From assembly GCA_038503065.1 (NCBI GenBank), contig JBCAMK010000015.1:62001-126000 (forward strand): DNA of 64,000 nt, in the 5' to 3' direction. Source of the DNA: Paragyromitra xinjiangensis. Lineage: Eukaryota; Ascomycota; Pezizomycetes; Pezizales; Discinaceae. Both the position numbers and the translations under genes were made by a program. Shown one piece after another: positions 1 to 64,000 of the stretch; positions within the stretch are counted from its first letter, which is position 1, and each line of letters begins with the position of its first letter. The notes under the pieces are model-generated. The model saw only the letters and a program-made list of their open reading frames with translations, was not told the origin of the DNA and did not search any database.

Positions 1-594
1 TTCCTTACGACACCCTCATAGGGAAAGATTAGTTAGAAGATCAACTCCACCACTGCCACTCACAAAAAGTACTTTTATTCGGTCTCCCAGCTAAAGGCCT
101 AGGTCCGTGCCCCGGGAACATAAATCAAGTTAACCCTAATTCCATGATATTCATATTGCGGGCCGAAACAAGCGTACGGGCAGAGTACCGAAGCCAAGCA
201 CGGAATGTTCCTACTCCACCATTACTATTAGCGCACATGAGATACATACAGCCTACCGGTATACACTGACCCGAAATCTCACCACTTCAATTCTCCGGAC
301 CAGAATTCCAAGCCAAAAAGACGGGAAGGGTACTATCCAGACCCCGAAAACAATCTAATACTCAGCCAAACCGAGGCCCGTGAACCTCACCACAACACAT
401 TATAAAGAGACCCATCTCCTCGAGTTGATTCCCACTCTTCACTGCACTGCATTCACTCACTTCAGTACATCCACTTTCACTTCTCTGCAATTTCAGTTCA
501 TTCGCTCGCTTTGATAGCAGCCCTTCCCTTTACATAACACTTTATACCAATTACCTACACCCCGCTATCAAATCACTTACCCGAATTTGCAAAG

Positions 595-1499
595 ATGCAA
601 CTCACCACTCTCTTCGCCTCCTTCGTCCTCGGCGCTGTATCCGTCTCTGCAGCCGCCACTACCACCTTCCCTTCGGCAGCTGGAGCCACAACCTTGTCCG
701 CAGCCAAGACAATCACCGGAACTTTCGACGGTGGCATGAAGAGGTTCGGACGCGGTGGTGAGTCTTGAATAACCAATATAAGCGTAGAATAAACCCGTAC
801 TAATTCGATTTTCAGTTTCCTGCACTGGCCAAGCTGAAGGCGGCGACAAAGATGCCGTTTTTATTCTCGAGGCTGGCGCTGTCCTGAAGAACGTCATCAT
901 CGGCAAGGACCAGATCGAGGGTGTCCACTGCTTGGGCAGCTGTAAGCACTCATCTCCAGATCTTTTTAGAAGTAAACTCTAACATCTTGAAGGCACCATT
1001 CAGAACGTCTGGTGGGAGGATGTCTGCGAGGACGCCTTGACTATCAAGCAGTCCTCTGGAACCTCCACCGTCACCGGTGGTGGCGCTAAGGGTGCTGATG
1101 ACAAGGTTATCCAGCATAACGGCGGTGGAAAAGTCGTCATCAAGGACTTCTACGTCCAAGACTTTGGCAAGCTTTGGCGCTCGTGTGGTAACTGCAAGTC
1201 TGGCCAGACTAAGCGTCAGGTCGAGATTTCTGGTGTTGTGGCTAAGAATGGCAAACTTCTCGCTGGTGCTAACGAGAACTATGGAGGTAAGTCACACCAA
1301 TCAGTTTCTGGGTTGCCAATTCGGAATACCTAATATTCCCATAGACACCGTCACTATCAAGACCACCAAGGTCTCAAATGTTAAGAAGATCTGCGCCAGG
1401 TACCAGGGCAACTCTTCTGGCGCCGAGCCTACTGAGCTTGGAAGCGGCCCTGATTCCAAGGTTTGCTTGTACAGCACCTCTGATATCACCACCATCTAA
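595..1499 (+). CDS. Secreted pectate lyase, PL3 family
   Basis: Extracellular enzyme that cleaves de-esterified pectin by beta-elimination, acting on plant cell walls. Four exons with introns at 758-815, 942-992 and 1287-1344, all GT...AG and all restoring frame. The start ATG at 595 opens a signal peptide ([20 protein letters not shown]). The mature part has the PL3 signature order: an [11 protein letters not shown] segment, the cysteine-rich [16 protein letters not shown], the conserved [11 protein letters not shown] block, then [12 protein letters not shown]. The length, about 245 residues, is normal for PL3. A TATA-like element (attataaaga, near 399-408) lies about 190 bp upstream of the ATG. 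Family and secretion are clear from motifs. Which PL3 subgroup it belongs to is not determined. Confidence 0.93.
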
Positions 1500-1898
1500 A
1501 CTTGCTGCTTTGGTGTCAATGTAAGCTGGAGACTTGAGTCGAATCGCGGGTTGCTCGGAAGGTTGGAGAGTTTAATAGTGTGCTAGATGCCTATAATTAG
1601 TGTTCTTGAAATAATTTATACATATCATTGAACCTGCCGGCCGGCATTCATATCTATTTCGGTAACACGTCTTTTTTGTGTAATCCGGCAACGTTCAACT
1701 TTGTTTCACCTATGCCGAAACCATGATCATTATTCTATCCTGCCCATTTCCAACCCCAAATCGATTCGAGAGATAGGTTTATTCATAAGACTAATAGAGC
1801 TGACCTAAACTAAAGCTATAAACCTCTGCTATGACAGAACGTATCAATCTATCTGACCGTTGCCAAAAAATCGCAAACTATCTCGTTCCCCCCTTCAG
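1500..1898. other. Intergenic, convergent 3' ends
   Basis: About 400 bases between the pectate lyase stop and the stop of the SET-domain gene on the opposite strand. It holds the two 3' untranslated regions. No gene seen. Confidence 0.5.
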
Positions 1899-3763
1899 TT
1901 ATCTCTCTACCTCAGCCTTCGAGTCCCTCTTCCCATCGCCATTAATTTTGCATCCTTCGGTACCACACCTACATTCCATCCCTCTCCTTAGGAAATACTC
2001 GTCTCCGTAATCAGCGGTAATTTCATCAAATAACCCGATATTCTCTACTGCCACTAGAACCGATACCTTCCTTCCTCGGAAAATTATCGCAGAGAAAAAA
2101 CAGTTAGGCGAGCAAGAATGATTCACGAAGCGTGTGAAATTGCCTAAGGAAATCATCGGAAGTTAAACAAAACTGCACAGTAATTTGAAGAACGAAGAAG
2201 AGTGGGAGGTGCTTAAAGGGCTGAGGGAATATAAAGACATACCCATGTCTTTGCTAGTAGTGAGATAGAATTTTTCGTCGGTGATATCTAGATGGCCGTT
2301 AAGAGAGTAAACATCGCCCTTGGTAGCATCAACCCTGATAAGCCCTGCATATTCCCCAAGGACAGCACCTTTTTTTATGGTCTGTGCCACGAAAAATTAG
2401 AACACTTAAAGAAAAAAATGGAACTGAAGGGAAATACATACCTGTAAACTCCTCACGCCAAGCCCTTTCCCATCCGTCTCAATTATTTCGATTAAAGGTG
2501 CAGGGAACAGAGTACAGAGGGTACAACTGCATGCCACGATGCCCCTCGCTTCGCAAAACTCGCATACCTTTCTCCTATCCGCTCCTGAATCCTTAGGGGC
2601 TTCACAGTCGCCACCAATATACCGAGGATCGGTTTTGTTTGTGAAGTCTTTCGCGCGAAGCACTGATTCATCAACAGGGATATACACCGGATCTACCGGC
2701 ATAATTGATTGCCCACTAACCGCCACGCACCATCTATGGGGATGGTTCAAGTACTCCGGGGCCATAGGGTCGTCGATATTCTTTGTCTCAGAGGGATTGC
2801 AGGTTATGGAAGCAGTGTCATAGATCCAATTGTTTGCCGCCATCCATGCGTCAGATGGGTTGTCAATTATACTCTCTTTGATTTTAAGGACTTTAAACAT
2901 AGTAAAGAGAAGAGCCCCATATTGTGGTCGAGTAGATTTTGAAATTAATTCGAACGACCCTTTGTTCTGAAGAACGATCTTAAGAAGATTCTGCCATTCT
3001 GTCTCGGAGAGATCTGATGCAGCTTTGCGAAATGAGCGAGAGAGTGATAAAAGTGTTAAGAGTTTCCAAGAATAACCCTCGGAGAATCTGTAGCAGCGCA
3101 TAAAGGTAGGAAGAAGTTGGGTAGATGTAAGATTGGGGATGATGGTAGTGTTGTGGGAACGCATTCGTTTAATTTCGGATTGAGGAGAGTATTGCTTATG
3201 AGAATGTGACAAAACAGAGTGGTAGAATGAAGAGTCCGTATTTCCAGAAGCTTGACGATTTAACCAATACGCTGCTTCTATAGTTTCATTTCATTTAGTA
3301 CTCAAACAAATTTCAGGAGATTTTGAAGTGAAACTCACCAAGCAGCATCATTGCATCCGCCAACTCAGTCTTCAGAATTTCATCTACTAAATAACTACTT
3401 AGTTCTTTCGACCATTTATCAGAAGGAGCTTCCATCTCCGTCATTTCCTCTCCTCTTGCACTGTCATCATGATTTGTTACTTCTGCATCTTCCTTCAAAC
3501 CTCTATCCAAATGTTTTAGCGCCTCTTCAATTTTGATGCCTGCCAATAAGTCCTGGAAGATTCCCTCAATCGCTACTTGCACAGTTCCAGCTGTACGTGG
3601 ACGTATACCAGACTGCGAAGTACACCCTTCCGATGCGCAGGGAGCATCCATAGCATTGACGGAAGGTCCCTCCATCACAGTATGAGTTAACGTCAGTAGA
3701 TCTGAGGTTTTTAGCAGCGAAAAATGGGCGTTTAGAAGAGGCCGAGGCTTTTGACTTGCTCAT
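1899..3763 (-). CDS. SET-domain protein (putative lysine methyltransferase)
   Basis: Putative protein-lysine methyltransferase. The C-terminal exons carry the SET core: GLGVRSLQTIKKGAVLGEYAG, the cofactor/knot motif FTRFVNHSCSPNC, then EITADYGDEYF and a post-SET CRCGTEGC cluster. A Cys-rich stretch (CEFCEARGIVACSCTLC) sits just before SET. Introns at 3278-3338, 2382-2441 and 2144-2242 all keep frame. The N-terminal half is not a recognised domain. The start is uncertain. ATG 3763 needs an extra intron with a weak GTTAAC donor ending near 3607, while ATG 3675 is the next in-frame choice. Substrate is unknown; SET proteins of this layout methylate histones or other proteins. Confidence 0.78.
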
Positions 3764-4544
3764 CAGAATTGAGTTTGAATTTTATGGGCTTGTGATAGAT
3801 GCAAGGAGATGGAACGGATGATTAAAGAGCAGGAACTGAAGATACAGTGAATTTGAAGATTCGGAGATTAGTGGATCTTTGTGTGAGGAGACGGTGGTTG
3901 CCCTCAACAGCAAGTGCCCCACACACGAGTGACCACTGGTGTCGAGTAAATATCATCATGGATATGCGTATTCTCTGTCACCCGACCTTACAGCATCAAC
4001 TTATTCGTAGCCCAAGGACTGAATTTTATATTTAACCACAAAACCCCTAGGAATAAGTTGGCGTAAAACATTCCAAATGCCTGATGCTCAAAAGCTACAC
4101 AAGACGCTGCTTGTCAACTCTATTTCACGGGATTTGCAGGTACGGGAGACAAGGAAATTCATAATCGCATATCATATCGGAAAAGCAGCCGTTGGTGATG
4201 ATACCCACTCCTAGTATCACACGTGTCTTGACAAACTTCGTGCAGATCTTCTTCAAGCAGCAGTACATATTTCTGGACCCTGCGCGGGGGAGGCAGATGG
4301 GTAGATGGGAAACCCACAAGATCCGAGAGCGAAATAAAAACGTGAGGGTAAGCATAAATACTCGAGGAACAATTACAACTTAGCAAGACGCCCAAAAAGA
4401 ATAAGAACTGCAACGAAAAATGTCCACTAACGACCGCAATTCCCATTCAATAACTACCTCCTTCTGATCTAATATTACCGCTACAGTAGCTTCTCTTTCT
4501 AACCCTCCCCCGGAAAACAAACTCTGTGCCACTCCTACACTAAC
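3764..4544. other. Intergenic, nothing recognised
   Basis: Short AT-rich open frames on both strands without splice-consistent extensions or motifs. It presumably includes the promoter of the minus-strand SET gene near 3770-3950. Confidence 0.4.
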
Positions 4545-5110
4545 TCAGGCGGCATATCCCTCCCCCAAAGCTCCATAGACGCTGTCGTCACTCTCCCAGG
4601 TCCGAACCATATCCACCTCCCTCACCTCCATCGTCCAGTCTACAAAGGATCCAATCGGTGCTGTAACACCCGTACACTAACACAATATCCGAGTTACATT
4701 GATTGATTTTGGTGATATTTGCCGTATCGTGCTAGAGCTATAAACTAACGGGATTGTGGGTGAAGCTGCATTGTGTCCCATCACTGGACTATGATGCGTC
4801 GTAGCCAAGATTTTTGATTTCACCGATGAGTATTTAGTGAGATCTTGAATCGAGTAAGACTTTGGCACCTAGGAGCCACAAACGAACTTTTCTAAGACAG
4901 AAGTTACGCCTGTCAGTGAAAGGCACGTTAAGAGTAAAATTCACAGCAACTCCATAGATATTTTTGTCGTCGATAGCTGTGAGATTAAGGATCTGAGAGG
5001 GTTCGTTCTCTAAGAGTCGATACGGTAGGCTTATTGGGCTATCATCCTTTGGCTAGACGCTTCACACCGAGGTTGTCAAGATCTGTATTTAGTAAAGCTT
5101 TCCTTATAAA
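4545..5110 (-). pseudogene. Decayed protein-coding remnant, unidentified
   Basis: Reading minus-strand frames together gives protein-like segments broken by stops and frame changes. From about 5100 down there is a segment with ALLNTDLDNLGVKRLAKG followed by two stops. It continues in another frame with LLENEPSQILNLTAIDD and YGVAVNFTLNVPF, then GAKVLLDSR, a stop, and IGEIKNLGYDAS. A last open piece (FVDWTMEVREVDMVRTWESD) ends at a stop at 4545-4547. Composition and segment length look like former coding sequence rather than noise, but the family is not recognised. Confidence 0.35.
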
Positions 5111-5295
5111 CCTTTTTCAGTGGGCTAGACTGCTTTTCTCATACGAATGTTCTTCCGTAGCAGGGATGTGCAACTTGACATGAGGCAAACATAACAAAGA
5201 ACAGAACCGAGTGTGCCACTACCCGACAATCATTATTTACTACTAGTGCTACCTCCCCAATAGTAACAATAGGAAAAACAACCCTAGAAATACAG

Positions 5296-6126
5296 TCACC
5301 CCGTAGCCGGCTTCCCTTTTTCCAACTGCTGACTCCTCCACTTCTCTTCAATTCTCTCCAAATTTTCCACATTCCGCAATCGCAGGGAAGAATCCCCATC
5401 CACACTCAGCTCCTCCAAGTTCAACAATGCGTAATTTCTCTTCCAAAGATGTATGTCTATCATCTTCAAGCTCAGATCACATTCAAGATAGCCCAAGATT
5501 CTCTGCCTCATAACCTCCTCCAGGCCCGTCTCCGCAACTTCCGGCGCAACCACTGAAAAGTCTCGAAGCCCTGGCCACCCAGGCCGCGGCCGGAAGTCCT
5601 TCACGGCCGAAAGCATCTCAATGAGCTCAATAAGCGAAAGCGCATCACACATCAACTCGCCTCGAGGCAATTCAATAGTCAACATGAACAACCAAACGCG
5701 ATACGCAGCGCGGCGGAAACTCAGAAGCCTATCCCTAGAATGCAATAACGAGGAGCCCTGCCAAAATTTACCCGCCCTAGTTCGATACGCCTCAACGATA
5801 TCGAGGTAGAGTTCATTGCTGTGCATTTGCGCGATATCTTCTCTGGATAGTTTCAAGTGTTTCGAAGTCTTTGAGGCTACAGTGCCGTCACCAGGATGCA
5901 ACTGTTCGTGCATAAGGTCGATCGCTTCTTCCCAAGGCTGAAATTCATCGCGTGCGATGGCCCAGAAAATCCCATTGAAGTTTGCCTTCCAGACTTCGTT
6001 GAACGCCCTATGAGCAAGGATGAGAGACAGAAGACTGCCGAAGCTGGGTAGCGATTTCAGAACATCTATGAGGATGTCTAAAGGGAGGTTATTGAGGCGG
6101 AGAGGTGATTTTGAATCCATGAGCAT
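5296..6126 (-). CDS. F-box-like hypothetical protein
   Basis: Single-exon gene of about 276 residues. The N-terminus (LNNLPLDILIDVLKSLPSFGSLLSLILAHR, given here in parts: LNNLPLDILIDVLKSLPS then LILAHRAF) matches the F-box pattern of proline, hydrophobic and leucine spacing. F-box proteins of this kind are usually SCF ubiquitin-ligase adaptors. The rest is charged and helical with no recognised substrate-binding repeats. The first in-frame ATG is 6126, with 6120 the next; the frame is open slightly further but without an ATG. Function beyond the F-box inference is unknown. Confidence 0.7.
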   Translation of the reverse strand: MLMDSKSPLRLNNLPLDILIDVLKSLPSFGSLLSLILAHRAFNEVWKANFNGIFWAIARDEFQPWEEAIDLMHEQLHPGDGTVASKTSKHLKLSREDIAQMHSNELYLDIVEAYRTRAGKFWQGSSLLHSRDRLLSFRRAAYRVWLFMLTIELPRGELMCDALSLIELIEMLSAVKDFRPRPGWPGLRDFSVVAPEVAETGLEEVMRQRILGYLECDLSLKMIDIHLWKRNYALLNLEELSVDGDSSLRLRNVENLERIEEKWRSQQLEKGKPATG

Positions 6127-6322
6127 TAAACGAAGTCCTACAGACAAATATATAGCCTGGTGAATGGCCTGCGGGGCGCCAAGGTTGTAACCCTAACCCA
6201 GAGGGGTGTATGAGCCTGGAACAAGAGGCATTAGGCAACAGCACCCTATTGACTCAGCCTAGCATTTATACGTCAGATTCAACATCGTCCATATATTGCT
6301 GATTTGGGGCAATTATGTACTA

Positions 6323-6420
6323 TGTGGTGGAATCACATAAGAGAATGTGGTGGAATCACATAAGAGAATGTATCGGAAGAGAAATATATATAATATCGGA
6401 AGAGAAATATAGTATCGGAA
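6323..6420. repeat. Short tandem repeats, possibly an LTR fragment
   Basis: A 23-bp unit occurs twice in perfect tandem (6323-6345 and 6346-6368). It is followed by three copies of a tatcggaag-containing unit (6371, 6395, 6413). The first unit starts TGTGGTGGAATC, loosely like a Ty1/copia LTR start, but no matching end, target duplication or coding region is visible. Confidence 0.5.
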
Positions 6421-7631
6421 GGAAAACACCCGTAGAAGCGGGGTTGGAGATAAGATAGAGAATGATTGTCGGAACAAAATTGTATGGGAGGAAGAAGATC
6501 TGAGGGTTATACAAACGGGATAGATCCCCAGTATTTCTTAATAAAATCACTTCTTACAAGATTCACATATATTACCCAAATTCCGGTTTATCGTACAAAC
6601 ATCTGGATCTATTTACTTGTCCTCCACCATAAGAACAGGAAAACGGGTGTGTGACTCTGCACAGTCGTACCTCGTATGCCGGAACTCAGTACGCCAGATC
6701 CCTTGCTGTCTCGTACAAAATGCCTTGACCAAAACGTATAAATAGAGCAACTTTGTAGATGGGCTGGCCAACCTTCAAAGAGTAATCTAACCTAGCCCAT
6801 ATCCAAAAGCCATATCCGAAACCATCACAACCCTTCTCTTTTTTTACACCTATAATACCCAATAAATCTAACTAACTACGGGTCTCCTTTATTTTAACAC
6901 CATTTTATATTAGCAAAATTATAGCTAGAGGTATACGAAAATTTTTATGCTGAATGGCTTTAGTACAACATTTTAATTTGACTGACCTCAGTAATAAGAT
7001 TTTCTGGCTAGCCCATTTACAAACGGGGTTTAATGACATACGGGCCGGAACATATACTACGGGATTGCGCTCAACATACAAAGCTATATCGGGATACAGA
7101 GGTCACTAGCCCTATGATAATTCTTATATATGCCGCCGGCTCATTACCCTATACGTTATCGATAGAGACCATCCTAGGGTGTATCTCACGCACTGAGTAA
7201 GCCTCTCCGTAGTTGACCCAGCTCAGTAACGTTTAAGTACCAGCGTAAGAAGCAGGCTAAAAAACCTTGTCCATATCGTTGAACCGCCCTCCGATACACA
7301 CCGTTCCGCTACGACCAAACTCTTCTTCCAAAGCTATCCCTCGATCATGCAAAGAAAGAAATAGCCCCAAAAAACCGACAGCGTCTACAATCGAGTGACT
7401 TTTGATGACCAAATGGCAGCAATACACCAAGTTGTTCCAAAACACAACACCAAACGAGGTACAACAGTAACCCTTTTATGCATAACTCAAACTCCAGCTT
7501 TCTTATCATCAGTAAATCGGTTCGTAATTCCATAACGGGTATCCATGCTCCTCTTATAAACAAAGCCCAATTCCAACCCACCCTCCCCATCATCTCCATC
7601 CAACCAAAACGCCGCCCAAACCCTAATCCCT
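6421..7631. other. Intergenic, AT-rich, nothing recognised
   Basis: About 1.2 kb with many stops in all frames and no recognised gene. Its left part may belong to the repeat at 6323-6420. Its right end holds the 3' region of the P450 gene. Confidence 0.4.
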
Positions 7632-9583
7632 TCATTCCTGTCGTAACTTAACCCTCCCAGCCAATCTCTCACTCCTCAAAATAGGCATCCAATGATCAAC
7701 CCATCTCAACTCCTTCCCATCCAAATCCACCTCAAACCTCCGGAAGAGATAAGCAAACACCACATAAAGCTCGCAATAAGCCAGACTACAAAGACAAGCT
7801 ATGTTAGAAACCTGACCAACACTAAAATCAAGAGGATAGAAAATCCATGACTTACTTAATCCCTAAACACTGTCTAGACCCAGCTCCAAAAGCCACCACA
7901 TATTTCTCATTCGACTTCGCATTAGGTCCAATCCATCGGTCGGGGTTAAACTTGAATGAATCCGGGAAAATCTCTTCGTCGTGGCTGATGGAGTGGTGGT
8001 CCATCTCGATTATTGACTACCCCGCATTAGAACTATATTAGAGTGTAGTCAACAGCTGTTTAATAGGTCACTTACACCGCCGGGAAGATGGTATCCACCA
8101 ATCACCGCACCCTCGGCTGGGACGAGACGGGGACTTCCTCCTTCAACACCATATCCAAGCCTCAAAGCCTCGTTCACAACTCCCCGCTGTTCAAGCGTTA
8201 GTTACAAGCAAAGAAAAGATAAACCACAAGCTATCATACTAAATAAGGCAGTTTCTCCAACTCCCTATAAGGCAACGAATCATTAACATTAGGAATCGCC
8301 TGCTTCAGCTCCTGGACCAGCTTCGATAACACCTCCGGATCTTGTGCAACTCTTATAGTCCCAACCGTCAATATCCACTGAGTCGTATGTAAACCTGCCG
8401 CTACAACGCTTGTAGCCTCATGAACAAACTCTTCCACACTTGCATTCTGTGGATCTGGATGGTTATCGAGGACATCTTCGAATACTGTCCTTCGGGTGGA
8501 TTTTTCCCCGTTTCTCTTCCGATCAAAGAGTTGGTTGAGTTGTACTTCGGCATCTGCTTCTAGTTCTCTGAAGCCAGCTTTATCGCAAAGACGACACATC
8601 AGCACGTAGAAAGCTAACTATAAGATACAGTTGGATAGTATCTACCTCCGTCAGGGAAAACCTTCATAAGAAGCCAAGGCGGCAAATGGAAAAGCACCGT
8701 CGAAACAAGCGGAAAACTCTTCAAAACCATAAACACCTCATGCTGAGCATCGAACGCATCAGCCAACTTAGAACGAAAGCCCACATTCGACAGAATACTA
8801 ATACGATTAGCAGCAGACCTAAAAACTACCGGAAGGCAACCCACTTATAGGACTTGGCATAGGTATATTCAGTTATAACATCAGCTGTCAATGCCACGAA
8901 AGCATTGTAGAACTGCACGATACCACCCTGCGCTTCCACCTGCTTTATCTTATCGCATAAAAGGTTGGTTTTCAACTGGACTAAGTCTTCGATCCCCATG
9001 ATGCTCCGTCGCGAGAACATAGGATCCAAGGCACGCCGTTTTCTTTTATGGGCGATAGGATCTAGAGTGGCAAACGTGGACCCTCCGAGACCGAAAAGTT
9101 GGTAGAACGAAGGGTCCTTAGTGAGAGGAGAGCCCATCCTGTGAATCTCGTGCCATGCGGTGCTTTTTCGAAGGCGGAGTTTGTTGGGGCTAATACGGAC
9201 AATAGGACCTAGGTTCAAACTATCAACACAATGCATTCGGTCATAGAAGAACATCCTCACCATATTTCCTATGCAACTCGTCCATTTTGTACGACATATC
9301 TTCTTTGGAAACCTACAAGCTATGAGCATGGGCTCGGATATGCGGAATAAGTGCTACTAACATCATGATAGATTTCATATATATAACTTGCTGCTGCTAG
9401 CCGTGGTCCAGGATAATTTGAGAGTGGGTGAAGAAACAGTCGATATGTGTAAACCACGATGCTATAACCAATCCAGGTACCTAGGAACACCATAAATACA
9501 CTCAACTTTGTTTGTTCTGAAGCCCATGTTTTCATCAAATGCAGCCATTCGATGTACTGAGAGAGGATCGTATGAGTAGCCAT
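7632..9583 (-). CDS. Cytochrome P450 monooxygenase, multi-exon
   Basis: Membrane-anchored heme monooxygenase, probably in secondary metabolism. From ATG 9583 there is an N-terminal hydrophobic anchor, then the proline hinge HPLSNYPGPRL. KYGPIVRISPNKLR follows after splicing, then the I-helix region HEATSVVAAGLHTTQWILT, the ExxR helix (NEALRLGYG), FNPDRW, the heme loop FGAGSRQCLG (near 7865-7893) and a final exon to the stop at 7632-7634. At least seven short introns are needed; splicing at KSYN|ILSNVGF and KYG|PIVRIS restores the frame. All key P450 residues are present, so it looks intact. The layout resembles the trichodiene-oxygenase-like P450s of ascomycetes. The substrate cannot be read. 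The neighbouring aminotransferase pseudogene and MFS gene share its strand. Confidence 0.88.
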
Positions 9584-11195
9584 CGCGTTTCCTGTCACCG
9601 CAAACAGCGTGTATGAGAAGGAAGTTTATTCGCCAACATGCGGGGCCTGCTCCCATTCTTATATAGCAAAACCAAGTAGTTTAACCCATCCACTCAGCCA
9701 GATTCCCTTCCACTGCTGCCAGCCATCGACAGTCTGACGAATTAACTCAAGCGACATGCGCCATCAACCGCCCCCATGAGCCAAGCGCAGGTGGCCGTGA
9801 TAGCAATTCCTCAGCGCTAGAGCTGTCTGGCGATCGAGTTGCGGGGCGAAATCCAGGCTGCTGGTGCTGGACCTGTCAGCGTGGTGAACACCGACTCTTA
9901 CCGAGGTGGCTGCATGTCCCAGAGACCAGGATGCCGTTACGATGAATAGACAGCAATCCCCTATCCCATTCTCGGTTCCTACCGCATACACTGTGGAATC
10001 CCTGTATCTCGCCTGTTCCAAGTGGGAATTGAAGCGCTGCTCGATCGCAAACAAGATTTGTATCGATAAGTGGGTTGGTGGATTTATCGCCATGTGTGAC
10101 GAACATAGTAAGAAGATTCGAAATATCCCCCAGCCTGTGGAACATCTCGAGTTCATTGCAATCCCCATCGTTTTGGCCCCTGCTAATTCTCTATTAGACT
10201 CTCCAGAGAATCTCGCACCCAATACACTTCGAGGCTTCGACATCTAGAACCGAATAAAGTGGTGCATAGGGTCAGAACCTTAAGAACGATACCTATGACC
10301 ACGAGGGAATAACATATGCAGACCCACAACCTCCTCCGCGGATAGATTTACACAAATATTAAGTGTGCTGATTCCAAATGCATCTGTGCCGCAACGGCTT
10401 TGCTATCCGCATATCCAGTTCCTTTTTCCTTGTTTAGTCGTGACCGCCCAGAGACCCGTGTTTTTCAGCCTTGGGACCCCAGCAGTCCGGGCAAGCATCC
10501 TCCGTTATTGCAGCTGCTAGGCATTCGAGTAGATTTGCTTATTCTATTCCTACCAGTATAGCTAAAGCAGCTACTCGAATACGACGCAGCTAGTGTGTTC
10601 TGTCATGATAACCGCGAGATACACCTTATTCAATCGATTGATAATACTCTACTCAGCATGCTAGTGATCGGTTTTCGGTACCAAGGCCCATCTTCGATCA
10701 GCTCACCAAAACCAAGGCCATAGACATCTTCAATACGAATGCCTAAAACTCATCCTATGATGCCATTCAACCCCAAACCCGTCCCCAAGACGGCGCCCTA
10801 AGAGCATTCATCCCGTTAAGTACACATACTATAGAAATCAATAAAATCGAACAAATCACCCAGCCCAGGTACAGGCACCCCATATAATGATCACAACCCG
10901 TCACTCGCCATCCCATAACCTGGTTTCCGGGTATTCGTGCGGGGAACTGAGATCTTTGCGCCCTCCGACAGGCCTAAATACCATTCGATATGCACTATCA
11001 GCCATCTTTGCCACATGGGCGCGTCTGCAATAGTTTTCAATTACCCCACATAACCCAAGGCTAAAGCATCTCGAATTAGTGGGCTACGTGGACAGCCTCA
11101 TCATCGAATTTAACCTCAAGAGGAAGGTCGCAATACCAAATACCCTTCTCTCGAGAAAACCGAGTGATAACATGCGCAACTCCACCAAACCCAAC
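9584..11195. other. Intergenic with unassigned open frame
   Basis: Contains a plus-strand open frame at 9906-10247 (ATG at 9906 region, containing SKWELKRCSIANKICIDKWV) and overlapping minus-strand frames. None shows a recognised domain or convincing splice partners. The first part includes the P450 promoter. This may be another decayed gene, but it is not supportable as one. Confidence 0.3.
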
Positions 11196-12487
11196 CTACA
11201 CCAAAAGCTCACGGTACCTCTCAACAAACCTCTCAACTGCCTGCAAGAACCCCACAGTATGAGCCGTCTCATGCACAATAGTCAAAGCAACAAACCCCCG
11301 GCTCGCCAAATAAATCCCTTCCTCCACCATCATATAGAAAAAGAACTCCCTAACCACCCTCATCCCTCCTTCCAAGAAAGTGAAAACTCATCACACTCTC
11401 CATCCCCGTAACCGTTATCCTCCCACCCGTCACCTCCAACACCTTCTCAATCCCCAATCGCAAACCACCACCTAGCCTATTCAACCCCCCCCAAACCCCC
11501 AAGGCCAGTACCTTAAAAGCAGCAACACCACCCGCCATACTCAGTACATTATTCTTGAACGTCCCCGAATGACTCATCGTAGTAAAAATATCCATCACAT
11601 CCTTCCTACCACCAAACGCACAAAAACTCATACCACCGGCAAGATATTTCCCAAACGTCGTTATATCCGACCTGATCCTGAAACGAGCTTTTAGACCTCC
11701 CCAATGAAGCCGAGAGGTCATCACTTCATCGAAGATGAGAACAGCGCCCAGAGTTGCAGTATGGCGGAGATACTCGAGGAAAGAGGGCGAAGCCGGGTAG
11801 CACCTTGCATTGGTTCGACGAGGATCGCGGTGAGTGATTCGTGCGGAAGAGAGGATGGTATAGATTCGGTGCTGGGGATGCCATTGTACGGTGCTATAAC
11901 TCACTCGTGGGGAATATCAAGCAGGGAGGGACTGCCGTGGGCGAATGTGAGAGAACCTCCGTGGTAGCCTTCTGCGAAAACAAGAATCTGGGCTTTTACT
12001 TCAGCGATACGACGGCACATTTGAACTAACTAGTCAGTGCTTACCTTCTGTCTTCCGTCTTCCAGTGCAGTGTTTCGCCGCTACCAAAGCCATGATATTC
12101 GCTTCGGTGGCCGGGTTCGTAAACCTCACTCTATCAAGTCTAAACACCTCACACATACGCTGAGCCAGTTGGCCCTCCAGCTCGTTCACCCCTCCGAAAT
12201 TCACCCCATTAGACAATGCGTCTTAGACAGTTGAGAATGACCGGGTGAGAGTGGCCAAATAACCCAGCAGTATACTCCCCCAGGAAGTCAAGATATTCCT
12301 TCCCGTCCACCGAAGTGAGGAAGCACCCATCCCCACTCTTGAAGCAAACCAGGAATGCATGGGTGATAGTGGGATACACTACGAGTATCCCCATTTGGTA
12401 AATGCTGAAGTCTAGAAGCATGAAGAGCCTCCAAAGTTGCATTTTCGGCAACGAAGCGCGACTTGAGCTCGTCGAGGGCAGTTTAGA
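11196..12487 (-). pseudogene. Class-III aminotransferase (GSA-aminomutase-like), broken
   Basis: Remnant of a PLP-dependent class-III aminotransferase, closest in motif order to the glutamate-1-semialdehyde aminomutase-like fungal enzymes. Pieces in different frames are ALDELKSRFVAENATLEALH, then FLGEYTAGLFGHSHPVI, NGVNFGGVNELEGQLAQR, FTNPATEANIMAL, LVFAEGYHGGSLTFAHG, ILVEPMQGA, GAVLIFDEVMTSRLHWGG, the PLP-lysine region TTFGKYLAGGMSF, and a C-terminus ending at 11196-11198. Breaks are a stop after IPHE (TGA where the family has an aromatic residue), and frameshifts near 12360, 12225, 11800 and 11360. The gaps between frames are too short to be introns. The 5' end is cut by the transposon beginning at 12494. 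Confidence 0.85.
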
Positions 12488-12493
12488 GCTGTA
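12488..12493. repeat. Target-site duplication of the 8.5-kb transposon, left copy
   Basis: GCTGTA directly before the left inverted repeat, matched exactly by GCTGTA at 20990-20995 directly after the right one. Confidence 0.75.
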
Positions 12494-12533
12494 TACGGGG
12501 GCGCGTTGCTACCAAAGTCCAATTAAGGATTTT
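12494..12533 (+). repeat. Left terminal inverted repeat of the 8.5-kb transposon
   Basis: Starts TACGGGGGCGCG and ends with TAAGGATTTT. It pairs with 20950-20989 with three mismatches (two in the TTG/TAA position after GCG, one in CCAATTAAGG/CCAAATAAGG). Confidence 0.82.
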
Positions 12534-12740
12534 CCGAAAATCTCGCTTAGCTACATGTACCTTAGCAAAAACCTTTCTGCGCCTACAAGATGTAATGAAC
12601 TATTTTCGCTTTGCTAGCGACTTGTAGCAGCATGTTAGTCAAAGAATATATATTTAATATACCCCAAGGTTGAATATTTTACTGGTCATGGTGGGTATCT
12701 CTAATTTCTTGATTTATTGCGGTTCCCAACCCCATCTGTG

Positions 12741-12861
12741 ACCACTACCTGCCTCCACTACCTGTCTCCACTACCTACCTCCACAACCACGCAACCACGC
12801 AACTACCTACCACTGGTGCAACTACCTACCACTGGCGCAACCACCTACCACTGGCACAACC
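12741..12861 (+). repeat. Minisatellite-like leader before the first transposon gene
   Basis: Tandem variants of CACTACCTRCCTC followed by three copies of a CTACCTACCACTGG-type unit, ending directly at the ATG at 12862. It lies in the 5' leader of the accessory gene. Confidence 0.7.
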
Positions 12862-15287
12862 ATGCCAGAAGCTTTTACTTATTTTGACATGCAGAGGATG
12901 ATTTCTTCACAAGTACCCTTTGATAAATATGTCTTGGAACTTCATCCTCGCTGGCACAGGAAGGTGTCCAGTAAGATAGCTACTATAGAAAATCCTGGGG
13001 TTTTGGAAGCGATCAAGGGAAAAGCATTTCCTTTTCAAGGCTCAGATGTTCGATTTCATGGAAAACAGTTGGGGATTCCTCTGATAGAGGGGGTTTGGCT
13101 ACGAGTGCAGTTTGCTGTGAGACATCTTTCTACCTGCCTCTAGAGAAGAGTATGACACCATGATTGAAGCCTGGGATAAGGAAAAGGACAAGAGGAAACA
13201 CATCTTCATTCAGGGGGCAATCGTGGGGTCTAAAATGTAAGACCGGTACTTCGCACCACTACTGAATTCTAAGCGAAGCTTTAGATAGCTCTCTAGACTC
13301 TGTAACTCGACCGGCTACTATCCGTAGCACAATACCCGAGCGCACGTCCTGACAACTTCTTATGAACCGCACAAAGGCAACAATAGTTTAAGCGAGATAA
13401 GGGTCGGGGCTGTTCCGTTGAAAGAACTTTCTCAATAGGAAGGACACGAGTGTTGAAGCGTCACGTATCTTTAAACAACTCGATACGATGGAGAATTTAT
13501 CACGGAACAAAGTATGTTGGTAACAAAATAATATTGATAGCGCTTGTTCTTCCTCGATGATGATCGACTCAGAATTGACGTCCAATGCAAAGAGTATTTA
13601 TATCCCGTCCTCTTTACTACTGTGTTCTTTGGAGCCTGGGTCGACGGACTAAACTATCTACTATTACAAAATGAACTAACTCCCTTATCCATTTATCCAA
13701 CATCCTATCTGGCCAAGCTCGATATCTCCAACTTCCGACGCTTACCCCTCGTTCAGTAATCCTCAGATCGCCTCGGTTCGACGTGGCGATGATACGGTTG
13801 CGACGGTTGCGTTCGCCCAATCGAGTAGGTGGTTACACGATATCGTTTTGTTGCGACAGCTGGTGTTTGGAGCCCCGTAGCACGGGCAGGAGACCTCTGA
13901 TGACTAATCCGAATAGCCCACGTGACTCGGCGCCCCAAGTTGCCCTATGAAGACCTCTCATACATACCCTCCGGGTCACGTTCCGCGGGAAGGGCGCCGT
14001 TGACGACCAAAGGGTTACTTTTAGTCTCCGGGACGCGGATATTTTGCGGGTGTCCCCCCTTCTCGATCTACTCGCTGCTGAAGGCAGGGTAACGGCCGGG
14101 TAACCGGGGAAGGCAGGGTAACTGCCTGGGAATAGGCTGGGAAGGCCAATATCGCAACAGGCAGCCACAGAGGGGTCCAACGAAGACGGGAAGGTGACCA
14201 AATGGAAGGTAGGGTAACTCCCTACGTAGGTAGGGTAACAGGGAGACCACTGCACGCCTATAGCCATAGGTATAACATAAAATGTGTATTATCTTGGTGG
14301 ACCAGTAAGTATTCTCACAGGTCAGTTAATTTAATGAGTACTAATATTTTTTTACAGAAATAAGCTTATGACCATCACCGCTATACAAACTACCATCGCT
14401 TCTATTTGGTACAATACCTCTTGGGCACCATGTCCGATCCAGGAACCTGATGCCTTCGAAAAAAACCTACGCTTTTCCAGCGCTCTACGGTCCCCAAAAA
14501 GAACCTCAGCGATCTACAAAGAAATGACCAATTCCTCCAACAATGATTTATGGAACGGTATTGGTACAAGCCACGCCGTAGAGATACTTCATCGAGCCTA
14601 CATCCACCCTGAACACCACACCAATGACATTTTTCAAAAGTTTGAGTTGAAAAATAGACTTTTGGCAGCTATTCGATCGTTCTTTGAGATAGCCAACTCT
14701 CAGGAATACAAACAACGTGTCCCTGCAGGAACAACCTCCGACCAAGCTTTTGATTTCTCAGATTCTGTCACACGCTACATCAATTCCCGTTAGCGCTTAT
14801 AGGAAATCTGAAGTTGGTCTATCGCTTGCAGATTATAATATGCTACAACAAAACAACTTATTGCACCCTGATTGCGAGCCATTGAAGGAAGGATGGGAGG
14901 AAAATCTCCATACAAGCACAGGAAGACTTGTGAAAAAAATTGTGCCTATTTACACGATTGAGCTAAGGAGTAAAAAGGGAGGAAAGTTGGATCCTGATGA
15001 AGATGAGGAAAATATTGAAAAAGAGGGCAAGAGACACCTATACCTGCATTTTTCCTCAGGCCGAAGCAAAGAATGGGAGGATTCTTTCAAAAGAAGAGGC
15101 AGAGAAAAAACAAAGATATTTAAGCAAGGACGGGAACAAAGCTGAGATAGGAATTGCTAGTTTCATGGATACAATCCTGCAGATGCGTTTGAGAAAGGAA
15201 ATAACTGTTTCATCAAGTCATGTAGTAGCTATTCCGTCAGGTAAAAGAGGAAGGCCTAGGAAAAGAAAAATAACTGAGGAAGATTAA
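12862..15287 (+). pseudogene. Transposon accessory gene X, split by a solo LTR
   Basis: Starts at ATG 12862 (MPEAFTYFDMQRMISSQ). A frameshift near 13140 moves to the frame reading EEYDTMIEAWDKEKDK, and a solo LTR then interrupts it at 13236. After the LTR the gene appears to resume with a short segment and an intron-like GTAAGT...ACAG (about 14309-14357). Open frames follow at 14368-14793 (ITAIQTTIASIWYN), 14717-15145 and 14997-15287. The last ends with an AT-hook-like KRGRPRKRK, suggesting DNA binding. The function in the element is unknown. Its stop TAA (15285-15287) overlaps the stop of the integrase gene on the other strand. Confidence 0.6.
13236..14277 (+). mobile_element. Solo LTR, copy 1
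   Basis: 1042-bp sequence starting TGTAAGACC and ending GGTATAACA, the usual TG...CA ends with a short imperfect inverted match. Perfect 5-bp duplications TAAAA flank it (13231-13235 and 14278-14282). A closely similar copy lies inverted at 56961-57972. There is no gag/pol on either side, so it is a solo LTR left by recombination. Apparent open frames inside it are not genes. Confidence 0.88.
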
Positions 15288-17086
15288 ATATCCTCGTCTG
15301 TAGTATAACTATTATTGCTGTTAGTATCTGATATGTCATTTTCATCTTCTCCAAAAAATTCAGCCTCAATTTCTACATGCTTTGCTGTTTGATTTTTCCC
15401 TTCTTTTGGCTTGGGTAAAAGCGATAACGTAGGAGCTCTGTTTCCTTTAGCCACGTGTCTTCTAATATGATGACGTAAAAAGCAGTACATGCTGTAATGA
15501 GCCTTTTCTCCAGTTGGTAGTTTTTCCTCGTAACTAATAGTGAGCGGAAACCCTGCTTTTTTTAACAGGGCTTCACAGTACACCATAGTACTATCTGGCA
15601 GGTAGGCATCATGATCTAATTTATTCAGTAAATATTAATATTACTGGAGCTTTTATTACTTACCGTATAATTGACCGGTATCCATGTTCCTCAGTTTTTG
15701 ATCCCTAATTTGAGCTATTGTTGTGCGTGAGGGTTGAGAGCCATAATCTGGAATACCGTTTTAGGAAATAATAGTTGTAATAGGGCTTCCCCTGTCGGAA
15801 GACTTGGTCTGTTTGGTTTGTTTTCTGATTTTGTGGTCATTCCATCGATCAACGAATTGATGTAATTGTGCTCGTAATAGTGGAAGAAAAATATATAGAA
15901 GACATATAGTATCTTCCATGTTATCCTCATCAAATAACCCGTTTTGTTGCAGTCTGAAGTGTTTCTAGGTATAGGTATTAGTACGATGAGAATTCTGAAA
16001 AATTAACTTGAAATATACTTACTTTCCAATCCGCTGTGGCCCCTTTGGTCAACTGCCCCCACCAGCTTTCAATTCTAACGTTTCGAGTTGAGGTTCCATA
16101 CCGTAACACCTCGTGAAAGTAACATCCGCTTTATCCACCTGATGAAGCTTCCGTAATGATTCTGCTACCATCATTGTTTCAGTCCCTCTATCACTCGTAG
16201 ATGTAATGGAATAATGTTATGAATCTCTGCAACCTGTAGAAACTGACTTAATACGCTAATCCGGTTTTATCTGACACCCCACAATAAAACCATGTTATAT
16301 AACGTGAATAGGAATCTATTGCGGCATATATCTCGATCGCCAAACATCTGAGCTTCAAACGACCATCAATTGACCAGCACCAATTAGGTCCTGGGCATAC
16401 AAAATGTGTATGATGTCTATTGACTCCTCTCCATCGATTTTCTACACCCACTGGGTCCACAATCCTCAACGCTCTCCCAATCCTATGCCTATACTGAAGT
16501 TAGCTAGTTGAATAGGTTGTTAAATCAGAAAAATTATGATATACCCGGAAGCTAGGACACCCATGTTTCGTAGGTGTATCCAGACAGAGCGACGCCCAGA
16601 AAGAGTAATATTCCCTTTTTCTAGCTCCTTTTCAATGATAGTCTGTAGTTTGGCATCTGCTGCTACTCCTAAATCCTTAGAGCAGAGTCGTCTAAACATT
16701 CCCATTGATTTGCGGATGAGAACCAGTCGCCGATGTTCAATTTGGTAGCCATTGATTTGTAGAACCTGTAGTATCCTAATTAGTAACTACTACTAGTAGA
16801 CGGTAGCTTTTATACTTACCCGCAGGATTTTTTTATCACTTAAACACTTTTTCCAAAACAAGAAGGCCAATTCTACACGAAGAGAGGATGTATCTTGTGT
16901 AAACTCATGTTTATTAAACTGCCACTCCTTTATATATTTCATGAATGAAGAGCGTGAACATTTGATATTTTGCGCATGTAGAATGTTCAATGTATCTGAG
17001 ACTGTTTTATTTTCTTCCACGTAAAGATGATATATGTTGTATTTCTGTTGTAGTAGTTGTTCTCGTACTGAGGATATGCGGGACAT
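15284..17086 (-). pseudogene. rve-type DDE integrase/transposase of the 8.5-kb element
   Basis: Begins MSRISSVREQLLQQKYNIYHL at 17086 with a helix-turn-helix-like N-terminus. After an intron it continues VLQINGYQIEHRRLVLIRK, then GMFRRLCSKDLG. After another intron comes the core: VCPGPNWCWSIDG, IEIYAAIDSYSRYI, then SDRGTETMM, TRNVRIESWWGQL, and FVDRWNDHKIRKQ. Candidate catalytic residues are the Asp in WSIDG, the Asp in SDRG and the Glu in IESWW. It is broken by frameshifts near 16260 (after SDKTG) and near 16100 (after RCYG), and by a stop near 15770 (after ITTIIS). The last exon is open to the stop at 15284-15286. Homologous fungal integrase-core proteins exist with the same HRRLVLIRK...WSIDG order (from memory of the family). 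Confidence 0.8.
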
Positions 17087-18957
17087 TTTGTAGGATTTCG
17101 AGTGATATTGGATGACCAAGAATGTATATAATCAAGTGGAAAAATGTAACGATATGAGGATTGATATGTATATATATCAGGGAGGCATTAAAGCCAAAGC
17201 CAAAGGTCTAAGACCCTTTCATGTATGGTAATCATATTAAAATAATTTATGTAGCGAGTTTTGTTGATATCTATAAGACATTTACTACTGCAGCACAACA
17301 CAGACCCACCACAACAAAAAAACCTATCCCGTATACTAGTATGTCTGTGATTTAAGTGCATAAAATGACTTGAATATGTAGGAATAATCAATCCTTTAAA
17401 ATGCGGCAGTACTTACTAATTTGGTGACTTTCGCATAAGTATTCTAGATTGATACAAATACAGTTATTGTGCTATAAGCCTCTATAATTATCCTATGCTC
17501 TATAATACCCACGACACCCTGCGCTTACTTAGTTTTAGAACACCTATTATTCCACTGTCACCCTATCTCTTATTTTTACATCTTTTTACACATCTTCGGC
17601 CTATTTTATCCACATTTACTACCTCCATTCCGAGTCAAAATGTCCACCTCACATGCTTCTTCCAACTGAATACTGTGGACAACGTGAAAATACTATCCAC
17701 CATCCTACCACCGATAAAGTTTTTCGTCTTTGTGGGAAAGAGTCCCAGTATATCTTCGTGAACCTGCTCCTGCCCCTGTACCTGCAACTACTGGTGCTAG
17801 TAGTAGTAAACCCCCCACACGCAACAACAACCAACAACCCAAAAAACAGAAAAGGCAAAGTAATGCTCCGGAGACAATTATAATTTCTAGTCCTATAATG
17901 TCTCCTACTAAATCAACTTTTGTTAAAGCAGGTCAGTTTACTCATCGTCAAATCGTTGAACTTTACAGAAAAGGATCCATAACAAGAAGCTCTGCAGAAA
18001 AAAAATTAAAAAATAGCTCCACATATGGGATCTCAGCAGCTATATCTGCTCCGGTTAAAAATGTGAAACAACCTATCCTGGCAAGAGATTCCCGGAAGAT
18101 TGTGGTTTATGTGGGATCTACATCTGATAAATGGTCAGCGTTTAAAAACCTGGGTAAGTGATCCTCCTCTTTAGTTTATTAGACCCACTGGCAGCGGTGA
18201 CAGTAGTATTAAAATTATTTCTCTAGGTGTTTCTTCTAAAGTATTTGATGACTTTGAAGAAATAATATTTGATGTGTCAGATTTTGCCCAATCGCTGCTG
18301 GAGTCATCACCAACCGGATAGACAGAGGTTAATGTTGATTATCTGAATATTCAACAGATAATCCCTGCAACTTTCTTTAGTGCTAAAGAGGGGCCACACC
18401 GATTCGAAGTTAGAAAAAAACTTATTACCGTTGGTGAATTTCTGCTGGACTTTCCATGAGTGAAGCTACAAAAATCTATCTAATAGTAAAATATTGGACG
18501 GCTAAGGATAGAGAGCAAAATCATCAGCAGCAAAGAGATGTTTCTCAAGCTTTCATGCGAAAAGTTAAAAGGGAAACTGGATTGGATTATCTCAGTGATT
18601 CTGATACGGAAATAAAAGAGGAACCAGGTACTAGATACAGAATGCTATCTGTAGGGCATGAGGTAAAAAATCACCCTGAATAAATAAATATAAATACATA
18701 TTAATTAACATTATAACAAAGAAGCCACAGCCGATGAAAAGAACAGCCTCTGGTCGGCATATTTTTGAGAAAGAAGAAGATTCTCAGTCCCCTCCAGCTA
18801 CCAAACGGCATAGAATGGAATCCCCTGATTTGCTGGTACTTCCTGTTCTTGAGTACTCCTCTCCACTCAGGTCTGAATCACCAGTACTACCACCTATTCC
18901 TTCGTCACCTCCCCATGTTCAACGAGCACAAGCAAAACGAATAAAAGGAAAAACTTT

Positions 18958-20769
18958 CATCAGCAAAAATTGATAAAGCCGCCCCGGCCGCCTGGAGGTC
19001 TAGGCGGTCGGGCGGAATGTTACCCTTCTGTTAGGTTGCTGCAGCATCTCGGCGCGCCCTAGAGGCATGGTTTCTAGACCTTTGACCGCCTGGAGGAGGT
19101 CGTTTCCTCCTGTAGCAAGTGGTGTAGTGGGCTGCTTCTGGACGCGTGTGGTCCCTCGCTGCCGCAGGATTTTGGCAGCAGTTCGCCCTGTAGAATGGAT
19201 TTGTACAGTAGGGCCTGGAATATTCGGGAATCACTTGTATGGTGGAACCAATATCATTTACAATTGCTTTATTCTATGTATCTATGTATCTATATATCTA
19301 TGTACAAATATAAACTGGCTTCTGTGGAAGCTGCAGCAGCGAGTCGACAACCTGCCAGAGGCAGGCAGCGAATTGACCATTTGGCGGAGGCGGCGGAAGC
19401 TCAGGCAGCGAATTGACCTATTGGCGCAGGCGCAGGCTCAGGCGCAGGCGCAGGCTCAGGCTCAGGCGCAGGCGCAGGCTAAGGCTCAGGCAGCGGATCG
19501 ACCATATGGCGCAGGCTCAGGCTCAGGCTCAGGCAGCGAATTGACCTATTGGCGCAGGCAGCAAATTGACCATATGGCGCAGGCAGCGGAGGCTGCTGCA
19601 GCGAATCGATCAATTGGCTGAGGCAGCGGAAGCTCAGGCAGCGAATCGACCTATTGGCGCAGGCAGCGGAGGCTGCTGCAGCGAATCGATCAATTGGCTG
19701 AGGCAGCGGAAGCTCAGGCAGCGAATCGACCTATTGGCGCAGGCGCAGGCTCAGGCAGCGAATTGACCATATGGCGGAAGCGGAGGAAGCGGCGGAAGCT
19801 GCAGCAGCGAATAGACCATGTGGCGGAGGCAGCGGAAGCTCAGGCAGCGAATTGACCATATGGCGGAGGCGGAGGAAGCTCAGGAAGCGGATCGACGACC
19901 TCCAGGAGGCGGCGGAAGCTCAGGCAGTGAATTGACCTATTGGCGCAGGCAGCGAATCGACCATGTGGCGCAGGCAGCGGAGGCTGCTGCAGCGAATCGA
20001 TCAATTGACTAAGGCAGCGGAAGCCCAGGCAGCGAATCGACGACCTCCAGGAGGCGGCGGAAGCTCAGGAAGCTCAGGCAGCGGATCGACCATATGGCGG
20101 AGGCTGCAGAGGCGGAGGCAGCGAATCGATCAGTCAATTGAGCTGCCTCCTGAGCTCGCTTAGGCGGAAGCAGCGAAGCAGGCAGCCGGCGGAGGCAGAG
20201 GAAGCTGAAGCAGCGGATCAAAGCGAGCCTAGGAGGCATATCAGCGGGAGTCAAATAAACGGAATCAAGACGTTACCTGGGAGGTTCTTTGCAAGCAGAG
20301 CTTCGCGCTTCGAGCCTAAAAGTCACGATGTCAGCGGTACAGCGAGGTTGAGAATGGGTGGGAGGGAATAGGGGGAAGCAATAGAAGGAAGGACGGGAAG
20401 GAATAGGGGGAGGTGGAGATTGCTGTCTTACTAGGCGTTGCTTTGGCGACGACTAAGCGACGACTTGGCGACTACAAAGTGATGACTAAGCGACCTCCAG
20501 ATTTTTGAAAATCGCTAAGTGCCTGGGAGGCGAGTGTATTGAATTTTGCTAAGTCCCGAGTTTTCAGGGACTTAGAAAAATTCGATCGAAAATTTGCTAA
20601 GTACCCAAGCTGCCGCCCTGCGCTGCCGGATGGTAGGAGGTCGCCCAGAAGCGCTGCAGGCAGCAAGTGCCGCCCGGGGAAATCGCAGCAGGCAGCAAGT
20701 GGCGCCCGGGCGTGGCAGGCGGTCGGGCGGAATATGTACCTATTGGGCGCAATTTTTTTTTTGCTGATG
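18958..20769. mobile_element. Repeat-filled TIR element, copy A
   Basis: 1812-bp insertion. The left end reads CATCAGCAAAAATT and the right end is the inverse, AATTTTTTTTTTGCTGATG. A TT dinucleotide flanks both sides (18956-18957 and 20770-20771). Removing the element plus one TT joins AAA ACT to TTG GAG ACA in one frame, exactly rejoining the host gene Y. A 17-bp direct repeat (AGGCGGTCGGGCGGAAT) lies near both ends (19002-19018 and 20717-20733). The centre is a long tandem array. No transposase is visible, so it is non-autonomous or of unknown mechanism. Copy B is at 55080-56655. Confidence 0.82.
19330..20165 (+). repeat. Tandem array inside element A
   Basis: Imperfect units of about 12 bp built from GCGAATYGACC, ATTGGCGCAGGC and GGAGGCAGCGGAAGCT blocks. 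Unit length is a multiple of three, so several frames stay open (for example 19067-19621 and 19963-20163) and would encode Gln/Ala-rich low-complexity chains. These are treated as repeat by-products, not genes. Confidence 0.8.
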
Positions 20770-20949
20770 TTGGAGACACAGACTGAAAAGGGAGGAAGTG
20801 GAGGAGAGCCTGAGGCTGAAGAGGTTGAAAAGGCTCCAGCAAGGATTACTAGGCTGCGAGTCAGAAAAAAGACGGGCTAATTAATTTTTGTATTTTTGAA
20901 ATTCTCTAATTTTTATCTTTTGGTGTTCTCAATTTTCGTTGCAATGCCC

Positions 20950-20989
20950 AAAATCCTTATTTGGACTTTGGTAGTTACGCGCCCCCGTA
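20950..20989 (-). repeat. Right terminal inverted repeat of the 8.5-kb transposon
   Basis: Reverse complement starts TACGGGGGCGCG and matches 12494-12533 at 37 of 40 positions. It is followed by the target duplication GCTGTA at 20990-20995. Confidence 0.82.
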
Positions 20990-21080
20990 GCTGTAGGTGG
21001 CACTTTTTCGAATTGTCCTATCAAAGCTTTACATTCAAATAGCTCTTTATCTAGTCCGACGGTTTATCAGTTATACTCAT
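20990..21080 (-). pseudogene. Probable 5' fragment of the split aminotransferase gene
   Basis: Joining the minus strand across the transposon puts an ATG at 21078-21080 (MSITDKPSD) in the same frame as ALDELKSRF at about 12470, with four in-frame stops between. A TATAA lies just upstream (about 21091-21099). This fits the transposon having landed in the 5' coding part or leader of the aminotransferase gene, followed by decay. The inference rests on frame and position only. Confidence 0.4.
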
Positions 21081-21355
21081 CCCCTCCGCAGTTTATAAGC
21101 CCCCAGGTTTGATATTGCAAGTCGAGGCGGCCATGATACACAATGTGGCGTCTGCTAATCTTCTTTCAGAAGGTCAGGGTACCAGCGGCGATCATCCCCG
21201 ACCCGAGCGGCATACCGAATCCTGCAAGACCAAATCGCACTACGACAAGTAAAAAGAATTCTCAAATAGACATATTAAAAGCCCTCTTTTTCCACATTAA
21301 AAGAGAAGGAAATAAATTCGTGATCAACAATTCATCTATAGAAGAAAATTCAGAA

Positions 21356-23353
21356 TCAAGCAACAGCAAGCAAGTTCACTGATTTAGGATACAACCCCAG
21401 CCACTTCAGCAAATTATGCCTGTTCATGAAATCCCTCTGCACCTTCCCAAAGAAGTATATAAAGACAGACACAACACATATAGCAGTCTGAATAGCGCCC
21501 ATGATATCAAAGACTCTCGCCGGACCCTAAACAGAATAGATGTCAGCATCGTACCAATCCAGATCAACAATGAAGAATCATACGTCTGTATTGACCCATC
21601 CAACAAGGAAATAGGTTGATCCGAAAGCGAAAAAGTTCTTCAATAACAGCATGGAAACCAGCATTTCCACAGATATATCACGATGGGCATCGAGAATATA
21701 TGAGAAGGTCGCCGTGCAGCTCATTACGACCGCGAAGGTCAAGAAACCGTATAGAACTGAAGGCACAATCCAGTGCAGATGAGCCTCTGCTACATGGCCG
21801 TATGCATAAAGGCCTGGAAGTCCAAACATAGCGACCGGGATCACCATAAGAATCCGGAATTCTGGCTCGTAGACGTTGTTATTCTTTCGGGCCATCCATT
21901 TTGCAGAGGAGTCGGATAGTAGGCTACCGACAAGGTAGGCAATCAATGCACCGATGAATGGCGCACAGTACATATAACCTAATTGCTCCGGTGTGAAATT
22001 CGTTGGAGGACCAGCAAACATTTGTGCAAGCACCACGGAGACGGCAATACCCTACAGATTAAGATCTATTAGCAAATGAAACAAACTCCCATAGAAGCTG
22101 CACCTCACATACCCAAGTGATGAAAGACCCTTGAAAAAGGAACGCCCAGATTGTAGCCGGATAGAAAAAGAGAGCAAGAGGAGTAAGGAGTAGTTTGAAG
22201 AAACTCTCATCAGAGAACCTTCCATTATACACTCTCAACTCCTGCACAAAAGTCCTCTTCTTCTCTCCACCCGCTGAGTCGTCAGACGAAATCGGCTCTG
22301 CCCCAGATAAAACCTGCGCTTCCTTTGCACCCGCATCCTGAGGCGTGCGCACCTCATTAGACTTTTCTAGCTCCTCCTCCAACTCACTGAGGTTATCTCC
22401 TGACGCGTAATCGGTATTGAAAATGGCCGGTCGATTGTAAGCACTCTCTGGCACAAGCAGAAAAACCAAAACCATACATGGGCCCAGGAATGCGCTGATG
22501 ATTTGGAACTGAGACCGCCAGCCGTGTTTCGTAGATATATAGCCACCGAGGACGGGCATGAAGTAGCTGCTGCCCAAGAAAGTCAAGTTATAGAAGGCGA
22601 TTCGCTTTCCACGTTGGTGAACCTGTATCTCTGTAAGTACTTATCCAATCCAAATGAAACCCCAAATTACCAACTCACAAAGTACATATCCCCGATAGTT
22701 GACGGCACAATTGTCTCGAAAGCGCCCAATCCCAAGCCCTGCAGAACACGAGAACCCAAGAAGCTATTCGCACTAGTCGCAGTGGCATTCCAGATCGCGC
22801 CGATAAAAAGGAGAGTTATCGACACAAGGTAGACCGGCCGTTTACCCCAAACTCTACCAACAGCAGAGCCAATGAGTCCTGCAACCCCTGCGGGCCAAAA
22901 TTGCCATCCTGAGAATGTCGCCACAACCTCGTAAGTAGTGTGGAACTCCTTCACCAGAACAGCGTTTATAGGCGCAATAGCAGGTCCAAGTACAGCAGCT
23001 ATTCAATTGAAGTTAGCGAATGAATAAAAGCTAATTTTATCAATGACAAATTACTTACCGACTGCCGCGGAGAGACACAGAATAAACAACGTAAGATCCC
23101 GTTTCCACAACGGCCAGTTCTAAGACAATTAGATAGCTATCCAATCGCTACACCTATTCCGAGAAAATCATACCAGAGGATCATTAGGCGAGTTCGATGG
23201 CTGCGGGACAAGCAGCATATTCGATTCTTTACCAGTCGCATGTTTAAGGTTTCTTCCCCGTGCAGGCGACTCTTCCGAGCTCTGCTCGTCGTACAGCTTG
23301 GCGGTCCCTGGCACATGCCTTGGAGGCTTCGGTTCATAAATCCACATACCCAT
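21356..23353 (-). CDS. MFS transporter, drug:H+ antiporter type
   Basis: Plasma-membrane transporter of the major facilitator superfamily. From ATG 23353 there is a hydrophilic N-terminus (MGMWIYEPKPPRHVPGTAK), then after introns WPLWKRDLTLFILCLSAAV, a first-half set of helices with the loop motif GSAVGRVWGKRPVYL, LQGLGLGAFETIVPSTIGD, and YFMPVLGGYISTKHGWRSQF. A long charged central loop (ELEEELEKSNEVR) follows, then the second half and a last exon starting GPARVFDIMGAIQTA and ending at 21356. About six introns with consistent phases. The length and central loop fit the DHA1-like fungal exporters. The substrate is not readable. It looks intact. Confidence 0.85.
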
Positions 23354-25994
23354 TGCGAGAACAGTGAGATCGTATCGTCAATCGAATTTTCAGAAGGAAT
23401 AGTTATCGTAGTGCAGAATATATAGACCTGGGTAACTAGCGGATCTTATGATTCCGGCGCCCTCGCATATTTGTTTTTTTTTCAATCCAAATTTTCAAGA
23501 CCTGGTCATCTGCTGTCTGCCGGATACAAGTTGCAATAGAATTTGTCGGAACACAAGGTTAGACATATATCCATTATATTATCCCGCATATACGATCCTG
23601 CAGGGAGAACAGCGATAGGCCATTCCAATCCACATCTCGCTATGAAAAAAAAAAAAATCTTCCGTCCCAAAACACATCCCTCGAATGCAAATCCTCCATC
23701 CCCGATCGAACCTGGATGGTTGTTTCCTCTATATATCGCTCTAACTGCAGACTTGGTGTGGCAATTATCGTCTGATATGTTGCGTAATGTCTCCTACAAG
23801 CAGATCCCCCGCTTGTATCCTGATCGTTCATGCATGGGGTCAACGTGCTGAAAAACGGTTTGTTCGCCATCCCCCTTGTGCTCGACAGGTCCCTGCCTAT
23901 TCGCGATGTAGAAGACAATTAAGCGGTCCGTGCAATTCGTTAACGTCCATCGCGCATGGCCTGGGCATCTTGAACTTCCGCATGTTCTGTTTGAATTCCG
24001 ATATGTCCAGATCGTGAAATCCAATCGCTTGAAAGAGGGGCGCAAAAAAAACAGGATTTTTCCCCACTTCCCCTCCACTATCAAGAGGGAACTCGACACA
24101 GCAATACCGTGACCGAGACCACCTGCGACTCGCTCGTTGTGCAACAGAGTAACAGCTGCAATAATAAAAACATCTTCCTGGTAGTGTCGAGAAGACCCAC
24201 GAACTGCATGGGATGCAAGAACCCGCACCTGGTTTCAACTCTCTCCATATTAAAATCAACCCAGAATGACATCGTTTTGCGTATAGAACCCCGTCTGACC
24301 CAGCGGAATATATGCTGGATTGGTACAAAGATTCGCTAGTCCTCCGAGCAATAGTAGTAACCCGCGAAACCCCGGCCCGTAAACGACCAGGTAAGGCGTT
24401 TCACGAACCCGTCTCGCTTGACTGGCTTGTAGCGAACTTATCCGGGGGTCACCCCTATAAGCTTCGTTACCACGATGGGGAGACGGAGGATTAGGTCTGT
24501 GGAACCAACAAAAGGAATATCTCTGCAGGTTCTTGCGCAACACCTGCATTATCGTATCGTTCAAAAGGCACATTTATATTGCACTTGCACTCGATAAATA
24601 CTTATATACCGCAATCGCGATTAAGTGGGTGTAGCCCTCAGGGCTTCCCTCATAATCAATCAAGCCTCAACTAGCCATAGAGAAATTTAGCACCGAGTAG
24701 ACACGTTCCTAGTGAGAACGAAGTTCCTAGTGAAAGTATCAGGAACACCCGGTCATATCACCAGGGTAAGGGTTGCTATCCAAGAGCCCACCAATGTTTC
24801 CCCGTTGTCGATCGTGCCAGGGTTTCACAGTAAGCGATATATGATATGCCGCAGCATGAATCGAATTAGATACCCTACTCATACCCGGCCGCAGACATGG
24901 GGATAAATAAATTAAAGATCAGGGGATTTATCTCCAATGATTTCTTCGCAACAGTGAAGTGGATCTTTATACTCGCTGAAAACTCCAGCTATGGTGCCAG
25001 CAACATCAACCCCGATAATACTATGAGTTGATCCAAGATTCATGTAGGGACTTCATGCACGCCTTGAAACCTTAACCGACTGGAAGCGTAAACGAGATGC
25101 TGCAAAGATAAACGAGGTTTTCGCTCAACCGTTTGTGTCGCATCATCGCGTGCGTATCGTTCATATTTTTTATCCCCGCGCCTCGGCCGAACCAGTTGTA
25201 TTCGCAACAGCCCGGTTAGTTAAAAAAATGAGCTCAAATATCACGGTCAACCCCCCATGGTCTTTTAGCACGGAGAGGCACTCTATCTGGAGTCTAGACC
25301 GATCGGTCAGGATGCAGAGATATTGAATATCGGCCATGAGCATAAAAAGGCACTTGGCGGGTGCCTTCTCTCCTAGCTCGATCAAGTATTGCTGATTTGT
25401 TGATATCGCTTGGGATTAATTGCACTTCAGTGCTTGAAACGTCAGGCTCAGGGAATTCTTCCGAAATTATGACCTTGAGCCCTATGGTCCAGACCCAGGA
25501 TGGAACTGCCAAAGATATATGTTCAAGCTAACACTGTTCAGAGAAGAAGCCATGAGAGAATTAAAACCCAGGGCCAAAAGTCTGCGACCAGGCTCCTAGT
25601 AGGGCATCAGCAACACAAAGGCTCTGTGATTAATACCTCCCTCCCGCCCCTTGGCTACTTCACTGCATTTCAACCATTCTAGAAGGCTGATCTTCGTATC
25701 TGCTTTAGCCAAATTACCCATTGGACTCGATGTAGGCGGTAGAGTGTGGGTGTCTGGGCTCAGGAGGGGAACCTCATCCGATACGACGTGAAGTCTACCA
25801 GCACCCCAAAACCTCTGTAGAACAGAAGCTCCACGCGGAAGAGGTCGTAAAACGCCTCAGAATCGTGCCATTCCGCCAAGACATATTTACGGCACAGGCG
25901 AAAATGGACATGCTGTGATCCCGCTCCGAGATATCACCCATAGACTTCACTCCCTCTTCCCCCCACCCCTTAATCCGCCATATCCTCCATCAAG
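23354..25994. other. Large gene-free stretch
   Basis: 2.6 kb with overlapping short open frames on both strands (notably 23794-24328 minus). These show no motif, no splice-consistent extension and biased residues such as many Arg/Cys/Ser. Possibly an old decayed gene or repeat. Nothing can be supported. The MFS promoter should lie in its first few hundred bases. Confidence 0.35.
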
Positions 25995-26749
25995 ATGACT
26001 TCTCCTTCCTCCGACGCTGCCGCAAAGCAGCGGATAATCAACCACATGAATGGCGACCATTCATCATCTCTCAGCGACTACCTCCAATACTACTCGCGAC
26101 TCCCAGCATCTATCGCCTCCACAGCAGAACTGGTCGATCTATCACTAACCCAGATGACGATCTCAACGAGATCCTCACCAACCGGAACAACAACAACATA
26201 CATCCCGATCCGACCAGCACCGATGGAGTCACTCCGTGATGCTCGAGAGCGACTAGTCTTCATGGCCAACGAAGCTATGGAAGGACTTGGCAAAAGCCCG
26301 TATATCGTGGACTTCTATGCATCACCAAGGGGCTTCGTTCAATGGGCGACTAGATTCGCTGTCTGCTTGGGCTTCTACAGTTTCTCGTTCTCAAGTAATT
26401 TCGAAAAGGGGGCGTATATCCGAGAGTAAAGCCCCACCTTAGAAAAGCCTCCCCAATGCCTGATGCATATAGCTGACCCCTAGATAGATATCTCCTCTTC
26501 TTCAGTCCTACACTGGCCGATATTTGCAAACAGTACCATTTTACTTGGCTCATTCTGATGCTGGTGATTCACTTCGTCGAGGGTATTCACATGGCAAAAT
26601 CCCGTCTACGTAAACACGGGACGCCTCAGTACAGCTATGTGTGGTGGCAGTGGGTTATCAGCACTTTCTTCGAGGGCATGGGCAGCTTCTTTAGATTCGA
26701 TCAGGTCGTTGAAGAACTCAAGGCGAAGAAGTTGAAAGAGAAACACTAA
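25995..26749 (+). CDS. DUF2470 domain protein
   Basis: Two exons with the intron at 26426-26505 joining IRD to PTLADICKQYHF in frame. The N-terminal domain shows the DUF2470 signature (QRIINHMNGDHSSSLSDYLQ), a fold related to the heme-utilisation/FMN-binding split-barrel proteins. The second exon is hydrophobic and then basic (FTWLILMLVIHFVEGIHMAK), probably one or two membrane segments, ending in a Lys-rich tail. A hydrophobic patch also ends exon 1 (FAVCLGFYSFSFS). Length is about 224 residues. The domain call is good; the biological role is unknown. Confidence 0.85.
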
Positions 26750-27203
26750 GTGAATAAGATAAGTCTTAAGTTTTATCGTTAGAATGATTATCGATATCCT
26801 AAACTTTGAATGAGTGATGAGGCGGTTCTGTGTTGTGAGAAATACCAGAGGTTTCTACACACTCACAAGTGTGACGCAATTTCATGCCCCACAGTATCAT
26901 AGCGTTCCTGTGATCCTTCTACATACAAGTCACGAGTCCAGAATTCTCCCACACTCACTCGTAAATAATATATCTAGGTAATAGATATATTTACAGTAGC
27001 AGTACCAACCAAAAACCGAAATGCTGATTGGCACACGATGCAAATTATGCTCCACGTGCAAATACGAAGAAAATGGTGTTGTGGATTGCCAAGAACAAAG
27101 TCATAGCTCGCTACACCCAGAAGAATTTAAGTCTCGTTCGCAAAATATCCCATCTTGAAACAATCAATCCTTGTTAGTTTAAAAAAATTAAAAAGAATAA
27201 TGA
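26750..27203. other. Intergenic
   Basis: 3' region of the DUF2470 gene and 3' flank of the minus-strand tRNA. A T-rich terminator-like run for the tRNA (TTTAATTTTTTTAAA on the minus strand) lies at about 27180-27195. No gene seen. Confidence 0.4.
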
Positions 27204-27275
27204 CTCCGATGCGGGGAATCGAACCCCGATCTGCTCGGTGAAAGCGAGCGATGCTAACCGTTACACCACATCGGA
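27204..27275 (-). tRNA. tRNA-Glu (anticodon TTC)
   Basis: 72-nt cloverleaf. Acceptor stem TCCGATG pairs with CATCGGA, the D arm includes GGTTAGCA, the anticodon loop is CTTTCAC, and the T arm is GGGGTTCGATTCCCC. No intron. It differs from the copy at 29039 by a compensated base pair in the acceptor stem. Confidence 0.95.
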
Positions 27276-27677
27276 TATATTTACACTAAAATGTTTATCA
27301 TTTAGATACCACTTTTGAAAAACTACAACCCTAACCCTATAAACCAGTCTCACTCGATTGATTGATCCATTGATTGATAAACTGGTCTCACTTAATTTAT
27401 TTGTTCAACCATATCATTACTAGTAGTCTTAGCACCATACAGGCCTAAGCTTTGCTTGCAGTTTCGCTACTGGCAATAAACGCCCTTTCATCCATCGTAG
27501 ATATGTAGTTCATAGCAAACAATCGTGTTAGAGGGAGAACCACTGCGAGTTGCGGGCCCTCTCAATCTCAGCTTAAAGGGCTTGAAAACTTCTATCAATT
27601 AAACAAGAGTATCTAATACCATCCATACTCATACCACACCCCTGCGTAGACGTAATATACGCCCCCAAGATACCTAT
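27276..27677. other. Intergenic
   Basis: Contains short near-repeats of GATTGATCCATTGATTGATAAACTGG type around 27355-27390. No gene seen. Confidence 0.35.
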
Positions 27678-28514
27678 CTACGCATCTTTATATTCACCAC
27701 CCCGACTCCCACTCCCTCCGAATACTTCATAACGCTCGCGTAACGGTAACAGCCATATATCATCGCCCCATCCCTCTCCGAATTTTACGTTCCAGACCCG
27801 CACGTCTCTAAATGGATATATCATCCCCTCACGGAACGCCCCCAAAGAAGGATCCCAATCAAGGCGCTGGAGAGCAAATTTATCGCTTAGTTTTCTTCCT
27901 GATATAGATTCAAAGACATCTCGAAGCGTCGTATCCGCACAGATGAGGTGTTTTGTGAACCACACAAACGAGTCTTTCGCACCCATGGCGGTCTTTGGAT
28001 CACTGATGAGGATATAACACCAGTAATGGTCGTGGCCCGGAGCTTTCCGGCACAGCCGGTCTGCGGGATAGTGATGTTCCCGCAGGTACCCGAGAAAGCT
28101 GAGCGATCTATCTAAAATGTACACAAACCCTCGGTCGTAGAAGTCATGCTCGATGGTCGTATCGCTCCACCCTGGCTGGGGCTCTATAAACCATTGCATC
28201 ATCCCTAACCTTGACCCTAGTACGTACTTACATTGTAGGTAAGGATAGTCCACGATGAGCATTGGAGGCACAGGTCGAGGCGAAGAATCGATTTTCTGAA
28301 TAGGCCATACTTTGTAATCACCTCCTTCATTAATCTTTGTCTTGTCAAGGACCTCTTGGATGTTAGGGCTGGCTGGTGTTTCTTCCATGTCCACTATCCT
28401 AAAGATCTTAAAACCACCCAAGCCGGCATCATCCTCAGCCTTGACATATCGTATTCGATATTCTATTATCACGGGAGGGCCCATCACAAGGCTAGTTGAC
28501 TGAGAGCTCGACAT
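27678..28514 (-). CDS. Conserved-looking hypothetical protein
   Basis: Single-exon protein of about 278 residues. The frame is open up to 28595, but the first in-frame ATG is 28514 (MSSSQSTSLVMGPPVIIEYR), preceded by a pyrimidine-rich leader and a TTTAAA box near 28600. The protein is mixed alpha/beta and rich in Trp, Tyr and Asp, with segments such as YRIRYVKAEDDAGLGGFKIF and GWGDDIWLLPLRERYEVF. No signal peptide, membrane segment or recognised motif. It looks like a soluble protein of unknown function. Confidence 0.65.
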   Translation of the reverse strand: MSSSQSTSLVMGPPVIIEYRIRYVKAEDDAGLGGFKIFRIVDMEETPASPNIQEVLDKTKINEGGDYKVWPIQKIDSSPRPVPPMLIVDYPYLQCKYVLGSRLGMMQWFIEPQPGWSDTTIEHDFYDRGFVYILDRSLSFLGYLREHHYPADRLCRKAPGHDHYWCYILISDPKTAMGAKDSFVWFTKHLICADTTLRDVFESISGRKLSDKFALQRLDWDPSLGAFREGMIYPFRDVRVWNVKFGEGWGDDIWLLPLRERYEVFGGSGSRGGEYKDA

Positions 28515-29038
28515 CGAAAGCAAATAGAATGCAGTGAGGCGAGGTTGAGGAGTAATGAGGTGGGCTGGGGTTGAAGCGAAGTCGAGTGAGAGCAATCAGC
28601 CTTTAAATAGGATTTAGTGAACATAACGCACGTGCTCCAGGATAGAGATAGTTTACGACAACGCATAGTATTTCACAGTCTGGGTAATATTCCGCCCCAG
28701 TTCCCCTTCCCTTTTGCTAAAGCTTTCATCTAACAATGCATGTAGCTCATGTCCTTATAAAGCGCCAGGCGTAGACAGGTGTGTCCCATCATTTGCCTGC
28801 TATGCCAAGAGCCAGCAAATCCCGAGGACACTCCTTCTCTTGGCCAAGTGATAACTCATGATCCACATATGTCTCGAAAGAACATGCTTCAAGCACACTA
28901 GCTCAAGCACCATGCGAACCACCGCCACACCCAAAAATAAACTTAGACACCAGCAGGAAGCAGAACAGCATAACGTCATGCGCTTCGCTCAACTATTGTC
29001 TTAAATTCCCATAACCCCTCCAGAGCCGACTAGCATGA
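28515..29038. other. Intergenic promoter region
   Basis: 5' side of the hypothetical gene and 5' flank of the plus-strand tRNA. No other gene seen. Confidence 0.4.
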
Positions 29039-29110
29039 TCCGTTGTGGTGTAACGGCTAGCATCGCTCGCTTTCACCGAGCAGATCGGGGTTCGATTCCC
29101 CGCAACGGAG
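29039..29110 (+). tRNA. tRNA-Glu (anticodon TTC), second copy
   Basis: 72-nt cloverleaf with acceptor stem TCCGTTG/CAACGGA, anticodon loop CTTTCAC and T arm GGGGTTCGATTCCCC. Nearly identical to the copy at 27204 except for a swapped acceptor pair and one D-loop base (GGCTAGCA versus GGTTAGCA). Confidence 0.95.
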
Positions 29111-29452
29111 ATCAACTTTTGCTGCTCTCCAGGCAGCTCCCTAACGCCGATAATCCCATATCGAGACACACTTCAAGCACTATTCTACCCTAATAGCATT
29201 GAGACTTCTTCTCGAGAAATAGATTTATATACAGATATCTCCTCACTAGCGTAACTCCACTTCCTCCATAGTCTCGACAAAGGGAAGGCACACATCAAAG
29301 AGTTGAAGTAACAAATAAAAGTTGTAATAAGAGGAGGGAGGAATATGTCGCTACATAACCATACTCCCCCTGCCGGTATCTGGCACTCAGTGCCTAGCAA
29401 CGAATTAGAAGAAAAATATATACACAAATAAAACCTCCACCCAAGAACCCAA

Positions 29453-31840
29453 CTAGTTCACAGTCCGCATCGTCCCTTGAAGCCCCGTATCCAGTCCTGT
29501 GATGACACGCTTTAGTGTTCGTGTACGTAGCTCATACAATCTTCCCCCAGGCAGTGCGGAAGGGTCTGGCACCAAAAGGTTTTGTGATGGTTGTGGTGTT
29601 GGGCCTCGTGTTGGCTGTGGGGTGGTGCTAAACGTAGGGTTAGATACGCTGCGGGAGTGTTGTGATGTTGGGACCGGTTTTCGGGGGACTTTGTAGATGG
29701 TTAGAGGGGCGACTGTGACCGGTGCTGAAGAGGTTGCGTAAGACGCAGGAGGGGACGTCTGTGATCTAGGAGGAGCCATGTAAGATGTAGGAGGGGACGT
29801 CTGTGATCTAGGAGCCATATAAAATGTAGGAGGGGGCGTCTGTGATCTAGGAGCCATATAAAATGTAGGAGGGGGCGTCTGTGATCTAGGAGGAGCCGCG
29901 TAGGATGTAGGAGGGACCATATGAGATATAGCCGAAGCTGCATAAGATGTAGGTGGGGTCGTGAGAGACGCAGAACTAGCCATGACAGACGCAGAGCCGG
30001 TACTAGCAGTGCGTGGACGGGTGATAGAGCCACTCCCAGTAGCCGTAGGTGTACGAGCAGCGCTAGTATTGGCAGTAGTAGGTCGACTCAGATGGATGCT
30101 AGGAACAGGAGGGATCGGAGGAAGCGCAGTGAATGGCAAAAGTGACATAGCACTAATAGCAGTGATAGGGTCAGGGCTCCCCGGGCTGGCAGGGTCAAGA
30201 ACGATACCAGTTGAAGTCTGGAAGCTGTGTAATTTCTCTATTATGGAAACCAGCATCTCAACGAGTGCTGTTGCGTCGGTTTCTCCCGTTTCGAACATGT
30301 AGGTTACTTTTCCGCTACCGTCGTATTCGGTGGTTTCTCCAACCCGCGAAATCGTGCTGAATTTGGGACCTGCAAAGTTGTTTGCTGTTATCGAGCCAAT
30401 GAACTTGATTGGGCTCTGTATGTATTGTCGCAGGACGAATTCCCCATTCCTGCTCTGCAGGACTAGATGTACGCCGTTGGAGTCGTAGCAAGGGACCAGG
30501 AACAGCGTCGAGCTTTTAAAGAGACTGTACAGACTCAGCTTTGTCGACGGGAGCTCCCCCTTCACACGGATAGAAAAATCGGCATTCGCAACCACACGTT
30601 GGATGTTCATCTCAAAAACCGCATCATCATCCAACTCATCATCCAGCGCCAACGTATTCACGCTCGCCAGCTGCACCGTCTTCTTCAACAACGCAAGAGC
30701 CTTCTCCGCTTCAGCTGCACAGTGTTTCCCCAGCGAGTTGCGGCGGAATGGAGTTCGACTACTACTCGGCTTCATATCGCTAAAGATCAGTCGGGCTTGT
30801 GTCTTGATGGGTTCCGAGACGTTCCTGCCTTCACAGGTTCTCACTCGGACACGATTAATAGTCAAGATCGTAGAGGTTTTCGTGTAGATCAGTTGCGGTT
30901 CGAAGTTCTTGCCCACGTCCAGAACAGTCCGTTCCACACGCTCCCCAAATCTCAGCGTTACCCGCGCAAATCGCAGATACGCGTCGTCCTTGAAATTCAC
31001 CGCGTCCAGCGTGCTCGCAGCCAGGATCGACGACTTCGCTGCACTCTTGTATGTCGCAAACCCAATACGATCCACCATAGCATCCAACCGCTTCCACTCA
31101 TCGCCGATTCGAACCTCGAATTGCACATCGACACGACGGAGATATGGCGTTTGCTTAGCGCAGTTCGAGATGATGTAGCATCGCTCCTTCGACTTTACCC
31201 CAGCGTCGAAACCAATTCCAAACGGATGCACCTTTTCCCTCCTCGTAGACTGTAGAAACCGTTTCGCGGCGAGAGAATTGAGAAGCCCCGTCAGTGCTGC
31301 AAAAACCTGGTCCTTTTCCTTACTTGCGAACTTCACACGGACGTAGTGCGCTTCGATGCCCGTATCCTGATTACAGCATATCCCGTATATCTTCCACGAG
31401 AAATCGCGCTTGATATCGCGAACACACCGTGTTGAAGTGGTAGTTTGAAACCGTGAACACCGTTTCTTCGCTACACCAATAATCAGCAACCACCCCACTG
31501 CAGCAACGAAGAGAAGACCATACCCCACGAGCTCGCCGTCGACTTCAAGAAAAGCAATCCAGGCTCAAATAGATTCGCCGGCGTAATCGTGACATTCTTC
31601 GCCTTAGTGCTCCGGTCGTCGCGTTCGTCCCTCGGTAGATTCCAAGTTACATACTCGAGCTCCCTGCAGCGGTTAGCCTCTCGTTCATCCCCCCTCCTCT
31701 GCTCGCGAGGGGCCAACTAACATATCACCGACCGCCTTCACCTTCTCCATCTCCTGCACTGCGCCGCTCAGCGGCTCCGTAGTTGGCGCATCGACAGTGG
31801 CCACGACCACAGCCCTTCCATCTCGTTGTCCGGTCCTCAT
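29453..31840 (-). CDS. Hypothetical protein with Pro-rich tandem repeat tail
   Basis: Three exons inferred: ATG 31840 (MRTGQRDGRAVVVATVD) to 31722, intron 31664-31721, exon 31524-31663 (ELEYVTWNLPRDERDD), intron 31471-31523 with a CTGAT branch-like site, then a long exon from 31470 (KKRCSRFQTTT) to the stop at 29453. Splicing keeps frame and removes an apparent membrane helix that is really intron. The middle is a mixed-fold region with no recognised domain. The last 200 residues are Pro/Ser/Thr-rich, with about six copies of a SQTPPPTFYMAPR-type unit (29740-29940). Likely an intracellular protein of unknown function with a disordered tail. Confidence 0.68.
29735..29945 (-). repeat. In-frame minisatellite in the hypothetical gene
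   Basis: Tandem units of 39-42 bp encoding variants of SYMAPPRSQTSPP. Unit length is a multiple of three, so copy-number change would keep the frame. Confidence 0.8.
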
Positions 31841-32901
31841 CGCGTATTATCTTCGTCCTATCCAGGGACCTCTGTATCGTAGGAGACAATAGAATTGCAA
31901 AAAACACCACACACACCGGTAAGAAAGAGCAAGAAAGAGAAAAAAAAACAGCCTCCCTTTTCACGTCAGCCCTTCAGCTTATACTTGTATTCGACCGTAA
32001 AACTCTCCTAAGCGTAAACGGATGGCCAGAAAGCAGCAAGTTTCAAGATGACCCAAGAACGGGAGGAGGGTGGGAAGGGTCTTATAACACTAATAAACCA
32101 ACTGGCCTATAACAATTCGCATACAGACCCTATTATTCTAGTCGCCATCTTCCCGCACTCGGAGGGGGGGATGGAAGGATTCTACAAATAACACACCAAT
32201 CAGGACACAGAGATCTTGGAAGCTTCTGCCGAACTGGCGCTTCCGTGGGATGTCCAGATCCATGGACCAACCAGGTTCTGTCCTCTTGTCGAGTCCCAGG
32301 CAGACTCATTTGTAAAGACGTGAATCTGCTTCCGGTCGTTTGTTAATTCATTCACTCGTTCATTCACGGTTTCTTGTATGTTTCGTCTTGGCTGGGAGAG
32401 GATAGCTAACCGGCAATTGTAGAGCCGGCAGAGGATTCTGTGTGGCACTGCATTTCTACCCTGCTCAGCCCCAGCTACCATCAACTCGACCTACCAGTAA
32501 ATTCTATAAAAGGCATGTCTCTGGAATAAATAATCACCTGATGCCGAACACAGGCAGATCCAGTACGTAAGGCTGGTGTAGTGCCACGTTGCTGACATCG
32601 ATGCGATTCGATTCTCTGACGGGTCTTTTAACTGTGGTCTTTGGACAAACCTTCACCTCCAACCCCAGAGCATCCCACGGCCATCACCTAGCGATGTCGA
32701 CTCAAGCTTCAGCTTCCCGCGCTTTATCCGCCCCGAGCAGCTGTATTTGGAACTTGCTTGTCTCTGAAACACGCAAACCCTGGAGATCCATCCCCCATGG
32801 CATCGATTGTCAACCACGAACGAGGATCAGAAACGAAACACACAAGGCAAACAACCCAGCTCAACGCCAACACTATTGCTAGGGACAAAAAGAATGGATT
32901 C
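31841..32901. other. Intergenic
   Basis: Open frames at 32200-32484 (minus) and 32589-32882 (plus) show no motif or supporting splice structure. It holds the promoter of the gene ending at 31840 and the 3' flank of the minus-strand tRNA. Confidence 0.35.
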
Positions 32902-32973
32902 TTCCGTTGCGGGGAATTGAACCCCGATCTAGTCGGTGAGAGCGACTGATGCTAACCATTACACCACAACGGA
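32902..32973 (-). tRNA. tRNA-Glu (anticodon CTC)
   Basis: 72-nt cloverleaf with acceptor TCCGTTG/CAACGGA, anticodon loop CTCTCAC and T arm GGGGTTCAATTCCCC. It reads GAG codons and is the third tRNA-Glu gene within 6 kb. Confidence 0.95.
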
Positions 32974-35512
32974 TTGATGTCCTCGGCCCAAACTCAGCGT
33001 ATTCGGAGCCTGAGCTCAAAGATACAAAAGTTTAAGGTTTCCCACAACCAGCGAATAAGACCTCACGTTGGGAACCCCTCTACCGAAATACCCCGCTCTT
33101 ACCGTCCACCATGCATGCTATCCATACGGGAGAGTATCCTAGGCTTGAGCGTTTTATCCAGGAAGATCCTCGTGAAGTTGAGAATACCCCACTATGTCGC
33201 ACCACGGATGTCTGAGGTTGCGGCTCGGCATCTCCTGCACTGGTGCCACGTGAAATCGTAACTCGGGCCAACAGTTCGTGAATCGTGAATCCACCCGTTA
33301 TGTCATTTTCCCCGCGTTTTATGTAAACACGGACTTTGGCGGGATCTTTTCGGGGTCATGGCAACTCAGGGTTCGTGTGGATATTCTAGGGCGATGGCTG
33401 TATCATCCAACAGTACTCAGATCTGTAGGCACTCGTTTCGTACTCGTCTATCGTGTGCCAATGACTCTCTGCTTTGATTATGACCAACACGATGTGGAGA
33501 TAAGAATCGGCAGAGAGTTTTCAAGCTGATAGGAATTCAGATGTCACGAAATGCCCCACTAAGCTCATCGTTCCCTGGAGCCGCATATGTGGTTCAGATT
33601 CTGCGGTTTGGTATCTCTATTACATGTTTCCGCGATCCATGGCAAAAACACAAATATCGACGAATCCTACATCGAGTTCGATATATATATCCCCTTGAAG
33701 GTCCCTCCCTTCATATCGAAATAATTATATGAAACCGGTTTCTTAAATCCATTCCTTCAAGGAAAAAACATCTATCCAATCCGGACTTGGACCAAGGATT
33801 AATTAATTAAAACCTCTTCTCATCCAATCTCAACTCAGACCCCTAGCAGTCTGATTAGGAACGGATGCAACCAGCGAATACCACCAATCCAAGAACGTGC
33901 CAATAGGGCGTCTGCACTGCTGTGTTCAGAGAGAAAACTGCATATCAGATGACGTGAGAAGAATGCGTCGCCCAGGAGTTGTCCAAAGTAAGTCAACCCT
34001 AACCCTGATGATCCGACGCGACGTTTGCAAAAGATCAAAATGGAGTTTCGTGAGATGTTTGCAGGATTCAGGGAATGGTTGGGCTTATTTGTAAACCGGG
34101 AACAGGATGGAATGGTATTAGTGTTTGCAATTTGCATTTCACGGTCGGCAATACCTTCACCTGTACGGTCTAGTTAAGCTTGGAATTTGAAATTACCCCT
34201 GGCTAGCTTACTCGCTAGACCCACTATATTCAGAACTTACCTCATCTCCAGAGCTTCAGGGTCTTTTGTCGTATCGCAGGTCCACCAAGTCTCTTCACGA
34301 CCCCTCACTCATGTGTCCTCTATTGACTCAGCAGCCTAAAGCTAGATTTCACATGATGGACAAGCACGTTACGCAGAAGTCAGCGGATCATGGAAGCTCA
34401 CTCGTGACACCTGTCCAACGAGCAGGCCTGAGCAGGGATACACCCCAGGACGCCAGGGAGATGAACCTCAAGATAAGTTACCTTCCCCCATGATAAGATG
34501 GAAATGAGGGGTCTCAACCGTTCAGCATCATCATAAAACGCCATGGCTGCGTCCATCCAGTCATATAGCAATAAAGTACGCTCATACACGAGGTCCTTAC
34601 AATTATCATTGTCATTTCTTTCTCTGCAGCAGTACAGAGAACCTCATCATACATCGTGATTCGAAGTTTCCGTGACACATATCCAATGTATAAGGGAGGG
34701 ATAGCGCACCCCAACAACCAAATTACAGCGCGTTGATCTCCGCTCCACCATTTCGCCATCGTGCGTCCGAGCGCAGAGCCACCACCGAGCTAACCAGGGA
34801 CGACAAGGTTAGCGAGAAATAGAAACTTCAGAGGAGAAACCCCTCATTAGAATATGCAGTTGTAGAGGGGATTGAACTGGACTGATTAAACTGGGCCAAG
34901 ACCAACACCCCTTTTCCAGACGACTGATTGATAGCCAGCGGTGGTCACGGAGGTGCTGTCTGCTTGCCATAGTTGTCTTGTCTTGTCTCCCAACTACATG
35001 TACCTGTGACTTAACTCACCCGTGAAGAGATCCACTGATCTGATCCATTTCCAGCCGCAGTCAGAAGGAGCTTAGAGTGGTGATCAATCAATCAATCTCT
35101 ACTGTACTAACTCGCCCTAGTAGAGGAGTGACTATAATATACAGTGGACCGACGGACGCGCTTCCCCTTCCTTTTTCCCTTCTCCTTTCTCCTTCTCCTC
35201 TCCATTGTCATCCCTGAGCTACATCTCTCTTCTATCCCTATCCCTATCCCTCTATCGTTTGCCGTTTCTCGCTTCTCGTGGTCGATTGTCTAGAGCATAG
35301 AGACGGTGGGGTGCAGCTACATTCGGTTGTGACGTTTCCGTCGTAAGGCAACCTACTCCCCGAAACCATCTAGCTGGTCATCATTACGCTTGGTGGTCTT
35401 GCTAAACCATTTTACCTAGGAAGGATAAAATAAAGCGACATCCCCCTCCTGCCCTTCCCCTCAACTTCCTTCGTCTCAATTAGCTACCCAACTCTCCCTT
35501 TCATCCATCACC
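32974..35512. other. Gene-free stretch with a pyrimidine-rich promoter at its right end
   Basis: 2.5 kb of short frames on both strands with no recognisable protein. From about 35160 to 35270 the plus strand is strongly C/T-rich (TTCCTTTTTCCCTTCTCC-type), a common feature of ascomycete promoters and leaders, and belongs to the gene starting at 35513. Confidence 0.4.
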
Positions 35513-36184
35513 ATGTCAGACGCAGAAGAAAGCTCCAGCAGATTCAATTACAGACCAACTTCGTATGTTTTCTCTCCTTGAATTCCATAGCTATAATCAT
35601 GAATGCATTCGTCTGATGACTGCTGTCGAGTATCCAGGACAATCGCGCGATCATTCTCAGACCAACTGAATGACGCGTTCTTGATTGATGATAACCTAGA
35701 CAAGCTCACCTCAACCGTTGAGCAGAAGTAGGCTCCCCCCCACCAATCCCCGCTCTTGCCCCTGAATAAAGTTTCTGACCTCCAGTCCAGGAAGCAATCC
35801 GTTACGTTTCAATCCTCTGAGCTCAAGCTCCTCGAGGAATCCATCCGCCGAGCTGAAGCCCTCCTTGAAGAAAAGAAAAATCGTCTCTCACTACAATTTC
35901 CTTCCGCTGTTGCGAATGGGAACGCGCCTGTATCTTCCAGGAAAACCAGAGCGCCAATCCCAAGCTACGAAAGCAATGGTAATGAGAATGATAAAGTTGC
36001 TGGAACCAATGGCAGCGCTGAACCGCCGACGAGGACTGCCCCTAAGCCTCCAGGAGCCGAGGGCTATGTAGTCGTGCAGAAGACACCGAGCGTTCTTGGT
36101 GCTGCAGCGGGGTTGGAGGAGAAGAGGAGGTTCAATGATCAGTACAAGGGGAGACCACCTCCACCTGTGCCGGCAGAGAGCTGA
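35513..36184 (+). CDS. Small coiled-coil hypothetical protein
   Basis: Three exons from ATG 35513 (MSDAEESSSRFNYRPT). Introns 35563-35637 and 35728-35790 keep frame, giving FSDQLNDAFLIDDNLDKLTS and then KKQSVTFQSSELKLLEESIR. Heptad-like spacing over LKLLEESIRRAEALLEEKKN predicts a coiled coil. The C-terminal half is disordered and Pro-rich, ending in KGRPPPPVPAES. About 176 residues. No catalytic motif; an adaptor or complex subunit is plausible but not shown. Confidence 0.72.
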
Positions 36185-37580
36185 TCGTGAGGTTGTGCTT
36201 TTTTGCGTCTATTTTTATTTTTTGAGTTGAATCGCGCGGGCTGAGGGCTAGATCTTTCTTGTTTGCTTATTTGGTGTTCCTTTACTTCGGGTTGTAATAT
36301 TTTCCTCCTGGGCGGTGGTCCGCGGAGTTTGTATGGACGATGCAGTTAATGTATTCCTTTTTGCTGTGTGCTACACCAACTGTCTGCATGTAGATGGATG
36401 GAGGCACTGTAGGGTGGCTGGTTGGCTGGGCGGTGGATTTGGGGGCAGTGAATAGTGAAGGGTAGGGTTTCTTTTGAATTAGCGGATTTTAACTTTGTCT
36501 CTGGGGGCTGTTTGATTCATTTCTTTACCCATCACTTTGCTCGAAGATGTCACAGAACTTATGTAGAAAGGAGCAATACGATTCTATCAGTTTGTCAATT
36601 TTTGGGTTCGAACCACATGTATTAGAACTACATGTATTAAAACTACAAGATGTAGGACAAGTGAAGATTTCCCACCGAACTAACCCCACTGAAAAGAAGC
36701 GTCGGAACTATGCATAAAATGTCCATCGCTCTCTCCCCTGATGTTCAAACGAATGAACAACTCCATTACAACCCGTTGAGCATGATAGGATTATATGGAG
36801 GACGTGAGGAAGTAACGGTAACAGTAACATCAACAGAATACAAGACAACTCCTACAAACCACTCTAGCACCTTCGGATCAGGACATGTTTCCGCTCGGAC
36901 CCCGGTCATGGCATCAACCAGCAAAACCATACAAACCTCAATTCCTCGTATCCTTCGTTCCGTCCATCTTCCTGTTTGAATTTGCGTTTTTTGGCGAATG
37001 CGTAGATTTTAGAGTTGTAAAAAACAATCCGACGGCACTTATGGCGTCGGGAGGTTTTTTTTTAAATGGTAAGAATTTGATCTTCTGAAAAAACCCCATT
37101 GATTTAAAAGTAAATTTAATCGTGGAATGGGGAGGTAGAAGTGAACGGCATTTTTGAGTTATGGTTTTTTTCTTTTCTTCTCATGTGGGTTGGACGGGGG
37201 GTTTTTTTAAAAAAAGTCGTCGAACGGAGGAAGAGGAGGATGATAGTGAGGAACGAGGCTGATGGGTGCTGGTGGGTGTGACCTGGGTCCGAGCGAACAT
37301 GTGGGGACCAGAACTGCTTGTGGGTTGGGAAGAGGAGATCCTCTGGTACATGGTTATGGGCTTACAACTGTGGGAAACTTTAGGGGAGTTGTGCTGTTAG
37401 TTGGTGGAGTGAGGTGTGAGACATAGGGAGAGGAAAGAGGATGGACGATAAGTGATCTGTGATGGATGGCAGATGGACAGATGGATGGGAGAGAAGGAAG
37501 ATGTGTTTTCTCGCAGAAACACAAACAACCAAGCCGCCTCTTCACCTAACCCTGCTTGCCTATTATTTTACCAGTCACGT
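36185..37580. other. Intergenic
   Basis: 3' region of the coiled-coil gene, then AT-rich DNA. A small plus-strand frame at 36710-36979 is Ser/Thr-rich without motif. G-rich/purine runs occur at 37180-37260 and 37430-37500. No gene can be supported. Confidence 0.35.
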
Positions 37581-37597
37581 AGGGTTTAGGGCTAGGG
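37581..37597 (+). promoter_or_regulatory. Telo-box-like element upstream of RPL5
   Basis: AGGGTTTAGGGCTAGGG about 115 bp upstream of the RPL5 ATG. TTAGGG/AACCCTA boxes are known in ascomycete ribosomal-protein promoters, where Tbf1-type factors bind. Direct binding here is inferred. Confidence 0.5.
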
Positions 37598-37712
37598 TAC
37601 AACACACACACAAACAATTCCCCCCAGCAACTCTAAACCTCATTCTCACGATAGTAAATCCTCAACCCCCACCAACGCCAACCGCCAACGCCAACCGCCC
37701 ATCGACACCACC

Positions 37713-38795
37713 ATGGTATGCCCCTACTCCACATGTTGAATTTAACACCAATTCCCATCGCTAACGGAAATCATCCCAAATCTGCAGCCGTTCACCAAGG
37801 CCGTCAAGTCCAGCGCCTACTACTCACGCTACCAGACAAAATACCGTCGTCGTCGTGAGGGAAAGACCGATTACTACGCCCGTAAGCGGTTGATCACCCA
37901 GGCAAAGAACAAGTACAATGCGCCAAAATACAGACTCGTCGTGAGGTTCACCAACCGTGACGTACGTCCCATTTCCAAACCTTATATCACTCCATAACCT
38001 AACACATCTCCATAGATCATCACTCAAATCATCTCCTCTGAGATCACTGGTGACAAGGTCCTCTCTGCAGCCTACTCCCACGAACTCCCCCGCTACGGGA
38101 TCAAGCACGGTCTCACCAACTGGGCCGCCGCCTACGCTACTGGTCTCCTGCTCGCCCGTCGCACCCTTGCCAAGCTTGGTCTCGACGAGGCCTTCGAGGG
38201 TGTGGCTGAGGTCGATGGTGAATACAAGGTCACTGGTAACAGCGAGGAGGACGATCGTCGCCCATTCAAGGCTGTTCTCGATGTTGGTTTGAAGAGGACC
38301 TCGACTGGTGCTCGTGTGTTTGGTGCTATGAAGGGTGCATCGGATGGTGGGATCTTTGTCCCTCACTCTGAGAGCAGGTTCCCTGGTTTCGATATCGAGA
38401 CCAAGGAGTTGGATGCCGAGACTTTGAGGAAGTATATCTTCGGTGGTCACGTTGCTGAGTACATGGAGACTTTGGCGGACGATGATGAGGAGAGGTACAA
38501 GTCGCAGTTCCAGCAGTACCTGGATGACGGTATCGAAGGTAGAACCTTCCTCCCATCCGCGAAAAAAATTGTCTCAAGCTAACATATCCTACGTATAGCC
38601 GACGGTCTCGAGGAGATGTACTCCGAGGCTCACACCAAGATCCGCGAGAACCCCACCCTCGAAGACCCAGACAACAAGGACTCCAAGGGCAAGGAGTACT
38701 GGAAGGCTGAGAGCGAAAAATACCGTCTTCGTAAGATCGGCCGTGAAAAGAGACGGGAGAACGTCCAGAAGAAGATTGCTGCTGCACAATCATAA
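37713..38795 (+). CDS. RPL5: 60S ribosomal protein L5 (uL18)
   Basis: Large-subunit ribosomal protein that binds 5S rRNA, together with uL5, during ribosome assembly. Four exons. The first is only the ATG (37713-37715), followed by an intron 37716-37787; the others are at 37962-38015 and 38539-38598. The protein begins [17 protein letters not shown] and continues with [68 protein letters not shown] and [14 protein letters not shown], ending in a basic tail ([15 protein letters not shown]). About 298 residues, the normal length. The leader has CCAACGCCAACCG repeats and a Telo-box-like site upstream. Confidence 0.97.
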
Positions 38796-40590
38796 ATCCT
38801 CCTGTGACTGGTGTAGGAAAAAAAGTTGGGACTCTATTCATTTTTTTATATCATTTTTATTTTCCTGTGTATTTAGGAAGGGGGGGTTTCTTATTTCCTT
38901 CCATTTTACGAATGATGTGGATGTTCTTTGTGGACGTCGGACATACGACTATGGATACACAAAAACAAAAAGGAATGACACGGGAGCTGGGCTTTGGAGT
39001 AGATCTCTGTGTTGCGTGTGCTTGTCTGTTGGGTTGCTGGGCTGAGAGAGTGGGTGTGGGTGCACTGCCAATGTCCCCCACACACCCAGCGTGAGGTAGA
39101 GGAGGATAACTTTGAAAAAAGTTGTTCATTTGCCTATCTTTCCCACGAGGCCCACGAGCTCCTTTGTTGAACCTATTCCTAAGCCTCGAGTGATATTTCG
39201 TGATTTGGCCTGGGAGTTGCACTGCCGAGCGTTGGAGAAGAGTCTGGTAGGGTTCTACATAAAATGCTTCTGGGTGTTAAGGTCTGAGTGTGTATGGGAT
39301 TAGTTTACCCGAGAAGTATTAGGTGCAGCTGGCACAAACACGAACTGTTCCGTAATACTTCAAACTTCTGATTTTGGCATACCACGCTCTGAGAGATGGG
39401 TAGGTAGCTAATCGTCGTAGAATCTAAACGTGGAGCTAAATTAATGGATAATGAGGAGTTTGTCTTGGAATATGCACGTATATGTGAACCTGAAGGCCGC
39501 TTGCTTTTCGTTCTCACAATATTAGGTCGTGAGGTGAATTTGGTAGATCGTTTACAGTGATAAGTATCTTTATTGATACGCATCGTTTTATGTAAATCAA
39601 TTTTTTGGTTGTTAAAAAGTGGGTAGTTTTGAGTGGGTTTTTATTTCGCTCTCTCTAAGTAAAAGTCTGTTCTTTGCGGGTAGGGCGTTATTTTTGGTGG
39701 TATTGATATATCTGTATGGGAACGGGTTGATTAAGTTTAGTAGTTCCTCCCGGAAGTGTTCAACGTCGGCCCGAATCTTATGTGTTATTTTGGAACTTCA
39801 CTCTACTAGAACCTATTGGCTACATGGTACACTAGAGGGTAAGCCCTACCGGCAGGATCAGCTCTACGGATTGGGGGAGTTATTGTCACGAGTGATCCTA
39901 CATGACTATGGGGCATAGTAAGCAAACGCTTTGCCGCTAGTGGTAGAACAGCTTTGTCATCTAGCAAGGTTTGAAGCCCGGAAGATCGGAACAAGATTGA
40001 TGCGGGTGCGCGGATCTACGGCAGCAGGACAAGGGGCTGCAGGTCCTAGATATTAAGTGGACGTCAACTGTGGCTTTTAGTGGTCAACTAAACGACGGTA
40101 TTGATCGTAGGGCGTAGGCTGGTGATGTTTCTGTGGTCGTACATACAGAACAAGCGAATAAATGGGTATAGATTGGGAAATATTTACAGTTATATTTGAA
40201 ACAAGGGAATCGAAGAGACACAGAAAACTAACGATCGCAAAGAACCTGGGCCAATACATGTCCGTTTATATGTAATACTTACTCCTGTACGCCGCCATCA
40301 CTCTCCCATGAAAATCTCTAAAGCAAAGCTAGAGAACCTTCCGGTGCCCATAGGCTCTTGATGGTTGATCGTCTCCTGGTTGCAACTCCCCTAACCCTGA
40401 CCCCCCAAAACATAAGAGCTGATGATCGATATGTATTGAGAATCGTAAATATGTCGTATCCGAGGTTGAAAAGGAATGAAAAATATGTGTATTTATGCAA
40501 TTACCTCCGTAAATCGCGTCCTGGATCCAACTTTAGACCTCCGGATCCTGTCGAGCAAAGGGGGTTTATCATACATACCACCGATAAATT
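38796..40590. other. Intergenic
   Basis: 1.8 kb between the convergent 3' ends of RPL5 and the small Cys-rich gene. Short frames only, with no recognised gene. Confidence 0.4.
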
Positions 40591-40857
40591 TCAATTACAG
40601 GTACAAAGACCTTCGCAGCACTTCACGCAGCATCCACCGAGACAATCACCACAACCCGTACACACAGTAAAACATTCCGCAAATCCGAGGCAGATGCTGC
40701 TGCAGCAGACGTTCCAAAAGTTCATACAGTCGGCGCTATTTGCAGATGGATTGACGTTCCATTTGTACCTGGTAGATCCTTTCGCTTCTGGTTGGTCTTG
40801 GTCTTGGGACGAGCCCGTCGGGTCCATTGGCGGCTCAGCTTGATAGGCGTCCGACAT
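40591..40857 (-). CDS. Small cysteine-rich protein
   Basis: 88-residue single-exon protein from ATG 40857 (MSDAYQAEPPMDPTGSSQ). The N-terminal half is acidic and disordered. The C-terminal 47 residues hold 14 cysteines, with pairs such as CC in NVCCSSICLGF, GCC and KCC, ending EGLCTCN. No signal peptide is present at this start; the frame is open further upstream to 41001. The Cys/hydrophobic tail recalls CYSTM-like or metal-binding tails, but neither is proven. It is divergent from DPH3 with 356 bp between the starts. Confidence 0.6.
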   Translation of the reverse strand: MSDAYQAEPPMDPTGSSQDQDQPEAKGSTRYKWNVNPSANSADCMNFWNVCCSSICLGFAECFTVCTGCGDCLGGCCVKCCEGLCTCN

Positions 40858-41213
40858 TGCAGGGAAGGATGGCTTGAATTCAGACGCGCTGACGGTGTGA
40901 ATGAGAAGATGAAGACGCGAAAACAAGGGGACAGTGATGAAGGTTTTATTAGTGATCGTGGGCCAGCCCTCCCCCTCGCGGATTCGGAGGGAATGGAACA
41001 CGGATCACCGTGATATCGCATGCGGTGTTCGTTCGTAAATCCTGTCTCAATTAAAATGATCCGGGAATAAATAAGATGAGGCTGAGAACTGCAGGGCCTC
41101 GCCTCATCTTGTCGCTAAGCCAATCTTGGCGTAGCGAGGCCTTTTTCTTCTTCCCCTCGTTCCCGCCCCACCAACGAACAGGACTTTCTTGAGAATCCAC
41201 AACCTTGGCAGCT

Positions 41214-41520
41214 ATGGCGGAGTCAATATACGACCAAATCGAGATCGAAGACATGACTTTTGACCCCGCACTGCAGATATATCACTATCCTTGCCCGTGT
41301 GGAGACCGCTTCGAGATCTCTATCGACGACCTACGAGATGGCGAGAATGTTGCCGTTTGCCCTAGCTGCTCGTTGATGATTGAAGTTATTTTTGAGCCTG
41401 TACGTGGCTCCCTTATGGAGAGAAGTTGCGATGCGCTGACGAGAAACTGTGATGTAGGAGGACTTACCCGATGCGCCAAAGGGGATGGAAGCTTCGAGCG
41501 CAGTTGCTGTCACAGCCTGA
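41214..41520 (+). CDS. DPH3: Diphthamide biosynthesis protein 3 (CSL zinc finger)
   Basis: Electron donor to the Dph1-Dph2 radical enzyme in the first step of diphthamide synthesis on elongation factor 2; also linked to Elongator (Kti11). Begins [17 protein letters not shown] and carries the CSL zinc-finger pattern: [14 protein letters not shown] with its CPCG pair, then [15 protein letters not shown] with its CPSC pair. The intron 41400-41457 joins EP to [10 protein letters not shown], ending at the stop 41518-41520. About 82 residues, the family's usual size. All four zinc cysteines are present. Confidence 0.95.
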
Positions 41521-43087
41521 ATGATGTGAGGAATGCGCAGGCCACCAAGATTTCGCGACGTGTTTATTGAGCTGGCTGTTTTTCTTGCTCGCTTATTCGC
41601 TCGTTCTAGAGGTGGGTCTCCGGAAGGGTTGTTTCAAGAGGAAAAGGGAAGAAATGTTGATTTGGGTGGTGTCCTTTGATGACTTCAATGAGAACAGTAG
41701 TTATGGTTGTGTGCCTGTCATTTAGGTGCGGAGTTTGGGATGGATGGTTTTGTTTTGTGTATTATATTGAAATATCCGTTGCATTTTTGGTTCAAAGTGG
41801 GTTTTATAGCACTGGGTAATGTATTTGTCTCCAATAGCCTTAAATTGGATTGGCGGGAAGCGCTGCTCTAGGAGGTTATGATTACTATGGGTTTAGGAAC
41901 TCTGATTACATTAACGCAATCTCCCCACCACTGATATGATCTCACATTTGCATCCTGCCTGGCAAATCTATTAGGGATACTGCTTCCTTTTCACCAGCGT
42001 TCTCTCTATGGGTGGTCCAGGGTGTTAGTTTTACCTATTCTTTAAACGCTTAAACGCATCTTTAGCCGTCTCCTTAGCCTTACCTCACCGTTAGCATGGA
42101 GCAATGCTGTTTCTTCTGTTGTGAGCACTTCTTTAGCAAGTGTAAGTGACACCAGCCACTTCAAGTCACCTTTCGTGTCTTTCTGTGCTTTAGGGTTTAT
42201 TTTTGCATGATTCTGTAATCACATCCTATAGTTAAGTCACAAGTAAAGCAGGGGACAGGACTCACGCCAATGGTCGACCATATGCCTTCATATCTGGTTC
42301 TGAGTTCTGGGTTTAGAGTTTGTGGGTCGTGGTGTGGGACTTGCGAAGATGTAATAACTTGTAAAGCCGTAAGATGCGGGGGTCGTAACTTGTTCCGGCA
42401 GGGCATGCAGTAGGCGACCATGGGAGAATCCCAGGTACTGAACTTAATATATGGAACTTTTAGTAGGGAATTGAGAATCCGAGCCCTTCCCTACGGTCAC
42501 GAAAGCGCAACTAATTAAACAATTAGTTGCCTTATAGTGGGTTACCTGTTACCTGTTTATTCGGGTGATTGCCGAGGGTGCTACGGATACTCCCGTATAT
42601 CTGTTCTCAAAAATAACGAAATGGCCTGGGCTAGGCAGTTCTAAATCGGTCTTTGAAAAATGCTGGAAGAAGCGCCAAGTCGGTTTTTAGGTATCAGAAG
42701 CTGTTTTTCAAGTCAGTTAATTACTTACCTAGTATAGTAGTTTTAGTTAAAGTATTTAGGCTCGGCCTAGTCTAGGCTGTTTTGTTGTTTCTGCGAACTC
42801 ACGATACACGCCGTTTCTGGGTGGGATACATAGCCTTGGCTCGTGTACCCAGTTTTCGTGTTAGAGCTCTGTGCTTGCTTCATCCCTCTTCTAAAAGGAT
42901 TATGGCGCCAGCCACGACTCTTGGCAATCGTCTGAATAATTTGGTGTTAAGCTGACTCTGTCCGTCGAGTGGTCGTTTTCAGCTGCTCTTCTTGCCAACT
43001 TTCCCCACCCAGGATATAAACAGGAGGCTGAGTAGACTATATATCCTCCAAGCTCGGGGGGTTTTAATTACTAAGAGAACCGCTAAT
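41521..43087. other. Intergenic with a perfect hairpin
   Basis: 1.5 kb without a supportable gene. At 42507-42530 a perfect 10-bp inverted repeat (GCAACTAATT, AAAC loop, AATTAGTTGC) could form a hairpin. It lies just left of a remnant-like region before the next gene. Confidence 0.45.
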
Positions 43088-43747
43088 ATGAGTTATACAT
43101 ATTGGGTCACGAGAATCTTCACTTTTGAGCTGTCCGGTAGTGATGGAATTGGAATGACGCGAACCTTGACTAGCCTGGTCACCACCGATATCCCCCCTCC
43201 AACCACCACCGGCGTATCCCCCACCACCTCTCCCGAGACGTCAGCCGGCACTGTGCCCTCAGCTACCTTACCCTCTCTCAGTACGACAACTAGCTTGCCT
43301 TCCCCCAGTACAGCATCTCCAACACCCTCAACTAGCGCCACAGCGTCAACCAGCTCCCAGCGCAACATCAAGATCGCACTCGGCGTCACGATACCGGTTG
43401 TCGTCATAATTTCTCTAGTGACTTTACTATTCCGGCAGCGATGGAAGCAGCGCAGAAAAGCATCCACCCCTCAGAATTCTCTGCCTGAGCTCGAGGCACA
43501 CGATAATGCCATCTCTCATCATGAACTAGATGCAAAAAACAACACTATTCAATCTAGTCGCCCGCTAGATATCGATTACGCCTTAGCTTCCTTCGACGGC
43601 AGAGAAGAAGCGGAACTGTCAGCAGATCAGCACCTCTATAGTGGCAGTCTCCCGGTCGAGATCGGGAATTCTGAGGTTCCCACAACCGCTGAGATGTCTG
43701 CTGTTTTGAGAGGTAGGGATGGGACGTATGGCGGTGCTGCTGTGTGA
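43088..43747 (+). CDS. Ser/Thr/Pro-rich single-pass membrane protein, probably partial
   Basis: From ATG 43088 (MSYTYWVTRIFTFELSGSDG). An extracellular-type Ser/Thr/Pro-rich stalk (TTTSLPSPSTASPTPSTSAT) precedes one membrane segment (IALGVTIPVVVIISLVTLLF), then a basic stop-transfer RQRWKQRRK and a cytosolic tail. The layout resembles fungal cell-wall sensor-like proteins, which normally have a signal peptide and a Cys-containing ectodomain upstream. Neither is seen here. The frame is open upstream to 42992 without an ATG, so 5' exons may be missing or lost. Confidence 0.5.
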   Translation: MSYTYWVTRIFTFELSGSDGIGMTRTLTSLVTTDIPPPTTTGVSPTTSPETSAGTVPSATLPSLSTTTSLPSPSTASPTPSTSATASTSSQRNIKIALGVTIPVVVIISLVTLLFRQRWKQRRKASTPQNSLPELEAHDNAISHHELDAKNNTIQSSRPLDIDYALASFDGREEAELSADQHLYSGSLPVEIGNSEVPTTAEMSAVLRGRDGTYGGAAV

Positions 43748-45023
43748 GATGATAGTACTTCGGGCTTTAAAGGCTGTATCAAAGGGTGAATAGAAGGGAA
43801 TCTTTGCGTAGAGAGGGATAGACTTAGTGTGGCTAGGTCAAGGGAAATGATTTTGCTAGTTGGTTTATGTGCTCATGCTTGGATCGATCGCGGTTCTATT
43901 GCTTTGGCGTTAAAACTGTATTAAACGCTAATGATAATGATTGTCCAAATATTTGATGGTAGCGTTCAAGTAAATTCTCTTCGTTAGCGTTTGTTTTGGA
44001 CTTAGTGCTCTATTCGGTATAACCCTAGATACCCCTCTGAGGACCTATTCTGCAAACGCACGTCTAGACAGCACCAGGTGGCGAGAGCTACCCTTCCGGC
44101 GCTCCGACTACGTAAAAGGAATCCGAGAAAGAGTTCTTTGTGACCATTTCAAAATGGGATTGATCCCGATACACTTATATACAATTATCTTATCGCCTGG
44201 TTTGTACTGCAGTGGGTGGCGATGTGGGAATCCTAGGTGCTGAAATCATATTTTTTGTTGGATAGTTAAGGGGATTAAGGATGAATGAACTCTAGCGGTC
44301 TTACGGCCCCCTGGTAGCTGGGTGGTAGCTGGTGTCCTATTGACCGGAACTCGAACAATAGCTCTGCTTTAGGAGTAACAACATGGATTATATGCTGCAG
44401 CAATTTTCAGCAGTATGGAGTTGCGTATAGAAATAAGTGTGCTGGTCAAAGATATCAGTGTTTTTTTTGGGTGGACAGGGTGGGTGCTGAGATATGAGGG
44501 CGTAGGTAATCTTTTGGAGGAAAGTTTTCTGGGACGGCTATGAGCTCACAAAGAGTAATATAAAGCTGAGTGGGGGATTTTCTGTGGGGCCCCTGGGCGA
44601 GTGGATGTGAATTCGTTTCAATAGAATAACTACATAGCGATTGGCTCTGCGAAGGCTGAATAGAGAATCGGTCGAGTGGTTTGAGAATGTATTGAAATGC
44701 ACAATAACTTAACATAACAAGGTCTGATGAGAAAATAGTCCTTTTGAAAGTTGAGGTGGGTTATGAGGATTGAACTACAGGTCTTTGATTTTATTGGTGA
44801 AAAATGATAGTTATAACTGTGAATAGTGGAGGAACTCCGCAGGAAGGGGGGAATGGATAGTGAAGTAAGAACTCTCGCTGGTAAGAAACTTGTAGGGTTA
44901 AATGTGAGCTGTGTCGAACCGTACTCTAACAATCAGATTATTTTGTGTTTATTGGGGAAGGAGGTGGAGATGTACGGGGATGGTACGTACTCGGAGAGTG
45001 ACTGCATGTATCCTCTTACGAGG
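43748..45023. other. Intergenic
   Basis: Short frames only (for example minus 44455-44932). It lies between the 3' ends of the membrane-protein gene and the ankyrin gene. Nothing recognised. Confidence 0.4.
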
Positions 45024-47354
45024 TTAATGACTTATTGATAAGTGTGAAAAAGGTGTAGTGATTGTTTTGTCATGATCATCAATAATCGAAATAACCTCTT
45101 CTAGTCTTCGACGGTATTCTGATTTCCACTGTCGAGGCCATCCGAATGTGGTATCGACCTGGTCAACGAGAGTAAATCCGGCTGCAATGGCGGCATCATC
45201 ATCCTCCTCTGTGAAGTATGGAGGGTTGAGATAGAACTCATCGGCAACCATGCGTGCAGTTATTTCAGGTGATGTGCTATCAATTACGGCTCCTCTGCTA
45301 AGAAGAATTTCTACGCACTTTGGCATGGCAAACCAAATAGCATACTTCAGAGGTGTGAAACCCGCCCAATCGGGGATATTGATTAATTTTCCCTCTTGAA
45401 TCACAGGATAGTCAATCACCCTCTCAAAGAATTTGGCATTCGTCTCCATGACCGTAGAGTTGTACTCCCTTGTAGCGATAGCAGAATGATAATTTTGTAC
45501 AGCTAAATGGAGAAGGGTGTGTTGGTGACCGCCGGTAGAACCTTGTATCAGAGTAATACCCTTGTCAAGTAGTGTTTGGAAATACTCCCAGTGACGGCTG
45601 GATAGCGCTTTTCCGGCGGCAGTCATGCAACAAAATATAGGTTTAATATCAGCCTGGCCTTCTTTCGCAGGCATATGCTCCGACTCAAGGTTGATATCTG
45701 CACCAAACTCTTGTAGTAGTCCTATCACGTTGGGATCGTCATGACACAAGTGGAGCGGCGCTTGTCCTTCTTTGAGAGAATTGACCATAGCGTGACCTCC
45801 ACGGGAAAGAAGTATTCTGATCACGTCTAATGGGGTATCGAATCGACAGGCAGTCATGAGCAAGCTCGAAGCTGGGCGTCCAGGACCAGTTTCTGGGTCC
45901 TCCTCTAGTGTTGCGCCGTCTTGAAGGAGGGCTTCTGTCGTTTCGAGGAGCCTGGTATGTCGAAATATATCAAAAGCTGCCCATAGGACATGGTGTAACG
46001 CCGTCTCTCCCTGTGGGCTTCTTTCAGAAAGCCGGGCGCCCCGGGCACTCAAGGCTTTAACCAAGTTGACGTTAAGTCTCAGTGCCGCACCGTGAATAGG
46101 GATGTATCTTTTGGGGGTTTTTTCGGTCTTGGGGGTTGGCCTTAGTAGATTCATTAACATGGCTACGTTGGTTTTCGTGCTTTTGGGGGGGTCCATGTAG
46201 CCATTCAAGGGAACCCCGTGTCGTAGAAGCAGGTCAACGCATGACATGTATGCCTGGTGATAACCCTCGCCGTGGATAATCCATCTCTGAAAGTCATGGC
46301 TCGAACCCCCTCCTATCTCGGGATAGAGCCTTGCCCGCTTGTCTTCGGACAATGCTTCTAAAACACGACCGGTTGAAATAAGAATTTCGGCAATATTTGC
46401 GTTGAGAGTGCCAAAGGCGCAGATAAGCGGGCTGATAACTTTAGGGAGGGTGGGAGAATGTGCAGTATGGAGAGTCGGGTCAGCTCCCAATGACAAAAGA
46501 TGCTGTACAGCAAATCGATTCTGACAGTAGCATGCCCAGTGAAGTGGTGAGCCACGGACACTGAGGCCGAGGCTGTCAAAATGTAATTCTGAAACCTTTA
46601 CTGTCTCCGTGTTGGGGTTTGCTCCATGAGAAACGAGGAGCTTGCTGATTTCGTCTATTTCTGTTGTAGGAAAAAGAACAATCCAATGAAGTGGGGTCAC
46701 ACCGTTTGTGTCCCCAATTGTGGGGTCTGCTTTATTGGAAAGAAGCATCTTTACCACACTAGAATTTCCGCCTCTGCAAGCAAGATAAAGAGGTGTTTGA
46801 TTCTCGCTGTTGACTAAGTTGATGGTGCCGCCACTCTGAATAAGTAACCTGGAGATCTCAGTATCGCCGATTGCCGCGGAATAGTGCAAAAGGAGGTTGC
46901 AATCAATGAGATCACCTAATTTTGTAGGGTCCTGGCTATAGGATATGCGTTTGGCATCGAGCCATTCCAGGAAACAGTCTCTTTCCAAGGCACAAATAGT
47001 ATCACCTTCTACATCCAAGGGAGTTTGTACCATCTTTCGCAGTTCCCCACCCCAGAAAACTCGCACTGCATTCAGGTAGTAATCCTCTTGGGGAAGATTT
47101 TCGAGAAATTCAATCGACTCCCGGGATTCTTCTAGGAGGGAGCCGTGTAAGAAAACATCAGGTATCGGTAAGTCGTTGGCTTTCATTATCCGGGCTCCGA
47201 TAATCAGGGCAGGCTCATATCCGAGTAACGCTGCTTGTGAGAGCCAGTTTGCCGAATCTTGCGAGTTCATATCTTGGCCAAACCCTACGGCACTACAAAA
47301 GCAAAGCTGAAATGCAGCTTTCCCTCGATCTTCGGATGGGAGGAAGCTTTGCAT
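45024..47354 (-). CDS. Ankyrin-repeat protein, probably the 3' part of a kinase-ankyrin gene
   Basis: 776 residues from ATG 47354 (MQSFLPSEDRGKAAFQLCF), with the frame open further upstream to about 47480. The N-terminus has a Sel1-like short helical repeat (AAFQLCFCSAVGFGQD). Many ankyrin repeats follow, for example QTPLYLACRGGNSSVVKMLL, VTPLHWIVLFPTTEIDEI, GSPLHWACYCQNRFAVQHLL, EGQAPLHLCHDDPNVIGLL and FTPLKYAIWFAMPKCVEILL. The repeat pattern is regular and intact. It lies directly downstream of a kinase gene on the same strand. In related fungal loci kinase, Sel1-like and ankyrin parts form one polypeptide, so this may be its C-terminal part after a missed intron or a frameshift. Confidence 0.8.
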   Translation of the reverse strand: MQSFLPSEDRGKAAFQLCFCSAVGFGQDMNSQDSANWLSQAALLGYEPALIIGARIMKANDLPIPDVFLHGSLLEESRESIEFLENLPQEDYYLNAVRVFWGGELRKMVQTPLDVEGDTICALERDCFLEWLDAKRISYSQDPTKLGDLIDCNLLLHYSAAIGDTEISRLLIQSGGTINLVNSENQTPLYLACRGGNSSVVKMLLSNKADPTIGDTNGVTPLHWIVLFPTTEIDEISKLLVSHGANPNTETVKVSELHFDSLGLSVRGSPLHWACYCQNRFAVQHLLSLGADPTLHTAHSPTLPKVISPLICAFGTLNANIAEILISTGRVLEALSEDKRARLYPEIGGGSSHDFQRWIIHGEGYHQAYMSCVDLLLRHGVPLNGYMDPPKSTKTNVAMLMNLLRPTPKTEKTPKRYIPIHGAALRLNVNLVKALSARGARLSERSPQGETALHHVLWAAFDIFRHTRLLETTEALLQDGATLEEDPETGPGRPASSLLMTACRFDTPLDVIRILLSRGGHAMVNSLKEGQAPLHLCHDDPNVIGLLQEFGADINLESEHMPAKEGQADIKPIFCCMTAAGKALSSRHWEYFQTLLDKGITLIQGSTGGHQHTLLHLAVQNYHSAIATREYNSTVMETNAKFFERVIDYPVIQEGKLINIPDWAGFTPLKYAIWFAMPKCVEILLSRGAVIDSTSPEITARMVADEFYLNPPYFTEEDDDAAIAAGFTLVDQVDTTFGWPRQWKSEYRRRLEEVISIIDDHDKTITTPFSHLSISH

Positions 47355-47615
47355 TGCGCGATATCGTAGCTCTGCTGATATTTCTGATTGGATAGAATCA
47401 CTGGCTAATGATATATTTATGAAGAAGGAGAGGATCTTTGTAGGATAGTTAGAAAATCGCTGTGAGTAGCTGGCTATAGTTTATCAAGGAGCTCACTGAA
47501 TAGTCTGTCTGCTGATGGTGTTTGGATAACTGTGGCGGGGGCTTCTGTGATTTATTTACTGAAAATAAGCTGCTTTTATTAGTGTGGATTCTAACAGGAA
47601 AACATGTGACGCTTC

Positions 47616-48781
47616 TCACAAAGTCTCAGCTCCGATCAGCTCTCTTATTTGGTTCCAACCACCCTTCAAGCGGTCTGTCGGAGAAAAGCAAAGTGTTTCT
47701 TGGAAAACGCCCTTGCATATTCTAGATATATCGGGAGGGAACTCTTCCATTTTCCCTAAAAATTCGAAGGCAAAGCCCAAGATTTTGCTCTTATCTATGG
47801 CAAATTTTAGAGTGGTCAGCAATCTTTATAATCAGGTGCACGATGGATCAGAAAATTACCATGGTCAAAATCTAACAGAAGATCTCTGAATGAGCGCGTA
47901 TTTTCGTTTCGATAATATCGCTTGCCATCACAGAATATTTCAAAAACAGAGAGTCCGAACGAAAATACATCGCATAAGGGGAAGTTTCTCAAGGGGATCG
48001 AGACCTTTTCTGACGGATGGTCTTGCAAGTGGACTTCCGGAGCGTTATAAATCGGAGTCCCCCCATATTTCACGACATCAACACCAAGAAGAGCATGTTC
48101 AAAGTCCGATAATTTAGCAATGAATCGCCGTTCGTGGTGCTTGAAAACCAGTACGTTATCGGGTTTCACGTCACCGTGTGCTATTCCACATGCATGGAGT
48201 GCATCAAGCCCTACAGCTATATCGTCGCATAAGATCTTTTTTTCTGCCCAAGAGAGCCCGCTTGTCGCAAACTCATCCAAGCTGCCGAACTCGGCTAGTT
48301 CCACAACAACCGCGGGGGAATATCCGGTCGCAACCTCTTCCCAAGAGTAGCCTAATAGCTTGACGAAGTTTGGGTGGTTCTTGAGAGATGGATGTGAAAG
48401 AATTTGAAGCTCAAGTAGTACTGACTTGATGCGCCTTCGAAGGGAGGGGTCTTCAACATAGGTGACATGAACTCTCGTACCTGCCTTTGGGATAGTAAAT
48501 TTTGTGTTCTTTTTTGCAACCCAGGGACGAGGTCGCTCTGCTAGACGAGCTTTATCAACATGATAGGTAGCGCCTTCGCCAATCTTTGTTGATAAGAAAC
48601 TATCCACGTGCAGGTGGGGTATTTCGAGGCTGATAGCGGTTGTAAGTATGCTTGAAAGTAATGAAAGGGTGGTTTGTGACTTCAAGTCTCTGAGGGCTAG
48701 ATGAGGAGTGAACGGTGTGAACTCGGTATGCTGAAAGGTCGAGCCCGAGCTGCTGTTGCCAAAATCATCGTCGGAGTCCAT
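47616..48781 (-). CDS. Protein kinase domain with a frameshift in the C-lobe
   Basis: From ATG 48781 (MDSDDDFGNSSSG). Kinase motifs are IGEGATYHVDKAR (glycine-loop region), WVAKKNTKF (candidate ATP lysine), the catalytic loop HGDVKPDNVLV with its aspartate, a metal-binding motif reading SDFEHALLG (DFE in place of DFG), GGTPIYNAPEVH (activation/APE), and CDVFSFGLSVFEIF. The frame stops at 47816 (after APDYKDC). The C-lobe continues in another frame (LKFAIDKSKILGFAFEFLGK ... FSPTDRLKGGWNQIREL) to a stop at 47616. No intron fits, so this is a frameshift: a pseudogene lesion or an assembly error. Confidence 0.75.
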
Positions 48782-49320
48782 TGTGATATGCCTTGAGAAT
48801 ACTGGTAACGTTCTTGCTCACCTGGTTTATGCTGGACATCAAGTGACACAAGGTATTCCAGACAATACTACGATCATGATGAAATCTACGAGGGGTACCG
48901 CTGATCGAAATTATTGTCCTTTACTTTTAGCTTAGTCCCTGGAACTGTGACAACATGTTTATTAAGCTCGGGTTAAGTATCTGCCGTTTATTGGGGTGTA
49001 AATAGATCAATAAATCTGCTTATAACCCCAGGGAGTGCTGACTGGGGTTCAGGGCACACGGCGGGAACTTCTGGTACCCGAATACCTATCTTCCTAAATT
49101 ATAATAGGCTAGCACTATGGATGTTGAGTGGCTGTGTTAATTAATCATTGTTGTAATTCACTACTGTAGGATTGTATGCGGTTTTATCTCCAAGGGTTAG
49201 GGTTAATGGTGAGGATCAACCCCCGCAGACCCCCGGTGAGTGTAGGTATATACCCGCTGGTTAGTAGGAGATTCCCGAAGACTCGAACCATTTCCCGAAT
49301 AATATTACGCGACCAAAATT
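48782..49320. promoter_or_regulatory. Shared divergent promoter region
   Basis: 540 bp between the start codons of the kinase gene (minus) and the HeLo-like pseudokinase gene (plus). Both genes would be transcribed from here. No specific factor site recognised. Confidence 0.45.
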
Positions 49321-50973
49321 ATGGATATTGCTGGCTTATCTCTCGCGGTATTGGACCAGCTACTAAAGCTGATGGATTTCATCGGAACCAAAGTCGAAGA
49401 GTCACGAGACTTTGGCAAGGATGGACAAAAGCTTCGAATTCGAATGGACGACGAGCAGAACCGCCTTCAATCTTTCCAAAAGTTACTCTTTGACAAACAA
49501 TTTGGACGGCGAGGCGAGACCATATTCGGAAGCTTTCGCGAAGAAATCCAGCACAATATCCTCGAAATGCTGCGTCAGCTAAGGAAAGAACTTTGGCAAT
49601 ACATCCCGCTTCAGATACGATACAAGGTCACCGGATCGCTGCCTATGGATTTGTTGCATCCATCTAAGACTTCGGTTTCCACTCTATCTCAGGAATTCGC
49701 ACACGTTGGGATCGAAGAAAGAACGCAGAGTAGCATAAATATTCTACAAAAGATCGCTTGGGTTGGATGGGATAAGAAGAAGGCTGAGAGCATACTGCAG
49801 GATGTTGTGGACTGGAATAATAGGATCAAGGCAAACCTGGAGTTATCTTTACTTGAGCTTCAGGTTCAATTTTCAACGAGTCAGCCGGTCAGCACAGAAG
49901 ATATCTACGAACGTTTTGACGAGGATCAAGACGCCTGGAAGCTCGGACTTACAAATTCCGCTCAGCTGCATAAGCTCTCATTCTCGGAGAATTTTGCTGA
50001 GCAACATGCTCCGCCGGCATTAGATTTGAGGAAGACACCAATAGAACCCCTTCGCCTTATTGGACATCTCACAACGGGTTTATTTCGTCTCCCTAGCGGG
50101 GATAAAGTACCTGTAGTACTCGAACACAAATACTACGAAAAGTCCAAGTCAAAAGTCCAAAGACCTCCGGCAATAGAGCAGCGAATACGCCAACTAGCTG
50201 CACTACTAACACTTGATAAGCCAAAAACGTTCCATATTCTCAAGTGCCGCGGCTATTACCACGAACCAGATGCTACCCCCGATCCTCGCTACGGTTTTGT
50301 TTTCGACCTACCTTCCCCATCACCGCCGGAATCTGTTCCTGTATCCTTACTACAGTCATTCCGCCGCAAGCCTACCATGAACCTGACAGAAAAATTCAAG
50401 GTGGCCCATAGCCTTTCAATCGCCCTGAGTCAATTACATGTCGTTGGCTGGATCCACAAAAGCCTTCGTAGCGAATTAATCATGTTTTTCTCACGGAAGA
50501 CCACAGACCAAGACGAAAGCTTCTACGACGAACCCACGATCACAGGCTTCGAATACACCCGTCCAAGCGAATCAATGACGGATGCAGTTTCAGATGACGA
50601 TATCAATCGCAATATTTATCGGCACCCAGATCGCCAAGGAACTCCACGACGCACCTTTTCAAAGATTCATGATATCTATAGTCTAGGTGTCGTATTGCTG
50701 GAGCTTGGTGTTGGTCAGTCGGCGATGACGCTTGAGCAAGCTGGCGCTAACATTACCGCCGACTGGGAGCCTGGGAAAATCCAGAAACGGCTGCTCAGAC
50801 ATGCTGAGAAACGGCTTCCTGTCAAGATGGGGAAGACTTTTGAGTTAGTGGTTAAGAAGTGCCTTTTGGGGGATTTCGGGGTTAAGTATGATGACAAAGA
50901 GGAGACTGTGTTGATGAGAAAATTTCGCGAAGAGGTGGTCGAGCCGTTGGAGAAGATAGCGGTTGTTATGTGA
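49321..50973 (+). CDS. HeLo-like domain fused to a pseudokinase
   Basis: Single-exon, 550 residues. The N-terminus (MDIAGLSLAVLDQLLKLMDF, then ESRDFGKDGQKLRIRMDDEQ and RLQSFQKLL) follows the pattern of HeLo/HET-s-type helical domains, known in fungal incompatibility and regulated cell death as membrane-acting effectors or their adaptors. The C-terminal half is kinase-shaped but degenerate: HKSLRSELIMF stands where the HRD loop should be (no catalytic Asp), ITGFEYTRP replaces DFG, and HDIYSLGVVLLELGVG is the conserved F-helix. So it is probably a non-catalytic sensor or scaffold. The frame is fully intact. Divergent with the kinase-ankyrin locus. Confidence 0.78.
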   Translation: MDIAGLSLAVLDQLLKLMDFIGTKVEESRDFGKDGQKLRIRMDDEQNRLQSFQKLLFDKQFGRRGETIFGSFREEIQHNILEMLRQLRKELWQYIPLQIRYKVTGSLPMDLLHPSKTSVSTLSQEFAHVGIEERTQSSINILQKIAWVGWDKKKAESILQDVVDWNNRIKANLELSLLELQVQFSTSQPVSTEDIYERFDEDQDAWKLGLTNSAQLHKLSFSENFAEQHAPPALDLRKTPIEPLRLIGHLTTGLFRLPSGDKVPVVLEHKYYEKSKSKVQRPPAIEQRIRQLAALLTLDKPKTFHILKCRGYYHEPDATPDPRYGFVFDLPSPSPPESVPVSLLQSFRRKPTMNLTEKFKVAHSLSIALSQLHVVGWIHKSLRSELIMFFSRKTTDQDESFYDEPTITGFEYTRPSESMTDAVSDDDINRNIYRHPDRQGTPRRTFSKIHDIYSLGVVLLELGVGQSAMTLEQAGANITADWEPGKIQKRLLRHAEKRLPVKMGKTFELVVKKCLLGDFGVKYDDKEETVLMRKFREEVVEPLEKIAVVM

Positions 50974-52198
50974 GAGAGTGTTTGACTATGGTTAGTCTCT
51001 GTACTCTTTGAAGTTGTTAGTTCTATTGCAAATTGGTGGAGCTAGGGAAAGAGGAGCGGTTTGGGTGATCTATGGCTTGTGGGCGATTGATATAAATGAA
51101 CTGAGCGGTTTCTTATCTGAAAATCTTTTTACGTTTTTTTGTTTTTCCACTGGTGTTTGCCATCAGTTACAAAGTATGCAAAACTTAGAATATACAGTAC
51201 CAAAAAAGGGGGTGTATCTGCTCCGGCTATTCTGCCATAGGGTTGCTGTATTGGTCAAATGCGCGCATTTTTGGGGGAATCCAGTATCAGTGCTTCATGT
51301 TTTGGAATATAGTTGAAAAAAATTAAGTAATCAAAAATAAATGCTTAATGCTAAAAATACCGCATTCTTAGTATACTGTAGGAGTACAGTAATACTGCCA
51401 TAGTCAGTTTTGGACCCAGTTAAGTAAGGTCACCTTGGAACTAGCAGATCAGGTCAAGCAGCCCGCCACACCAGCGGGCCCATGGTCACAGCCAGCCAGC
51501 TGTAGCAGCTGGCATCATTATCACCATCATCATCATCAGTGGCATGAGATCCTTCACGGTTATGAGAGCTCTTATAGCCCGGCAGCTGCTAGTGTACATG
51601 TGCACATAGCGAAATGGACCGGATTGTGTAGAAAATATTCCTTGTAAAGTATTTCTCATCTAGAACTAGTCCACAGATAAATGACTTAATCCCAAGTAGT
51701 TTTTAATAGATTTCGGTAATTAATTGATAAAATACTGATGGTATGGTGCTGAGATTCAAATAGTTCATGAAAATACTTGAGATCAGATAAGAAAAGTAGG
51801 AGCCTAGGAGTAACATGAAATAAAACATGTACCCCCATATATCGTGGACAGATACCTGATGTAATAGGAATGCTGAAAAACTACTGTAATTCAGAAAATG
51901 CATAGTCTCAGCCAAATACTGACTTTAAAGAATACTGCTATGCTGCTGCTCCCCAAAAAAATCTGTATTGATACAAATAATTACTAGGATAAACACGGTA
52001 ACTAATTGACCTCTGTACCATTCTAGTATTATAAAGTATACAGTCATGCTGCCAGAGCAGATCCACCCCCCTCTTTGGCACTGTAATATTGTTAGGTCTA
52101 AGTTTTATGAGTAATTGTTACTTCTCTGTTCTCGATGCAGGGTTGGGGATGTCCACATCGAGTGATGGGCTGTGAATAAACGAACAAGGTAAAGCTAG
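50974..52198. other. Intergenic
   Basis: AT-rich, with a short CAT-repeat (CATCATCATCATCAG near 51520-51540). No gene seen. It ends at the 3' terminus of the LINE. Confidence 0.4.
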
Positions 52199-52345
52199 TA
52201 GATAGATAGATAGATATTTCATTTACGCATCCAGCCCTAAAGCTATGGCGATACTCGCTAAAACACTATAAAAAATAAAAATAACAATAAAAATAAAAAT
52301 AAAAATAAAAATAAAAATAAAATAAAAATAAAAAAATAAAAATAC
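52199..52345. repeat. Microsatellites at the LINE 3' end
   Basis: TAGA tetranucleotide repeats at 52199-52217 and an AAAAAT/AAATAA run at 52262-52345. Simple-sequence 3' tails are typical of LINE insertions primed at a target nick. Confidence 0.8.
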
Positions 52346-55079
52346 TCCAAAAAAAAACAAATCCACCACACACCCAACAGCAAAACACTACTACTAACAC
52401 CTAAGCCGCACGCCAAATCCCTCAACATAAGACATAACCGAACATCCCAATACAACAATTTCTTTTAACTTCAATTTAATGCTCCAATTCTCCAAAACCC
52501 CATCCCAATTCCTCATTTTCTCTCTCAACTTCCCCCCTTGCTTCTCTCACTCCTCGCTTAAATTCTTTCCATATTTCTATCCCCCATTTTGCTCCCTCGC
52601 TCGTATACAATAGCAATGCTATCGACAACTGTTCTCCTAACTTTTCTCCTGCTTCGTCTCTCGCATCCTGGCTAAACATGCATTCTGTTAGGACGTGCTT
52701 AACGTCCTGTTTGCCTCTTCCACATTCGCATTCATCATTGTCTCGTTTGCCGATTCTTTTGGCATATTCATGGATCCAAATATGTTCAGTCCTAAGCCTG
52801 CTTAGGATGACTGGGCCCTCTCGTTCGTATGCTGCAAACTTTACCACTTTTCGTCGTGTGGGTTCTAGCCCGTATCTCGATCCCTTGCTCGGATGATTTT
52901 TCCAGAATTGCGTCCAATGGGTGATACTATCGCTCCTTGCTTTGGCTTCGAGATAGGTGAGGGATATGAAGCTGTCTTTGTCTCGGGGTTGCTTTGTGCC
53001 TTTCTTTCGCTGTGATGTCCGCTTTCTCGTTGCCGTTTATTCGACGTGGGCCTTTACCCATTCGGTTTCTGGTTGTACGCCATTGGTCCTCGCTGCGTCC
53101 AGTTCCCATCTGACTTTATGTGCCATCATTTCCCCAGGCCCTCTTTCTCTCTTCCCAATTCTTTTCATCGCTTCCTGGCTATCTATCCTTATCACCATTT
53201 TCCTTACTCCCTTTCGTCTGCATTCTTTTATCCCTTGCTCCACTGCTTTCTTAATGCCAACCATTTCTGCGTCCATGATCTCCATCTCGTTGCCCATGCC
53301 ATAACTCGCTTCCCACTCTAACCCGCCGTCTCTCCCTAGCCTGCACACTCCAACTCCCACCTTTCCGTCTATCTTTGACCCATCTGCATACATAACAACT
53401 TCATCTTTTCCCTCCCTTCTTCTTTTTTGTTCTATCAATCCTTCCTCATCGCCTTTGCCTATTTGTATGACTAATCCTTCTCTTATTCTTTTTTCCCACT
53501 TCCTTTCCTTCTCTTCTATTGCTTTATGTCTTTCCAATCTTTTCCACCCTTCTTTAATTTCTTCGCCTATCAGTTCAACTCCTCTTTTAACTCCACTTAG
53601 CTTTTTCCTATTTCTCCTTCTTCCCCCTTGCCAATTTTCTTCTTCTTGTTTAATTCTGATTTCTGCTTCCACCATTCTCCTCATCGGGTGATTTTCGCCT
53701 TTGCTTAATGTTCGTATCGTGATTCTCCGTTGTCTTTCTTGCATGCGTATCTCATTCGGTATGAGATCGTTTTCGACTTGAATCGCGCCTCCCGGGGCTG
53801 TTCGTAGGTGTCCTGCTAGCTTCCGCATAGCCTTTTGATCCGCCTTATCCATCTTCTCCGCAAGTCCTTTCTGCTCTTTCCACCACACCCGTGATCTATA
53901 ATCCATCACACTCCGTACACATGCTATATACATCTTTCTCAAATTTCCCACCCCACACCCTTTTTCCCCTTTAGCTAACCTCATGAGCCCTCCGCTGACT
54001 CTCTCTGCTTTTTTTATCTTAATATTTACATGCTCTTTAAATTCCAATTTTCTATCAATCCACACCCCCAGCCATCTCATGACTATGCTTTCCTCTTTAC
54101 TTGTTTCGTTTGGCATCCAAAGCCTTTCTTTTTCCTCACTATCAACTTTGCCAATGCGAATCCATTCCAGCTTATCTCCTGCAAACTTCACGTCATTCTC
54201 TCTCGCCCATTTCTCTGCCTCTTCTATCAAATCTTCTGCTCTCTCCATGGCTTCCTCCCAAGTATCGGCTGTTACTGCTAATGTAACGTCGTCAATGAAT
54301 GTTGGTGTGATGGCGTTTTCCGGATAATTTTCGTCGGTATGCTGCTCAAGGTGTTTCAGGAGGGGTGCAATATATGCGTTGAACAGCAGTGGTGATATTG
54401 GACTGCCTTGCGGAATTCCTGTGCTGACATTTTCCCACTTCCCTTCTCTTCCATCGAACCTCAACTTGACCTGCCTATCCTTCATAAAGCTCTCAATCCA
54501 CCTTACTGACGCCTCATTCACCTTTGCGTCTCTCATTCTATTACCTAACCTTATTCTTGTGACATTTGGAAACGCTTGATCGACATCCATTGCTACTAGC
54601 ACCACCTTTTTTCCGTTTTCTTGCTTCTTCTTGATCCACTCCATAGTGAATTCTACACACTCTTCAGCGCCTCTCTCCCTTCTTCCTCCCCACTGCATAT
54701 CATGGAAACACATATTTTCTTCCATGTGCTTGGTGATTCTCGTTTCGACTATTTTTTCCAGTATCTTGCCCATCGTGTTCAATAAGGATATAGGTCGATA
54801 GCTTCGTGGTGTTGTGTAATCCCCTTTATTTGGCTTTGGGATGATTGCTCCAATTGCTTGACGCCATCGCTTGGGGTGCTCTCCTTTTCTTAACATCACG
54901 TCCATGCCAGCTTGCATCCAACCATGGAACTTCAGGCCTGCTTCTTTAATCGCTTTGCTGAGTACCTGATCCGGTCCTGGCGCCTTCAGGTTTCCTTGGC
55001 TGTCAATTGCTGCTCTCATTTCTGAATCCGATATCTTGACGTATCCTGGGCTCCCTATCTCAGGTAATTTCCTTATCTG

Positions 55080-56655
55080 CATCAGCAAAAATAATTATTT
55101 CCTCCCTCAGCTCCAGGAGGCTCGGGATCATCGGGAGACTCGGGAGACTCCAGGAGTTTATGTACCTACCTGGAGGAGCGATCCACGACCGAGCTGCTCA
55201 GGGAGGCACGGAGAAGCAGGCAGCAAGCGCTCCGGGAGACTCTAGGAGATCGATATAGGCACTCCTAACGTGCCATGGAGAGCTGCGGAGGAGCACAAGT
55301 TACGCCTGTCACGGTACTCAATTCACTTATGTCACGCTGTCACTCAGGTCTAGAAAATTATTTTGACTATTATTATTGACTATCTAATGGATCTATATAC
55401 ATTGAACGAGTCCCCGCATCCTCCTGCCCTGCCGCATCCTACCCACCTATTCTGAGCCTGCTGCTGAGCTTGCCGTGGAGTCGATTCGGAGGCTAGCAAA
55501 CAGTCAATTCAGCCGTGGATTCGGAGGCAGGGAGGCGGTCGATTCGGCAGTTGATTTGGAAGCAGGCAGGCAGTCGATTCGGAGGCAGGAAAGCGCGGGA
55601 TTCGGAGGCAGGCAAACAGTCAATTCGGAGTCTATTCAGGAGTCTATTCAGCAGCCAATTCGGAGCCTATTCAGGAGTCTATTCAGCAGTCTATTCAGCA
55701 GTCAATTCAGCAGTGGATTCGGAGGCTCAGAAACGGCCAATTCGGAGTCAATTCGGAGTCTATTCAGGAGTCAATTCGGCAGTGGATTCGGAGGCTTAGA
55801 AACAGCCGATTCGGAGTCAATTCAGGAGTCTATTCGGAGGCAAGTAAGCAGTTGATTCGGAGGCAGGAAAGCGCGGGATTCGGAGGCTCAGAAACAGCCG
55901 ATTCAGAGTCTATTCAGGAGTCAATTCAGCAGTCAATTCGGCAGTGGATTCGGAGTCTATTCAGGAGTCAATTCGGCAGTCAATTCAGTAGGATTCGGAG
56001 TCAATTCAGGAGTCGATTCGGAGTCTATTCAGGAGTCAATTCAGCAGTCAATTCAGCAGTCAATTCAGCAGGATTCGGAGTCTATTCTGCAGTTGATTCG
56101 GAGGCAGGAAAGCACGGGATTCGGAGTCTATTCAGCAGTCAATTCAGGAGTCGATTCGGAGGTAGGAAAGCACGGGATTTGGAGGCAGGCAAGCAGTCGA
56201 TTCAGCCTGGATTCAGCAAGGGGAGTGACGGGGCCTATTCAGAGTTAGCTACTGTACAAAACGACGCGTCTATGGTGGAGATGTAGGAGAGGAAGAGGTA
56301 TGGGCAATGCTCAGGGGGTTAAAAGGGGGGTGAATAGGGTGGGCGGCGTGGGCGGGTTGGGGCAGCAACGGGGAGTTGAAAGAAATTCTTCAGTCGCTGT
56401 CGAGATCCAATAGTCTGCGATTCAGGGAGTCTCTGGCAGTGGTGTTGAGGTCCAGGAGTGGGGTGGAGGCTTAGCATCGTGCCTTTGGCTCATGGAGGAT
56501 ACAGCATATCTCGGGAGAAGCCATATCCTCCAGGAGATGCAGGTCGGGGCGCTCGTGCCTCCAAGCGCCCTGGGAGCGCACGGAGCGCCTGGAGGAGATT
56601 GCCTCCCCGGGAGACGTGCCCATGCTCCTGGAGGCGTTAATTATTTTTGCTGATG
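55080..56655. mobile_element. Repeat-filled TIR element, copy B
   Basis: 1576-bp insertion in the LINE RT gene. Ends are perfect 18-bp inverted repeats, CATCAGCAAAAATAATTA at 55080-55097 and its complement at 56638-56655, followed inward by an imperfect CCTCC match. TG flanks both sides (55078-55079 and 56656-56657). Removing the element and one TG leaves GAC CAG ATA on the minus strand, which joins the two LINE frames without a stop. Inside are GC-rich flanks with CTCCAGGAG motifs and a central tandem array. No transposase seen. It shares its outer 12 bp with copy A. Confidence 0.85.
55470..56225 (+). repeat. Tandem array inside element B
   Basis: Units of 12 bp and multiples (AGTCAATTCGGC, AGTCTATTCAGG, GGAGGCAGGAAAGC). 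They keep long frames open that would encode SIQESIQQSIRQ-like low-complexity chains. These are treated as repeat by-products rather than genes. Confidence 0.82.
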
Positions 56656-56960
56656 TGGTCCCTCGCTGGTGCTTCTAGGAATAGTTGCTTTCTGAATAAC
56701 TTTTCCTTGTCTTCGAAGCTTCTTGCTGTGGTCTCTGTCGTATGGATTGTGGGTGTTTTGGTATATATCCGCTGATTTAACGTCCTCCACACTGTCCATG
56801 CTTCTTTCTGGGTTTTAGCTTCTTGAATGAACATGTCCCACATTTCGACCTTTTTCTTTCTGATCAATCTAAACAGCTCATTTCTCTGCTTTTTCCATTC
56901 GCTAACATCCTCTTCTGTCCCTCCTCTGCTTCCCTTTTTCCATCTTCTGCACTGGCTGAC

Positions 56961-57972
56961 TGTTATACCTATGGCTATAGGCGTGCAGTGGTCTCCCTGT
57001 TACCCTACCTTCCATTTGGTCACCTTCCCGTCTTCGTTGGACCCCTCAGTGGCTGCCTATTGACTTCCCAGCCTATTCTCAGGCAGTTACCCTGCCTTCC
57101 CCGGTTACCCGGCCGTTACCCTGCCTTCGGTTGCGCTGCTGGCAGCGCTGGATCGAGAAGGGGGGACACCCGCAAAATATCCGCGTCCCGGAGACTAAAA
57201 GTAACCCTTTGGTCGTCAACGGCGCCCTTCCCGCGGAACGTGACCCGGAGGGTATGTATGAGAGGTCTTCATAGGGCAACTTGGGGCGCCGAGTCACGTG
57301 GGCTATTCGGATTAGTCATCAGAGGTCTCCTGCCCGCGCTACGGGGCTCCAAACACCAGCTGTCGCAACAAAACGATATCGTGTAACCACCTACTCGATC
57401 GGGCGAACGCAACCGTCGCAACCGTATCATCACCACGGCGATCCGAAGATTACTGAACGAGGGGTAAGCGTCGGAAGTTGGAGATATCGGCTTCGCCGAT
57501 AGGATGTCGGATAAATGGATAAGCGAGTTAGTTCAATTTGTAATAGTAGATAGTTTAGTCCGTCGACCCAAGCTACAAAGAACACACAGTAGTAAAGAGG
57601 ACGGGATATAAATACTCTTGCATTGGACGTCAATTCTGAGTCGATCATCATCGAGGAAGAACGAGTCTTATCAATATTATTTTGTTACCAACATACTTTG
57701 TTCCGTGATAAATTCTCCATCGTATCGAGTTGTTTAGCATAGCTTCGCGCTTCAACACTCGTGTCCTTCCTATTGAGAAAGTTCTTTCAACGGAACAGCC
57801 CCGACCCTTATCTCGCTTAAACTATCGTTGCCTTTGTGCGGTTCATAGGAAGTTGTCAGGACGTGCGCTCGGGTATTGTGCTACGGATAGTAGCCGGTCG
57901 AGTTACAGAGTCTAGAGAGCTATCTAAAGCTTCGCTTAGAATTCAGTAGTGGTGCGAAGTACCGGTCTTACA
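56961..57972 (-). mobile_element. Solo LTR, copy 2
   Basis: 1012-bp minus-strand copy of the LTR at 13236-14277, again TGTAAGACC...GGTATAACA. Perfect 5-bp duplications (CTGAC on the plus strand) lie at 56956-56960 and 57973-57977. It interrupts LINE ORF2 between the endonuclease and the reverse transcriptase. Small length differences from copy 1 lie mainly in the part near the GGTATAACA end. Confidence 0.9.
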
Positions 57973-58993
57973 CTGACCTTTTTCCTCTTTGCTCGTACTT
58001 CATCGTCGAACCATTTTTTGCTTCGCCATGTCATCCTTGCTACCGGAATTCCCTTATCCATGCCTCTCTTGATGACTTCTTCAAGCATCTCTGCGATGGC
58101 GTCCACTTGTTGATCTTCCAGTGCTTCCCCCCATGCGTTCATTTTCTCCCCTATTGCTTCCTCAATCTCTTTTCTGACTACGTCCCAATCTGCGTGCTTT
58201 AAATCCCATCTTTTCCCTAACGGATTGTTGACTCGTTCTGCGGTTTCTCGGTACTCAATCTGGATGGTGGCATGATCTGACCCTAGATCCAGGTCCTCAT
58301 CGATTTTCCAGTTGCATCGCCGCTCCATGTTTGCTGCACACCATGTGAGGTCCAGGATGCTTTTAGTGGCACCTCTCGTCCAGGTGATTCGATCTGCCTC
58401 ATTGAGCAGCGTTAGCTCTTCTCTTTCCACTATATCCATTATCATTTCTTCTCTTAAACTGTCACTTCTTGTATCCCATAATGCCCCCTTCGCATTGAAG
58501 TCGCCTAGTACCATGAGATCTGCCTCTATTCCCAAGTTAATGGGGAAGTCCTTCATGCACCATCCTCCTCTTTCACCGTGTTCCTGGTTATATACATTTA
58601 CTATTCGCAGGATCTTATTATTAGTTAATTGTACGTCCAGAATACTTGCGTCCTAATGTTTCCACAAATCGTCTCTCACTGTCCATTTAAGGCCGCTGTC
58701 TTTTCTGATCATCCACATAACTCTTGCTTTTTCCTGGTTGCTTCCTTGTTGAAATATTATGTCATAGCCGCTGTGTCCCACGGTTATTTGACCATTACCT
58801 ATATCAACTGCACTGTCGATCTTCCGTTTTCGTGTTTTTTCGCCTATCCATGGTTCTTGTATTGCTAATATGTCCGTTGTTCCTCCGATGTCCATTAAAT
58901 TTTGCATGACTATGGTTGATTTATTGCAGTTTTGTTGTATTATCGTCACGCCTATACTGTCGCCCTTGTTTTTTAGTATGTTTGTGCTCATCA

Positions 58994-59986
58994 TTACTTA
59001 CGGGTGGGTTTCAGGTTGGTGTCTCCTCTAATTCCACGGGTAACATGTTCCCACGCAGTGTGGCCTTCTCCGCAGTGACTGCATTTTTTAGCATTCTTGC
59101 ACGCCCACCACATATGTCCCTTTTCTGTGCATTTGTTGCATTTGTTTTCCTTACTGGTTCCTCCGTTCTTGGTGAATTCCCTCATCCACATGCCAAACCC
59201 TTGCTGTCCTTTGTTGACCGTATATCCTTCGTTGTCCTTAAACTGAAAGCTCTTATTTTGCAGAATAGCTGCTCGTTCTGATGCCTTTGCGACGTGTACG
59301 ACGATTGACTGTTTGTCCTTTCCTGCTCCCTCGCTTCTGTCGTTAGCTAACCACCTGGGTTCTTTCATCAGCTTTACTCCCCATGTCTCTTCGATGAATT
59401 GTCCCAATTCGGGCATCTTGTTTTTCCATTCCCCAACGCTCCATCCACAAATCACTATTCCGGCCCAGCTTTCCAGTGTTCGTGACCTTACCCCTCGGTC
59501 CAAGAGCCCACTTACGACTGCTTTAGTTTCGCTTGCTTTTTTAATGATGACCTTAAGGTTTCCGTTGACTGTGGTGTTGACCGCTTGGATTTTGGCTTTG
59601 TCAATTCCCATATCAGCTGCTTTTTGGATCAGCACTTCTTGACTCAGCGACGCGCCTGCTACTGGTTTGTCTCCCATGTCAATGACTACCGCTCCTTTGT
59701 TCTTTTCCTCTTCTTCTAATTCTTTTTGGACTGCGCGTTTAGTATACTCTTCTCTCGCTTTGATTCTGGCTTCGACTTCCTTGTTGGCTACCGTCTGCCA
59801 CTGCTGGTGATTTGTTGCTGGATGAGAAGGTCTTGCTGCTTGCGAGTGGCTTAACGGAATGCTATTTGCCCCAGATGCTACATTACTTGTCCTTGTTGGC
59901 ATTGTTGTTTTCCGGTAATCGATGTGTGGGACAGCTGGGGGTAAGTTGGTGGCTGTTGTTGTGTGTCGCCTGTGTCCTTGTTCCAA
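58994..59986 (-). CDS. LINE ORF1, gag-like with zinc knuckles
   Basis: Nucleic-acid-binding protein of the LINE ribonucleoprotein. The open frame covers 331 codons, ending at TAA 58994-58996. The first in-frame ATG is 59902 (MPTRTSNVASGANS); the frame extends upstream without ATG, so the true start may be upstream or lost. It has a charged helical middle (ARIKAREEYTKRAVQKELEE) and a C-terminal CCHC knuckle pair (CNKCTEKGHMWWAC, CSHCGEGHTAWEH). Its stop overlaps the ORF2 start as TAATG, suggesting coupled reinitiation. Confidence 0.75.
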   Translation of the reverse strand: MEQGHRRHTTTATNLPPAVPHIDYRKTTMPTRTSNVASGANSIPLSHSQAARPSHPATNHQQWQTVANKEVEARIKAREEYTKRAVQKELEEEEKNKGAVVIDMGDKPVAGASLSQEVLIQKAADMGIDKAKIQAVNTTVNGNLKVIIKKASETKAVVSGLLDRGVRSRTLESWAGIVICGWSVGEWKNKMPELGQFIEETWGVKLMKEPRWLANDRSEGAGKDKQSIVVHVAKASERAAILQNKSFQFKDNEGYTVNKGQQGFGMWMREFTKNGGTSKENKCNKCTEKGHMWWACKNAKKCSHCGEGHTAWEHVTRGIRGDTNLKPTRK

Positions 59987-60116
59987 GGAATCGCATTTCC
60001 CCTTCCAAAACTCAACTTCTCTTTTATCTCAGGGAGCGAAGTTTCGTCAAGCCCTTTGGTATCCCCAAAGGTGAGCAGTGCTACTTGAAAGAGGTTTCGC
60101 TACAATGATAATACAA

Positions 60117-60416
60117 TGTTTTCCACAGGCCTCACGTAGGTTAAGAATCGAGGTGATTCTGGGGGGTGACAGCGACAGCGACGACGATGTTTCTGAGGTA
60201 GAAACAGAGATGGTATTTGGATAACAGTACAGTAGAAGTAAAGTAAGAAACGTTGCTTAAGGAGAAGAAGAAAAGAACAATCACAACCGCGGAAATCCAT
60301 CGCTTATATACCCAATCTTCCTCTTTCTATGACTCATCCATGACTCAACCATTCGAGGCAACCCAACCGAATCACAAAGAAACACAACGAAATAATACAA
60401 TAACTAATCCTTAACA
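60117..60416 (-). mobile_element. 3' LTR of the Ty3/gypsy element
   Basis: Proposed 300-bp LTR downstream of pol, starting TGTTAAGG and ending GGAAAACA (minus strand), with TG...CA ends and a 4-bp inverted match. A purine-rich stretch (GAAGGAGGGGG) lies between the pol stop and the LTR. It contains a TATATAAGC promoter-like box near 60300-60310. The 5' LTR is outside the window, so the exact ends are not verified. Confidence 0.55.
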
Positions 60417-63400
60417 CCCCACATGTGCCTGACCTTATCCATGAAAGTAGCCCCCTCCTTCAAGCGTGAGCTCCTGTGAACCTAAGGTACCATATCATTA
60501 AGTTTATCGGGATACCGTTGGTGAAAAATCTCCACGGCCTGTGTTTCTTGATGATCCTTTGCTGACTCCCAGGTAGGTTGAGCATAGCCCGTCCATTTGA
60601 CCAAATATTCCAGGTTTCCATATTGTATCCTCGAATCTAGGATTTCGTCGATATAGTATTCCTCATGATCGTTGACTTGTACCGGAGGTGGTGGTGGAAT
60701 TATCTGTCCTGGCAAGGGGTCTGTCGCGGTTGGCTTTATTAAGGATACGTGAAAGACGGAGTGATATTTGACTGAGGAGGGGAGGTCAATCTCATAAGCG
60801 TAGGGTGACACGACTCTTTTAACCGGGTATGGGCCCATCCATTTCCAGTCCAGTTTCTTTGAAGCCCGGGAAGTGCGTAGGTTTTTGGTAGATACAAAAA
60901 CTTGATCTCCGACTCGATATGCTGGGGCTGGGGTTCGATGCCTGTTGGTGCTTATTTCATAAACATCTTGGGCCGTCCGGATCTGTGTTCGTAGGAAGTT
61001 TCGAAGTTCTTCCATGCGCTGGGCGAAGTCCTTGGCATCGCGGGCTTGGGAATCCCGGGATGTTGGCATTATCAAGGTGTTAAAGCGAGGGTGGTAACCG
61101 TAATTGGCAAAGAAAGGTGTCACCTTTGTACTTGCCGATTCTTGATTGTTTGCTGCAAACTCCGCGATTGGTAACCACTTAACCCAGTCTTCTTGCTGAT
61201 AAGACACGTAGCACCGGAGATACTGTTCCATTACTGCATTGAGTCTCTCGGTTTGTCCGTCCGTTTCTGGGTGGAAGGAGGTTGACATCCTGGCCTTGAT
61301 CTGTAGCCGTTGGCATAACTCTTTCCAAAACTTGGCGGTGAACTGTGTACCACGGTCGGAAGTGATATGAGAGGGTAAGCCATGGATTTTCCAGACATTC
61401 AGGAGGTACAAATCGGCCACTTGTCGAGCATTCATAGTAGTGTTGCAAGGAATTAGGTGCCTCATTTTCGACAATCGGTCAACAATAACCATTATTGCGT
61501 CAAAGCCTTCCGATTCCGGTAACCCTGTCACAAAATCCATTGATAATTCTTCCCAGGGTCTATTTGGAATAGGTAGGGGGCGTAGAACTCCTTGCGTGCC
61601 TTGCGTTGTTGGCTTTGCTCGTTGACAGACATGGCAGTTCCTAATATATCGGCCAATATACTCCCTCATCTTCGGCCAATAGAAGTCCCTAGATACCAAT
61701 TCAAAGGTTTTTTCTCGTCCTGGATGTCCTGCTGCTGGTGCATTGTGATATTGTTGCAGGATTTCGAGACGAAGTGAATCAAAGTCGGGAACGAAGAAGC
61801 CTTGACGGTACTTGAGGAGCCCATTGCTGTTGGTGCATTCTGCCAGGGAAATTTCTTTCGATTGTCTATCTCCCTTTTCCAATGCTGTAAGGATCTTTTC
61901 CGGGAATGGGTCAGCTTTATATCCTTCTCTAAATAATGAAAGTAAGGTGGCGTCCAATTCAGCGGGTTCGTTTGATAAAGAACCCGTCAACAAACTTAGC
62001 TTAGAATCCAAATTTTCTTTCTTTAATACCACTTGACTCTGGTGTGCGAGTCTTTCATCCCCTTCTTCAGGGAGATCTCCTGATCTCCTGGTCAATGCGT
62101 CCGGTTTTCCTCCTTGTTTTCCTGGGCGATAAGTAATGACAAAATTAAAACGTGAAAGATACTCGGCCCATCTGGCTTGTCGACGGTTCAATTGTTTAGT
62201 GGTCATAAAATACTCCAAGTTTTTATGGTCCGAAATAACCGAAATGGGGTGCGCCGCTCCTTCCAGTTCCGGTCTCCATTCTTCAAAAGTGCGAATGATG
62301 GCAAGCAATTCTTTATTGTAGATTTCGTAATTGCACTCTGCTGGAGAGTGTTTTTTGGAAAAGAAGGCCACTGGGTGTAATACTCCGTTGTCATCATACT
62401 GAGAGAGAACGCCGGCAGACACATAATCGGAGGCATCTGTTTCCACAAAGATTTTCTTATCGGGGTCAAAGTGCATCAGGATTGGGGCGGTGGTGAAGGC
62501 AAGTTTCAAGTCATCAAATGCCTGCTGTGCTTTTGGAGACCATTTAAAAGGTGTATCCTTTTTTGTTAGCGCTGTGAGGGGTGACGAAAGCCGTGAAAAC
62601 CCAAATATGAACCGTCGGTAAAAATTTGCAAATCCTAAGAAAGCTTGAACGTCTTTGACTGATTTTGGAGTTCCCCATTCGCGTACCGCTTTCAATTTCT
62701 CCTCATCCATACTGATACCGTCTGGTGAGAGAATTAATCCCAAGTACTTTGTTGATTGGGTATGGAATTCGCATTTCTCAGGTTTAAGGAGGATCCCTTG
62801 TTGTTTTAGGGCCTGGAGAACCTTACGAACATGTTCCTTGTGTTCTTCCAAATTGTCACTGTATATCAAGATGTCGTCAAGATAGGCAGTACAAAAGATG
62901 TCCAGGTATTCGGTCAGACAATCATTAACAAAACGTTGGAAGGTGCCAGGTGCGTTGGTGAGTCCAAAGGGCATGACCTTGTATTCGTAGAGGCCGTAAC
63001 GGGTGTGGAATGCTGTTTTCCATTCTTCTCCCTCTGCCATCCGTATTTGATTATACCCCATGCGGAGATCCAGCTTGGTGTACCATTTTGCCTTAGCCAA
63101 GCGGTCTAGGGTTTCTCGGATGAGGGGAGAAGTATATCGGTCTTTGATGGTGATGTTGTTTAATCCGCGGTAATCAACACACAAACGGAGAGATCCATCA
63201 GCCTTTTTTACGAAGAGGACCGGGGACCCAGCTGGTGATGAGCTGGCTTGGATGAACCCTTTTCCGAGGTTGTCTTCTATATATTCTTTTAATACTCGAA
63301 GTTCCTCGCGGGACATACCATATAATGGTCCAAAGGGGGGTTCTTTTCCATCGAGAAGTGGTATCTTGTGATCGTAGGGGCGGCGTGGGGGGAGTCCGTT

Positions 63401-64000
63401 GGCTTTGGTTTCATCAAACATGTCCAAGAACTTGTGATATTCCAGGGGGATTCGTTTTTTCCATTCCTCCTTGGTATTTCTCTTATCGAGGATCTTATTG
63501 ATTTCGTCTAAAGAAATGGCATATATTTGGGAAGTCCGTTTCCTAGCTAGCCGGCTAAAAGCTGCAGCTCCAATGAAATGAACCCTGAGTTTTTCTGGAA
63601 GTTGGATGCCATGAGTGATGACAGGGGGTGCCGTGGGGTTGCAATGGGTACGGCAGCGGCTGGATCCAAAGGTTATTTTGTTGGCCGCAAATTGCAAAGA
63701 AATATCATGATGTTTCATCCAAGGGATTCCCAGGACCAGCGGGTAGTGACCGAGTTGTGTCACAAAGAAGGGGGCTTTTTCTTGGTGATCCTGAATATCC
63801 AGCCTGCAATGTACAAGGTGGGTGATGGCCCCTGAGGAAATGGGTCTTCCATCGATGACTTCTAGTTGACGGGGGTTTTTGAGAGAAATAAGAGGAAAAT
63901 TATGGTGACGCGCAAATTCTTCGTCCATGAATGCAAATCCTGAGGCTCCAGTGTCCAATAGTGCGTGAGTTTGTATGGTTTTATTGTTACTCGAAAGACT
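60417..64000 (-). mobile_element. Ty3/gypsy chromodomain retrotransposon, internal part
   Basis: Internal region of an LTR retrotransposon of the chromovirus type. It extends beyond the right edge of the window, where gag and the 5' LTR must lie. Orientation is minus. Between the pol stop and the proposed LTR there are about 65 bases. Confidence 0.85.
60482..64000 (-). CDS. Ty3/gypsy pol polyprotein with chromodomain, partial
   Basis: At least 1172 codons open without interruption, entering from outside the window; there is no start codon in view. Domains in order are aspartic protease (LLDTGASGFAF, then LVLGIPWMKHHD), reverse transcriptase (LRLCVDYRGLN, FGLTNAPGTFQ, catalytic YLDDILIYS), RNase H (FVETDASDYVSAGVLSQ, ISDHKNLEYF), integrase (zinc-binding H..H with CHVCQRAK; LSMDFVTGLPES, TSDRGTQF, SFHPETDGQTERLNAVMEQY), and a C-terminal chromodomain (YYIDEILDSRI, LVKWTGYAQPTWES). 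Chromodomains direct integration to marked chromatin in this clade. All catalytic residues are present, so it may be recently active. Confidence 0.95.
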   Translation of the reverse strand, partial: SLSSNNKTIQTHALLDTGASGFAFMDEEFARHHNFPLISLKNPRQLEVIDGRPISSGAITHLVHCRLDIQDHQEKAPFFVTQLGHYPLVLGIPWMKHHDISLQFAANKITFGSSRCRTHCNPTAPPVITHGIQLPEKLRVHFIGAAAFSRLARKRTSQIYAISLDEINKILDKRNTKEEWKKRIPLEYHKFLDMFDETKANGLPPRRPYDHKIPLLDGKEPPFGPLYGMSREELRVLKEYIEDNLGKGFIQASSSPAGSPVLFVKKADGSLRLCVDYRGLNNITIKDRYTSPLIRETLDRLAKAKWYTKLDLRMGYNQIRMAEGEEWKTAFHTRYGLYEYKVMPFGLTNAPGTFQRFVNDCLTEYLDIFCTAYLDDILIYSDNLEEHKEHVRKVLQALKQQGILLKPEKCEFHTQSTKYLGLILSPDGISMDEEKLKAVREWGTPKSVKDVQAFLGFANFYRRFIFGFSRLSSPLTALTKKDTPFKWSPKAQQAFDDLKLAFTTAPILMHFDPDKKIFVETDASDYVSAGVLSQYDDNGVLHPVAFFSKKHSPAECNYEIYNKELLAIIRTFEEWRPELEGAAHPISVISDHKNLEYFMTTKQLNRRQARWAEYLSRFNFVITYRPGKQGGKPDALTRRSGDLPEEGDERLAHQSQVVLKKENLDSKLSLLTGSLSNEPAELDATLLSLFREGYKADPFPEKILTALEKGDRQSKEISLAECTNSNGLLKYRQGFFVPDFDSLRLEILQQYHNAPAAGHPGREKTFELVSRDFYWPKMREYIGRYIRNCHVCQRAKPTTQGTQGVLRPLPIPNRPWEELSMDFVTGLPESEGFDAIMVIVDRLSKMRHLIPCNTTMNARQVADLYLLNVWKIHGLPSHITSDRGTQFTAKFWKELCQRLQIKARMSTSFHPETDGQTERLNAVMEQYLRCYVSYQQEDWVKWLPIAEFAANNQESASTKVTPFFANYGYHPRFNTLIMPTSRDSQARDAKDFAQRMEELRNFLRTQIRTAQDVYEISTNRHRTPAPAYRVGDQVFVSTKNLRTSRASKKLDWKWMGPYPVKRVVSPYAYEIDLPSSVKYHSVFHVSLIKPTATDPLPGQIIPPPPPVQVNDHEEYYIDEILDSRIQYGNLEYLVKWTGYAQPTWESAKDHQETQAVEIFHQRYPDKLNDMVP

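Follow-up and report, generated by a model that had tools for sequence, protein, structure and literature searches.

Copy B, the 1576-bp element at positions 55080..56655 of the window (the whole 64-kb stretch of DNA that was analysed), is almost certainly a non-autonomous PlavakaB-type DNA transposon without a transposase of its own, probably mobilised in trans by the Plavaka transposase of long elements with the same ends. Its termini are 5'-CATCA..TGATG-3', it is flanked by a 2-bp duplication, its site is found empty in other copies of the interrupted host gene, and its ends are those of elements of more than 9 kb in which the transposase domain is present.

The transposase encoded by the long elements, presumably active, would recognise the CATCAGCAAAAATAATTA ends of copy B, and the adjoining subterminal stretches rich in GGAG/CTCC probably assist in this. 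It would bind both ends and cut the element out, in a cut-and-paste reaction operating in trans. Copy B would have been inserted at a two-base staggered cut, and repair of the stagger by the host would have given the 2-bp duplication.

Copy B as a discrete insertion in a reverse-transcriptase gene

The left terminal inverted repeat of copy B (CATCAGCAAAAATAATTA, 55080..55097, plus strand) has its exact reverse complement in the right repeat (56638..56655, minus strand), and the repeat is set at 18 bp because base 19 differs between the two ends. The dinucleotide TG is present on both sides as a target-site duplication (55078..55079 and 56656..56657); the perfect repeats and flanking TG described in the earlier note were thus borne out. 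No ORF of 150 amino acids or more both starts and ends inside copy B, and no match to the Plavaka domain profile PF18759 falls in copy B or elsewhere in the 64-kb window in the genome-wide profile list, for which 123 of 168 candidates were scored. The interior contains degenerate head-to-tail units of approximately 12 and 23 bp around ATTCGGAG/ATTCAG, extending over 55477..56217.

Copy B lies within the reverse-transcriptase gene of a host retrotransposon, labelled a LINE in the earlier note, the minus-strand parts of which are found downstream (53037..55079) and upstream (56658..57000, as far as translated) of the element. The ORF at 53037-55088 has a match to the Pfam domain RVT_1 with an E value of 3.8e-30. 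When copy B and one TG are removed, the host frames fuse as predicted, with no stop across the 314 codons translated.

When the 600 bases to the left of copy B were used as a query against the genome, seven places were obtained, namely copy B's own and six others. The empty-site query, made by fusing 300 bases from either side and keeping a single TG, spanned the junction in five of the six other copies of the host element, with identities to the joined flanks of 99.0 % (L052), 84.5, 84.3 and 83.7 % (L053-L055) and 79.4 % (L056). Near the junction the alignments of L052-L055 were ungapped and that of L056 had equal spacing, while the sixth copy (L057) matched over 372 of 600 bases and ended short of the junction. 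The alignment of uninterrupted host copies which had been proposed as a check therefore gave the expected empty site in every copy that reached it. The palindrome was also looked for as part of the host's own sequence, and neither CATCAGCAAAAA, the outer 12-mer, nor its complement was present in any of the five uninterrupted loci, L052-L056. The interval 55080-56655 is confirmed as a discrete insertion within the retrotransposon gene.

Within the window, CATCAGCAAAAA occurs without mismatch at four places, which are the four ends of copy B and of a second element, copy A (18958..20769, 1812 bp), with 12-bp inverted repeats and a TT duplication. Three further copies of the sequence flanking copy A were found in the genome, each of them an exact, uninterrupted empty site with a single TT. 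The two elements have their outer 12-13 bp in common and no blastn match with E <0.1 between their interiors, in line with the shared outer 12 bp and unrelated interiors first noticed. Because only the terminal bases are shared and no interior similarity is detectable, copies A and B are regarded as two families of one lineage; the earlier description of them as the same family holds for the lineage and not for the family.

A third filled/empty pair was met by chance inside a long Plavaka element, where a 2.3-kb insert (L072:5630-7961) has CATCAG..CTGATG ends and GA on both sides; the long element L031 is without this insert. The interior repeats of the insert match those of copy B at approximately 70-75 %. 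At L044:201-4864, A-type sequence is located within an element having B-type ends; this is a composite arrangement, since no 2-bp duplication flanks the A-type sequence inside.

End matches, duplications and long elements in the genome

With up to three mismatches allowed, the 18-mer CATCAGCAAAAATAATTA matched the genome 254 times on one strand and 271 times on the other, whereas the reversed pattern, used as a control, gave 18 and 19 matches. The search with full-length copy B gave at least 72 matches (40 of 190 candidates scored), and the best other copy among the matches listed was 95 % identical over the full length. The corresponding search with copy A gave at least 71 matches (40 of 216 candidates scored). 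A spaced palindrome pattern had no match in the whole genome, as expected with ends that are far apart.

Duplications were counted in 32 elements (L031-L050, L058-L067, A and B, with L068-L077 left out), chosen from the lists as facing-end pairs and not at random. An exact 2-bp duplication was present in 26 of these and a 3-bp duplication in none, whereas in 2000 rounds of shuffling of the right flanks the number of elements with a 2-bp duplication averaged 4.0 and never exceeded 11. The flanks of L040 are identical to those of L041, the two being probably one insertion that was copied, so that the 32 elements represent 31 distinct flank pairs. Twelve different dinucleotides were found among the 26 duplications, with TT (6), TG (4) and CA (4) in front, AA among the others and TA in one, in agreement with the proposal that the duplications are two bases long and variable in sequence. 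Among nine further A-type elements, picked from the listed genome matches of copy A, eight had a 2-bp duplication. The elements without an exact 2-bp duplication were L034, L038, L044, L050, L059 and L060 (6/32) and the one remaining A-type element.

Five fetched elements of 9346-9446 bp (L031-L035) have the same 18-bp ends, and all five have a PF18759 match. The Plavaka domain of L031 is spread over two reading frames of the same strand (E 1.3e-55 and 5.5e-17), and the upstream frame starts with a weak C2H2 zinc-finger match, under the curated cut-off. The motifs CPKC and HLLTH are visible by eye in the L031 translation, and the catalytic residues were likewise assigned by visual inspection alone. 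Genome-wide there were at least 125 matches to PF18759 (123 of 168 candidates scored), and each of the five long elements contained at least one; the number is not a gene count because domains were counted exon by exon. No PF18759 match was found in 14 control genomes, a control that says little because all of its named members are prokaryotes. The first named database matches to the transposase are from Morchella (44-48 %), and PF18759 proteins of morels are already visible in databases. A fragment of an RNA polymerase III subunit has its best named match in Tuber melanosporum (87 % identity over 94 %), and with the Morchella matches this makes a host in the Pezizomycetes probable.

The Plavaka domain of L031 contains an in-frame TAG (L031:2934-2990, minus strand), common to most of the top-scoring copies. 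This TAG is the final codon of an in-phase 51-base stretch of the form GT...CTAAT...TAG, and in other PF18759 copies the match is interrupted at this point of the profile by roughly 30-150 bases. In view of the in-phase stretch and the split copies, the TAG was not taken for a defect or a recoded stop, and the 51 bases are most simply explained as a putative in-phase intron. The genome also contains Plavaka copies whose exon layout is different.

The first 101 bp of copy B have 97-98 % identity with one end of L031, L034 and L035, and 88 % with that of L032 and L033. The last 84 bp have 83-86 % identity with the other end of L031-L035, so that the asymmetry of the two ends is the same in both. 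Apart from these terminal stretches of about 100 bp, copy B has no match longer than 60 bp to L031-L035, with the exception of 84 bp in the flank of L035. The possibility that copy B is an internal deletion of these elements was rejected, the interior being without a match to the long elements. Queries consisting of the two ends of copy A gave no long partner among the matches listed (best 40 of 83 and 40 of 80 candidates). The genome is useful for the study of Plavaka, since several elements have both filled and empty sites, related elements with the same ends are present in long and short forms, and matches to the transposase domain number in the tens.

Relation to known transposons and alternative explanations

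Section 3.2.2 of PMC12730594 (2025) gives the termini of PlavakaB as CATCA..TGATG and the duplications as 2 or 3 bp. Copies A and B fit both the termini and the duplication size, and these two features point to a placement in PlavakaB. Copy B resembles PlavakaB in its CATCA..TGATG ends, in its variable 2-bp duplications and in the PF18759 domain of its partner elements, but differs in having no transposase of its own. If A and B are PlavakaB elements, a variable 2-bp duplication is to be expected and is not a new transposition rule. The novelty of the ends and of the element type that the earlier note implied was accordingly not upheld, the termini and duplication being as in PlavakaB in the cited section and the long partners holding the Plavaka domain. 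The Plavaka families treated in that part of PMC12730594 were reconstructed from Agaricomycotina, whereas the genome studied here looks like that of an ascomycete. Inverted-repeat motifs of Plavaka elements in a mushroom genome were described earlier (PMC8290104). PMC12730594 was the only literature match for Plavaka together with Morchella or with Tuber.

PlavakaA elements belong to the same transposase group and share the 2-bp duplications, but their termini, TGT..ACA according to PMC12730594, are not those of copy B. The same source places Plavaka in one clade with EnSpm (EnSpm/CACTA), Mirage, Chapaev and Transib, and gives CAC..GTG ends and 3-bp duplications for fungal EnSpm families. The suggestion that CACTA-like elements are the nearest comparison thus pointed to the right neighbourhood because of the clade shared with EnSpm and Transib, and the termini do differ, as had been said. 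EnSpm/CACTA elements resemble copy B in their CA..TG ends, in a related transposase (PMC12730594) and in subterminal motif clusters, but the ends of copy B are neither CACTA nor CAC..GTG and 3-bp duplications were found in 0 of the 32 elements. EnSpm/CACTA proper was rejected on both counts. Clusters of subterminal motifs are a feature of plant CACTA elements.

The absence of CACTA termini, together with a duplication of 2 bp rather than 3, could also be read as the mark of a new superfamily with its own transposase, sharing merely the 2-bp duplications with CACTA-like elements; with the Plavaka domain present in long elements that have these ends, and termini matching those published for PlavakaB (PMC12730594, section cited), this is highly improbable. 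Short inverted repeats and small size are all that would speak for a miniature relative of Tc1/mariner or of another TA-targeting element. Just one of the 26 two-base duplications is TA and copy B has TG, so that this origin, considered unfit from the outset, has practically no probability left. Equally close to nil is the chance that there was no insertion and that the palindrome arose by chance or is the host retrotransposon's own sequence, a reading for which no support was found and against which stand the five uninterrupted copies and the 525 end matches in the genome compared to 37 in the control.

A closer competitor keeps the Plavaka assignment and attributes the movement of copy B to another Plavaka transposase than the one of L031-L035, with several subfamilies in the genome. 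The interior and much of the length of copy B differ from L031-L035, Plavaka copies of other exon layout exist, and copy A is without a long partner among the matches listed, all of which are consistent with such an origin. However, copy B and L031-L035 have end stretches in common, of approximately 100 bp and 84 bp, and a different transposase is considered unlikely. Mobilisation of copy B by the transposase of the long elements with the same ends is the preferred explanation.

Subterminal clusters, a second gene region and other ORFs

The left and right subterminal stretches of copy B (55080..55279 and 56456..56655) are dense in GGAG/CTCC, with 15 and 14 occurrences in 200 bp, respectively, compared to 1.8 per 200 bp elsewhere in the window, an enrichment that is post hoc because the motif was picked after it had been seen in copy B. 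The end 200 bp of the long elements contain 13-20 occurrences, against a mean of 4.4-4.7 inside, and of the 175-177 windows inside, 0-4 are at least as rich in the motif as the poorer end. The corresponding ends of copy A contain only 4 and 1, with no enrichment.

Plus-strand ORFs opposite the transposase are located at L031:4672-8557 and are conserved in the other long elements. Five ORFs on this strand have translated matches in L032-L035, at approximately 65-100 % identity, and the four that were scanned had no Pfam match above the curated cut-off. The word 'subterminal' is absent from the main text of PMC12730594, and neither the subterminal GGAG/CTCC clusters nor the conserved second gene region is described in the passages cited here.

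A tentative and rather doubtful proposal is that PlavakaB is a two-protein system like plant En/Spm, consisting of the zinc-finger-bearing transposase and the product of the second gene region of the long elements, on the other strand, with one of the two proteins binding the GGAG/CTCC clusters confined to the ends. Short elements such as copy B would have kept about 100 bp per end, including the clusters, the rest having been replaced by unrelated tandem repeats. If upheld elsewhere, the clusters and the second gene region would tell how the ends are recognised.

Two further ORFs were observed in the window. The one at 49321-50973 has HeLo and DUF7580 matches, such as occur in fungal proteins of incompatibility or cell death. 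The other, at 60482-63958, encodes an LTR-type polyprotein with reverse transcriptase, RNase H, integrase and chromodomain.
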